Virus record (IMG/VR): IMGVR_UViG_3300037189_016115
Location: 1-44,334 of that record
From: a virus
Reading direction: 5' to 3' (one strand)
Length of the DNA: 44,334 nucleotides
The notes under the pieces were generated by a model that saw only the letters and a program-made list of their open reading frames with translations, made no database searches and was not told where the DNA came from. Positions 1 through 44,334 of this stretch are shown here, piece by piece. The translations under genes were made by a program, and so were the position numbers. Every line of letters begins with the position of its first letter. The first letter of the stretch is position 1.

Positions 1-612
1 ATCAGTCATGTGCAATCTATATCTGATTGCTTTACCAAAATAACCTTTTACTGTTAAATAAAATCTCGGCCATGGCAAGTGGAAAAAAGCACGATACGGT
101 GAATTTTCTGAAGATTCGAAAAGTGTCTTTCCCCTAACATCAACAAAATTGATTGAAACTTGGGGAACAAAGTTCGCACCTTTAACGTCAATTGTTATTG
201 AATCAATACCGAATGATTGACCTGTTGGGTCTTTAAATTGGTCTTCACCAAACGTTACGTCATAACCATCTTTGTAGGTTGATTCTTGACCCTGTATTGG
301 TTTGGGTACAAACGCATCGGTCCAAGTGGCGTCAAAGTTTCCATCACCACTGGCGTTTCTTAAGAAATTTAAATTTCCTTTTGCAATTTGTGTTAATGTG
401 TTTCCAACGTTATCATCGGCAATAAGAGTTGTCCTCGGAATCAAATCAGCTTCCAAGTTAACATACATTACTAAGTTTTCCTGTTTATGTCCTCTTGGTT
501 GTACTTCTCCATTTGAATCAACAACACTATTTGGGTCAACATAAATTAAATTGTTTTGGTCAACTTTTACAAGTATGTTCTCATTATTTGGGTAATCATT
601 ATTGCTCGCCAT
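1..612 (-). CDS. Virion structural protein, probable baseplate component (3' end outside window)
   Basis: This minus-strand reading frame opens at an ATG at 612 and stays open to the window edge, so only the first 204 residues are visible. It starts MASNNDYPNNENILVKVDQ and contains the stretch SPYRAFFHLPWPRFYLTVKG followed by YFGKAIRYRLHMTD. I remember similar stretches in large structural proteins of marine T4-like phages, but I cannot name a characterised family. Its start overlaps the end of the gp53-like gene by 14 nt, and it is the last visible member of the minus-strand tail operon. That position argues for a baseplate or baseplate-wedge component. The gene is certain as a reading frame; its function is inferred from context only. 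Confidence 0.7.
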   Translation of the reverse strand, partial: MASNNDYPNNENILVKVDQNNLIYVDPNSVVDSNGEVQPRGHKQENLVMYVNLEADLIPRTTLIADDNVGNTLTQIAKGNLNFLRNASGDGNFDATWTDAFVPKPIQGQESTYKDGYDVTFGEDQFKDPTGQSFGIDSITIDVKGANFVPQVSINFVDVRGKTLFESSENSPYRAFFHLPWPRFYLTVKGYFGKAIRYRLHMTD

Positions 613-925
613 AATATAGGTTATACAATTCTACACTTCTTTTATAATCTTGTAAAGACGTTACTAATGGAAATGGAATCCTAATAACAAAATTATCGGG
701 TATTTCAAATTCAACACTTCCCGCTGTTGGGTTGGCTTGTAATATTAACCAACCAAAAACTGGTGAACCATAATAATCTTGAGATAGTTTATCTAATCTA
801 TCTTTACCTCTTTTATAGAACATATATCTATCAGATGGTTTTATTGGTATCTCAATTCCGGGTACAATTCTAAATTTACCATCTTCCACAAAAAACTGAT
901 ATCTATCAAAATATTGTCTACTCAT
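599..925 (-). CDS. 53: Baseplate wedge protein, gp53-like (LysM-type fold)
   Basis: This 108-residue protein resembles T4 gp53, the wedge subunit that carries a LysM-like fold and joins the wedges around the tail hub. The supporting segments are YKRGKDRLDKLSQDYYGSPV, then FGWLILQANP and the closing strand IPDNFVIRIPFPL. These give the LysM pattern of 'low-lying first strand, DRLDKLSQDYYG helix, W-x-L-I-xxAN, IPxGxxLxIP'. T4 gp53 is about 196 residues, so this is a short version reduced to the LysM core. It begins 3 nt after the stop of the 1613-residue gene and its end overlaps the next structural gene, so the three are one transcription unit. Confidence is moderate to good. Confidence 0.65.
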   Translation of the reverse strand: MSRQYFDRYQFFVEDGKFRIVPGIEIPIKPSDRYMFYKRGKDRLDKLSQDYYGSPVFGWLILQANPTAGSVEFEIPDNFVIRIPFPLVTSLQDYKRSVELYNLYYGEQ

Positions 926-928
926 TTG

Positions 929-3900
929 TTATTCTGCTCTATAAAAATTTAATTTATCATCAACACTATTTGATGTTGAAAATGTTTGATTTGCTTCACT
1001 AATTATGGTTGAGTTTGTTTCATCCACTGTGGATGCGATACCAAATTTTATGTCTTTACCACTTTTTCTACTTTTGAATTTTGATAATTTAAAATTCTTT
1101 TCTTTTGGTTTTTCAACAAATTTTTCTAATCTCTTTTTTAATTGGTTCTTTAATCCGTTTGAATATAACGTAGTATCTTTAAATTCAGACATTAAACTAT
1201 CTACACTATCTGATAATAATTCTTTCATTAAAAAGTCAAAATCTGCAGATTGTATAGTTGGATTTAAGAAGGTAATGTTTGTTGATAAACCCTCAAATAA
1301 TTTTGATGTGTTTGTATCAATATAACTAATACATGTCTCATACTCATTATATAATAAATCAGACGTAAAACCACTCATAGTTACGGATTTAACAACACCA
1401 TCTGAAACTGTTGAGTCCTTACCATTTTTAATTACGAAGTTTACTTTATCTAAAGATGTAATTAATTGATTTCTTGACTTTTCTAAATCTGATAAAAGAG
1501 CGGTAGAATCTGTTAATTCATTTATTTTGTTTTCTATAATTTTTTCAGTAATGAATTTTTTTAATATTTTTTCATTTGTGTCCGTAAGAAGTGAGCCTGT
1601 CATTTCTTTATTAAATGACAACATATCTACTAAGTACGTTGAAGAAGAGTTATTTACGAATGTCGCTAAAGCTGTTTTTAGACCGGCAGTATAGACGTTT
1701 AATTCTTGTGTCTTTTTGTGTAGTCCAAACAGTGTCAATGTTTTACCTGGTGTGGGTGATGTCGATGTATACACATCGTACTTGTTTATAGGTCTGTAAT
1801 CACCTTTTAATAACATGGTGGTTATGTCTTTACCATATTTGGTGTAAACTTTATTGTATGTGGTTGTAAATTTGGTAAAATAATCCTCGGTTGATTTAAA
1901 AACAGAATCAATTAATTTTGTATAATTCATTGTGTTTCCGTTTTCTAACTCACCCATGTAAACCCCATTCTTAACATTATTGGTATTCTGAGTTTGTGAA
2001 TTTTTATTTATCGAATTATTGTAGGTTTTATTCAAGTCTTCTAAAAATTCTCTCGTAAATTCTTCGGCCTTTTTACCACCAATAGTTTCGTTTGTTGCAA
2101 TAGACCTTTCATCGTACATTTCAGTGTTAGCAAAGAAATTAGATGAAAGTGCATTTTGCAGTCTTTCTACTGGTTTTGACAAACCTTGACCACCAATAAA
2201 GTTTATTGATAACGATACAGATGCAATCATAGGTTGTACACCAATTCCTTCAGGATTTAAATCCCATAATATTTGACCACCATCATCGAAAGAAATGTTA
2301 ACATCTCTTATGACAATTTTTGAGTGATAAAAGTCCCCAACTCTCAATACACAAACAGGAGGTGGTCCAAATGATGTGTTTCGAGCTCTAACGTCTGAAT
2401 CTTCAGATATTCCTTTTATTGGAATAGTGTCACCCGGTCTAATACATTGTTGTAAGAAGGTTAATCGAGCGTTCAATCCTTCAGGTGTTGTTGAGTGGAA
2501 ACCAGGGTGAAAATATTTTAATTTTTCTTTTAAAGATGAAAAAACTATTGGGTCGGTTTCTTCCAACTTTTTAAAGTAAAAACATTCTGATAATGTTTTT
2601 GCAATAATTCTTTTTAAAGGGTCAATGGCCGGTCTACGTGTTGGTGGGTTAACAACAACTTCACCGTTTTCTTCAATTTTTGTAACAGGTTGAGGTGGTG
2701 GTGGTGTAATTGGTTTTGGTTTTTCCGACTTTTTATTGTACTTCAAGGAAAACGCGGTTTGTCTACAATAAAAAGCAATTGGTGAGTACACTTTTAAATC
2801 GGGTACTTTAACAAAATCTTTATTTAAACAATCAACATCGGGATTAGGTCCTGTTAATGATTCACCATAGTTTACTGATTCAATGACTATTTTAGTGTCA
2901 TGTTCAAAACCAAAATCTTTGGTGCTGTATTCTTTAACAACTACGATAGGTTGTCCCCTTTGTATAACTTCCTTATCATTTTCGGAATTATTTTTATTTA
3001 CTAAATTTAAACTAGTTGGCCATTTAATTTGCCATTCTTTTTTTCCACCACTAGCGGTCAATCTATCAAAAATATCTTGGATAACTGAGTGACTTCTTCT
3101 TAACGCCAATCTTTCATTGTAATCAGTTGTAGCAACTGAGGAACAAGAAGATAGAATCTGAAATTTAATAGTGTCAGCGGTTTTACCCGAAATATCTGTA
3201 ATTAAATTATTTAGTGTAGTTTCATATGTGTTGAATGAAGTCTGAGCGTCGTCAAAATATTGACCAATTTTCGTAACTTGGAAGTTAATATCATCTTGAG
3301 TTACGGCTTTGTTTTCATCACCAAAAATAAATGATTTTTCTTTCTTTACTTGTGGGTCCGTTTGTGTTAAACCTGTTAAAGTATTTAAAGCAGAACCCAA
3401 TTTTGTAATATAATCTTGTTTTCTAACTTTATATGTGTTGTAAAGTTCTGTGTAGTTTTTGGTCGTATCAAGGTCTAAACTTGGCCCCGGTCTATCGTTT
3501 TCGTATTTTAATTTAATTACAACCTCATCAACAGGTTTTGAATCGGCGTCATTACCTTGAGGTGTTGTATTTGTTGGTGTTGATTCTACAGGATACTCTG
3601 TGGTAACTTTATATTGTTTTATAATCTCAGGATTTTGTCCTTTATTTAAAAACGATTGAATCAACTTAATGTCGTTTGTATCTAATTGTGCATATCTTCT
3701 AATTAATGAATAGAAATCTAATTCTTCACATCCCGCAAAAAATGCATTAATGTAGTTTTCAGATTCTTCATCTGACATTCCTTTGAAGTATTCTCTAACT
3801 AATAGGTTTAAAATACTTGGGTGGTCGACAACCACTTTAAATGAAAGTTGTCCACTTCTTGATGTATCCTGATATGTGTATATCGGTTCGGGTCTACCTA

Positions 3901-5770
3901 AGAAAGTATTGTCTTGCCATCTGGCTTGGTTGTTTTCACTAACTTTTAAATCATATGGTGGGAACCACATAACTCTACCACCATTAGGGCCTCTTTCACA
4001 GAATGGTAAATCATTGTATGTAAAACCAGGTGTGTTTGATGTTCTCCAAGCTAAGTTTTCAATTGAGAACATATATTTTTTAGCGTAAAATCCGTCACCC
4101 GTTGGTGATTCAAATATGTTTGTTGAGTTTTTAGCACCGAATGAATTTTTGAAACTATTTTTTGCATCATAGTTTCCACTTGACATCGGAGCAATATTGA
4201 TGTTCCAAGGTCTACTGTCACCACCTAATATACTATCATCAAATTTTCTGATGTTAGCAGTTCTTTTCATGGTGTCAGAATAATTCATATATGACCTATC
4301 TTTTGTCCAAACACGACAATATTCAGCACCCGTTTCTTGTTTGTATTTATCGACAAATTTAATCGCTGAACCTCTTGATAACATTGATTCACCCTCTTTG
4401 AAAATTCTACTTGTTTGGTCAATAACATTACCCACGTGAGTTCTGGTTGCTTGACCATCCTTAGGCATTGAATCCAATATTTCTTGGGTTTTACCTAAAA
4501 TTGAATCTTCTCTAAATCCATATTTTGTTGAAATTGAACTATTGTATGCATCACTTTCTCTTGATTGAAACTCTTGGTTCCATAATCCAATTTTGTTTTG
4601 TGAATTTTTACTAATCCAAGTTAACTTTCCACTTATTGGTCCACCTTGAGATATATTTCTTTGTCTTTCAAATAAAGTGGCCTGTGCGGGGTCAAACATT
4701 AGACTCAAGAAATAACTACTCTTAACCATGTTGTCGTTAAAGTCAGACATGGTATATTTTACGTCTTCACTTCTATCGTCTCCAATATATGCAACACCTT
4801 TTGGTGCTTCTAAACCTAAAACGTTTTTGATTCCACCCGCAACACTATTTACAAAGTTGAAGATTTTGGATGACTGTTGAGACCTTGCAACTGTTGTATA
4901 GTTTGGTGCATATGTTGAATAGGTTAATTGGTCAAATAAAATTTGTTTTTGACCTTCACCCATATATTCAATCATTAAATCAGAAGGTTTTCTTCCTAAT
5001 TTTGGTCTTCTTTGTATTCCGACTAAACTACCTAAAACACCTGTAACATCTTGTAATATCGCACCGGCTTCAGTTTTAGGTGATGGTCTATTAATAATTG
5101 GGTTTTTAGGGTCACTTAAATAATCACCCGGTATCTCACTAAAAGGTGATTCAATACCCGCAACTGTTTGAATAAAATCAACACCCTTTCCTAATAAACT
5201 TTTAGCGACGGTAATTTTGTAATTTTTTTCAACTAAAGGTTCTCTACCTGTTACAATATTTATTGCGGTGGCAAGATTACCACCTAAAGCATCAAGAGCT
5301 CTAACTCTACCTAATGTAGCGGATTCGAGATTTTGTTGTAATCTAGCAAATACCGGTCCTTGTTTATTCTCTCTAATATTAGTTGTTGCGAATTTCATTA
5401 ACCTCGAATCATTATCGAAGTTTTGACCTCCCATAATACTAACTAAATTAGTTGTCTGTGGTTCAAATGAATTAAAATATCCGTCATATAAAATACCACC
5501 ATTTAACAACGCTAAATTTGGTAGTGACGTATCAGTGTATTCTTCAATCGTACTGTTTGGTGGTAAATATAAATTGATAAAATTTTGACCGAAGTAAACC
5601 GCCCAGTTCGTTTTAACATCACCCGGGTCAACGTTTGCAAAATTATTTAGGTTTTGAACAGCATAATTTGCATCAGTGAACGTCTGTGGTCCATTGGGTC
5701 TATTTAGAGTTTTTGATATTAAAAAATCTCTAAAAGTTTTCGTACTGTTAAAATCTAAATATGTTGGCAT
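929..5770 (-). CDS. Giant multidomain tail hub/baseplate protein (1613 aa)
   Basis: This is the largest gene in the window, immediately downstream of the tape measure where T4-like genomes carry hub and tube-initiator genes (27, 48, 54). Three segments can be picked out. Residues about 745-905 look like an OmpA-type peptidoglycan-binding domain: KYENDRPGPS at the start and YNERLALRRSHSVIQ at the end, the usual N-xx-L-xx-RR signature. Residues about 1015-1045 are a proline-rich linker (TPPPPQPV). Residues about 1138-1215 (CVLRVGDFYHSKIVI, then WDLNPEGIGVQPMIASVSLS, then INFIGG) resemble the beta-sandwich of tail-tube and tube-cap proteins such as gp48/gp54. The remainder is unassigned. A TATTTATA motif ends 6 nt before the ATG. 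The hub role is inferred from position and these weak similarities. Confidence 0.75.
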   Translation of the reverse strand: MPTYLDFNSTKTFRDFLISKTLNRPNGPQTFTDANYAVQNLNNFANVDPGDVKTNWAVYFGQNFINLYLPPNSTIEEYTDTSLPNLALLNGGILYDGYFNSFEPQTTNLVSIMGGQNFDNDSRLMKFATTNIRENKQGPVFARLQQNLESATLGRVRALDALGGNLATAINIVTGREPLVEKNYKITVAKSLLGKGVDFIQTVAGIESPFSEIPGDYLSDPKNPIINRPSPKTEAGAILQDVTGVLGSLVGIQRRPKLGRKPSDLMIEYMGEGQKQILFDQLTYSTYAPNYTTVARSQQSSKIFNFVNSVAGGIKNVLGLEAPKGVAYIGDDRSEDVKYTMSDFNDNMVKSSYFLSLMFDPAQATLFERQRNISQGGPISGKLTWISKNSQNKIGLWNQEFQSRESDAYNSSISTKYGFREDSILGKTQEILDSMPKDGQATRTHVGNVIDQTSRIFKEGESMLSRGSAIKFVDKYKQETGAEYCRVWTKDRSYMNYSDTMKRTANIRKFDDSILGGDSRPWNINIAPMSSGNYDAKNSFKNSFGAKNSTNIFESPTGDGFYAKKYMFSIENLAWRTSNTPGFTYNDLPFCERGPNGGRVMWFPPYDLKVSENNQARWQDNTFLGRPEPIYTYQDTSRSGQLSFKVVVDHPSILNLLVREYFKGMSDEESENYINAFFAGCEELDFYSLIRRYAQLDTNDIKLIQSFLNKGQNPEIIKQYKVTTEYPVESTPTNTTPQGNDADSKPVDEVVIKLKYENDRPGPSLDLDTTKNYTELYNTYKVRKQDYITKLGSALNTLTGLTQTDPQVKKEKSFIFGDENKAVTQDDINFQVTKIGQYFDDAQTSFNTYETTLNNLITDISGKTADTIKFQILSSCSSVATTDYNERLALRRSHSVIQDIFDRLTASGGKKEWQIKWPTSLNLVNKNNSENDKEVIQRGQPIVVVKEYSTKDFGFEHDTKIVIESVNYGESLTGPNPDVDCLNKDFVKVPDLKVYSPIAFYCRQTAFSLKYNKKSEKPKPITPPPPQPVTKIEENGEVVVNPPTRRPAIDPLKRIIAKTLSECFYFKKLEETDPIVFSSLKEKLKYFHPGFHSTTPEGLNARLTFLQQCIRPGDTIPIKGISEDSDVRARNTSFGPPPVCVLRVGDFYHSKIVIRDVNISFDDGGQILWDLNPEGIGVQPMIASVSLSINFIGGQGLSKPVERLQNALSSNFFANTEMYDERSIATNETIGGKKAEEFTREFLEDLNKTYNNSINKNSQTQNTNNVKNGVYMGELENGNTMNYTKLIDSVFKSTEDYFTKFTTTYNKVYTKYGKDITTMLLKGDYRPINKYDVYTSTSPTPGKTLTLFGLHKKTQELNVYTAGLKTALATFVNNSSSTYLVDMLSFNKEMTGSLLTDTNEKILKKFITEKIIENKINELTDSTALLSDLEKSRNQLITSLDKVNFVIKNGKDSTVSDGVVKSVTMSGFTSDLLYNEYETCISYIDTNTSKLFEGLSTNITFLNPTIQSADFDFLMKELLSDSVDSLMSEFKDTTLYSNGLKNQLKKRLEKFVEKPKEKNFKLSKFKSRKSGKDIKFGIASTVDETNSTIISEANQTFSTSNSVDDKLNFYRAE

Positions 5771-5776
5771 TTATAT

Positions 5777-5784
5777 TATAAATA
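5777..5784 (-). promoter_or_regulatory. Candidate late promoter motif TATTTATA
   Basis: On the coding (minus) strand the sequence reads CTATTTATAATATAAATG, placing the octamer 6 nt before the ATG of the 1613-residue structural gene. The same octamer recurs before other structural genes in this window. The late-promoter role is inferred. Confidence 0.5.
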
Positions 5785-5798
5785 GAAACTTTTTATTT

Positions 5799-7739
5799 TT
5801 AATAGAATTTTGTTGGTAATGTAGTTGAGGTGTAATCAAGTTCACTCGGTAAAACAGTATTTGCAATATCATTAGCAATTGATGGGTTATTAACTATTGC
5901 ACGTGTTGTTGCGTCAACGACCGCATCGTTTGATTTAATATTTAGGTTAATGTTTTTTGTGGTAACTTGTTGTTCACCTGACCCAATACTTTTTACACCC
6001 TTTAATGCATCTTGACTAACCATTCCACTTTTTTGTAGTTCTTCAAATGATTTAACCATAGGTCCTTGTGCATTTTTACCAACCTCTTTCCAAAACGCAC
6101 CAAGTTCTTCTTTTCCTTGTAGTTCGGCTGTTGTTGTCTTTTTTAAATTACCTCCAAGTTTTTCTTCTAAATATTTATCAACTTGAGATAATGGCTCTCT
6201 TAGTCCACCAGCAACTCTAACCTTTGCTAAAGTCAATAATGCACTAACATCTTTTTGTATATTTTGTGTGGTTGTATACTGGTCTCTTGCAATATCCTCA
6301 ACACTCATTTTTTCAAACGCCTGTTGATTTTCTATTAATCCTTTAGCTATAGCGGGACTCAATTCATCAAGTGCAACTTTTGTATCCTCTAAACCTAACT
6401 CTTTTGCCAAAGATTTTGGTACGTCAATTACCATTTGTCCACCTTCCATTTTAGAAATGTTGGTAAGGAACTCTTTTTCTTTTTCGTCGATTTGTAAACC
6501 TGATGATAGAAGAGCGGTAGCTGCTGAAGACCTTTCTGATGCCTTTATTGCGGTATTGGCTAATTCTTCATAGTTCATACCAAGTTCACTGGCCAACGCT
6601 TTGGCTTTTCTTAAATTAGCACCCGATATTTCAAATTTCCCTAACTCACTATTATATGTTGTTAATGAACCCGCAACACCAATTAACGCGTCTTGTAATC
6701 CGCCGGCATCATTTGTTGCCATATACATCAATTTAAGTGGGTCATTAAAATCTCCAATTGCACCACCTATCGCTTGTAATTCAGCGGACAATGCAATCGC
6801 TTTATCGGGGTCCATGGCGTCATCAGCAAGTTTTAATACTGTTGACATATTCAAGTTAAACTCAATAGATTTTTGAACCATTCTTGTTAAACCTTCCACA
6901 CCATTTTTAAATCCATATGAATTTAATTTACCCATATTTTGGTCTAACTCAGATACAACTTTTCTAGCGTTTAAACCTAAAGCTAATGAACTTTTACCCG
7001 CTTTATCAATTTCTTTAATTGCATCCTTCGCTCCAATACCGACTTTTTCAAATCCATCAATAGCACCTGCTAACTTATCCAAATCACCATAAAAAGCTCT
7101 CGCTGTTTTTTGGGATTCCTGTAAAACATCGGCACCAAATGTGGTCATTTTACCTGTATTTTGTACTAATGAAACGGCGTAATTACTAACATCCTCAAAA
7201 CCAAACGCCATAGCGGTTGCCGCTGGTAAGGTTTCGATGATGTTATTTCGAGCTTCCCTTGATAATTCACCCGTTAAACCAAGTTGTGAATTAATTTTAT
7301 TTCGTAAATTAACTTCTTGTGTTAATATCTGTTGGACACCTGTCATTACTTCTGATATACCAGCACCGGCTAAATTCATAACCACATCACCAACATTTTT
7401 TGATTGATTCATTACGTCAAATAAGCCCTTAGAAATTGAACTTAATTGAAATATTGTATCTTGACCACTTTCCAATGATGACATCTGATATCCAGCACCT
7501 GACCTACTAATATCTTGGGCGCCGAGTAATCCTGTAACTGTTGATTGTGTAGTGGATGAGACTTTAGCGGTAGTACCGGTATTAGTGTTAGTATTTAGTG
7601 TGGAAACATATTCGTTCCAAGCTTGTAATTGAGCTTGTGATTCACTCGGGTCTAAAGTACCACATAATCTGGAATACGTATTTACATCCCCGTTTGATTG
7701 TTTTGCTAATCTTAAGAAATCATCTTTTTTTCTTGCCAT
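5799..7739 (-). CDS. Tail tape measure protein (gp29 role)
   Basis: This 646-residue, mostly helical protein is rich in Ala, Leu, Lys, Asp and Glu and has amphipathic heptad-like stretches throughout. It contains phrases typical of tape measures, such as AFGFEDVSNYAVSLVQNTGK and LAGAIDGFEKVGIGAKDAI. Position supports the call: it lies between the gp26/gp51-like assembly genes and the giant hub gene, where T4-like phages place gene 29. At about 0.15 nm per residue it predicts a tail near 97 nm, close to T4 (gp29 is 590 residues, tail about 98 nm). It would be extended inside the tail tube and set tube length. A late-promoter motif lies 20 nt upstream of the start. No lytic or peptidase domain is visible. 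Confidence 0.75.
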   Translation of the reverse strand: MARKKDDFLRLAKQSNGDVNTYSRLCGTLDPSESQAQLQAWNEYVSTLNTNTNTGTTAKVSSTTQSTVTGLLGAQDISRSGAGYQMSSLESGQDTIFQLSSISKGLFDVMNQSKNVGDVVMNLAGAGISEVMTGVQQILTQEVNLRNKINSQLGLTGELSREARNNIIETLPAATAMAFGFEDVSNYAVSLVQNTGKMTTFGADVLQESQKTARAFYGDLDKLAGAIDGFEKVGIGAKDAIKEIDKAGKSSLALGLNARKVVSELDQNMGKLNSYGFKNGVEGLTRMVQKSIEFNLNMSTVLKLADDAMDPDKAIALSAELQAIGGAIGDFNDPLKLMYMATNDAGGLQDALIGVAGSLTTYNSELGKFEISGANLRKAKALASELGMNYEELANTAIKASERSSAATALLSSGLQIDEKEKEFLTNISKMEGGQMVIDVPKSLAKELGLEDTKVALDELSPAIAKGLIENQQAFEKMSVEDIARDQYTTTQNIQKDVSALLTLAKVRVAGGLREPLSQVDKYLEEKLGGNLKKTTTAELQGKEELGAFWKEVGKNAQGPMVKSFEELQKSGMVSQDALKGVKSIGSGEQQVTTKNINLNIKSNDAVVDATTRAIVNNPSIANDIANTVLPSELDYTSTTLPTKFY

Positions 7740-7759
7740 TTTTGAGGTACTTTATATTC

Positions 7760-7767
7760 TATAAATA
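7760..7767 (-). promoter_or_regulatory. Candidate late promoter motif TATTTATA
   Basis: The coding strand reads AGTATTTATAGAATATAAAG, with the octamer 20 nt before the ATG of the tape measure gene. It shares the longer form TATTTATAGAATA with the motifs before 21909 and 25211. It begins right at the stop of the preceding small gene. Confidence 0.5.
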
Positions 7768-7911
7768 CTATTTAGGACTATTTTCCAATTCAAGAATATA
7801 TTCCACATAATATCTACGTATAAAAATTGGCATCGTCAAAATATCACCATAACTAAAACCTTTTTTGATTAAAAATAAAATTTCATCTAATTGACCTTTC
7901 TTATAATCCAT
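7768..7911 (-). CDS. Small tail-assembly protein overlapping gp26-like gene (gp51 position)
   Basis: This 47-residue frame starts MDYKKGQLDEILFLIKKGFS and continues YGDILTMPIFIRRYYVEYIL. The pattern of a short helix, 'GFSYxDIL' and a final aromatic helix is typical of the second, short member of tail-assembly chaperone pairs. The ATG at 7911 overlaps the end of the gp26-like gene by 11 nt and lies in the +1 frame relative to it. A longer frame starting at 7959 is possible, preceded by AGGAGAAG, but this phage rarely uses Shine-Dalgarno starts and that frame would overlap more. It sits directly before the tape measure, like the lambda G/GT genes and like T4 gene 51 near 26 and 29. It may also be made as an extension of the gp26-like protein by frameshifting. 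Confidence 0.6.
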   Translation of the reverse strand: MDYKKGQLDEILFLIKKGFSYGDILTMPIFIRRYYVEYILELENSPK

Positions 7912-8650
7912 AGAAAGGACGAAAAAACTCCACCCCGAAGCCGATTTCAACATCGACATCTTCTCCTGACGGGGTTTTTACTTTTTTTACTAAATCTAAT
8001 CCTGGTTTATTTTCTTTAACAAATTTTTTGAAATCTTGTGAATCTTTGATTGGGAGTCTTTCTACAAAGTTGTGAATGTTCATCATATCTCTATTACCCT
8101 CAACAGATTTAATCATCATTTCTAATTGTTTAGTGACAATAGGTGCAACACCTTGTCCATTCCAACTTCGTTTTAAATCCTCTAAATCTTTTTCTTGTTT
8201 TGGTGTTAAAAACTTGAAAGTAATATGAACTTTAGATTTTTCCATAAAATATGGGTATTCACCATTTGTATCCGATTCTAAATTAAAATCTTTAAATTTT
8301 AATTCACTCATATCAACACTTGCTGTGTATTCCTTTTCTGTTTTTGGGTCTTGTAGATATAATTTATATTCAGGACCAAAAGCGGTATTTCTTAGGAAAA
8401 TTAATATCGCTTGTCTATCTTCCTCTACAATATCTTCAACTTGAATGTCCCTATCTAAAACTTTTCTTTTTAATAGTTCCTCAATCACTCCATTGGTGGC
8501 AATTAAATTCTGAGCTGATAAAATATTCTCATCCGCTGCTGTTAGATATGCAACCTTTAATGATTTCTTTTTATTTTGATAGTGTATACCTCTTGAAGGT
8601 AATTCAACAACATCATACGCAATTGTTGGGTCTACTCTAAATTCATCCAT
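7901..8650 (-). CDS. 26: Baseplate/tail assembly protein, T4 gp26-like
   Basis: This 249-residue protein matches the T4 baseplate gp26-like family (Pfam T4_baseplate). The recognisable features are VVELPSRGIHYQNKKKSLKV near the N-terminus, the conserved phrase VAYLTAADENILSAQNLIAT, then EELLKRKVLDRDIQVEDIV and DRQAILIFLRNTAFG. In T4, gp26 is needed to assemble the baseplate hub; homologues in other T4-like phages lie before the tape measure, as here. The 3' end overlaps the 47-residue gene. A run of six T on the coding strand (7922-7927) covers codons Phe242 and Phe243, six codons before the stop. A transcription terminator separates this gene from the upstream gp19 gene, so it may have its own promoter, which I could not identify. 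Confidence 0.7.
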   Translation of the reverse strand: MDEFRVDPTIAYDVVELPSRGIHYQNKKKSLKVAYLTAADENILSAQNLIATNGVIEELLKRKVLDRDIQVEDIVEEDRQAILIFLRNTAFGPEYKLYLQDPKTEKEYTASVDMSELKFKDFNLESDTNGEYPYFMEKSKVHITFKFLTPKQEKDLEDLKRSWNGQGVAPIVTKQLEMMIKSVEGNRDMMNIHNFVERLPIKDSQDFKKFVKENKPGLDLVKKVKTPSGEDVDVEIGFGVEFFRPFYGL

Positions 8651-8700
8651 ATTTTTTTATTTTATAACTATTATAATTTACAAAAACTTATAAAAAAAGT

Positions 8701-8725
8701 AAAGGTCTCCTTTTGAGAGACCTTT
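8701..8725 (-). terminator. Rho-independent terminator after tail tube gene
   Basis: AAAGGTCTC at 8701-8709 pairs with GAGACCTTT at 8717-8725 across a 7-nt loop. On the minus strand the stem is followed by ACTTTTTTTATAAG, giving the U-tract. It lies 25 nt after the stop of the gp19 gene and would end the strongly expressed tube transcript. Confidence 0.8.
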
Positions 8726-8750
8726 TATTGACAGATTTTTTATTATTTGA

Positions 8751-9239
8751 TTAGTAAACTAATATACATCTATCCATTCTCAATGAACAAGTGATAGATG
8801 CAATATCATCTCTTGAATAGTCTAGTTCATTAAAGTTTAAGTCGGTGATAAAAGTACCTTGAAGTATCCATTTTTCAACCACAACCCCCGTTGGGTCTAA
8901 CATTTCTAATTCAATGTCTTTTTTATAACCAGCGGCATAACCCATACGACCTGTAACTGATTCTGCGTGTAAACGGAACCACTCCATTAATGCCTGAGCG
9001 GCTGAAGGTCCAATTGGGTCTTTGAAGGTTACTCTTATTTCGTTCCATTCAAATCTACCAGCAACATATGTTGATGTGTTGATAAACGGAATCGCAACTG
9101 AATTAATTTTTGCACTTGGTCTAGCACTTGAGGTTACATACCATTCGTTGATACCCAATGATGAGGGGAATCTTAATATGAATCGGTTAACTCTCTTCGG
9201 TTCGTAAGGAACCGGCATTTTCATTAATAAATCTGCCAT
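8751..9239 (-). CDS. 19: Tail tube protein gp19
   Basis: This 162-residue protein has the length of T4 gp19 (163 residues) and matches the phage tail-tube family. Recognisable stretches are the N-terminal PYEPKRVNRFILRFPSSLGI, the middle SARPSAKINSVAIPFINT followed by STYVAGRFEWNEIRVTFKDP, and the C-terminal FITDLNFNELDYSRDDIASI. Hexameric rings of gp19 stack to form the inner tube through which DNA passes, inside the gp18 sheath. The gene lies directly downstream of the sheath gene, as in T4, but is separated from it by a 330-bp spacer containing a terminator, a promoter motif and a parS-like palindrome, so the tube gene is probably transcribed on its own. A terminator follows it. Confidence 0.9.
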   Translation of the reverse strand: MADLLMKMPVPYEPKRVNRFILRFPSSLGINEWYVTSSARPSAKINSVAIPFINTSTYVAGRFEWNEIRVTFKDPIGPSAAQALMEWFRLHAESVTGRMGYAAGYKKDIELEMLDPTGVVVEKWILQGTFITDLNFNELDYSRDDIASITCSLRMDRCILVY

Positions 9240-9280
9240 GTCAATATTTGTTTTTTATTTTTTTTATTGTTAATCTTTCT

Positions 9281-9288
9281 TATAAATA
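9281..9288 (-). promoter_or_regulatory. Candidate late promoter motif TATTTATA
   Basis: The coding strand reads AGGATATTTATAAGAAAG, 41 nt before the ATG of the tube gene. Because a terminator ends the sheath transcript upstream, a separate promoter is needed here, and this is the best candidate. Confidence 0.5.
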
Positions 9289-9363
9289 TCCTGTATCTGA
9301 AAAAACAAAAAAAATCTTGTTCATCCCTTGATTATGTCAAAATAATTTCGTATTTTTTCCATA

Positions 9364-9439
9364 CTAGTACTAGATGCTAGTAAATATAGAACTAGATTAA
9401 ATAAACTAGAATAACTAGAAGCAAATAAACTAGAACTAG
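9364..9439. repeat. Cluster of CTAG / ACTAGAA motifs
   Basis: CTAG occurs eight times in 76 bp, starting at 9364, 9370, 9377, 9392, 9406, 9415, 9430 and 9436. Several copies are part of a longer form ACTAGAA or AACTAGA. The spacing is irregular, so this is not a simple tandem repeat and not a CRISPR. It could be an array of protein-binding sites or a replication-related iteron-like region; the function is unknown. Confidence 0.6.
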
Positions 9440-9520
9440 AATACTGGTGCATATACTGGGTAATTTATAATTTTATTTTTTTTATATTTTTAGTATTTCC
9501 TTATGGAACATCTAATTATT

Positions 9521-9538
9521 ATGTTCCACGTGGAACAT
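9521..9538. promoter_or_regulatory. parS: parS-like 18-bp perfect palindrome
   Basis: The sequence ATGTTCCACGTGGAACAT is a perfect palindrome. Its 16-bp core TGTTCCACGTGGAACA matches chromosomal parS, the ParB/Spo0J binding site: the Bacillus form is TGTTTCACGTGAAACA, and forms with CC/GG at the variable positions are well known in proteobacteria. An extra half site GGAACAT occurs at about 9505-9511. No ParA or ParB gene is visible in this window, so a ParB from the host or from elsewhere in the phage genome would have to bind it. It could instead be a regulatory operator or a transcript hairpin. Confidence 0.6.
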
Positions 9539-9544
9539 AAAATA

Positions 9545-9562
9545 GGGAGGGTTTCCCCTCCC
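9545..9562 (-). terminator. Rho-independent terminator after sheath gene
   Basis: On the minus strand GGGAGGG-GAAA-CCCTCCC forms a perfect 7-bp GC stem with a GAAA tetraloop, followed by TATTTTAT. It lies just after the stop of the gp18 gene (9570) and would uncouple sheath and tube transcription. Confidence 0.8.
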
Positions 9563-9569
9563 CTTTTTA

Positions 9570-12425
9570 TTAGATATTGTCAAATGATGCTCCTGTTGGT
9601 GTGATTATGAACTCAACATCAATGAATTCAAGAGCTCTTGTTGGTTTAATATAAATTTTACCTCTCAAAGTATTAGCGTCAATGTCCTCAGGGTCGTTTG
9701 AAACCGTTACACGGAATTCATATAAACCTCTTTCTCTCTTGATTGCGTCTAATATTGGGTTTACCAATCTCAAGAACTCATTACGAACTTGTTCATCGTT
9801 TTGTTCAAATAGTAATCTAACTGCCACCGCTGAAATCAATTTTCTTGCTCTCAACAACAATCTTCTTACGTTAATTCTATCCAATGCTGATTCACGAACT
9901 TGAAGAGTTTTATTACCCCAAATTATTGTTCCTGTATCTGCGAATGTTGCGATAGGGTTAATTCGAGCTTTGTATAGGTCATCTCTTTCATCCAAAGTTA
10001 ATTTCTTGAAAGCTTTGATAGAGTTAACCAAACCTCTTGAGTAACCCGCTACTGCGAACCAAGGGAAGGATACGTTATCTGTTAATGCAATATTTCTTAA
10101 TACTTCACCTGTTGGTGGAAGATATAGTTGTACTGCGTTATCCACGTCTCTAACTTGAATCCAAGGCCAGTATGTTGCTGAATAGTTACTATCAATCGCA
10201 ACTCCGTCCAATGCGTCTATAATTTCGTCAGAAGTACCATAGTTTGGTGGTGATATCACATAAAGTGAATCCGCTCTGTCTTCTTCAATCATATCAATTG
10301 CGTATGATGTTAAAGAACTATGGTCGTAGAAGTTAATACCCGGTGTTGAGAATATATTGATGTCAACCGCCTCAGGGTTTGCAAAAGTGTCAATACCTCG
10401 AGTATAAGCGTAGTAGTCAGAGTTTCCTGATACCGTACTAAACACCCCTCCGTTTGTGGTATTACCACTTGTGTAGGTAGTTTTACCAAAGATATAACCA
10501 TCACCGTAAGTTCTTACGTTTCTGTAGATATCCCATCCATCAAATCCACCACCTGCGGCGAATGTGAATTTACGGTAGTTGATGTTTGTTAAAACGTTGT
10601 TTGCTCCACCTGTTTGACCTTCTAAATCATATGATGTAGTTAAGAAGGTAGTACCTGTGATAGTAGATGCGTTTGTTGATAAGTGGAAACCTTTAGTTGT
10701 TCCCGCAGCTCCTGTTCCTTTGAATTTAAATAAATCCCTATCGTATGTTGATTTATTAACTGGACTTGATAAACCAAAGTAAACCTTTCTCACTTTATCT
10801 CCTGAAGATAAAATAGGTGTTCCGTCCGCTTCGTATCCTGTTGTATCACCAGCGTCATAGAATTCTGTTTTATACATTACTGAACCTAAAGTTTTAGTTC
10901 CAAATGATGTGTTGTTTACAAATCCTTTGAAACCACCAGGGTATGCATCAATCGGGTGGTCATTCGCCATCGATAACATAATGTATCTTGAACGTAATTC
11001 GTATTCACCATCAGATGTACCAACTTTTTTAGCTACATAACCAGGTAGGTCAGGATTCATATTACATCTTGAATATTTTTCAAGAACCACAATATTGTCG
11101 TCAGTATCATTGAAGTCACGAACAATTAAGTCGAAGTCACCAGTGTTTACATCTATATTGATGATTGAAACTTTTACTTCAAAGTTTGCACTTTCACCAT
11201 CAGATACGGTGATAACATCAAATAAATCATCAACCTCACCACCTCTAACTTCAGAAACAACAGTTGGTGTCATTGGTGTATCCCATGAGGTTAAGAAGTT
11301 GTTACCTTCTGTTTCATATACTTCAGTTAAACTTAAACCTCTAATGTATCCTTGTTCATATGCTCTTACGAGATAATTTGGATATGATTCATAAACATAA
11401 ATTGGAACTTCACTTTTTAGTTTGTCATAAACATCAACCCCAAATACTTTAGTTACATATTTTGAAGATGTGGTATCCATACTACAAGTGAATGACTTAG
11501 CACCACTTGTTGAACCTGTAACACCTACGGTAAACTCAGCTAATGGGTTTGTGGTGATACCTGTTCCTGTAATTTGGAAATTAACGTCTGTGGTTGTTTC
11601 TAAATTTAATGTTTGACCATTATAAGAACCTCTTGGTCTAAACGCTAAAACTATTTGTCCATCGTATGCAGTATTCAATGTACCGTTATATGTGTATTTG
11701 GTTACATCGAATCTACTTGTACCACTATTGTAAACAAATAAGTAAGAATAAACTTCTGAACCACTTGTGTTACAAAGTACGTTGTACCATTCTTTGTTAT
11801 TGTTGTTACTTGCGTTATCTAAACCTGTCAAAGGTGAAATTTCTTCAATTGATGCCGTTTGACCACTTGTTCCTGATGTTGGTACTTCACCCATAACAAA
11901 CCATTGACCATGGTTTGCAGAAGTGTTACCACTAAAATTCGCAACAATGTAGTCGGTGATGTAGTTACCATCAACTGATATCTTATTAGATAATTCACTA
12001 TAAATTGTACTTGCAGTAATTGTAGTAGTTGTTGCTGACATTGTTAATCCGGTGGTTGTTCCACTGAATGTACCTAAAGTCACACCACCTATTGTTTGTA
12101 TACCGAATGTTTTAACTGGTTTGTAACCTGTTAAACCTAAAATTCTTGTAACAAATAATTGATTAGATTCTTCTAAATAAGATTTTGCGAAGTACGGTAA
12201 TTCATATCTTGGGTTGTTATTGTTGTCCTTTAGTGGACTTGTTCCCCCAAAATATGACTTGAATTCGTCAAAATTTGTTATTAATACAGGTTCAAAAGCG
12301 GGACCTTTTAAGGTTTCACCCACCAAACCTAACGTGCTCACCCCAACACTTTGTGCTACGAATGTTAAGTCTTTTTCAGATGTATATACACCCGGAGATA
12401 CAAATACTCTATTTGAATTTGCCAT
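9570..12425 (-). CDS. 18: Contractile tail sheath protein gp18
   Basis: The N-terminus NRVFVSPGVYTSEKDLTFVA is the typical sheath start. The C-terminal third carries the conserved core: NIALTDNVSFPWFAVAGYSR, then KARINPIATFADTGTIIWGN, then DRINVRRLLLRARKLISAVA and KIYIKPTRALEFIDVEFIIT. Six-fold rings of this protein wrap the gp19 tube and contract to drive it through the envelope. At 951 residues it is nearly 300 longer than T4 gp18 (659). The extra sequence lies mainly between residues about 100 and 650, rich in Thr, Gly, Ser and Asn, and probably forms surface-exposed domains. The gene has a near-match late motif 38 nt upstream and a strong terminator downstream. Confidence 0.9.
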   Translation of the reverse strand: MANSNRVFVSPGVYTSEKDLTFVAQSVGVSTLGLVGETLKGPAFEPVLITNFDEFKSYFGGTSPLKDNNNNPRYELPYFAKSYLEESNQLFVTRILGLTGYKPVKTFGIQTIGGVTLGTFSGTTTGLTMSATTTTITASTIYSELSNKISVDGNYITDYIVANFSGNTSANHGQWFVMGEVPTSGTSGQTASIEEISPLTGLDNASNNNNKEWYNVLCNTSGSEVYSYLFVYNSGTSRFDVTKYTYNGTLNTAYDGQIVLAFRPRGSYNGQTLNLETTTDVNFQITGTGITTNPLAEFTVGVTGSTSGAKSFTCSMDTTSSKYVTKVFGVDVYDKLKSEVPIYVYESYPNYLVRAYEQGYIRGLSLTEVYETEGNNFLTSWDTPMTPTVVSEVRGGEVDDLFDVITVSDGESANFEVKVSIINIDVNTGDFDLIVRDFNDTDDNIVVLEKYSRCNMNPDLPGYVAKKVGTSDGEYELRSRYIMLSMANDHPIDAYPGGFKGFVNNTSFGTKTLGSVMYKTEFYDAGDTTGYEADGTPILSSGDKVRKVYFGLSSPVNKSTYDRDLFKFKGTGAAGTTKGFHLSTNASTITGTTFLTTSYDLEGQTGGANNVLTNINYRKFTFAAGGGFDGWDIYRNVRTYGDGYIFGKTTYTSGNTTNGGVFSTVSGNSDYYAYTRGIDTFANPEAVDINIFSTPGINFYDHSSLTSYAIDMIEEDRADSLYVISPPNYGTSDEIIDALDGVAIDSNYSATYWPWIQVRDVDNAVQLYLPPTGEVLRNIALTDNVSFPWFAVAGYSRGLVNSIKAFKKLTLDERDDLYKARINPIATFADTGTIIWGNKTLQVRESALDRINVRRLLLRARKLISAVAVRLLFEQNDEQVRNEFLRLVNPILDAIKRERGLYEFRVTVSNDPEDIDANTLRGKIYIKPTRALEFIDVEFIITPTGASFDNI

Positions 12426-12463
12426 TTTTAATTTGTTTGGTTAATTAATTTTATTTCTTTATC

Positions 12464-12471
12464 AATAAATA
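12464..12471 (-). promoter_or_regulatory. Near-match late promoter motif TATTTATT upstream of sheath gene
   Basis: The coding strand reads AAAGATATTTATTGATAAAG, one mismatch from TATTTATA, 38 nt before the sheath ATG. The form GATATTTATTG recurs before the gp13-like gene. Confidence 0.4.
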
Positions 12472-12522
12472 TCTTTGTTTTTGGGAAAGATTTCCTTGAT
12501 TTTTTTAAAAATGATACTTATA

Positions 12523-12546
12523 GATACTAATTTATCTTTTAGTATC
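12523..12546 (+). promoter_or_regulatory. Inverted repeat, possible operator of the 58-aa gene
   Basis: GATACTA at 12523-12529 pairs exactly with TAGTATC at 12540-12546 around a 10-nt spacer. A further direct copy of GATACT lies just upstream. It sits immediately before the promoter-like motif and start of a small gene whose product looks like a ribbon-helix-helix protein, a family that commonly binds inverted repeats at its own promoter. Autoregulation is an inference. Confidence 0.4.
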
Positions 12547-12548
12547 GA

Positions 12549-12556
12549 TATTTATC
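12549..12556 (+). promoter_or_regulatory. Near-match late promoter motif TATTTATC
   Basis: The coding strand reads CGATATTTATCTTTATTATG, with the motif 6 nt before the ATG of the 58-residue plus-strand gene. It is one mismatch from TATTTATA. Confidence 0.35.
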
Positions 12557-12562
12557 TTTATT

Positions 12563-12739
12563 ATGGAAAAACCCTTTAAAAACATTAAGGTAGGTGAAAA
12601 ACATCACGAAATTTTAAAAGAGTATTGTGATAAAAACGGATTGAAAATTTATAAACTAATTCATAAATGGATTGATGAAAATTGTAAATCTTCAAAACAA
12701 AATGATGGTCCTAAAAAAAAGGATATCTACGGGGATTAG
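12563..12739 (+). CDS. Small protein, probable ribbon-helix-helix DNA-binding protein
   Basis: The frame encodes 58 residues: MEKPFKNIKVGEKHHEILKE, then YCDKNGLKIYKLIHKWIDEN, then a Lys-rich tail ending KKKDIYGD. One short strand (FKNIKVG) followed by two helices separated by NGL fits the ribbon-helix-helix pattern (strand, 'xxxHxxLKEYxxKxGxxxxxLIxxWI'). It is the only plus-strand gene in the first 14 kb and lies between the oppositely oriented gp15 and gp18 genes. Its stop overlaps the stop region of the gp15-like gene tail to tail (12736-12739). An inverted repeat lies directly upstream. Likely roles are a transcription regulator or a small DNA-binding protein; the fold is inferred from the pattern alone. 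Confidence 0.7.
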   Translation: MEKPFKNIKVGEKHHEILKEYCDKNGLKIYKLIHKWIDENCKSSKQNDGPKKKDIYGD

Positions 12740-13842
12740 TTAAAAGTCGAACCCGTTGTAAAAGTGTATTCGTATTTTGACCTCCCTATCGTATCGATAT
12801 TAACATCTTTAAATGATGTTGTACCTGATAACTGATTGTAATTTTCTGTAATAGTATATTCGGTCGTTCCCGATAATTGATTTCTCTCAATGAATAATCT
12901 TACAGATTGTGTAATTGGGGTCCCTGTTGTAACTAAAGAATCGGTAAAAGTAATTTCTACAGTCTTATCAACTTTATATTGTGATGTTGCGGTGTAGTTT
13001 GCAATAATTGACCCATTAGTGTATTCACTTTGTATTGTGATATTATTGGTTTTTCTCTTAACAGGATATATTGTTCTTAAATCAGGTTCAACCATTGTGA
13101 TACTTCTATTGATTGCTGGTGAAACTTCAAATTCTTCATCATCAATTAAAAACCCTAACATGGTAAACCCATAATTTTGAATATAGAATCTTCTACCATC
13201 GAGTGTATCCATTGGTGTGTTATCCTCAATTCTATCCATTACAATTGGAATGTAATGACCTTTAACTCGTGTATACGCTTGTCTTGATGAGAATTTTTGT
13301 AAAACTCTTTGATTGAATTTATTTATGTCCCTAAATTTTGTACATACAATTGTTACGTCAAAACTTATGTCTACCGCTATAGGTTGTGGTATTTTATAAA
13401 TGTCCGCACCCATTTGATTCCCATCCCAAGTAGGTACTGACGCATAGAAAAAATCTCTTCTATCTGGTATGGTTCTTTGTATGGATGGATTAGTACCCAA
13501 TTGTACATCGGGTTTTCTAACAACGGCAATAAAAGGTAATTTTAGATTACCATCTTCATCACTAAAAGACCAATTATTAGTATACTCCGACCATCTTTGA
13601 ATTGTTAAAATTTTAGGAATCATTGGGATTTGTTCACCATCAGAAATTACTTTAAAATTTTCTTTAACAAATTCTAACATACCCAAGTCAAGGTCATCGT
13701 GCAATATTGAATCAGGAAGAAAGGTATCAGATTTAATAATTTCTTCTAATAACTCTTTTCGTCTTCCTGTTATTGCAGGACCATCAGTGTTTTGGTTAAC
13801 ACCGTATACTTTGATATCATTTTTTCTTTTAGGTAATCCCAT
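12736..13842 (-). CDS. 15: Tail sheath stabiliser/terminator, gp15-like
   Basis: This 368-residue protein sits between gp14-like and gp18 genes, where T4 has gene 15. The central part (residues about 130-255) matches the gp15 pattern: PQPIAVDISFDVTIVCTKFR, then NKFNQRVLQKFSSRQAYTRV, then a dimension-like HYIPIVMDRIEDNT and a final strand FYIQNYGFTMLGFLIDDEEF. T4 gp15 has the same order, with its 'P-I-x-M-x-YEL-x-I-x-T-R' strand, helix and closing strands. Gp15 forms the hexameric ring that caps the sheath and binds the neck. The protein is about 100 residues longer than T4 gp15 (272), with an extra N-terminal region and a Thr-rich C-terminal extension. It starts 2 nt after the gp14-like stop. 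Similarity is partial, so the call rests on context too. Confidence 0.6.
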   Translation of the reverse strand: MGLPKRKNDIKVYGVNQNTDGPAITGRRKELLEEIIKSDTFLPDSILHDDLDLGMLEFVKENFKVISDGEQIPMIPKILTIQRWSEYTNNWSFSDEDGNLKLPFIAVVRKPDVQLGTNPSIQRTIPDRRDFFYASVPTWDGNQMGADIYKIPQPIAVDISFDVTIVCTKFRDINKFNQRVLQKFSSRQAYTRVKGHYIPIVMDRIEDNTPMDTLDGRRFYIQNYGFTMLGFLIDDEEFEVSPAINRSITMVEPDLRTIYPVKRKTNNITIQSEYTNGSIIANYTATSQYKVDKTVEITFTDSLVTTGTPITQSVRLFIERNQLSGTTEYTITENYNQLSGTTSFKDVNIDTIGRSKYEYTFTTGSTFN

Positions 13843-13844
13843 AA

Positions 13845-14357
13845 TTAAATTCCTCTAAATTCGGATTCTTGAGCAATAGCACAAGTAATTGTTCTGTAAT
13901 GAGGTCTAAATCCAAACATATTGTGTTTATTATCTGAAGTTACTTTACCATCATTAACAACGGTGTAGTATCTAATTTTATCTTCAGATTCATGATAACC
14001 GATAAAATCACCATATCTGATGTCAATATCCATTTCTTCCAAATGTTTGATGTAGACAGAAACAGTCATATTACCAGGTTCCAAATACCTATTTACACCT
14101 TTTGTATATGAAGCGTTTTTCGGTTCTTCAATTTTAACTAAACCAAAAAATTCAGTCGGAGGTAAGAATTTGATTTGGTCCTTACCAACCTCTCCGTAAA
14201 CATCGTCCGTGTCGGTCTTCTGTCTATCAACCCTAAATAGAACTAATTTCATACCCAAATCACCATGCAAGTATTCTTCCCCTAACTGAACATTTAAATC
14301 AAAATCAGTTTGAGAGAAAAATTTACTTAATCTTGTTATAGGTAGTTTATTACTCAT
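13845..14357 (-). CDS. 14: Neck protein, gp14-like
   Basis: This 170-residue protein is first in the minus-strand tail operon. Its strand-rich sequence (LGMKLVLFRVDRQKTDTDDV, YGEVGKDQIKF, GDFIGYHES) has the order seen in T4 gp14: a 'Y-x-V-x-R ... D-x-I-x-GE' segment, an extended beta region, then a 'GD-x-I' turn. T4 gp14 (256 residues) joins gp13 at the neck that connects head and tail. The gene is directly upstream of the gp15-like gene and has a late-promoter motif only 4 nt before its ATG. The alternative is another small neck or completion protein; the placement supports gp14. Confidence 0.5.
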   Translation of the reverse strand: MSNKLPITRLSKFFSQTDFDLNVQLGEEYLHGDLGMKLVLFRVDRQKTDTDDVYGEVGKDQIKFLPPTEFFGLVKIEEPKNASYTKGVNRYLEPGNMTVSVYIKHLEEMDIDIRYGDFIGYHESEDKIRYYTVVNDGKVTSDNKHNMFGFRPHYRTITCAIAQESEFRGI

Positions 14358-14361
14358 TTAT

Positions 14362-14369
14362 TATAAATA
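14362..14369 (-). promoter_or_regulatory. Candidate late promoter motif TATTTATA
   Basis: The coding strand reads GAACTATTTATAATAAATG, with the octamer 4 nt before the ATG of the first gene of the tail operon. If this is the promoter element the transcript would be leaderless or nearly so. Confidence 0.55.
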
Positions 14370-14410
14370 GTTCATTTATTGATTCTATTTTGGTATATTT
14401 AAGTTATTGT

Positions 14411-16165
14411 ATGCATAATAAGGTTCCTGAAATAGAGGCAAGGGAAATTTTATCTACTTACGAAGGTTTTAACAACCAATTAATCGAGTGGAAAAGAAAA
14501 TTAATTGAATTAAAAGGTTTTCAATTAACAAGACCCCAAGCCGAGTATGTTTTAAAGTACCACGAGGTCGTTCCCCGTGTTGCTAAAAAATATATTAATA
14601 TTGTTGAGGGGTTTGGTGAAAAACTTATGGAATCTAAACACCTAACAAAACCACCTGAAAAAATTTGGTGTGAAAAATTGTTATGTGAAAGTGAAATGGC
14701 ATATCATATATGGGGTAAAGTTTTTGAAACTGAAAAAAATTACTCTATGTGGTTACCAAAATCCGCAATCATTCAAGAGGAAAAAAAATTAAATAGGGAG
14801 GTTGATTATTCTCCATATGATAAAAGACCACCATTACCCCATCAAAAAGTTGCAATTGAAAAATTATTAGCCAATGATAAATTCATTTTGGCTGATGATA
14901 TGGGATTAGGAAAAACCACATCTGCAATTATTGCATCTTTAGAAAGTGGTGCAAAAAAGATTTTGATAATATGTCCCGCATCGTTAAAAATAAATTGGCA
15001 GAGAGAAATTGAGAACTACTCAGATAGAAAAACATTAATTGTTGAGGGACGTAAATGGGGGTCAACTTTTGATTATTACATTATCAACTATGATATTGTA
15101 AAAAATTATCATTCAACAGAAGCACCCGAAATTGGTCAGGAAAATAACAATTCAATTATTAATGAAAAATTTGATTTAGCGATTGTTGACGAAGCTCATT
15201 ACATTTCAAATACCACGGCACAACGAACTAAATTAATTAACGATATTTTAAAAAACATACCGAAAGTTTGGTTACTTACAGGTACACCAATGACATCAAA
15301 ACCAATTAATTATTATAATCTTTTAAGAATAGTTAATTCAAACGTCACATTAAATTGGCAGGGTTATGTTAGAAGGTACTGTGGTGGATATCAATTTACT
15401 GTAAACAAAAAGAAAATTTGGAACACAGGTGGTGCGACTAATTTAGACGAACTTAGAATGAGAACTAAAAATCTTGTTTTAAGAAGAATGAAAACTGATA
15501 TATTGGATTTACCAGATAAAATTATTACCCCAATTTTCTTAGATTTAAAAAGTACATATTACGATGAAGAATTAGAAGATTTTTTAAGGATTACAAGTGA
15601 AGCGAAAAATAAAGAATCTTTGAGTATTACTATAAATCGTTTGATGAAAGTAAGACAAATTGTTTCACAGGAAAAAATTAATTATACCTGTGAACTAATT
15701 GATAGATGTTTAGAACAAGGAAAAAAAGTAATCGTATTCACAAACTTTACCATGTCTTTAGACACGTTACACGAGAAGTATAAGAAAAACTCTGTAGTAT
15801 TGGATGGTAGAATGTCTAAAGAAAAAAGACAACAATCTGTGGACCGTTTTCAAAATGAAGACAAGGTAAAGATATTCATCTCGAATATCGTAGCCGGTGG
15901 TGTTGGTATCACCTTAACTGCGGCTGAGGTTGTAATTATGAATGACTTATCGTTTGTACCCGCTCATCACAGTCAAGCTGAGGACAGGGCTTTCAGATAT
16001 GGACAAAAGAAAAATGTATTGGTTTACTACCCAATATTTGAAAACACTATTGAGAAAATAGTGTACAATATGTTACAGAAGAAAAAGAATATTATTGACC
16101 AAGTTATGGGCGACGGGGATTTCTCAGAGAGTTTTGCTCAATCACTTCTCAAAGAGATTCTTTAA
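14411..16165 (+). CDS. SNF2-family ATP-dependent DNA helicase/translocase
   Basis: This protein (584 residues from the ATG at 14411) has all main SNF2 motifs. Motif I is DDMGLGKTTS (residues about 162-171), motif II VDEAH (about 259-263), motif III LLTGTPM, motif V IVAGGVGITLTAAE and motif VI QAEDRAFRYGQ. The order and the C-terminal lobe closely resemble the SMARCAL1/HARP branch, whose members anneal or remodel stalled forks. T4-like phages use helicases such as UvsW for this role, and this protein may replace it. A TTG seven codons upstream (14390) is an alternative start. It is divergent from the gp14-like gene and its 3' end overlaps the oppositely oriented 384-residue gene by 24 nt. The helicase call is firm; the exact repair role is inferred. 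Confidence 0.9.
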   Translation: MHNKVPEIEAREILSTYEGFNNQLIEWKRKLIELKGFQLTRPQAEYVLKYHEVVPRVAKKYINIVEGFGEKLMESKHLTKPPEKIWCEKLLCESEMAYHIWGKVFETEKNYSMWLPKSAIIQEEKKLNREVDYSPYDKRPPLPHQKVAIEKLLANDKFILADDMGLGKTTSAIIASLESGAKKILIICPASLKINWQREIENYSDRKTLIVEGRKWGSTFDYYIINYDIVKNYHSTEAPEIGQENNNSIINEKFDLAIVDEAHYISNTTAQRTKLINDILKNIPKVWLLTGTPMTSKPINYYNLLRIVNSNVTLNWQGYVRRYCGGYQFTVNKKKIWNTGGATNLDELRMRTKNLVLRRMKTDILDLPDKIITPIFLDLKSTYYDEELEDFLRITSEAKNKESLSITINRLMKVRQIVSQEKINYTCELIDRCLEQGKKVIVFTNFTMSLDTLHEKYKKNSVVLDGRMSKEKRQQSVDRFQNEDKVKIFISNIVAGGVGITLTAAEVVIMNDLSFVPAHHSQAEDRAFRYGQKKNVLVYYPIFENTIEKIVYNMLQKKKNIIDQVMGDGDFSESFAQSLLKEIL

Positions 16166-17296
16166 TGTATTCATCATAAAGTCAATGTCTTCTTGTTTTT
16201 TTGAGATGTTTTGAATTATCTCCACCCAAACATTGTAAATTTTTTGAATATCAAAATCTTCACTGTTTGAAGGTAGATTAACAATAACTTTATTTTCATC
16301 TTTAATAAAATTCAGATTCGTTTCCTCAGAAACTTCAAGTACAAACTCAACCTCATTTTTAGAACAATACATAAAAAACTCAAAGAAAATTTTTGAGTTA
16401 AACATGTCATCAATTTTTTCTTGCATCAATATGTTGTTTTTATTATATGTATACCAACCGTCCGATTGATTTATTATGGTATCTTCCTTTAGATATAGAA
16501 AAATCATTTTATCAGGACTAACTGTATTGAATTTGAAATTGTAATTCAATGATACTAACACCAAAAAGTCAATACCCTTACCTATATAATCTTTTACATC
16601 TATAATGTTTTTAAAACTGTCCCCTTGAAACTTTACAACTTTACTTTGTATTTTTTTTACTTTTGTTTTGTCTTCAATATTAACAGTAAACAAATCACAT
16701 CCATTAACCATATCAATTGACGAACCTCTAACTAAAGAGGTTCTATATATTTTAGCGGTCTTTATATTTTTTTTGAAATGATATTCAATACAAAGTTCAC
16801 CATAAGTTCCTGAACCAATTGTCTTGGATGCAACATGAAAAAGTTCATAAAGAAAATCACTTGGGCCAAGTAACCTATGGTCAACAAACACTCTGTCTTT
16901 GTAATGTCTCAACCATTTAAAGTAATTCTTTATTTCCTTTTCAATATAATAAGGTGAATTATTTTCAAAAACAATTTCAGTTAATGGCTCACCATTAAAT
17001 TCATTAATCCCTTTTAAAAAATAATCTTGAAAAATCCATTCATTTAATTTTTCAACAATTTTTATATTAACAAAGTAATTTGTATTAAATTGATTTACTG
17101 GTGACCAAGAACCCTTTGAAGTTAGCACACCATAAGTTCTATTCTTTTCGCAGAATCCATACTGATTTATATTTCTATAACACTCCCGAAAAACCTCCCG
17201 CCATTCATCCATAAAAAGGTCTTTTATTGGACCTTTTATTGTACAAATTCTTTTTATATGGTTTTCAATGTTTCTTAGATTCCCGGTAGAATACAT
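16142..17296 (-). CDS. Putative PD-(D/E)xK-type nuclease, otherwise unknown (384 aa)
   Basis: I do not recognise a named family. Residues 161-222 resemble a restriction-endonuclease-like core: GSGTYGELCIEY with Glu167, then MVNGCDLFTVNI with Asp201, then KKIQSKVVKF with Gln217-x-Lys219. This gives an E...D...QxK arrangement, the Q variant of PD-(D/E)xK. The rest is rich in Lys, Asn, Ile and Phe. It sits alone on the minus strand between helicase and gp13-like genes, convergent with the helicase (24-nt overlap). It has its own promoter that matches the host housekeeping consensus, so it is probably transcribed early. A separately expressed gene wedged between virion and replication genes looks like acquired cargo, for example a nuclease against the host or competitors. 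Function is inferred only. Confidence 0.6.
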   Translation of the reverse strand: MYSTGNLRNIENHIKRICTIKGPIKDLFMDEWREVFRECYRNINQYGFCEKNRTYGVLTSKGSWSPVNQFNTNYFVNIKIVEKLNEWIFQDYFLKGINEFNGEPLTEIVFENNSPYYIEKEIKNYFKWLRHYKDRVFVDHRLLGPSDFLYELFHVASKTIGSGTYGELCIEYHFKKNIKTAKIYRTSLVRGSSIDMVNGCDLFTVNIEDKTKVKKIQSKVVKFQGDSFKNIIDVKDYIGKGIDFLVLVSLNYNFKFNTVSPDKMIFLYLKEDTIINQSDGWYTYNKNNILMQEKIDDMFNSKIFFEFFMYCSKNEVEFVLEVSEETNLNFIKDENKVIVNLPSNSEDFDIQKIYNVWVEIIQNISKKQEDIDFMMNTLKNLFEK

Positions 17297-17316
17297 CAGT
17301 ATTTAGAATATTAAAA

Positions 17317-17347
17317 CAAATATACAGATATTTATTGGTAAATCAAA
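17317..17347 (-). promoter_or_regulatory. Bacteroidota-type housekeeping promoter (TTTG-N19-TATATTTG)
   Basis: On the minus strand TTTG (17347-17344) is followed after exactly 19 nt by TATATTTG (17324-17317). This matches the Bacteroidota primary-sigma consensus TTTG-N19/20-TAnnTTTG without a mismatch. Transcription would start near 17310, about 14 nt before the ATG of the putative nuclease gene. It overlaps the oppositely oriented late motif of the gp13-like gene. This is the strongest sequence evidence for the host phylum. Confidence 0.75.
17329..17336 (+). promoter_or_regulatory. Near-match late promoter motif TATTTATT
   Basis: The coding strand reads CAGATATTTATTGGTAAATC, 14 nt before the ATG of the gp13-like gene. 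It is one mismatch from TATTTATA and shares GATATTTATTG with the sheath gene motif. Confidence 0.4.
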
Positions 17348-17350
17348 ATA

Positions 17351-18469
17351 ATGGCAACAACTGTAATTTCAAATGCTGAAAAACAAAAACTTTACACTCA
17401 AGTTTTTCACTTATTAGGTTTACCGGTGAGAGGTGTTGAACTTACGGAGGAACAAATGGATACCTTTTTAGAATTAGCGGTATCGGAGTATGAACAATAT
17501 GTGAGTGATTGGTTAATTGAATCACAGTGGTCAGCGCTCGCTGGATTAAATGTTGATACCCAATCTTTAACCAGAGCTTTTACAACAAGAAGTTTAGATT
17601 ACGAAACACAATATACTCACTCTTATTCTAAAATCGTTGGTCTTCAAACAGGTGGTGATAGTGAATTAAAAAAAGATTATTTCTCGTTAACTGCTAACAC
17701 TCAAACATATACAATTCCTGCTGGTAGAGAAATAAACGAATTATTGTGGTTCTCAAGAGCGGAATTAACCGATTCTATCGTTGACCCATTTTTAGGTGGA
17801 TTTGGTGGTCTTGGTGGTGTTGCGTTCGGTGGTGTCGGTGGTTTTGCACAACAAGGTTCTTCGGGTTCATACTTTATGTTACCCGCCTATGACTTATTGT
17901 TAAGAATGGGTGATAGAAATATCAAAAACCGATTAATAGGTGGAGATTTAACATACAGAATTACCGCAGGACCAAATGGAACTAAAATAGTTCACCTATA
18001 TAACGTACCTGGCGGTCGATTTGATTTTGGTTCAATACAGAATAACAGACAAAAAGTTTGGTATTGGTACTATGATACCACATCTCTTGACACTTGTTTA
18101 GATAAGAATAGTGGTATTGTTAAACTACCATCAGATGTTGAAACTGAAGAATTAACATGGGATATGTTAAATAAACCCGCACAAAACTGGGTTAGAAAAT
18201 ATCTTATCGCATATTCAAAAGAAGGTTTAGGTAGAATATGGGGTAAGTTCTCAGGAGACTTACAAGTTCCTGATAGTCCAATAAAACTTGATTATTCATC
18301 TTTACTACAAGAAGGAAAAGATGAGAAATTAAAACTTGTTGAGGAGTTAATGACTAGATTAGAAAGATTAAGACCTGACAAATTATTGGAAAGAAAAGGA
18401 ATGGAAGCTGAAAACCTAAATAAGGCTTTAAAGTACAGACCATTCCAATCCCCATTCAACGTAATTTAA
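17351..18469 (+). CDS. 13: Neck / head completion protein, gp13-like
   Basis: This 372-residue protein matches the gp13 neck family of T4-like phages. The best part is the C-terminal half: NKPAQNWVRKYLIAYSKEGL, GRIWGKFSGDLQVPDSPIKL, DYSSLLQEGKDEKLKLVEEL, then a terminal helix MTRLERLRPDKLLERKGMEA. In T4, gp13 (309 residues) with gp14 forms the collar that closes the filled head and accepts the tail. A Gly/Phe-rich loop (residues about 157-178) is an insertion. The gene is separated from the gp14-like gene by the helicase and the putative nuclease and lies on the other strand, unlike the adjacent 13-14 pair of T4. Its 3' end overlaps the DNA polymerase gene by 4 nt tail to tail. Confidence 0.7.
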   Translation: MATTVISNAEKQKLYTQVFHLLGLPVRGVELTEEQMDTFLELAVSEYEQYVSDWLIESQWSALAGLNVDTQSLTRAFTTRSLDYETQYTHSYSKIVGLQTGGDSELKKDYFSLTANTQTYTIPAGREINELLWFSRAELTDSIVDPFLGGFGGLGGVAFGGVGGFAQQGSSGSYFMLPAYDLLLRMGDRNIKNRLIGGDLTYRITAGPNGTKIVHLYNVPGGRFDFGSIQNNRQKVWYWYYDTTSLDTCLDKNSGIVKLPSDVETEELTWDMLNKPAQNWVRKYLIAYSKEGLGRIWGKFSGDLQVPDSPIKLDYSSLLQEGKDEKLKLVEELMTRLERLRPDKLLERKGMEAENLNKALKYRPFQSPFNVI

Positions 18470-21363
18470 ATGTTTGTTGCGTGGTACGCAAAATCATTTC
18501 CATTTGTTTGAATTATTTCATCCTCATTACTTTTAATACTTTCGGCTTGAAGAGCGACAACTTTTCTATTTAAATCAACCCAATAAGGGTCTGCTAATTT
18601 TAAACTGTCTTCAACGTACATATAGAACGGGTCTCTGTTCACTCTATTCCAAAACAAGACCTCACTATCTGATAAGGTCATAACCTCATCGTATTTGTCT
18701 TGACCATCTTCTTTGAGTGGAAACCCACTTACTAACTCACATTGAGTCCTTGTAAAGTATTGTCTGTCTTCAGGTTTTTCAACCAAAATATCGTGACGTA
18801 TTTCAGGACTAAACACCACCAAAAGAGGTTCAATTCTTTTATTGAAATTTGTTAGATATCTCGCAACATTATAGTCACCCGTCATATCAGGATTATTACT
18901 CAATTCTTTTTCGGATATCATGTAACAATTAATTTCAATATAATCAGGCGGTACTGGTTTATTGTATTTTAATAAAAATTCTTCTTGGTATTTTTTAGTC
19001 GGTTTACTTATCTTTTGAACATCACCATCTGATTTTTTTGTACCATTATTGATGTAATAAATTGTCTCACCTAAAGTTGCGGGATAGTTATTTTGTATAA
19101 CCAGCTCCATGTGAGCTTGTCGAGACATTAAAGAACCTGCTTTTGTGGTCTTTTTGATGTGTTTTTTATAGTCTTCTACAGATTGTTTTACACGAGACTT
19201 ATTCGCCATCTTAGATAATGGTATTTGTTTATTATAAATTTGTTGGACGTATCTATAATAAAGTTCAACGAAAGATAAACCATCACCATTTAATAAATGT
19301 TTCAAACCCTCATCCAAAAATTCGACAACATATTGTTGTAGTTTTTTAGATTTGATAGTATTACCGGTTAGTTTAATCTTTTCTTTTCCCTTCTTCAGAA
19401 GTTTAATGATGTAGTTCTTTCTTGATACGTTAATACACGCGGGTGCGGTATAGTCAATATCAAGACCCATTTCATTTCTCATAAAGGTATCATTGAATTC
19501 TGCAGTGTCCGCTTCGATTCCAATGTACTCTTTACCTTCTTCAACCAATTCGTTTAAACCTTTACCGATGTAAACATGAGTATCAATATCATCGGGGGTT
19601 GAAAAGTTCACACCGTCAGTATCCATAACCAAAGGTACATACCCCTTTTTCTCAAAGAACATAATCATCATACGAAGACATTGTCTTCCGGTACAAGTGA
19701 TTGTCTCACCCATATTCATATCTCCCCACGGAAATACTTGAGGGGCGGAAAGTGAACCAAAATACGCGTTGATAAAAATCTTAATTGGTAATTGTTTTCT
19801 ATCATACATCTCCGCTTCAATAGGATTTGTTTTAGACAATTCACCCGCAAGTCTTTTATATTTGATACGAATGTTTCGGAAATACTTTAACATCGATTTC
19901 TGAACACCCATAACATCACATTCAGGGAAAACATCGTACACCAATTGAATTGATGGATAAAGAGACGCATAGTCAAATTTTACAATGTTTTTTGAATAAC
20001 CAACGTTTAACAATCTTGATAAACCACCAGTAATTGCTCTCTTCTCATCTTTTGTTGGTATCGCCAATCCATTTTCATAGGACCAAGCCAACATGATAAT
20101 TTTCCAAAGAGTCGCAGTACCCATAGTTGCAATCCTTTCATAGGTTGTCGGTACCAATTTAGAAAGTAAAAAAGTTGATTGAGAGAAGGAATCATCTACA
20201 ATCATTGTTTCGTACAAGTCATCATCAAGATATTGTTCTACAATTCTTTCACCTGGCCAAATTTCATACTTACCGGGATACTTGTCTAAAAGATTTTCCG
20301 TTCCCGGCTCACCTATCTTTTTATATTTACCTGTTTTAGGGTTGATGTAGTAACTATCATTTTCCAAATAAATTTTAGAAATGAACGCACCATCAACATA
20401 TACACGATTTGGTTTTTCTTTTTCCAAATACTGTGTAATATACTTCAAACCCCACGATTTAATTTCAGAGTTAATTGCTTGGGCTCTTCTTACAGCGTGT
20501 GCAATATCAACAATATTGTGTCCCCATATGATATGTTGGGTATAAGGTTCGACCTCATTTGCTAATTTAAGAACCCCTTCTTTTTGTTTAATACCATCAG
20601 AGGTTAGAATCGCGGTACACTCTTCAATATCAACACCAAGAATTTCTGCTCTTTTAAGAATAAAAGGAAAGTCAAATGACGCTGAATTATAACCACCAAT
20701 AATTGTTGGTTTTAAATCCTTTATGATTTCAAAAAATTGTTCAATACATTTTTTTTCACCATCAGGACCAAAAGCTGGAATTGTTTTTTGTAAACCACGA
20801 TTGTCTTTTACTCCAATAAGAATTATCTCATTGGTTTCGGGCTCAAGACCCGTGGTTTCAATATCGAATACAAAACGATGAACACCCGAATAATCGTCAA
20901 CACCCTTGAATAATCTTTTTTTCTTTTGAATCAGATATTGTTCAACAGGTGACAGTATCGTAAACAAATGTCTAAATTTTTCACCCCAAGGGTCTATTCC
21001 ACCTTGTTTAAAAAAGTTAATCAATTCTCGATAACCCTTTAGACTTTTAACCAAATAACACTGACCATTTTCAAGTCTTTCGTTACCATGGGTTTCAAGT
21101 TTATCGATTATGATACCATACTCCCCCATTTTTTTCTTTTGTAAGGACTTACTTCCTTGATAAAAATTGCAAGAACTTAAGTCACCCACCCAAAGAAATG
21201 GAGTTAATGAATCAGGTTTAACAACCTTACCCCTTACAGGGTCTTGAATAATTTTGTAGATTTTGTTGTGTTGATAATCGTATTCCACCCCAACAATGAA
21301 TTCTTCGGGGTCCCAACCATTTAAAAAGTTCTCGATTACCTCTTGAGAAATTACTTCTGACAT
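18466..21363 (-). CDS. 43: Family B DNA polymerase with 3'-5' exonuclease, gp43-like
   Basis: This 965-residue replicative polymerase is close to T4 gp43 (898 residues). The exonuclease is present: Exo I FDIETTGLE (Asp167, Glu169), Exo II YNSASFDFPF (Asn226, Asp231) and an Exo III-like YLDDDLYET near 378-386. The polymerase motifs follow: motif A FDYASLYPS (Asp464, residues 463-471), motif B KIFINAYFGS (528-537) and motif C VMDTDGVNF (Asp581, Asp583). Motif C has Met-Asp-Thr-Asp-Gly instead of the usual Tyr-x-Asp-Thr-Asp-Ser, but both catalytic Asp residues are kept. Lys-rich thumb sequence follows. The gene stands alone on the minus strand, with a palindrome in its leader. It should be fully active in replication and proofreading. 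Confidence 0.95.
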   Translation of the reverse strand: MSEVISQEVIENFLNGWDPEEFIVGVEYDYQHNKIYKIIQDPVRGKVVKPDSLTPFLWVGDLSSCNFYQGSKSLQKKKMGEYGIIIDKLETHGNERLENGQCYLVKSLKGYRELINFFKQGGIDPWGEKFRHLFTILSPVEQYLIQKKKRLFKGVDDYSGVHRFVFDIETTGLEPETNEIILIGVKDNRGLQKTIPAFGPDGEKKCIEQFFEIIKDLKPTIIGGYNSASFDFPFILKRAEILGVDIEECTAILTSDGIKQKEGVLKLANEVEPYTQHIIWGHNIVDIAHAVRRAQAINSEIKSWGLKYITQYLEKEKPNRVYVDGAFISKIYLENDSYYINPKTGKYKKIGEPGTENLLDKYPGKYEIWPGERIVEQYLDDDLYETMIVDDSFSQSTFLLSKLVPTTYERIATMGTATLWKIIMLAWSYENGLAIPTKDEKRAITGGLSRLLNVGYSKNIVKFDYASLYPSIQLVYDVFPECDVMGVQKSMLKYFRNIRIKYKRLAGELSKTNPIEAEMYDRKQLPIKIFINAYFGSLSAPQVFPWGDMNMGETITCTGRQCLRMMIMFFEKKGYVPLVMDTDGVNFSTPDDIDTHVYIGKGLNELVEEGKEYIGIEADTAEFNDTFMRNEMGLDIDYTAPACINVSRKNYIIKLLKKGKEKIKLTGNTIKSKKLQQYVVEFLDEGLKHLLNGDGLSFVELYYRYVQQIYNKQIPLSKMANKSRVKQSVEDYKKHIKKTTKAGSLMSRQAHMELVIQNNYPATLGETIYYINNGTKKSDGDVQKISKPTKKYQEEFLLKYNKPVPPDYIEINCYMISEKELSNNPDMTGDYNVARYLTNFNKRIEPLLVVFSPEIRHDILVEKPEDRQYFTRTQCELVSGFPLKEDGQDKYDEVMTLSDSEVLFWNRVNRDPFYMYVEDSLKLADPYWVDLNRKVVALQAESIKSNEDEIIQTNGNDFAYHATNI

Positions 21364-21393
21364 ATCGTATATTTTTGTTTTGACATATTTGCT

Positions 21394-21410
21394 TACAACA
21401 CCGTGTTGTA
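21394..21410 (-). promoter_or_regulatory. Palindrome in DNA polymerase leader, possible operator
   Basis: TACAACAC and GTGTTGTA form perfect 8-nt arms around one central base, 30 nt upstream of the polymerase ATG. It has no U-tract for termination on the minus strand, so a protein-binding site or an mRNA hairpin is more likely. T4 gp43 represses its own translation through a leader hairpin, which is a reasonable parallel but not shown here. Confidence 0.4.
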
Positions 21411-21449
21411 GTTTGCCTTATAACAAGTATACGAAATTACTACCAAATA

Positions 21450-21818
21450 TCAAAATATGGTAATAAATAATTTTTCCTTTATCGGAAGTATCAGTTTTGT
21501 TGTTGGATTTAAATTGGTATCTAAAAATTGTACGGTAATCTTACCCTCGTATTTACCAATTTTTGATGTTTGAGATTCTGTAAATCTGTGAGTTATATAA
21601 TACTCGTCAGTGGTTTGATTGTATTTTTTATCTCTAGTTGTTATTAAACAATCTGAATTTAATATTTCAGGTTCACCCGTTTTTGCATCGTACATATCAA
21701 ATGTGATGTCACAACTTTCTAACAAATCATTAAATCCGGATTTGTCATTTTTACCATCATCAATTAACCTCATTTTAAGTATTGGGTCAGATGCTCCTTG
21801 TCGTATAAAAAATTCCAT
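21450..21818 (-). CDS. Small virion appendage protein (BppU N-terminal-like)
   Basis: This 122-residue beta-rich protein starts MEFFIRQGASDPILKMRLID. The pattern 'x-F-I-R-Q-G-x-x-x-P-x-L-K-x-x-L-I-D' followed by Ig-like strands (CDITFDMYDAKTG, EYYITHRFTE, KYEGKITVQFLDTN) resembles the N-terminal domain of upper baseplate proteins (BppU) that anchor receptor-binding parts. It is encoded next to the adhesin gene and in the same direction, which supports a role as an adaptor for tail fibres. No promoter motif was found directly upstream. The family assignment is by pattern only. Confidence 0.5.
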   Translation of the reverse strand: MEFFIRQGASDPILKMRLIDDGKNDKSGFNDLLESCDITFDMYDAKTGEPEILNSDCLITTRDKKYNQTTDEYYITHRFTESQTSKIGKYEGKITVQFLDTNLNPTTKLILPIKEKLFITIF

Positions 21819-21837
21819 ATTGATTAATAAATTTTAT

Positions 21838-21909
21838 TTAACACAAAAATATCACGCTTGCGGTCAAACCCGTTATTTCTGGTAATTGTGATATTGGTAG
21901 ATTCGCCAT
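21838..21909 (-). pseudogene. 23-codon remnant of a phage structural gene start
   Basis: The frame reads MANLPISQLPEITGLTASVI, then FLC and a stop. MANLPISQLPEITGLTA is a common N-terminus of tail-fibre and neck-whisker type proteins of hundreds of residues. Here it stops after 23 codons. It has a perfect TATTTATAGAATATG promoter-start arrangement. It probably marks the leftover 5' end of a deleted or replaced appendage gene, now leading the transcript of the next gene; an expressed micropeptide is the alternative. Confidence 0.45.
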
Positions 21910-21913
21910 ATTC

Positions 21914-21921
21914 TATAAATA
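21914..21921 (-). promoter_or_regulatory. Candidate late promoter motif TATTTATA
   Basis: The coding strand reads AATATTTATAGAATATGGCG, with the octamer 4 nt before the ATG of the 23-codon remnant. The transcript would continue into the 122-residue appendage gene, which lacks a motif of its own. Confidence 0.5.
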
Positions 21922-21939
21922 TTATTCTTTTTATTTTAA

Positions 21940-23808
21940 TTAAAATCCATTTGTTGAAGGATTATAAAAAACTAAACCTGTCACATTTGTTGTTTTTGTT
22001 ATGGTCGGCGATGAGTAACTAAATGTCATAACATCACCACCACCAATTTCACCAAATTGTATTCTTATTGGATAAAAGACACCAGCAGTTAATGAAAATG
22101 TACTTGAAACTTCTAGAGGTCCATGAGCACCACCATTGTTTATATTTGAATTAGCGGTGGTAAAACCTGATAATGCATTTGCACCAATCCAAAGATAAGA
22201 ACCATCATCACTTGATAAGAAGAATGTATATGTTTCTGTTGTTGTTGCCTTAAAATACCCCAACCATTGACAACTAAAATTAGACCCGTCATCACTTGAT
22301 GGTTCAGTTATTGAAGTTGTTTGAACCGATGTGGCGGGATTTGAACCAAAGGCCGTTGGTGTTGCGGTTGCGAAAAATGCGGGGTTTTCATTATGGTATC
22401 CCGCATATGTTGTTTTAAATATACCAGAACTAAATGGACTTGTTGGACTTGGAGTTGGGGTTGGGGTTGGTGTAATTGTTGTAGTTGGTGTTATTGTTGG
22501 TGTTATTGTTGTGGTTGGTGTTGGAGTTGGGGGTGTTGATGTTGAAGTAAATGAACCATTTCCAGTAAATGTAAGGATTGTGTAAATACCGTTTGTTGTA
22601 ACTGTCGGTGAACCTGAATATGTACCAAGTTGGTTTGTTGGTATGGATAAAATAACAACACCATTAGAACCATTACCTCCATTACCGCTATTTGTGGCAC
22701 CACCTCCACCACCAGAACCATATCCTGTTGCGTTGGCACCCGCACCACTTGTAGTGTTTCCACCATTACCTCCACCACCGGTACCGCCAGATGCTAAAGT
22801 CGAACCATTAGCCCCACCTCCACCACCACCGCCGGCATAAACTACCGCCGAACCTGTGATGTTGAATGTCGTACCGTTACCACCATTTCCACCTGCATCG
22901 GGAAATGAACCATTTGTACCTACCTGAGATGAACCACCTCCACCACCTGCACCGTTACTATCGGCAGTTACACTACCTCCGTTAAATCCATTAGTTCCCG
23001 TTCCACCTGTTGACCTTGAAGTTCCACCTCCTCCACCACCACCGCCTGATGCTCCGTTAGAACCATTAGTTGCAGTTGATGGTGTTGTGTTGTAACCCCC
23101 ACCGCCACCACCTATTGCAGTTACAGATAAACTTGTCCCACTAAATGTCGTTGTACCACCATTGGTTCCTTGACCTGTACCTGTTGAACCTGTACCACCA
23201 TTTCCTATTATAATATTATATGTAACATTTTTAGATAAATTGGTTGAACCTGTGACAACTTGTCCAGCACCACCTCCACCTCCCCAGTTACCACCACCGC
23301 CTCCACCTCCACCTACCGCTAAGTATGTGATTGGAGTTAATAATGGAGTTGAGGATGGAGTGATAGTTGGTGTTAATGTTGGAGTTATAGTTGGTGTTAA
23401 TGTTGGTGTTGGTGTAACTGTAGGTGTAAGTGAGGGAGTAACGGAACTTGTCGGTGTAATTGATGATGTCAACGACGGTGTGACCGACGAGGTAAGAGAA
23501 GGTGTTACCGAAGGTGTTCTACTTGGTGTTAATGAAGGTGTTATACTTGGTGTTGGTGAAGATAATACGGTAGACGGGGTTGTGGAACTTGTTGGTGTCG
23601 GTGAAGGTCCCGTTTCAATAACATATAAAGTACATGTACTACCAAAAGCCGGAAAAAACAATGAATATGTCCCATAAAAATAAGGCGCAACATAATCGTA
23701 TGGTAAAACTTGTGTACCCAAATTAATAGTCCCACCTGTATCGGGATAGTATGTAATAACCGCCGATTGACCAGTATAATTTGTTGAGACTATTTTTAAA
23801 GTATCCAT
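21940..23808 (-). CDS. Receptor-binding adhesin: Ser/Thr-Pro linker, poly-Gly domain, PA14 lectin-like domain
   Basis: The 622-residue protein has five parts. Residues 1-66 form a small beta domain. Residues about 69-158 are a Ser/Thr-Pro linker built on TPS-x-TPS units. Residues about 161-390 form a glycine-rich domain with the typical start TYLAVGGGGGGGG and end GVVILSIP, as in glycine-rich tail-fibre tips that stack as polyglycine helices. Residues about 426-457 are a second Thr-Pro linker. Residues about 465-600 look like a PA14/GLEYA carbohydrate-binding domain: QWLGYFKATTTETYTFFLSS, then the calcium-site-like DDGSYLWIG, then AGVFYPIRIQFGE. It would bind surface glycans on the host. It lies among tail-appendage genes. 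Domain calls are by pattern; the reading frame is certain. Confidence 0.8.
   Translation of the reverse strand: MDTLKIVSTNYTGQSAVITYYPDTGGTINLGTQVLPYDYVAPYFYGTYSLFFPAFGSTCTLYVIETGPSPTPTSSTTPSTVLSSPTPSITPSLTPSRTPSVTPSLTSSVTPSLTSSITPTSSVTPSLTPTVTPTPTLTPTITPTLTPTITPSSTPLLTPITYLAVGGGGGGGGNWGGGGGAGQVVTGSTNLSKNVTYNIIIGNGGTGSTGTGQGTNGGTTTFSGTSLSVTAIGGGGGGYNTTPSTATNGSNGASGGGGGGGGTSRSTGGTGTNGFNGGSVTADSNGAGGGGGSSQVGTNGSFPDAGGNGGNGTTFNITGSAVVYAGGGGGGGANGSTLASGGTGGGGNGGNTTSGAGANATGYGSGGGGGATNSGNGGNGSNGVVILSIPTNQLGTYSGSPTVTTNGIYTILTFTGNGSFTSTSTPPTPTPTTTITPTITPTTTITPTPTPTPSPTSPFSSGIFKTTYAGYHNENPAFFATATPTAFGSNPATSVQTTSITEPSSDDGSNFSCQWLGYFKATTTETYTFFLSSDDGSYLWIGANALSGFTTANSNINNGGAHGPLEVSSTFSLTAGVFYPIRIQFGEIGGGDVMTFSYSSPTITKTTNVTGLVFYNPSTNGF
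23335..23604 (-). repeat. Degenerate repeats encoding the Ser/Thr-Pro linker
   Basis: The coding strand carries many imperfect 9-18-nt units encoding TPS, TPT or TPSLTPS within the adhesin. Two similar but shorter tracts lie near 22440-22530. Such tracts can lengthen or shorten by slippage or recombination. Confidence 0.6.
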
Positions 23809-23840
23809 TTATTTAAAATATAATATTTTGTTTAGTATTT

Positions 23841-25211
23841 TTAAAGTCCTACCATGCTATCCACACAATCTTCAACACATTCAATTATATCGTAATTTGG
23901 TTTAATATCAACCAAATAATGATGTCTTACCCTTACGTAGTTTAATGGTTCTTGATAATATTGGACTCTTTTAAAATTAAAACAAGAGGTACCCATATTA
24001 TGAATTCCACCTGAATATTGAGTACCACCAGCCCATGATTGTATAAATGGTTGGTCACCTCTAGTTGATGGTATAACTTCTTCCCATCCTTTTAATTTAT
24101 AGATTGTTCTACCGTTTAAATAAATTTTTAAAGTACCCAATCTTCTATTTCTTTCTAACGCCCATTTCTTATTTAATTCTTCCGCAGTTGTATAAATAGT
24201 TGTTTGTGTTGATGTTACTGCGGTGATAACAGTGTCGGTATATGGAATAGTTTTTATTCCCGGTATTAAATCATTCCACCCACCATCATTTTCTAAATTA
24301 CAATCCGTATAATACTTATCTCGTTCAAAAGTAATTGTAACATTAAAATCTCTTGACGTACCACTAACACATAATACAGGTGTTTGACCCGATGAAGTAT
24401 AATATGATTCTGTATAACCACTATCGGTCACACAAACACCTGAATATCTAATTGCTCTCCATTGTATTCTACCATCATTTGTGAATGAAAATGATAGATT
24501 ATTATCTGCGTAATTTGATATTGAACTCTCATTTCTAACACCTAAATAATAAATCGTCCTTCCACTTGTCCAATCAGAACCATCTTTATTAAGTACCAAA
24601 TCAATTGTCCAACCTTTTTCATTTCTTCTCTGTACTTTGTAAGAACAATTATCAGTTCCAGCACCATGATTTATTTGATATGCCCATGGTTTTGCGGTTG
24701 GAATTGGGTCTTGAGGACAACAATTATCACTGATAATTTCTGTGACACAAGGATATTTGGCACCAATCCCATTAAAATTTGCAACATTTAGAGAATTTGG
24801 ATTGGATGCGGGGTCATTATAAATGTTCGCATTATGAACAAAATAATGTTTATAACCACTTCCATCGATGTATTCATAAACATCATTCTCTAAAATTAAA
24901 TCTGAATTTTGTAGTTGGGTTGTAAATCCACTATAAGGTAAAACCCAAGACCAACCTGAAAATAATGAACCTGTTATATAAGAGGTTAAATTCACTTCAA
25001 GTAGGGATATAGTATCCCTTACACAATCAGTTCCGGTCATACCTGTTGTGTTAATAGTCAATCCTGTATATGATATACTATTATCCAAATCCAAAACCAA
25101 ACTATCATAATCTAATTCAGTTTTAGAAATTTCGTAATCGTAATATTCCGAAGAATCGAGTTGTAAATCTAATTTACTCCCCCAAAATTTAAGTATGTTT
25201 TGACTATTCAT
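23841..25211 (-). CDS. Virion structural / tail appendage protein (456 aa)
   Basis: The function is not known. The sequence is beta-rich with many Thr, Ser, Tyr and Asn residues, and has an unusual number of Cys residues for a phage protein (for example SDNCCPQDP and the end CVEDCVDSMVGL). A central region (residues about 200-360) reading GWTIDLVLNKDGSDWTSGRT, then IYYLGVRNESS and later LGTLKIYLNGRTIYKLKGW, looks like a concanavalin/LamG-type sandwich with a 'LKIYLNGR' strand. The end (WAGGTQYSGGIHNMGTSCFN) is distinctive. It precedes the adhesin in the same operon and has a late motif 7 nt upstream, so it is most likely a tail-fibre or baseplate appendage component. Confidence 0.65.
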   Translation of the reverse strand: MNSQNILKFWGSKLDLQLDSSEYYDYEISKTELDYDSLVLDLDNSISYTGLTINTTGMTGTDCVRDTISLLEVNLTSYITGSLFSGWSWVLPYSGFTTQLQNSDLILENDVYEYIDGSGYKHYFVHNANIYNDPASNPNSLNVANFNGIGAKYPCVTEIISDNCCPQDPIPTAKPWAYQINHGAGTDNCSYKVQRRNEKGWTIDLVLNKDGSDWTSGRTIYYLGVRNESSISNYADNNLSFSFTNDGRIQWRAIRYSGVCVTDSGYTESYYTSSGQTPVLCVSGTSRDFNVTITFERDKYYTDCNLENDGGWNDLIPGIKTIPYTDTVITAVTSTQTTIYTTAEELNKKWALERNRRLGTLKIYLNGRTIYKLKGWEEVIPSTRGDQPFIQSWAGGTQYSGGIHNMGTSCFNFKRVQYYQEPLNYVRVRHHYLVDIKPNYDIIECVEDCVDSMVGL

Positions 25212-25218
25212 GCTATTC

Positions 25219-25226
25219 TATAAATA
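25219..25226 (-). promoter_or_regulatory. Candidate late promoter motif TATTTATA
   Basis: The coding strand reads GATATTTATAGAATAGCATG, 7 nt before the ATG of the 456-residue structural gene. It is divergent from the plus-strand motif 18 nt away. Confidence 0.55.
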
Positions 25227-25243
25227 TCTTTCCTTTCTTTTGA

Positions 25244-25251
25244 TATTTATA
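25244..25251 (+). promoter_or_regulatory. Candidate late promoter motif TATTTATA
   Basis: The coding strand reads GATATTTATATTAAAAAAG, 17 nt before the ATG of the 252-residue gene. With the motif at 25219 it makes a compact divergent late-promoter pair. Confidence 0.55.
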
Positions 25252-25268
25252 TTAAAAAAGATATTTGC

Positions 25269-26027
25269 ATGGATAAATACATTAAAAATATTATTGAGGA
25301 AACTTTTGCGTCCAAAAAACAACAAAGATTCTTTTATGCCAAGGCGAACGACAAATCAACATCAAAGAAAGAAAGAAACAAATGGTCCAAATGGGCTAAA
25401 GAATATTCTGACGATACCGACTTTGAAAAAATACCAGAAAAGGTTGAAACTGAGGTAGATGAAATAGTTGACGAAAAAGGTAATATCGCTAGAAGAAAAA
25501 CACCAAATACAAAATCAAGTAAAGGTGGTTCAAAATCAACGACTGACAAAGTGGTATACACTGGAGCTGGGTCAATGGGTATTCACGGTGTTCATGGTAC
25601 TCACACATCTTTAAGATATTGGGCGGAATCTGATTTAAGTAAAGCTTTAGGTTATAAAAATACTTTGGGTCAAGATGAGGACATTGAAGGTGCATATGAA
25701 TATTTTGAAGATGACCTTGGTATGGGTGATGATGAAAGTAAAGAAAGATTATCATCATATGGTTACGATGAAAATTTAAAAGGTGATAAAGTAAGATTAA
25801 TAGAAAACCCAAAAAAATTTGTAAAAGATTACGTTGAAAGTGTCATAAGAAAAAAATCATCCTCAGAGGATTTGGTTAAAAAAGACCAAACCGAAGACAT
25901 TAAGGGTGAATTAAATCCAATTATCAAAAGACAAATCACTTCTTTAAAAAATACTTTAGTTAAAAATAATTTGTCAGTTGAGGATGTAATTGACATTCTT
26001 AAATCAGAAGACGAAACCGATGAATAA
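25269..26027 (+). CDS. Conserved phage protein of unknown function (RFFYAKAND N-terminus)
   Basis: This 252-residue protein is hydrophilic and charged. The N-terminal segment FASKKQQRFFYAKANDKSTS with following KKERNKWSKWAKEYSDDTDF matches a short 'SKKQQRFFYAKA' module that I recall from several proteins of T4-like phages of uncharacterised role. A Gly-rich patch (GAGSMGIHGVHGTH) and an acidic C-terminal half follow, ending in two predicted helices. It opens a four-gene plus-strand cassette with a late motif upstream, so it is probably a virion or head-assembly protein. Its stop overlaps the next gene's ATG by 8 nt. No enzymatic motif is visible. Confidence 0.65.
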   Translation: MDKYIKNIIEETFASKKQQRFFYAKANDKSTSKKERNKWSKWAKEYSDDTDFEKIPEKVETEVDEIVDEKGNIARRKTPNTKSSKGGSKSTTDKVVYTGAGSMGIHGVHGTHTSLRYWAESDLSKALGYKNTLGQDEDIEGAYEYFEDDLGMGDDESKERLSSYGYDENLKGDKVRLIENPKKFVKDYVESVIRKKSSSEDLVKKDQTEDIKGELNPIIKRQITSLKNTLVKNNLSVEDVIDILKSEDETDE

Positions 26028-26517
26028 AGAATTAAAAGGAAGGATTTTTGATATTCCTCAGGACATTTTAGATAAGATAAACCATACAGTAGTTGGTTTA
26101 AATGGTGAAAATGTGCGTGGTATTCAAAGAGCTAAAAAACTTTTAATCGATAAAAAAGTAAAATACGGTCAACTCAAGAGGATAATTCATGATATTCAAA
26201 ACATGGATAAAATGAATGAAAAAGTTAAATATGACTTATGCGGTGGAGATTTGATGGAAAAATGGGCTAAACAATTTTTACAAGGAGAAAGAGATTTAAT
26301 AAGTAATAGGAAAGACTCCAAAAAAAGGGCGGATGATATAACATCAATGACTGGTGAGAGAAAAAACAGTCACTTGAAATCACACACAAAAAGATTTAGT
26401 TTCAAAGTCCCAATAAATTTGGTTAAAAGTAATTCCCACAAAACCAGTGTTTCACCTTTAACATCTATGAAACTATTCGAAGAGATTGATAAAATAAAAA
26501 AATTAATTAGTTATTAA
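26020..26517 (+). CDS. Conserved phage protein of unknown function (165 aa)
   Basis: The ATG at 26020 overlaps the preceding gene by 8 nt; a TTG at 25990 is possible but less likely. The protein is Lys-rich and mainly helical: MNKELKGRIFDIPQDILDKI, then RAKKLLIDKKVKYGQLKRII, HDIQNMD. The basic C-terminal half (HLKSHTKRFSFKVP) suggests nucleic-acid contact. The final MKLFEEIDKIKKLIS is like the C-terminal helices of neighbours that end FEEINKIKKLI. I do not recognise a named family. Its neighbours are the 25269 gene and the 47-residue-repeat gene, in one operon. Confidence 0.65.
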   Translation: MNKELKGRIFDIPQDILDKINHTVVGLNGENVRGIQRAKKLLIDKKVKYGQLKRIIHDIQNMDKMNEKVKYDLCGGDLMEKWAKQFLQGERDLISNRKDSKKRADDITSMTGERKNSHLKSHTKRFSFKVPINLVKSNSHKTSVSPLTSMKLFEEIDKIKKLISY

Positions 26518-26518
26518 T

Positions 26519-27184
26519 ATGCCAACACAATTAGAAATAATCGGAGACAGAGAAAGAAACCTTCTTGTATCAAGAAATGAATACAACTACGGGGATTTAT
26601 ATAGTTCAAGCAATACAGGTGCATTATCAGACGGTGACGAAAGAGGTAAGGGTGAATTAAGTGGTAGTATTGGTTCAAAAACCGATATCGGTGAAAGAAC
26701 CTCATTACAATCCAAAAACATTTATGGACCAACCAATCAGTACGGAAGTGGAAATGCTAACGCACTTTCGGATGGTGATGAAAAAGGTAAAGGAGAGTTA
26801 AGTGGTAATATAGGTTCTAAGACTGATATCACAGAAAGAAACACTCTTGTTGCCAAAAACGTCTACAATAATTCATTTCAATACTCATCAGGTAATCCTA
26901 ACGCATTATCAGATGGTGACGAAAGAGGAAGAGGTGAAAACAATTCAGGTGGTGTTGGTACCTTAACCGATATCAATGAAAGAACCACTCTTATTGCTAA
27001 AAATATTTATAACAACAATTTTGGTTACTCTTCTGGTAATCCCAATGCATTGTCAGATGGTGATGAAAAAGGACGAGGTGAAAACAATACAGGAGGTGTT
27101 GGTACCGTAACCGATATTAACGAAAGAACTGTTTTAAAAGCAAAAAATAAATACGGTAGCACAAAAACATATCCCGATTTTTAA
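26519..27184 (+). CDS. Protein built of exact 47-residue tandem repeats
   Basis: The 221-residue protein is almost wholly repeats. The core ALSDGDE begins at residues 35, 82, 129 and 176, a constant period of 47. Each unit reads roughly YxSGNxNALSDGDE[KR]G, then [KR]GE followed by about nine variable residues, then TDIxERxxLxAKNxY. The N-terminal 22 residues (GDRERNLLVSRNEY) are a half unit. Codons differ between units, so the repeats are old and kept by selection on protein rather than by recent duplication. No signal or membrane segment is visible. It lies in the late-promoter operon between two unknown genes and its stop TAATG overlaps the next start. The role is unknown; a repetitive virion or scaffold protein is the most likely idea. 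Confidence 0.8.
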   Translation: MPTQLEIIGDRERNLLVSRNEYNYGDLYSSSNTGALSDGDERGKGELSGSIGSKTDIGERTSLQSKNIYGPTNQYGSGNANALSDGDEKGKGELSGNIGSKTDITERNTLVAKNVYNNSFQYSSGNPNALSDGDERGRGENNSGGVGTLTDINERTTLIAKNIYNNNFGYSSGNPNALSDGDEKGRGENNTGGVGTVTDINERTVLKAKNKYGSTKTYPDF

Positions 27185-28035
27185 TGATAAATTTCGAGTC
27201 AATATTAACAAACATTTTATCTGAAGCACCTTCGAGAGGAACACAAAAAACTCTTGAATATGCTATTAAGAATAGAATGCCCGTTTCTTTTGACTATAGA
27301 GGTCCAAGAGGTGAAGTATTACCAGGAAGAAGAATTAAAACAGAATTAGTTGCGTCAGGACTAACAAAAAAAGGAAACTTATCATTTAGAGGATGGGTTC
27401 AACCACCGTCGGTATCTAAAAAAGGATTTACCGAACATGGATGGAGAACCTTTTTATTAGATAGAATATCCTCAGGTTCGATTCAGGTCTATGAGGATGA
27501 ACAATTTGATAATAAAAGACCGGGTTACAAAGAAGGTGATGATAGTAGTTTTTCGACTACATACGTAACAAGTAATTGGGGAACTACACCACCAGCACCG
27601 CAAGAGAGAAAACCAAGTAAAACACCCGTACCTAAACAAGAACCCGAAAAACAAAAATTACCCGAACCAAAACCAAAAGAAAAACCATCAGCGTCACCCA
27701 TTGAAGTACCAAAGAGAGAAATTGAAGTGTTTAACGATTTAAAAACCAAAATCAAAGTTGTTGACAATATTAAACAAATTAGTCCTGACGATTTTAAAAA
27801 TGCAATTGACGATTTGTACAAAAAGAAAATGGATGATTGGAAAAAATCACAAATCGATTTAGGTGGTAACACTAATGCCGGTGAGGGAACAAGAAGAAGA
27901 ATTGAAAAGGATTCTGAATCTGATTTGGACAGATTATTAAAACAAGATAATATCAAAATAGTCGAACCATCATCAGAAGAAACAGTGGAATTACAAGAAC
28001 AATTAAATAGAATCAAGACTTTAATTTTCTTTTAA
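27184..28035 (+). CDS. WYL-like domain protein with proline-rich linker
   Basis: Residues about 20-103 resemble a WYL domain: LEYAIKNRMPVSFDYRGPRG, GRRIKTELVASGLTKKGN, LSFRGWVQPPSV, and finally GWRTFLLDRISSGSIQVYE. The order of 'I-xxAI-x-x-x-x-V-x-F-x-Y-x-G', 'L-x-x-R-G' and 'R-x-F-x-L-D-R-I' is that of WYL domains, which sense nucleic-acid-like ligands in bacterial regulators. There is no N-terminal helix-turn-helix. A Pro/Lys-rich stretch (about 133-180, KPSKTPVPKQEPEKQKLPEP) links it to a charged helical tail. The ATG shares one base with the preceding stop (TAATG). As it sits in a late cassette, it may be a virion protein carrying a nucleic-acid-binding module rather than a classical regulator. 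Confidence 0.6.
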   Translation: MINFESILTNILSEAPSRGTQKTLEYAIKNRMPVSFDYRGPRGEVLPGRRIKTELVASGLTKKGNLSFRGWVQPPSVSKKGFTEHGWRTFLLDRISSGSIQVYEDEQFDNKRPGYKEGDDSSFSTTYVTSNWGTTPPAPQERKPSKTPVPKQEPEKQKLPEPKPKEKPSASPIEVPKREIEVFNDLKTKIKVVDNIKQISPDDFKNAIDDLYKKKMDDWKKSQIDLGGNTNAGEGTRRRIEKDSESDLDRLLKQDNIKIVEPSSEETVELQEQLNRIKTLIFF

Positions 28036-28062
28036 AAATACTTATTTTATAAAAAAATCAAT

Positions 28063-28641
28063 ATGGAAAAAACAGGAACAGGGGTACTATCACAAAACGA
28101 TTTGATGCAAAGATTAGTACAAGCGAAAAAAATTTTAAATAAAGTAGAAAATGGTGATTACGAAAGAGGTAATGTAAATGAAGATATATTAAGGACTAAC
28201 CCTGAAGACCTCATGTCGACCGAAAATTCCGCACCAATAAGACAACCACAACAACCCAATTTTCAAAAAATACAAGAGTCTAAATTACCCGAAGCAATTA
28301 AAAGAGCAATGATTGAAAATCCCATACCTCAAATTAGTTTATCGGATTCATTGGATTTAAATTTTGTTGAAAAAACAAAAAAATTAATGGAGAATGAAGG
28401 TGTGTCAACTAAAAAATCGTCACCACAAAAAGGTTCTTCAGTAGATAGTTCAGATTTAGTAAAACAATTAACCCCCATAATTGAAAACATTGTAAGAAAG
28501 ACTGTTGTTGAAATTTTGGACAACAAGTTAAATCAAATATTAACCGCACAACAAACCATGTCCATCAACGAGAACTTGGTTTTAAAAGTGGGTGACTCCG
28601 TTTTTAAAGGAAAAATTACGGGTGTAAATAAATCAAAGTAA
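28063..28641 (+). CDS. Hypothetical phage protein (192 aa)
   Basis: I do not recognise a characterised family. The N-terminal MEKTGTGVLSQNDLMQRLVQ and following KKILNKVENG are helical, and the middle is low-complexity and rich in Pro, Gln and Ser. The C-terminal region (VKQLTPIIENIVRKTVVEIL, NKLNQI) is helical, and then a short beta segment NENLVLKVGDSVFKGKITGV ends the protein. The closing 'LVLKVGDSVFKGKI' small strand pair looks like a beta-hairpin capping domain used in other late proteins of T4-like phages. It ends the cassette starting at 25269. Confidence 0.55.
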   Translation: MEKTGTGVLSQNDLMQRLVQAKKILNKVENGDYERGNVNEDILRTNPEDLMSTENSAPIRQPQQPNFQKIQESKLPEAIKRAMIENPIPQISLSDSLDLNFVEKTKKLMENEGVSTKKSSPQKGSSVDSSDLVKQLTPIIENIVRKTVVEILDNKLNQILTAQQTMSINENLVLKVGDSVFKGKITGVNKSK

Positions 28642-28643
28642 GT

Positions 28644-28671
28644 TTGACTTTTCGAATTTTTTTCTTATACT
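28644..28671 (+). promoter_or_regulatory. Candidate sigma70-like promoter of modification operon
   Basis: TTGACT (28644-28649) and TATACT (28666-28671) are separated by 16 nt, 23 nt before the ATG of the first glycosyltransferase gene. It is the only clear promoter-like pair before the early/middle operon 28695-35495. It fits the Bacteroidota form less well than the one at 17317-17347. Confidence 0.45.
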
Positions 28672-28694
28672 TTATAAAAAAGGAAAGAATTTGA

Positions 28695-29915
28695 ATGTCA
28701 AAGATTAGAATTTTAGCAATACCACCCGATACCCATGGTGTAGGTAAATATAGAATATTAGACCCATATAAATTTATTGGAGACCATTACTCAGATGAGT
28801 TCCATATTGATATCGCACTATCAGTTGAGAACAATGATAATTTCTTTAAGAACTATGACATCGTTGTTTTCCATAGTTTTATCCATCAAACAAGCCACGA
28901 AGAAAATATTTCAAGAATTAAATGGTTAAAATCCCAAGGGATTAAGACCGTTATGGATATTGATGACCATTGGTCTCCTGACCATAGACACCCAATGTAT
29001 TTTCATATCAAAGAAAATGAATTGCCAAAAAAGAAGGTGGACATGATGAAGGAATCAGACTATGTTACATGTACCACTGAACATTTTGCGAACGGACTTA
29101 GAAAAAAACTTAATTTAAAAAATGTTTTGGTATTTCCAAACGCAATTGACCCAAATGAAAGTCAATTCCAACCAAAACCAACACAATCTGATAGACTTAG
29201 ATTCGGATGGTTAGGTGGTTCAACACACTTACATGATTTAGAACAAATTAGAGGTGGTATCTCAATGATTGCAAATCAATATGATAACGTACAATTCGTT
29301 CTTTGTGGTTATGATTTAAGAGGTTCAATCACTGAAGTAAATCCACAAACCAACGAAAGAAAAACAAGACCAATCCAACCAATGGAAACGGTTTGGTACA
29401 AATACGAACAAATTTTCACTGATAACTATAAAACTGTTGATGGAGACTATAAATCATATTTAATGAATTTCTCACCAACACCTGAAATTGACGTTAGTGA
29501 TAAAAAATATAGAAGGGTATGGACTCAACCAATTGGTAGATATGGTGCAAATTATAATTTATTTGACGTATCTTTATCACCTGTGATACCTTCAGAATTC
29601 AATTCATATAAATCACAATTGAAAATAATTGAATCTGGTTTTCACAAAAAACCAATCATTGCTAGTGAAACGATGCCATACACCATTGATTTAAAAAACG
29701 CTTATAAAGAGGGTAAATTGTTGGATGATGGTAACGCGTTATTAGTACATGAAAATAAAAATCATAAACTTTGGTCGAAATACATGAAATTACTTATTGA
29801 AAACCCAAATATGGTTGAAGATTTAGGTAATAAACTCTATGAAACCGTAAAAGACAAATATTCTTTAGTTACGGTATCTAAAAACAGAACAGAATTTTTC
29901 AAATCAATAATTTAA
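28695..29915 (+). CDS. GT-B glycosyltransferase (GT4-like)
   Basis: This 406-residue protein has the layout of GT-B glycosyltransferases. The N-terminal Rossmann lobe opens MSKIRILAIPPDTHGVGKYR with a GVGKYR loop and continues KNYDIVVFHSF; the C-terminal lobe has LRFGWLGGSTHLHDLEQI, VQFVLCGYDLRG, and the sugar-nucleotide site LSPVIPSEFNSYKSQLKIIE, then SGFHKKPIIASE. The 'E-x-x-x-x-K-x-x-E' arrangement (here EFNSYKSQLKIIE) is typical of the GT4 donor site. There is no signal peptide, so it acts in the cytoplasm. It starts the operon that later has two more glycosyltransferases, suggesting modification of virion proteins, DNA or host surface. The enzyme class is firm; donor and acceptor are unknown. 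Confidence 0.8.
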   Translation: MSKIRILAIPPDTHGVGKYRILDPYKFIGDHYSDEFHIDIALSVENNDNFFKNYDIVVFHSFIHQTSHEENISRIKWLKSQGIKTVMDIDDHWSPDHRHPMYFHIKENELPKKKVDMMKESDYVTCTTEHFANGLRKKLNLKNVLVFPNAIDPNESQFQPKPTQSDRLRFGWLGGSTHLHDLEQIRGGISMIANQYDNVQFVLCGYDLRGSITEVNPQTNERKTRPIQPMETVWYKYEQIFTDNYKTVDGDYKSYLMNFSPTPEIDVSDKKYRRVWTQPIGRYGANYNLFDVSLSPVIPSEFNSYKSQLKIIESGFHKKPIIASETMPYTIDLKNAYKEGKLLDDGNALLVHENKNHKLWSKYMKLLIENPNMVEDLGNKLYETVKDKYSLVTVSKNRTEFFKSII

Positions 29916-29927
29916 AAACAAAAAAAC

Positions 29928-30164
29928 ATGCATTACTTAGTTACAGTAGGTTACGAAACCGAAAATTTAGACAGAAATGGTAATCCAAGATTACAAAAAG
30001 TTAAGTACATCGTAGAAGCCGAGTCAGTTGAAGAAGCGACATTAGTTGTTTCAAAATACAGAGCGGGTGACATGCGTTCATCAGAAAGTTTGGCCATTGT
30101 TAAAATGCCAATCGAATGTATTATTGACCCACAAAACACTCCTGAGTACTTTAAAAACAAATAA
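29928..30164 (+). CDS. Small conserved protein (DUF4494-like)
   Basis: This 78-residue protein starts MHYLVTVGYETENLDRNGNP and continues RLQKVKYIVEAESVEEATLV. The pattern of a strand, an 'xGxxxKxxYxVEAxSxxEA' turn and a helix is like DUF4494, a family found in Bacteroidota and their phages. Function is unknown. It sits 12 nt after the glycosyltransferase and 2 nt before the HD-like gene, so it is part of the same operon. Confidence 0.55.
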   Translation: MHYLVTVGYETENLDRNGNPRLQKVKYIVEAESVEEATLVVSKYRAGDMRSSESLAIVKMPIECIIDPQNTPEYFKNK

Positions 30165-30166
30165 TT

Positions 30167-30733
30167 ATGATAACCGCAGAACAAATAGAATCTAACAAAA
30201 AAAAGTTTCTTGAGACAAACTCAAAATACAAAATCTTTACAGATGAATTGTTAGATTTTTTAGGTGATGATTTCTTCATCGCACCTGCATCCACATCCTT
30301 AGACATGTACGGATGTTATCCCGGTGGATTACTTAGTCACTGTTTTAAGGCGGCCAAGTATTCTGTTAAAACAAATGAATTGTTACCCGAACCAATGAGA
30401 GTTCAGACATCATCAATTCTCAAATGTATCTTTCTTTCACAAATTGGTAAAACATTTATGTTTAAACCAAATCCAAGTGAATGGCACAGAAAAAATTTGG
30501 GTAAGTTGTACGAATTCACGGAACAAGAAGTTTCAATGAAAGCCGGTGAAAGAGCGGTCTACTACGCAACCACAAATGGTGTTAAACTTTCTGAAGATGA
30601 ATTCCAATCAATAATGAATTCAGATAAAGAATCGGATGACAAAATGGCTAAGTATCGTTCAGGAACATTGTCTAATGTAATAAGAGTCGGTTTTGAACTA
30701 TCAATATTAGAAGAAAAAAATGGACAAAAATGA
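30167..30733 (+). CDS. Degenerate HD-domain-like protein
   Basis: Residues 45-90 have the outline of an HD phosphohydrolase: YGCYPGGLLSHCFKAAKYSV carries the first His region (GGLLSHxxxA), and ILKCIFLSQIGKTFMF is where HD proteins usually have 'HDIGK'. Here the metal-binding His-Asp is replaced by Ser-Gln (LSQIGK), so the metal site is broken. The rest is helical, as in the family. The protein (188 residues) would therefore be inactive as a hydrolase and may be a binding or regulatory protein. It lies between the small conserved protein and dUTPase, overlapping dUTPase by 14 nt. The HD assignment is inferred from pattern. Confidence 0.55.
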   Translation: MITAEQIESNKKKFLETNSKYKIFTDELLDFLGDDFFIAPASTSLDMYGCYPGGLLSHCFKAAKYSVKTNELLPEPMRVQTSSILKCIFLSQIGKTFMFKPNPSEWHRKNLGKLYEFTEQEVSMKAGERAVYYATTNGVKLSEDEFQSIMNSDKESDDKMAKYRSGTLSNVIRVGFELSILEEKNGQK

Positions 30734-31316
30734 AATTGAGTCGTACATTAAACGACTTCAAGAATTAGAAAAAGAAATCCTAAATGAGGATTCTAACGAC
30801 GAATCAATCATGGGGGACTTAAATAAATTGTTATTTAGTCTCGGGGATGATATTAAAAATCAAGTCGAAGAGCAAGTTAATCGATTTGAGGTAAAAATAA
30901 AAAAATTAAACCCAAATGCGGTCATCCCCTCATATTCAAAAGAGGGTGATGCCGCCATGGATTTAACCGCGGTAGATGTTGAGTTTACCGACGATTATAT
31001 TTCATATAAGACAGGTATTGCAATTGAAATACCCAAAGGTTATGTTGGTTTAGTTTTCCCGAGAAGTAGTAATTCTAAAAAAGATTTACTATTAACAAAT
31101 AGCGTTGGGGTTATTGATAGTGGGTACAGGGGAGAAATTGAAATTAGATATAAAACAATTTTAAATAATAAAAGAGAAAATATTTCAATTTACAATACCT
31201 TAGACAGAGTGGGTCAGATTATGATTATCCCATACCCTTCAATTACATTCGTTGAAGTAGATGAGTTATCACAAACAGAAAGAGGTGATGGTGGATTTGG
31301 TTCTACCGGAAAATAA
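30720..31316 (+). CDS. dut: dUTPase (deoxyuridine 5'-triphosphate nucleotidohydrolase)
   Basis: This protein hydrolyses dUTP to dUMP and pyrophosphate, which keeps uracil out of phage DNA and feeds dTMP synthesis. All five motifs of the trimeric family are present: DAAMDL (77-82), PRSSNSKK (114-121), SVGVIDSGYRGEI with catalytic-loop Asp and Tyr (128-140), RVGQIMI (163-169) and the C-terminal P-loop-like RGDGGFGSTGK (188-198). Residues 1-58 are an extra acidic helical extension absent from typical dUTPases (about 150 residues). The gene overlaps its upstream neighbour by 14 nt and the PhoH gene by 56 nt. T4 uses a different, dCTPase/dUTPase enzyme (gp56), so this is a separate acquisition. 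It pairs with the dCMP deaminase at 42808. Confidence 0.95.
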   Translation: MDKNEIESYIKRLQELEKEILNEDSNDESIMGDLNKLLFSLGDDIKNQVEEQVNRFEVKIKKLNPNAVIPSYSKEGDAAMDLTAVDVEFTDDYISYKTGIAIEIPKGYVGLVFPRSSNSKKDLLLTNSVGVIDSGYRGEIEIRYKTILNNKRENISIYNTLDRVGQIMIIPYPSITFVEVDELSQTERGDGGFGSTGK

Positions 31317-32058
31317 TAATTATATTAATAAAAATACATACTTGAGAAAGTCAACAACAAAAACCGCCAATCTTATAGAAGATAAGAAAATCGCTAAAAA
31401 ACAAAGAATTAGAGAAATTATAAAACAACCAAAAGAAAAATTTCTCACCAAAAATCAAGAAGAGTATTGGAGAATATTGGGTGATAATGAAATAACACTT
31501 TGTTTTGGTCCAGCTGGTGTTGGTAAATCGTATATTGCAATGAAAAGGGCGGTTGATTTACTATGGGATGATAACAACAAATATGAAAAAATTATTATTG
31601 TTAGACCCGCGGTTGAAGCAGAAGAAAAGTTGGGTTCATTACCTGGCGGTTTGGAAGAAAAACTTGACCCATACATCTACCCATCGTATTATCTTTTAAA
31701 TAAGATAATTGGTAAAGATGCTAGAGAAAAATTAAAAGACGAAGGATTTATTGAAATCGCCGCATTAGCGTACATGAGAGGGTGGAATGTTGATAATACA
31801 ATATTGGTGTTTGAAGAAGCTCAGAATACAACACCGTCTCAAATGAAACTACTATTAACACGTATTGGATTCAATTCTAAATTCTTCATTTCAGGAGACT
31901 TAGAACAATCAGATAAATTCAAAGACAAAACGAAAACAGGTCTATATGATGCAAAAGTTAGACTTGGAGATTTAAAAAATGTTGGAGTTTTTGAATTTGG
32001 TAGTGAGGACATTGTAAGAAATCCTATAATCACTCAAATCTTAAAAAGATACGATTAA
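31261..32058 (+). CDS. phoH: PhoH-like P-loop ATPase
   Basis: This 265-residue protein has the PhoH core, common in marine and T4-like phages. The Walker A GPAGVGKS lies at residues 83-90, followed by IIVRPAVEAEEKLGSLPGGL, EEKLDPYIYPSYY, the Walker B-like TILVFEEAQNTTPSQMKLLL and a sensor region FISGDLEQSDKF. The family resembles a helicase-type NTPase and may act with RNases; its phage role is unclear. The N-terminus is short on good starts: the first in-frame ATG (31261) lies within the dUTPase gene and the next (31288) also overlaps it. I keep the first; the second is a close alternative. Confidence 0.9.
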   Translation: MSYHKQKEVMVDLVLPENNNYINKNTYLRKSTTKTANLIEDKKIAKKQRIREIIKQPKEKFLTKNQEEYWRILGDNEITLCFGPAGVGKSYIAMKRAVDLLWDDNNKYEKIIIVRPAVEAEEKLGSLPGGLEEKLDPYIYPSYYLLNKIIGKDAREKLKDEGFIEIAALAYMRGWNVDNTILVFEEAQNTTPSQMKLLLTRIGFNSKFFISGDLEQSDKFKDKTKTGLYDAKVRLGDLKNVGVFEFGSEDIVRNPIITQILKRYD

Positions 32059-32060
32059 AC

Positions 32061-32091
32061 TTTACTTATAAAGTATTATAAGTTATATTTC
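32061..32091 (+). promoter_or_regulatory. Weak Bacteroidota-type promoter candidate
   Basis: TTTA (32061-32064) and TATATTTC (32084-32091) lie 19 nt apart, each with one mismatch to TTTG and TAnnTTTG. The ATG of the HAD-like gene follows 4 nt later, at 32096. Confidence 0.3.
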
Positions 32092-32095
32092 CTTT

Positions 32096-32776
32096 ATGGA
32101 AATATTTGTAAGTATAGACGGTGTTTTAAGAAACACCATACAAAAATTTGATTATCATTATAAAGATTATTTCTTAAACACCGAATCAGACGAAGAGGAA
32201 AAATTCGAATATGGTGTTAATGGTACCCCTATATCTATTGAGAATTTATTAAGTACATATAAATTTCAATCAATCGACGAGTTTAACAAATTTTTATATT
32301 TTGATTTTCCAATCGAAATATATGGTCACGCGGGTTTAAGTTACAGTCACGCGGCAACCGAATTGAACAGTTTTATTTTTGAGAATAAGGATGTGAAAAT
32401 TACCTTGGTTGGTCTTAGTGAAAAAGGTAAAGCGAAACCCGCAACACTTTTCTTCTTATCAAAAAACGGTATTATGGCAGATAATCTAATTTTTTCATCA
32501 CCAGAAAAGATAAAAAAATTATGGAAAAAATGTGATGTGTGGATTACAGACGATATTAATGTTGTTTCTCAATGTCCCATCCACAAGAGGGTTATAAAAT
32601 TTAATACGTTTTACAATAATAACTTTACAAATAAACTACAAATAAATAAATTATCAGAAATAAATAAAACATGGTTGAAATTTTCGGTAAAAACTATTAT
32701 ATCGATGTTGATGGAATCAGTCAAAAATGTCAAACGGGTAATCAAATCCAAAACGAAGACGGAACCACAACGCTAG
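32096..32776 (+). CDS. HAD-like protein with altered catalytic motif
   Basis: The start MEIFVSIDGVLRNTIQKFDY matches the HAD motif I 'h-h-h-D-x-D-G-V-h-R', but the first Asp is a Ser (Ser6, then Asp8). In HAD phosphatases the first Asp is the nucleophile, so phosphatase activity is probably lost or changed. KITLVGLSEKGKAKPATLFF (about 121-140) has the position of the motif II-type Ser/Thr and motif III Lys, and VWITDDIN (about 168-175) that of motif IV acidic residues. The residues after about 190 are basic and helical (SVKNVKRVIKSKTKTEPQR). It resembles the HAD 5'-nucleotidase-like proteins of large phages. The last 106 nt overlap the next gene in another frame. Confidence 0.6.
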   Translation: MEIFVSIDGVLRNTIQKFDYHYKDYFLNTESDEEEKFEYGVNGTPISIENLLSTYKFQSIDEFNKFLYFDFPIEIYGHAGLSYSHAATELNSFIFENKDVKITLVGLSEKGKAKPATLFFLSKNGIMADNLIFSSPEKIKKLWKKCDVWITDDINVVSQCPIHKRVIKFNTFYNNNFTNKLQINKLSEINKTWLKFSVKTIISMLMESVKNVKRVIKSKTKTEPQR

Positions 32777-32952
32777 AGATAAACATATTCAAATATGAAA
32801 TAATAAAAACTTGCATTGAAAGAGTGTTAAATGAATTTGAAGAATCAGATGAAACGTTAGGTGAATTTGGTGAATCAAACTTATCAATATCATTTAAAAT
32901 TGCATATAACACATTAATAAAATACGAAATATTAATATCAGAAGATGAATAA
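32671..32952 (+). CDS. Small conserved phage protein (93 aa), heavily overlapping HAD gene
   Basis: The sequence MVEIFGKNYYIDVDGISQKC and later INIFKYEIIKTCIERVLNEF, then LSISFKIAYNTLIKYEILIS is well organised and acidic, so I take it as a real gene even though its first 106 nt overlap the HAD-like gene. I recall similar 'VFGKxYYIDVDxI' small proteins from T4-like phages; no function is known. Its stop overlaps the start of the next glycosyltransferase by 8 nt, so it fits the operon. The alternative is a later start, but no good ATG is present. Confidence 0.6.
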   Translation: MVEIFGKNYYIDVDGISQKCQTGNQIQNEDGTTTLEINIFKYEIIKTCIERVLNEFEESDETLGEFGESNLSISFKIAYNTLIKYEILISEDE

Positions 32953-34018
32953 CAAAGAAAACATAGAAAAACTGTCGGTGGCTTTAGAAAACCTAACCAC
33001 CAAGACTAATAACATATACTTTTTGGTATATGACACAAAAAACAATCCAAGAGCTTCAGTTAAACATATCTACGATATGGCACTGACACTAAAACAAAAT
33101 GGATATAACGCTAAATTACTTGTTGAAGATAAAACATACACAGGTGTTAATTCTTGGTTAGGTGACACATATAATGAATTAGATGTTGTGACCATTAAGG
33201 ATGACCGAGTTGAAATTAAAATTGAAGATGTAATTGTTGTACCTGAATATTATTCAAATGTTTTGGAATCCATGGCAAACATCAGATGTGTAAAGGTTAT
33301 GTTGGTTCAACAAAAAGAATACATATTTGAGACATTACCAATTGGAAGCAGATGGTCTGATTATGGATTTGACAGAGTGATTACAACCACCGAGTTTTCT
33401 AAGAAATATATTGGTGAGATTTTTAACGAGTCTTTAGTGCACATAATTCCACCAATCATTAGTGACGAATTTAAAGTTAGTGAAAAGAATACAAAACCTA
33501 TCATCGCGATTATGTGTAAAGACAGGTCAACAAATAAAAGAATTATCTCAGAATTTTATATTAGATACCCTCATTTAAGATGGTTGACGTTTAGAGATAT
33601 GGTTAACATGTCCTATCAAGAATTTGCCGATAATTTGAGAGAATGTGTTGTTTCGGTATGGGTTGACGAAGATTCAACTTTCGGGACTTTCCCATTAGAA
33701 TCAATTAAATCAGGTATACCAATTATTGGTAAAATTCCTAAAAATGAACCTGATTGGTTAAGTGAGAACGGGATGTGGACATACGATGAATCAAAAATTG
33801 TGGAGATTCTTGGTACGTATATAAACGCTTGGTTAGAGGGTGTTGAAATTAACGATGATGTTAAACAGAAAATGAAAGATACTCTTTTACCATACGAAAC
33901 TGAAATTACAAAAAATAATATTTTGAATATTTTTGATTCATTCATCAATAAAAGAATTGATGCGATAGAAAAGGCATTAAATAAAATAAAAGAAGAAAAC
34001 AAAGAAGAAATAGCATGA
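32945..34018 (+). CDS. GT-B glycosyltransferase (GT4-like)
   Basis: This 357-residue protein has two Rossmann-type lobes. The N-lobe begins NNIYFLVYDTKNNPRASVKH, then IYDMALTLKQNGYNAKLLVE. The C-lobe has KPIIAIMCKDRSTNKRIISE and the donor-site phrase VSVWVDEDSTFGTFPLESIK followed by SGIPIIGKIP. The 'E-D-x-T-F-G-T-F-P-L-E-S-I-K-S-G-I-P-I-I-G' arrangement is characteristic of GT4-like enzymes. The last 60 residues are helical and Lys/Glu-rich. It overlaps the next gene by ATGA (34015-34018), which suggests coupled synthesis with the GT-A enzyme that follows. Donor sugar and acceptor are unknown. Confidence 0.8.
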   Translation: MNNKENIEKLSVALENLTTKTNNIYFLVYDTKNNPRASVKHIYDMALTLKQNGYNAKLLVEDKTYTGVNSWLGDTYNELDVVTIKDDRVEIKIEDVIVVPEYYSNVLESMANIRCVKVMLVQQKEYIFETLPIGSRWSDYGFDRVITTTEFSKKYIGEIFNESLVHIIPPIISDEFKVSEKNTKPIIAIMCKDRSTNKRIISEFYIRYPHLRWLTFRDMVNMSYQEFADNLRECVVSVWVDEDSTFGTFPLESIKSGIPIIGKIPKNEPDWLSENGMWTYDESKIVEILGTYINAWLEGVEINDDVKQKMKDTLLPYETEITKNNILNIFDSFINKRIDAIEKALNKIKEENKEEIA

Positions 34019-34794
34019 AAGACATATCAATAATTTTACCAATCCACAAATGGGATGAGGAATATGAAATAATGTTTAAAAACGCGTTTAGTTCGGTAGA
34101 ACAATTCTATAATGATGTTAAATTATTTATTGTTGGTCCATCTAATGTCGTTTCTAAAATAAAAATTGACGAGACAAATTTAGAATATCATATTATCGAA
34201 AACACCGGTAATCATGATTTTTGTTCTCAAGTAAACTTAGGAATTGAGAAGTGTGAAACCGAATGGTTTTCAATTTTAGAAGTCGATGATGAATATCATA
34301 AAAATTGGTTGACTTTAGTAAATTCTTATAGAAGAGAAAATCCTGAAGTCAGTGCATTTTTAAGTTTAGTTAAAGACATCAATGTTGAAGGTAACTTTTT
34401 AAGTTATACAAACGAATCAACTTGGGCTTATGGTTTTACAGACAAACAAGGGTTTTTAGATAATGAAGCACTTTTAGAATATCAAAATTTCCAAATCAAT
34501 GGTGGTTTGTACAAAACATCAGTTATTACTGAGTATGGTAAATTAAAATCAAACATTAAATTAACTTTTGGGTATGAATTCTTATTGAGATTAACCCATA
34601 ATAATGTTATTGTAATGACCATTCCAAGATTAGGATATCAACACGTCAATTTTAGAGAAGACTCATTATTTTGGAACTATAAAAATTCCGATGACATGAG
34701 ACTATCTCCCGAAGAAGTTAAATTTTGGTTGGATACTGCGAAAAAAGAATTTTTCTTTAAAAATAATAGAGACATAAACTATGTAGAAAATTAA
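34015..34794 (+). CDS. GT-A glycosyltransferase (GT2-like)
   Basis: The protein (259 residues) opens MKDISIILPIHKWDEEYEIM, the usual GT2 start ('V-S-I-I-L-P'), then KLFIVGPSN and HDFCSQVNLGIEKCETEWFS. The acidic metal-binding motif is SILEVDDEY (the DxD-equivalent VDD), followed by an acceptor-side region NGGLYKTSVITEYGKLK and a FGYEFLLRLTH segment. Inverting GT2 enzymes use nucleotide sugars with a divalent metal. It is coupled to the previous glycosyltransferase by a 4-nt overlap and ends 2 nt before the gp55 gene. The pair may build a short glycan on a phage or host target. Confidence 0.8.
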   Translation: MKDISIILPIHKWDEEYEIMFKNAFSSVEQFYNDVKLFIVGPSNVVSKIKIDETNLEYHIIENTGNHDFCSQVNLGIEKCETEWFSILEVDDEYHKNWLTLVNSYRRENPEVSAFLSLVKDINVEGNFLSYTNESTWAYGFTDKQGFLDNEALLEYQNFQINGGLYKTSVITEYGKLKSNIKLTFGYEFLLRLTHNNVIVMTIPRLGYQHVNFREDSLFWNYKNSDDMRLSPEEVKFWLDTAKKEFFFKNNRDINYVEN

Positions 34795-34796
34795 AT

Positions 34797-35495
34797 ATGC
34801 CGCGTAAACGAACCCAAAAAATTTATTTTGGGGAGGAACAAGAACAAGCGGTTGTAAGATACTTAGAATCCGACTCCGATACTGACAAGAATAAGATATT
34901 CAATGAATATTTAAGAGAACCTCTCACAATAATGGTCGAAAGTATAATTCGACGTTATAAATTGTATAGAAAAGACTTTGAATTCGTAGACATACATGCG
35001 GATACAATGTCATTTCTTATGACTAAGATTAACAAATTCGACCATACAAAAAATCACAAAGCTTATTCTTATTTCGGAACCATCTGTAAAAATTACTTGA
35101 TGGGGGCAATTCAGAAGGATGTTAAAGAAATGAATAGGAATGTGTCGTATGATGACATTTCATCCGATTTAGAGGAGAGTACAGAACACTCCTATTCCAT
35201 AGACGAATATCATATTGATTATAAAGATGTAATCATAAAATTCATAATTGAATTAGAAACGTTTATGGAAGATGAGGATTTAAATGAAAACGAACAAAAA
35301 TTAGGATACGCATTAATTGAAATCTTTAGCAACTTTGAAAAAATCTTCCAAGTTGGTGAGGGTAATAAATTCAATAAGAACTTGATTTTATTATCGTTAC
35401 GTGAGATGACCTCATTATCAACTAAGGAAATACGAATATCTTTAAAAAGATATAAAAAAGTTTATGAAGGTATCATGATTGGATTCATAAATTAA
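34797..35495 (+). CDS. 55: Late-transcription sigma factor, gp55-like
   Basis: This 232-residue protein resembles T4 gp55 (185 residues), the sigma factor that directs host RNA polymerase to late promoters. The region-2-like segment is FNEYLREPLTIMVESIIRRY, then DFEFVDIHADTMSFLMTKIN and KFDHTKNHKAYSYFGTICKN, YLMGAIQKDVKE. The phrase 'K-x-x-A-Y-S-Y-F-x-x-I-x-K-N' is seen in gp55-like factors of T4-type phages. The C-terminal helices could contact the sliding clamp or co-activator. It follows the glycosyltransferases closely and is not preceded by a TATTTATA motif, as expected for a gene expressed before late transcription. The late motif at 35505 follows it at once. Confidence 0.75.
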   Translation: MPRKRTQKIYFGEEQEQAVVRYLESDSDTDKNKIFNEYLREPLTIMVESIIRRYKLYRKDFEFVDIHADTMSFLMTKINKFDHTKNHKAYSYFGTICKNYLMGAIQKDVKEMNRNVSYDDISSDLEESTEHSYSIDEYHIDYKDVIIKFIIELETFMEDEDLNENEQKLGYALIEIFSNFEKIFQVGEGNKFNKNLILLSLREMTSLSTKEIRISLKRYKKVYEGIMIGFIN

Positions 35496-35504
35496 TAATT
35501 TCTC

Positions 35505-35512
35505 TATTTATA
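35505..35512 (+). promoter_or_regulatory. Candidate late promoter motif TATTTATA
   Basis: The coding strand reads TCTCTATTTATATGTTATG, with the octamer 4 nt before the ATG at 35517. It marks the switch from the early/middle operon to the late operon 35517-42842. Confidence 0.55.
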
Positions 35513-35516
35513 TGTT

Positions 35517-35891
35517 ATGAGGGAAAAGAAAAACATTATATCGTTAGATACCGACTCAGCATTAGCATTGATGCAGGAGATTTATAATGATATCGTTGAG
35601 CAGAAAAACACCGCGTCCATGATAACAAAAAAAATGTTAACATTCATGAAGGATGCTGAAGATATGAGTGTGATTGGTCCCGTAATTAAAGAACAACAAA
35701 AAATACTAAACGATTGTACTGAAAAAAAGATTTCGTTAGTTAAGTTACAAAGTGCTCTATTAAAACAAACTCAAGGAAGTGGTCCTAACTCAACTGGTGG
35801 TAAACTACAACTTACAGATGAAGATAGAGTCTTGTTAGAAAAACTGATGAATGATTCAGAAGGTGAATCGTCAGGAATATATAGAGACTAA
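35517..35891 (+). CDS. Small coiled-coil late protein (124 aa), unknown
   Basis: The sequence is helical and charged: SLDTDSALALMQEIYNDIVE, then KQNTASMITKK-type helix, MSVIGPVIKEQQKILNDCTE, and a helix rich in Leu/Lys before a Gly/Ser-rich tail. I recognise no family. Its length, helical nature and position at the start of a late operon would be compatible with a small terminase subunit (gp16) or a scaffold-like protein, but no motif decides this. It shares one base of its stop with the next start (TAATG). Confidence 0.6.
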   Translation: MREKKNIISLDTDSALALMQEIYNDIVEQKNTASMITKKMLTFMKDAEDMSVIGPVIKEQQKILNDCTEKKISLVKLQSALLKQTQGSGPNSTGGKLQLTDEDRVLLEKLMNDSEGESSGIYRD

Positions 35892-37849
35892 TGAGCAATT
35901 CAAAAGAAACGAAAAAAAAACTTCAGTCACAGATTGAAGCAATCAAAAAAATTAACGACGACCCAAAGGGGGCTTCGAATTCCATTGCTGACGCATATCA
36001 AAAAAATATACCTGACCCAAATGAATTATTTTCTAAAAAAAGTGATGATTTAAAAAATAAATTAAAATCTAAAGTAGAAAATAATAAAGACATCTTCAAA
36101 GATTTATTGGACGTTGCTGAACAATTCATTACCAGCAATAAAAAAACAAAAAAAGATACAACCGCAACACAAAAAGACAGTGTTCCCGTAAACGTAGATA
36201 AAAATCTTGTGAAGGGAAAAATAAAAAGGTATGCGGTGTCTTCTGCAAAAACCACTTTAAAATCCGCAAAACAAATTGCAGTAAAACATTTTTCCGAAGC
36301 TCTTTTTATGGGTGATGGTATTTGTGGTAGTCAATCAGTATTCAATATCGATTCTATCACTTTAAAACCAGACGAATTTGATTTTTTAGACATATTCACC
36401 ATTGACCCCGATTCTGATTGTGGTAATTTAATCTATGAAAAGAAATCACCCGATAAGAATAAACAAAAGGCCAATAGAAAATTATATGATTTAATGTCAT
36501 CAGGTGGATTATACACCTATTCATCTAATAATGGTAAAAACCTGTTTACGTCTCAATGGAGTGCATCGACACAACAATTCTTAATTACTGGTTTAACTCA
36601 AGGAACTACAGGTGCAACTAAAGTTCAAGATTTTATCCAAGATTATTATGAATCTTTAGAATTTCCTGATATCGAGGAAATTATAAAAACATCTATGATG
36701 TTAACAATACAAGGTGGGTCAAGTTGTAGTGAATCGAGTAAGTTTACGGTGTCATTAAACAAATCACTAAGACTTATTGATAAGCTATTTAAAGTTTGCG
36801 GTTCAAGTACCCAGAAAGATGAGTTGAAGAACCAAACTCCTGTTGATATGTTTAGTGAAAACGACCAAGACATTGAGTTTTACTTTGATTTTGACGATGT
36901 AGAAGGTATTGATTTAGATGACGAACAAAATAGATTTAGAAGAGTATTGAGATTTAAAGATTGTTACAATTTTGAAGTTCCTGTGGACGATATGCACATC
37001 GAAGATTTCATCTATTTAACAAACAATAAAAATATTGAACAGGCGGTTGATGATGTTTTAGAAAGTGTATCTAAAGATGCATTATCAAAATCAGATTCAT
37101 CATTTGACCTTAGTGCATTCTTGAATAATTTAATAAACAACTTTATTATAAACTTACCAAAAGCTTTGGTGATGTCTATATTGTCCGCCAAAATATTTTT
37201 ACCAATAATAATTCTGTATAAAATATTTAAAACGGGATTAACCAATATCTACTTGAACAGTAAAGAATTGGCTAAGAAATTTTATAAGGCGTTAGGTAAT
37301 ATTATAAAAGATTTATTTTGGTTATTCATAAGAGAGTTTTGGAAATTAATTAAAACTGACCTTTTATCATTTATACAAACAATTGTACAAAGAATCATCA
37401 AAAACAAATATAAAAGATATCTATTAATCATTACTTCATTGATAGTTTTATTAAAAAAATTATTACAAAATGAAATAAATAATTGTTACGATTTATTTCA
37501 AACAATTTTGTCAACAATTAATGCAGCACTTTCCCAAAAAGCACCAATAACAGTCCCCTCAATATTGTTACTATTTTCCGAGTCTCTTCCGGGATTTAGT
37601 CAAGACAGGGCGTTTATGAACATAATGAATAAATTAGAAGCATCAGGTGTACCAACAGGACCCTTGTATGGTGAAAGTAATAAAATAGGTGATTTAGTTA
37701 AATCCATTATAGATGGACATACTGAAGAAAAAGATGCAAACTCTTTTGTAAAAATTGTTCTAAAAGGTGGTGTTTTACCAGGTCCACCACTCGCGGGTGG
37801 TGCGGTTATTCCACCGGGTTTAATTTCTGGTGTAGGAAAAGAATTTTAA
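35891..37849 (+). CDS. Large late protein with hydrophobic helices, unknown virion protein (652 aa)
   Basis: The N-terminal quarter is Lys-rich and helical (KKLQSQIEAIKKINDDPKGA, then LKNKLKSKVENNKDIFKDLL). The middle has Cys residues and beta structure (FMGDGICGSQSVFNIDSITL; GLYTYSSNN; FDFDDVEGIDLDDEQNRF). From about residue 415 to 525 it is strongly hydrophobic and basic by turns: ALVMSILSAKIFLPIIILYK and YLLIITSLIVLLKKLL look like membrane or core helices. The end is Gly/Pro-rich (GGVLPGPPLAGGAVIPPGLI). It lies in the late operon before the spike-like gene. A virion protein that inserts into membrane at DNA entry is possible, but no family was recognised. The gene itself is certain by length and codon use. 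Confidence 0.75.
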   Translation: MSNSKETKKKLQSQIEAIKKINDDPKGASNSIADAYQKNIPDPNELFSKKSDDLKNKLKSKVENNKDIFKDLLDVAEQFITSNKKTKKDTTATQKDSVPVNVDKNLVKGKIKRYAVSSAKTTLKSAKQIAVKHFSEALFMGDGICGSQSVFNIDSITLKPDEFDFLDIFTIDPDSDCGNLIYEKKSPDKNKQKANRKLYDLMSSGGLYTYSSNNGKNLFTSQWSASTQQFLITGLTQGTTGATKVQDFIQDYYESLEFPDIEEIIKTSMMLTIQGGSSCSESSKFTVSLNKSLRLIDKLFKVCGSSTQKDELKNQTPVDMFSENDQDIEFYFDFDDVEGIDLDDEQNRFRRVLRFKDCYNFEVPVDDMHIEDFIYLTNNKNIEQAVDDVLESVSKDALSKSDSSFDLSAFLNNLINNFIINLPKALVMSILSAKIFLPIIILYKIFKTGLTNIYLNSKELAKKFYKALGNIIKDLFWLFIREFWKLIKTDLLSFIQTIVQRIIKNKYKRYLLIITSLIVLLKKLLQNEINNCYDLFQTILSTINAALSQKAPITVPSILLLFSESLPGFSQDRAFMNIMNKLEASGVPTGPLYGESNKIGDLVKSIIDGHTEEKDANSFVKIVLKGGVLPGPPLAGGAVIPPGLISGVGKEF

Positions 37850-37850
37850 A

Positions 37851-38048
37851 ATGGAAATAGAAAAACTTAAAAACATTGTAGAAAACGCTAAGGACAAATC
37901 AAATAAAGATTTATTTGATGCTGAGAATTTTTTGTTTAAACAACACGAAGAACTTAAGTTACACATAATTGAATTGACACGTAAATTAGAGTCAATTGAA
38001 AATTTACATCAAGTAATAATCACTGAAATTGAAAATAGAAAAATGTAA
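37851..38048 (+). CDS. Small coiled-coil protein (65 aa)
   Basis: MEIEKLKNIVENAKDKSNKD leads to LKLHIIELTRKLESIENLHQ, a heptad-like single helix over nearly the whole length. It starts 2 nt after the 652-residue gene and shares one base (TAATG) with the following gene. It could serve as a chaperone or connector for its neighbours, but this is inference from size, helix and position only. Confidence 0.65.
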   Translation: MEIEKLKNIVENAKDKSNKDLFDAENFLFKQHEELKLHIIELTRKLESIENLHQVIITEIENRKM

Positions 38049-39604
38049 TGAAAATAGTTGATATTGGTGTATGTACCGAAAACAATGACCCTAAAGGATT
38101 AGGAAGAATTAGAGTAATAGATTACGATGATTATGTTGGTGGTAAGTCGAATATAAAAGAAGGTATAGAAAAGTGGAGTAAAGACGACCCATTTATCGCA
38201 TCACCATTTTTACCAAACAATATAAATTTTATTCCTGAAGAAAAACAGGCGGTAAAAATAATACGTTATGACACTAAAAAAACAACCGTTAACCAAGAAT
38301 ATATTGCGGGCCCGTTTTCAACTAGATACGATTTTAATTCACAAGTATTTAACACACAAATATCTCAAACATCTTACGGTGTGTCGGTTGAAGATAAAGC
38401 CGATATCATAAAAAATGAACAAGGGACTTTACCTGAAAATTGTAAGGACACACTATCTAAATACAAAGATTATTCTATTAATGGTAAGTATGGTTCTGAT
38501 GCCATCTTTACACAAGATGGTTTAGTATTAAGAGGTGGTAAACTCGTACAAAAAGACATTACAAGTAATCAAAATAAAGAACTTCTAATCAAAGGTTTCC
38601 CAATTGCATCAAATAAAGTTGCAAAACTACATTTAAAGAAATTCGGACCAAAACAATTCATCGTTGATGAAACAAAAATAGAAGAGATTACAGAAAACTC
38701 AAATCTTAAATTCATAATTGAATATGATGTTAATGACTTATCCAACCCAAATTATGTTAATTTTTATGTTTACCAAATAAAACCAAACGTATCAAAAAAA
38801 TATAATTCAAGTAATTTTACTGAATCAACTCAAACCATATCAGGTGAAACAGTTTTTTTGACCGAATCAGGCAATACGTACACTTTTAGAAGTGAGTTAA
38901 ATTCAATCACAGATTATAGTGGTGCAACATTAACAAAAAAGATTCAATTAATTTATCAAGAAATTAGAAATAAATTAAGTACAATACAGAGTAATGGATT
39001 TAGTGGTACGGTATCTTTTAAAATTTTGACGGATTTAATTGTCACTCAAAGTGATTCAAATATCTATCCATTTTTCTTTAGACCAACAGATGAATTTCAA
39101 AATAGAACTGTAACCACAACCGAAGCTGAAAATAGATTAAAAATATTCAACAATGTGAAATTACCGGGTTCAACATCCAAATCTAGTTTAGTGTACAGTA
39201 AAGATAAAGTGAACCCAAATACGAGACAAGTAGAAAAAACGGTAAAGGTATTAAAAACCGATACCTCATCTGTTGAACAAACTTTTGGAAACGTCACCGC
39301 GGATAAAATCTACTTATTATCAACTGAAACCAATTTTACCGATAAAAAAATTGATTTCCCTACACTTAACACATACGAATATGAACAGTCTGATTATATT
39401 GAAAAAATCGACCCCAACACTTATTCGTTAGTTAGGGGGGAAATTCTATTGGATTTTATTGACGCTTTGTACAATACATTTTTTGGTCACGTACATAATA
39501 TCAACGAGCCATATGTAAAATCGGACCCAAATCACACTAAACTAGAATTACTTTATAATAAATTAAGGGAAGAATTGATAAACAAGTCCATTAAAATCAA
39601 CTAA
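38048..39604 (+). CDS. Probable baseplate spike/hub protein with gp5-like OB fold
   Basis: The N-terminal 110 residues resemble the OB-fold start of tail-spike hub proteins (T4 gp5, gpV): MKIVDIGVCTENNDPKGLGR, IRVIDYD, then WSKDDPFIASPFLPNNINFI, PEEKQAVKIIRYD. The pattern 'G-R-I-R-V', 'D-P-F-I-A-S-P-F-L-P' and 'P-E-E-K-Q-A-V-K-I' matches the OB strand order. The end has FGHVHNINEPYVKSDPNHTK, like C-terminal His-rich segments of spike proteins. The middle (about 120-480) is an unrecognised beta-rich region. No lysozyme domain is seen, unlike T4 gp5. At 518 residues its length is similar to gp5 (575). It is upstream of a second virion gene. Position and pattern support the call, which stays moderate. 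Confidence 0.5.
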   Translation: MKIVDIGVCTENNDPKGLGRIRVIDYDDYVGGKSNIKEGIEKWSKDDPFIASPFLPNNINFIPEEKQAVKIIRYDTKKTTVNQEYIAGPFSTRYDFNSQVFNTQISQTSYGVSVEDKADIIKNEQGTLPENCKDTLSKYKDYSINGKYGSDAIFTQDGLVLRGGKLVQKDITSNQNKELLIKGFPIASNKVAKLHLKKFGPKQFIVDETKIEEITENSNLKFIIEYDVNDLSNPNYVNFYVYQIKPNVSKKYNSSNFTESTQTISGETVFLTESGNTYTFRSELNSITDYSGATLTKKIQLIYQEIRNKLSTIQSNGFSGTVSFKILTDLIVTQSDSNIYPFFFRPTDEFQNRTVTTTEAENRLKIFNNVKLPGSTSKSSLVYSKDKVNPNTRQVEKTVKVLKTDTSSVEQTFGNVTADKIYLLSTETNFTDKKIDFPTLNTYEYEQSDYIEKIDPNTYSLVRGEILLDFIDALYNTFFGHVHNINEPYVKSDPNHTKLELLYNKLREELINKSIKIN

Positions 39605-39609
39605 AATGA

Positions 39610-39617
39610 TATTTATA
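39610..39617 (+). promoter_or_regulatory. Candidate late promoter motif TATTTATA
   Basis: The coding strand reads TGATATTTATATTATAAAAG, 12 nt before the ATG at 39630. It gives the 457-residue structural gene its own start inside the late operon. Confidence 0.55.
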
Positions 39618-39629
39618 TTATAAAAGGTA

Positions 39630-41003
39630 ATGTCATACTATCGCTCATATTTCTCTAAAAATAACACTATCATTGAAAATAGTAGAGTTAACACTGCAAA
39701 AAACCCAACAACAGAAATCTTTTATGGTGATGGATATTCAAGATTTATCTTTAAAGTTGATTTTAGTGATTTACAAAGTAAGGTAAATAATGGTGATTTG
39801 GTAATTACATCAGGAGCAACACATCATTTAAAAATGACCAATACGGTAATCGGGGACCCTAAATTGATAGGAGACAGTAAATCTAACGGAAAATACCGTG
39901 CAACATCATTCGATTTAATTCTTTTTACCGTACCACAATCATGGGATGAGGGTGTAGGTTATGATTACGAGTTCACCTCTTACGATGATAGTTTGGGTAA
40001 TAAAATATACGATACTCGAGCATCAAACTGGTACGATAGAACAACGACTTCAGGTTGGACGAATCCGGGAATTTACACAGGTGCCACAATATTACAAACA
40101 ATACATTTTGACAATGGTAATGAAGATATTGATGTAAACATCACTAACTACGTTAACGGTGTTATTGTTTCAGGTAACACCGACCATGGATTAGGTTTGG
40201 CATTCACATCTGCATTCGAGTCGATAACCACCGGAGAGACACAACAATCAGTTGCGTTCTTCTCAAAATACACACAAACTTTTTTTGAACCATTTGTTGA
40301 ATCGGTATTTGATGATAGAATAGATGACAATAGACATAATTTCATTGAAGAAAGATATAATAATCTATACCTATACGTTACTAAAGGTTCCAATTTTTAT
40401 AATTTAGATAGTAACCCTACGGTTGATATTTTAAACTCAAGTAGTGTTGCAATTTCGGGTTTAACGGGTCTAACCACCACAAGAGTTAAAAAAGGTGTGT
40501 ATAAAGTTAGATTTGGTTTGACAGGTCAGTTATGTGACGGTAAAAGATTCTTCTATGATAGATGGAAAGGTTTATCCTTGGATGGAATATCAATAAGTAA
40601 TGTGACTCAGAAATTTGTACCCAAACCGTTCACATCGGGTTATAGTATTGGTACAAACCCAACAGAAACACAAAACTATAAGATTCAATTCTCCGGTATA
40701 AAACAAAATGAAAAAATTATCAGAGGTGAATTGAAAAAGATTGTACTTTATTTAAAATCAATCGAACAATCAAGAACTATATTATTCGACGATGTCTATT
40801 ATAGAATTTTCATAAAAGAAGGTAAAACAAATGTAATAGTCTATGATTGGACTAAAACCGATGTAACCAATGAAAATTCATTCTACTTAGACACTTCTTA
40901 TTTAATACCAAGAGAGTACTTTATTGAATTTAAAGCTAAAACGTACACTGAAGAGATATTTTATAATGATTACATCAAATTTGAAATATTATCAGAAAAA
41001 TAA
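39630..41003 (+). CDS. Virion structural protein, beta-rich (457 aa)
   Basis: The protein begins MSYYRSYFSKNNTIIENSRV and then has GDGYSRFIFKVDFSDLQSKV and HHLKMTNTVIGD, a layout like the N-terminal jelly-roll modules (CBM96 / DNRLRE-type) in phage appendage proteins ('x-x-x-x-SR-x-L-I-K-F-D-L-S'). Later WDEGVGYDYEFTSYDD and ASNWYDRTTTSGWTNPGIY continue this pattern. The C-terminal half is made of two or three Ig-like repeats (EERYNNLYLYVTKG; YKVRFGLTGQLCDGKRFFYD; YIKFEILSEK). It has a late motif upstream and follows the spike-like gene. A tail- or head-decoration role is likely; the function is not established. Confidence 0.65.
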   Translation: MSYYRSYFSKNNTIIENSRVNTAKNPTTEIFYGDGYSRFIFKVDFSDLQSKVNNGDLVITSGATHHLKMTNTVIGDPKLIGDSKSNGKYRATSFDLILFTVPQSWDEGVGYDYEFTSYDDSLGNKIYDTRASNWYDRTTTSGWTNPGIYTGATILQTIHFDNGNEDIDVNITNYVNGVIVSGNTDHGLGLAFTSAFESITTGETQQSVAFFSKYTQTFFEPFVESVFDDRIDDNRHNFIEERYNNLYLYVTKGSNFYNLDSNPTVDILNSSSVAISGLTGLTTTRVKKGVYKVRFGLTGQLCDGKRFFYDRWKGLSLDGISISNVTQKFVPKPFTSGYSIGTNPTETQNYKIQFSGIKQNEKIIRGELKKIVLYLKSIEQSRTILFDDVYYRIFIKEGKTNVIVYDWTKTDVTNENSFYLDTSYLIPREYFIEFKAKTYTEEIFYNDYIKFEILSEK

Positions 41004-41017
41004 AAATATTTAATATT

Positions 41018-41449
41018 ATGGACAACTTAGACGGAATTATCAAAATGCAATTAAGTAACTACAAAGATGAAAAAGTTACTGAAAATTATATGTTCTTTAG
41101 TAACTTAAAACAGTTACATAGACAATGTCAAATGTTATTGGAATTAGACCCCTCAGTCGTTGAATCTATTATACAAAATGGACACGATTGGGCAGATGAC
41201 CACATAGCGGTGGCTAAAGAAAATGTCGACCAAGTTTTTGATTTTATGATGAACACCACAAAAGAATCAATAAACGAGGCCAAATCTAATAAATTGTGTG
41301 CTAGAGGTGTCTCTGCATCTAAATCAAAATTCAAAGTTTACCCAAGCGCTTATGCCAATGGATATGCTGTACAAGTCTGTAAAGGTAAAATAAAAGGTCT
41401 TGATGGAACAAAAAAATGTTCGGGTTCATATTGTAGTGGTAAAAAATAA
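41018..41449 (+). CDS. Conserved small phage protein with YPSAYANGYAVQVC module (143 aa)
   Basis: The N-terminal 85 residues are helical (FFSNLKQLHRQCQMLLELDP; IIQNGHDWADDHIAVAKENV). The C-terminal 45 residues carry a distinctive Cys/Lys-rich module LCARGVSASKSKFKVYPSAY, then ANGYAVQVCKGKIKG. I recall this 'A-R-G-x-x-A-x-x-K-F-K-V-Y-P-S-A-Y-A-N' element in proteins of T4-like phages encoded near head genes; its function is unknown. Cys residues in the tail (KKCSGSYCSGKK) could bind metal. The stop shares one base with the start of the next gene (TAATG), so they are co-translated. Confidence 0.65.
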   Translation: MDNLDGIIKMQLSNYKDEKVTENYMFFSNLKQLHRQCQMLLELDPSVVESIIQNGHDWADDHIAVAKENVDQVFDFMMNTTKESINEAKSNKLCARGVSASKSKFKVYPSAYANGYAVQVCKGKIKGLDGTKKCSGSYCSGKK

Positions 41450-42546
41450 TGGATAAGAAAATAATTTGTGAAAATTGTGAGTGGGGATGGTTACTATCTG
41501 ATGGTGGTGATGACCCATACTCATGTCACAAATGTGGTCATGATAATTCTGAAATTTACCTTACAAAAATTCACATAAGTGAAGAAGACTTAATGTATGT
41601 TACGGAGTGTATTGAATCAGGTGAAGTCTTGAAAGAAGACCTCGCTAGATGGTTCAAAGAAAAATGGGTTGATGTTTCTCGTAAAATAGATGGTAAACAT
41701 CCTCCATGTGGCAGAAAATCCGCGGACGGTGATAAGAGTAGAAAAGGTTATCCAAAATGTAGACCACTAAAAAAGGTTTCCAAAGACACACCAAAAATTG
41801 CATCTTCATATAGTAAAAAAGAAAAGAAATCCATGGTTTCTCAAAAAAGAAGGGCAGAGAAAAAAGACCCAAAACCCGGTACAGGAAATATACCAACATT
41901 TACAAGATTTGATGAGAATATGATTAACAATATAACAATAAATGTAGATGAAATAATCGATACCTATAATCCACCTAAATTATGGATAGTATCGGAATCA
42001 AAAAACTTACTAAGTGAGGGATTACAATATCATATTGAAAAAGAAAAACCATTAATTGAAAACATATATCGAGTTTATTCTGAAAACTTTTTTAATCTAT
42101 TCAACGAGTCAAGAGATTTATACAACAAAGGAGTTCTTATACTTGACGGTGAAGACTTAGATTTAATTAAAACAGACATTGGGTTAACAGGTATCTATGA
42201 AGGTGAAGAAGTTTACTTAGACATTCCATTCATATTAAATGAAGAAGAGTATCTTGTTGAAGCTAAACACAGAGGTAAAAATGTAAAATTAAATAAACCA
42301 TTTAGAACATCAGGTGGTCCTAAAAAATTCGCGGTTTATGTTAAAAATAGTAGTGGAAATGTTGTTAAAGTAACTTTCGGTGACCCAAATCTTAGAGTTA
42401 GGAACAATAATAGGGCGGCAGCGAAGTCATTTAGAGCTCGTCACAAATGTGACCAAAAGAAAGACAGAACAACTGCTGGATATTGGAGTTGTAACATCTC
42501 AAGATATAGAAAAGCTCTTGGTATCAAATCATCAAACCCTTGGTAA
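41449..42546 (+). CDS. Three-module late protein: zinc ribbon, DUF5872-like middle, head-associated C-terminus
   Basis: The protein (365 residues) has a zinc ribbon at the N-terminus: Cys7-x2-Cys10 and Cys26-x2-Cys29 (CENC...CHKC). Residues about 65-150 match a conserved phage module (DUF5872-like): WFKEKWVDVSRKIDGKHPPC, then GRKSADGDK, YPKCRPLKK and RRAEKKDPKPGTG. The C-terminal 100 residues read LNKPFRTSGGPKKFAVYVKN, VTFGDPNLRVRNNNRAAAKS, FRARHKCDQKKDRTTAGYWS, CNISRYRKALG. I recall such a C-terminus in T4-like phage proteins linked with head assembly. It is co-translated with its neighbours by TAATG overlaps at both ends. Metal binding and head association are inferences. Confidence 0.65.
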   Translation: MDKKIICENCEWGWLLSDGGDDPYSCHKCGHDNSEIYLTKIHISEEDLMYVTECIESGEVLKEDLARWFKEKWVDVSRKIDGKHPPCGRKSADGDKSRKGYPKCRPLKKVSKDTPKIASSYSKKEKKSMVSQKRRAEKKDPKPGTGNIPTFTRFDENMINNITINVDEIIDTYNPPKLWIVSESKNLLSEGLQYHIEKEKPLIENIYRVYSENFFNLFNESRDLYNKGVLILDGEDLDLIKTDIGLTGIYEGEEVYLDIPFILNEEEYLVEAKHRGKNVKLNKPFRTSGGPKKFAVYVKNSSGNVVKVTFGDPNLRVRNNNRAAAKSFRARHKCDQKKDRTTAGYWSCNISRYRKALGIKSSNPW

Positions 42547-42842
42547 TGGATTTCCCATTCAAAGAAGAATTAAAAGAAGGATTTCATGTTAGAACATTCA
42601 CCTCAGATTTAACTGAGATGGAATTGAAGTGGCATTTTGACGAAGAAGATAGGATTGTTATTTGTGAACATGACACTGATTGGATGTTTCAAATGGATGA
42701 TGAATTACCCATACAAATTAAAAAAAATACCCCCATTTTCATACATGAGGGTACTTATCACAGAATTATTAAAGGAACAGGTGACTTAATTGTTAAAGTT
42801 AAAAAACTTAATAATAATACACCTGAACACCACACTCATTGA
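42546..42842 (+). CDS. Small cupin-fold protein (98 aa)
   Basis: The ATG at 42546 shares its A with the stop of the gene before (TAATG). The pattern MELKWHFDEEDRIVICEHDT, DWMFQMDDELPIQIKKNTPI, FIHEGTYHRIIKGTGDLIVK has the small cupin strand order: 'L-x-W-H-x-D', 'W-x-x-Q-x-D-x-x-x-P-I-x-I', 'P-x-F-I-x-x-G-T-Y-H'. A metal could be bound by His in WHF and His in TYHR. The end is His-rich (EHHTH). Role unknown. It converges with the dCMP deaminase gene, which overlaps its end by 35 nt. Confidence 0.65.
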   Translation: MDFPFKEELKEGFHVRTFTSDLTEMELKWHFDEEDRIVICEHDTDWMFQMDDELPIQIKKNTPIFIHEGTYHRIIKGTGDLIVKVKKLNNNTPEHHTH

Positions 42843-43248
42843 GAAGTTGTTGACTTTTCATCTGTGATTCCACCCATTTCTCTTTGTTTTTAGTGGTACA
42901 CTCGGTTTTACACCAAACCACCTTAATCCCCGAATTAACAATACCTCTTGCACAATCCATACAAGGTAATCCCGAAGTTAGATATATTGTGGAATTTTTA
43001 AGAGACACACCAATACGTGCCGCATTATAGATTGCATTACGTTCAGCGTGTTCAAACCAAAAATATTTCTCAGGTCTTTCCTGACGTTCTTCTATGGTAT
43101 CATCCAATCCTCTCGGAAATGAATTGTAACCCGTAGAAAGTACCTCATTATCAACACCAACAATTACGGCGCCAATCTGTGTAGATTTATCTTTTGATTT
43201 TAGTTTTACTTGTTCGGCGATGTTTAAGAAATATTCGGTCCAATTCAT
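42808..43248 (-). CDS. cd: dCMP deaminase
   Basis: This 146-residue enzyme deaminates dCMP to dUMP for thymidylate synthesis. The zinc site is complete: HAE at residues 67-69 (FEHAERNAIYNAARIG) and PCMDC at 95-99 (TSGLPCMDCARGIVNSGIKV). Length and motif order match phage T4 dCMP deaminase (193 residues), with a shorter C-terminus. It acts as a zinc-dependent oligomer in the cytoplasm. The gene is in a two-gene minus-strand unit; its ATG overlaps the upstream stop by 4 nt (ATGA). It works together with the dUTPase (30720) in shifting pyrimidine pools to dTTP. The 35-nt overlap at the 3' end with the cupin gene is tail to tail. Confidence 0.93.
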   Translation of the reverse strand: MNWTEYFLNIAEQVKLKSKDKSTQIGAVIVGVDNEVLSTGYNSFPRGLDDTIEERQERPEKYFWFEHAERNAIYNAARIGVSLKNSTIYLTSGLPCMDCARGIVNSGIKVVWCKTECTTKNKEKWVESQMKSQQLLNECGVQVYYY

Positions 43249-43595
43249 AATAGTTTTTGTTTAGAAATATAGTGTATTCTGTCATTAGAATAAAGGTTCA
43301 TTCGATATGCGATATTTTTTTCAACCAATTTACCCATTTCGATTAAATTGTTGGAGTCTCTTAAATCTATTCCAACCATATAACCATCTGCGTGTTTTGT
43401 GTAGATTATAGGTCTAATATACTTGTCATTGTCGTCCATAACAAGATACTTTACCATTTCTTCTTTGGTTTGTTTACATTCGATGTTTCGGGACTCAACT
43501 AAATTCTTTAAAACATCTAATCGTAATTTATTATAATCAATTGGTTCGTCTGATTTTAAACTATTAGCAATTTGTTTTTTAGTCATTTTACCCAT
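43245..43595 (-). CDS. Small SAP-like protein (116 aa)
   Basis: The ATG at 43595 gives MGKMTKKQIANSLKSDEPID. A second ATG lies three codons later, and an upstream TTG (43604) is less likely. Residues about 20-50 (YNKLRLDVLKNLVESRNIEC, then KQTKEEMVKYLV) fit a SAP motif ('L-x-V-x-x-L-K-x-L-x-x-x-x-x-x-x-x-x-K-x-E-x-V-x-x-L'), a short DNA-binding helix pair. The rest is a small alpha/beta region with HADGYMVGIDLRD. It could be a DNA-binding protein or only an accessory protein. It heads the operon with dCMP deaminase and has a TATATTTG box just upstream. Confidence 0.55.
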   Translation of the reverse strand: MGKMTKKQIANSLKSDEPIDYNKLRLDVLKNLVESRNIECKQTKEEMVKYLVMDDNDKYIRPIIYTKHADGYMVGIDLRDSNNLIEMGKLVEKNIAYRMNLYSNDRIHYISKQKLL

Positions 43596-43601
43596 AGAAT
43601 A

Positions 43602-43609
43602 CAAATATA
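43602..43609 (-). promoter_or_regulatory. Bacteroidota-type -7 box TATATTTG
   Basis: On the minus strand TATATTTG matches TAnnTTTG and lies 6 nt before the ATG of the SAP-like gene. A TTG box at the correct 19-nt distance is not present (one lies at 14 nt), so this is a partial match. Confidence 0.35.
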
Positions 43610-43630
43610 ATTAAAATATTTGGCAATAAA

Positions 43631-43654
43631 AAAGGGGGACTAATGTCCCCCTTT
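43631..43654 (-). terminator. Rho-independent terminator after gp23 gene
   Basis: AAAGGGGGAC and GTCCCCCTTT pair perfectly over 10 bp with a 4-nt loop. On the minus strand it is followed by TTTTTTATTG. It lies 20 nt after the gp23 stop and should end the capsid transcript. Confidence 0.85.
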
Positions 43655-43674
43655 CTATTATGAGATTGAAATGA

Positions 43675-44334
43675 TTATCTCAAGGTGTCAAGACTGAATG
43701 TAGTCAAACCACCAACGTTAATCACACCAAAGTAACGGTTGTTAACCATTTTCTTAGCGTATCTTGTCATGATACCTTTGATTGGTGTAAAGTTGAATGG
43801 ATTGTACATTGTAGGTGTCAATTGTAATGGAACGTATGGTGCGTAAATGTAACCAGCGTCCAACAATGATTTACCTTTGTGACCGATGATAACTTTACCA
43901 GCTGGTAAGTAAGGGTCACGGTAAACTTGATAACGACCTGCTAATGAACCGATTTTCTCGATACCCATGTTGTATTGGTCTTGCTCAGGGTTAGCAGATG
44001 ATACGTGGAAATATTCCAAGTCATCGAATACTGCTGAAACTTCAGAAGATACAACAATCCAGTTAGCACCACCTCTTAAAGTAGTTTTGTGGATTTGAGC
44101 TGAAATTTGATTAATCTTAGTGATTAATGTTTGGTTCCAGTCTTTTTGAGTGTAAGGAACTGCATTGTTTCCTAATTGCTTCCATCCGTTGTAGTTCCAT
44201 CTTAAGTTCCAAGATGCACCTTTTCTAAGATCTCTCAAGATTTCTCTGTCGATTTCTGCTGCAACTTGCTCAGATAATAAAGCTGTTAATTCAGCTTCAG
44301 CATCGATGTTGTGGAATGCCGCAACGTCTTGAGC
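43675..44334 (-). CDS. 23: Major capsid protein gp23, C-terminal part (5' end outside window)
   Basis: The frame is open to the right edge of the window; 219 residues are visible. The true start is beyond the edge, and the TTG at 44238 is internal. The visible part begins AQDVAAFHNIDAEAELTALL, then SEQVAAEIDREILRDLRKGA, the typical gp23 helix-turn region. It continues GGANWIVVSSEVSAVFDDLE, QYNMGIEKIGSLAGRYQVYR, DPYLPAGKVIIGHKGKSLLD, AGYIYAPYVPLQLTPTMYNP, and ends YFGVINVGGLTTFSLDTLR. Gp23 forms the hexamers of the T4-type head, with proteolytic maturation by gp21. C-rich codon choices (for example AAC, GAC) differ from neighbours, consistent with very high expression. A strong terminator follows. 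Confidence 0.93.
   Translation of the reverse strand, partial: AQDVAAFHNIDAEAELTALLSEQVAAEIDREILRDLRKGASWNLRWNYNGWKQLGNNAVPYTQKDWNQTLITKINQISAQIHKTTLRGGANWIVVSSEVSAVFDDLEYFHVSSANPEQDQYNMGIEKIGSLAGRYQVYRDPYLPAGKVIIGHKGKSLLDAGYIYAPYVPLQLTPTMYNPFNFTPIKGIMTRYAKKMVNNRYFGVINVGGLTTFSLDTLR

Follow-up and report, generated by a model that had tools for sequence, protein, structure and literature searches.

Why would a phage with T4-like tail genes keep, between the genes for its tail sheath and its tail tube, a palindrome that reads like parS, the bacterial site at which the segregation protein ParB (Spo0J) nucleates? The window, meaning the whole stretch of DNA analyzed here, is a virus record of 44,334 bases, and a 232-kb relative (G001) stood in for the remaining genome. 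The initial annotation of the window reported a perfect 18-bp palindrome, ATGTTCCACGTGGAACAT, at positions 9521–9538 in a gene-free stretch between the two tail genes. Inspection of the sequence confirms both the letters and the coordinates and extends the perfect palindrome to 22 bp, and the placement is borne out by the list of open reading frames (ORFs) and by PHROGs matches. The locus comprises the following features.

8751–9239, minus strand: tail tube gene, 162 aa, the downstream neighbor (phrog_4542, 9.7e-25)
9363–9461, no strand: CTAG-rich array in the same spacer, with ATACTGGG at its end
9519–9540, no strand: 22-bp perfect palindrome TTATGTTCCACGTGGAACATAA, from the sequence
9522–9537, no strand: parS-like 16-mer TGTTCCACGTGGAACA with two intact half-sites, GTTCCAC and GTGGAAC
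9544–9563, minus strand: intrinsic-terminator-like hairpin 3' of the sheath gene, from RNA folding, also readable on the plus strand (9545–9562)
9570–12425, minus strand: tail sheath gene, 951 aa, the upstream neighbor (phrog_23, 5.2e-60)

The sheath-tube spacer (9240–9569) is 330 bp long and contains no gene, and the palindrome lies directly past the terminator-like hairpin of the sheath gene. No ORF of 60 or more amino acids runs over the palindrome, and a coding role, such as the one described below for the end of YbeY, was set aside. The additional half-site that the initial annotation placed near 9505 does not hold up. GGAACAT is indeed present there, but it is preceded by AT rather than GT and so reads ATGGAAC instead of the half-parS GTGGAAC; because of this, and because the surrounding stretch differs in the next relatives, we do not count it. 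The same spacer also holds 8 of the 27 CTAGs of the window. CTAGs average 7–8 per 320 nt in the spacers of relatives (range 0–22) versus about 0.2 elsewhere, the arrays are similar in relatives with and without the palindrome, and the densest CTAG cluster of G001 occurs at the same place.

The 16-bp core is unique in the 44,334 bases at a tolerance of three mismatches. Dinucleotide shuffles yield 0.20 expected matches at that tolerance, so that an exact match by chance would be far rarer. The core matches the pattern of chromosomal-type parS sites, TGTTYCACGTGRAACA, exactly. As had been proposed, it is a known bacterial form: its letters are those given for the parS of Pseudomonas putida and P. 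aeruginosa in the table of PMC7022226.

A search of IMG/VR with the sheath protein returned at least 576 stretches encoding a relative, and we used the best 80, which are 68–100% identical. Four of these end too soon past the sheath gene; with the window added, the 76 that remain comprise 51 distinct spacers. A parS-like dyad, agreeing with TGTTYCACGTGRAACA at 13–16 of 16 positions, occurs in 31 of these 51 spacers from the best 80 of at least 576 stretches, at 32–67 nt from the sheath stop codon (at 83 nt in two cases), and each of the 31 retains at least one intact GTTYCAC half-site. One further spacer holds a decayed dyad (12 of 16 positions). The remaining 19 score no better than shuffles, at 10 of 16 positions or fewer. 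Three records of the phage collection that encode a related sheath, namely Flavobacterium phage immuto, Mel-JY01 and LR756508, lack any site at up to one mismatch. The initial annotation had named absence from close relatives as a point against a parS; the dyad is present in most of the distinct spacers, though missing or decayed in the other 20.

Where the dyad occurs, it is conserved against its surroundings. Information per column, computed together with the pairing counts from 30 distinct 86-mers anchored on the dyad, averages 1.61 bits within it, whereas the 30 preceding bases average 0.64 and the 40 following bases 0.69; a kept dyad amid varying flanks is the pattern that had been suggested as a check. 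The terminator stems vary among relatives and the bases past the dyad drift. Nine letters are invariant in the 30 rows (A0, G2, T3, T4, C6, G11, A13, A14 and C15); positions 5 and 12 vary between C and T and between G and A, respectively, and columns 9, 10 and 16 are the most variable. The pairs 7/10, 8/9 and 1/16 (the outermost) are complementary in only 19, 16 and 12 of the 30 rows, and a dyad without these pairs falls short of a full palindrome. Central variants among the relatives include CACATG, CACAAG, CACGAG, CACGCG and CACGGG, which may make poor parS sites for some ParBs. Half-site binding is described as robust in P. aeruginosa and as not observed for B. subtilis ParB in PMC10419367; since ParBs differ in this way, how well divergent relatives with a single intact half-site are bound may depend on the ParB of the host.

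Could the conserved object be an RNA rather than a DNA site? A minus-strand RNA spanning 9516–9543 folds into the palindrome hairpin (−10.4 kcal/mol, z −4.45) right behind the terminator-like hairpin, as would be expected of a second hairpin that stabilizes or ends the sheath transcript. In the minimum-energy fold of a longer minus-strand RNA, however, the right arm pairs instead with the segment near 9505, and neither strand has a T run after the palindrome. The pair at positions 5/12 is C-G in 18 of the 30 rows, T-G in 7, C-A in 4 and T-A in 1. A stem with T-G would survive in the transcript of just one strand, and a stem with C-A in that of just the opposite strand; the full set of pairs is hence not accounted for by an RNA from either strand alone. 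The three parS forms found in bacterial genomes under the pattern TGTTYCACGTGRAACA differ at exactly these two positions. We therefore rejected the hairpin as the conserved object; that the palindrome acts only as an mRNA hairpin, which the initial annotation named as a refuting outcome, is unlikely, since stem pairing is not kept on the transcribed strand across relatives. The palindrome is also located in terminal repeats of other phages, as described below, and an RNA element is accordingly a very improbable explanation.

We next consider how often the site recurs within a genome. Among 14 relative contigs of 58 to 245 kb searched at up to two mismatches, 12 carry one site beside the sheath gene, either exact or with two mismatches, and two (G008 and G011) have no site within two mismatches. 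Two of the contigs (G009 and G012) have a second site elsewhere, with one mismatch, and the close relatives G001 and G003–G006 share a two-mismatch match elsewhere, TGTTGCACCTGAAACA. These counts bear on the idea that the dyad is an operator which merely resembles parS and binds a DNA-binding protein of the phage, for example a regulator of tube-gene expression. Many relatives do have a TATAAAA- or TATAAT-like stretch about 6–7 nt past the dyad, each of five copies on an unrelated contig (L105) is followed by a similar promoter-like stretch, and dyad symmetry is lower in divergent relatives. Against this, a single sheath-side site in 12 of 14 large relatives, with a second site in only two, is not one site per promoter, and the dyad at up to two mismatches is not repeated at several promoters in these 14 contigs. 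The spacing to the AT-rich stretch is not kept in the closest relatives, and the same 16-mer is common to unrelated phages. An element of T4-type late promoters was also considered: TATAAATA occurs 44 times in the 232-kb relative, in which the exact dyad occurs once. An operator of this kind is, in our estimation, quite unlikely.

If the palindrome is a parS, does the phage encode the partner? No ParA or ParB was found among the 18 larger ORFs of the window scanned against PHROGs, in line with the initial annotation. Searches of relatives return the same answer: ParB_N (PF02195) matches none of the 14 relative contigs, which are possibly fragments, and no protein exceeds the TIGR00180 cut-off in 11 phage records (three relatives and eight named phages). 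The sole sub-threshold TIGR00180 match in those 11 records, a 251-aa protein of G001 (16.7 bits, below the cut-off), was considered as a possible phage ParB and is kept as a loose end; in Pfam (E 0.001) it yields only a sub-threshold GmrSD_N match. This protein carries a DGQHR motif, and L477 985–1740 corresponds to about 166404–167159 of G001. Hence the ParB_N and TIGR00180 searches of relatives find no parB, and the PHROGs scan of the 18 larger window ORFs no parA or parB, in cis as in a phage-plasmid ParABS locus. Of the phage-plasmid state entertained in the initial annotation, the centromere-like palindrome is present and the cis-encoded ParB is lacking.

A ParB would then have to come from the host. 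In G001, a Shine-Dalgarno-like motif precedes 9 of 236 predicted genes versus 10 of 236 at a control position, and A is enriched at −3 and around −12 of translation starts. Such a start composition fits Bacteroidota. One of the better annotated matches to the sheath comes from Flavobacterium phage immuto, at 41% identity over only 29% of the protein. The host is thus presumably a Bacteroidota bacterium, an assignment that is provisional because it is drawn from translation-start composition. As further observations on G001, ARAGORN finds no tRNA, and the region 50001–70000 has one predicted gene start per 10 kb and a strong skew of C over G.

The initial annotation had also proposed looking for the 16-mer and for ParB in the likely host, and both are found in the presumed host group. 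TGTTYCACGTGRAACA occurs in 90 of 100 genomes of the Flavobacterium filum family, a sample centered on G015, a genome itself found through the site, whereas the reversed pattern occurs in none of the 100; at the level of the phylum the figures are 87 of 118 and 1 of 118. Each genome has few copies, often separated by 35–65 bp or by about 1.9 kb. The F. filum sites are flanked by ybeY and mnmG, and in one sequence of this species (L246, 6676–6697) the palindrome encodes the MFHVEH end of YbeY, ahead of mnmG. In the single-contig 3.41-Mb genome G050, a pair of sites at 3,388,051 and 3,389,996 lies about 50 kb from the minimum of the cumulative GC skew near 3.34 Mb, as measured in this one genome from a sampled profile. 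Of the 10 family genomes with no exact match, 8 have a one-mismatch match, including paired sites of the form TGTTCCATGTGGAACA 37 bp apart and GGTTCCACGTGGAACA 1.9 kb apart; the changes are of the kinds seen in the phages (a central CATG, C at the end).

A ParB is encoded in all 15 presumed-host-group genomes tested, and in the one case examined for context the gene lies behind one read as parA. In all six ParBs compared, the DNA-binding domain contains VGK[KN]RST and MGHGRA and aligns with ParBs of solved structures. In Caulobacter ParB, parS is contacted by residues R173 and G201, which PMC7383237 describes as absolutely conserved among ParB proteins; the corresponding residues, located by means of the motifs GKxR and GHxRA at a spacing of 28, are kept in six of six. 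In one genome (G104), parB lies about 1 Mb from the parS-like sites.

The initial annotation remarked that T4-type phages are not known for parS. That frame proves too narrow: parS-type palindromes occur in many unrelated phages. In IMG/VR the exact 16-mer is present in at least 120 stretches, and a centre-swapped control, TGTTCCAGCTGGAACA, in 54, a complete count; because the target count is a lower bound, we compare the positions of sites with the control rather than totals. Among the matches listed, 57 of the 120 distinct target sites fall in no ORF of 100 or more amino acids, versus 3 of 43 distinct control sites. Restricted to contigs below 50% G+C, the sites outside such ORFs are 43 of 68 for the target (among the matches listed) and 3 of 40 for the control. 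A terminator-like hairpin lies within 60 nt of 14 of 127 target sites among the matches listed and of none of 54 control sites. The site is single-copy in 116 of the 120 listed stretches, which are stretches of up to 15 kb and not whole contigs. Two other arrangements were noted: L105 carries five exact copies between 4324 and 10457, those with the promoter-like stretches mentioned above, and one viral group (L049, L071, L099, L108 and L109) has TGTTCCACGTGGAACA and TGTTTCACGTGAAACA next to each other at a distance of about 8 bp.

Among 50,697 phage records, queries with the core only return TGTTCCACGTGGAACA in 58, TGTTTCACGTGAAACA in 286 and the mixed form TGTTTCACGTGGAACA in 147, counts that include RefSeq/GenBank duplicates and sister isolates and so are not independent events. 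The control palindromes TGTTCCAGCTGGAACA, TGATCCACGTGGATCA, TGTTTCAGCTGAAACA and TGATTCACGTGAATCA return 1, 0, 5 and 0 records, the five for TGTTTCAGCTGAAACA being Erwinia phages with the site in one gene. A 30-letter query with the window flanks gives 127 versus 10 records; since it mixes exact and partial matches, counts were taken from the core-only queries. Among the TGTTTCACGTGAAACA records, the names that lead are Listeria (87 of the 286), Microbacterium (49), Arthrobacter and Gordonia, and among those with TGTTTCACGTGGAACA, Pseudomonas, Arthrobacter and Bacillus. Site-bearing phages include isolates on Pseudomonas putida KT2440, a strain in which PMC7022226 lists parB as non-essential, and on Bacillus subtilis strains.

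With respect to genes, the 58 TGTTCCACGTGGAACA records divide into 28 with the site outside annotated genes, 21 inside and 9 unannotated. The 17 Pseudomonas records among them are mostly outside (14, with 2 inside and 1 unannotated); the ten Klebsiella phages have 8 inside and 2 unannotated, and these Klebsiella sites are perhaps due to chance. An assignment to the outside class can be weak, since another site of XD2 is surrounded by 2 kb in which its record annotates no gene. For TGTTTCACGTGAAACA, 60 of the 286 rows were listed, with 23 outside (one in a terminal repeat), 26 inside and 11 unannotated; for TGTTTCACGTGGAACA, 40 of the 147, with 13 outside (five in terminal repeats), 22 inside and 5 unannotated. 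With 26 of 49 and 22 of 35 annotated rows listed lying inside genes, an intergenic preference is not general. Individual sites are placed as follows.

phiPsa374: inside the 526-bp direct terminal repeat
psageK4: 107–125 of the record
Vibrio phage phi 3 (KP280063.1): left terminal repeat, between the A1 and A2 genes, near 2934
Vibrio phage phi 3 (KP280063.1): left terminal repeat, a mixed-form site at 821–836
Perkons: just before an antirestriction gene
vB_PpuM-Amme-3 (site at 60431–60446), Orchid and Dionysus: between genes
Listeria P100: overlapping the start of gp159

Sites at the termini would be well placed to act as infection begins. The excess of parS forms over control palindromes in phage records also weighs on the simplest alternative, namely that the palindrome has no selected function and is an accident or a relic. 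The 19 of 51 spacers that lack the dyad are what such a view would cite; the conservation of the dyad against the drift of its flanks and the excess over controls both count against it, and we consider it extremely improbable. The palindrome is thus unlikely to be mere chance or an RNA hairpin alone.

The reading we favor, and consider probable, is that the palindrome is a host-type parS of a Bacteroidota phage that loads host ParB onto the phage DNA in cis. It rests on the identity of the 16-mer with known parS, on the conservation of the dyad, on the usually single site per relative, on the lack of a recognizable ParB in the relatives searched, on the occurrence of the same type of site in the presumed hosts, and on the excess of parS palindromes over controls in phage records. 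The binding of ParB, its spreading, a benefit to the phage and the identity of the host are inferred. Host ParB, the product of host genes, would bind the site as a dimer, close as a CTP clamp and slide onto the adjoining phage DNA; via ParB, the phage genome would reach host ParA and SMC. The benefit in cis might be the positioning, segregation or compaction of phage DNA in an infected or carrier cell. These steps follow what is described of the CTP clamp, repeated loading, spreading, ParA and SMC recruitment in PMC12704722 and PMC10197239. The interpretation of the initial annotation stands as to parS identity, conservation, and sites and ParB in the presumed host group, and falls as to the extra half-site; ParB binding, spreading and the purposes it proposed are predictions.

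The same predicted binding of ParB would equally serve a decoy, in which replicated phage genomes draw host ParB away from the origin and thereby disturb host segregation or replication control. There is a precedent for such interference: parS mimics of SGI1 hijack and destabilize the parABS system of IncC plasmids, according to PMC10954446. One site per genome, however, is a weak sponge early in infection, and 116 of the 120 listed stretches (up to 15 kb) are single-copy; sites in terminal repeats, as in phiPsa374 and Vibrio phage phi 3, fit a role in cis at least equally well. Since the loading of clamps is repeated, a single loading site in each genome can suffice, which favors a benefit in cis over mere sequestration of ParB. 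Single copies and terminal-repeat positions incline us to cis, as a lean and not a demonstration, and we regard the decoy as unlikely, yet the strongest of the alternatives to loading in cis.

How does this putative site compare with known systems? Chromosomal parS, as tabulated for P. putida in PMC7022226 (TGTTCCACGTGGAACA), has the identical 16-mer, is palindromic and occurs in few copies per replicon; the window site differs in lying on a phage genome with no parB found alongside it, so that ParB would be needed from the host. SGI1 is likewise a mobile element with sites for the ParB of another replicon (PMC10954446), but it exploits a plasmid ParABS, whereas here a phage carrying T4-like tail genes would draw on the ParABS of the host chromosome. 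Engineered lambda-parS, used for imaging infection, shows that a parS on a phage genome gathers ParB; there the parS is engineered and CFP-ParB is supplied by the experimenters, as PMC13190303 describes, while the window site is natural and of host type. The partition loci of phage-plasmids (P1, N15 and cyanophage Mic1) share the centromere-like palindrome on phage DNA, and that of Mic1 is a different palindrome (PMC7156551). P1, N15 and Mic1 encode their own ParA and ParB.

In the open-access literature searched, we found no description of host-type parS sites in phages that lack parAB. What would be new here is therefore not the element, a parS of known kind, but its apparent borrowing by a phage. 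A site kept by many related viruses and present in unrelated ones suggests that phages borrow a segregation protein of their hosts. There is perhaps an even chance that this extends broadly, such that tailed and ssDNA phages of ParB-bearing bacteria widely carry a host-matched parS with no parAB, a 'borrowed centromere' that early in infection loads clamps of host ParB and, by way of these, SMC and ParA; the window would then represent a T4-like lineage of Bacteroidota phages that keeps this site between its sheath and tube genes. A parS palindrome in a metagenomic contig should be taken with caution as a mark of chromosomal origin. If ParB does load at these sites, phages would exploit or sabotage the chromosome segregation of their hosts by means of a 16-bp tag.
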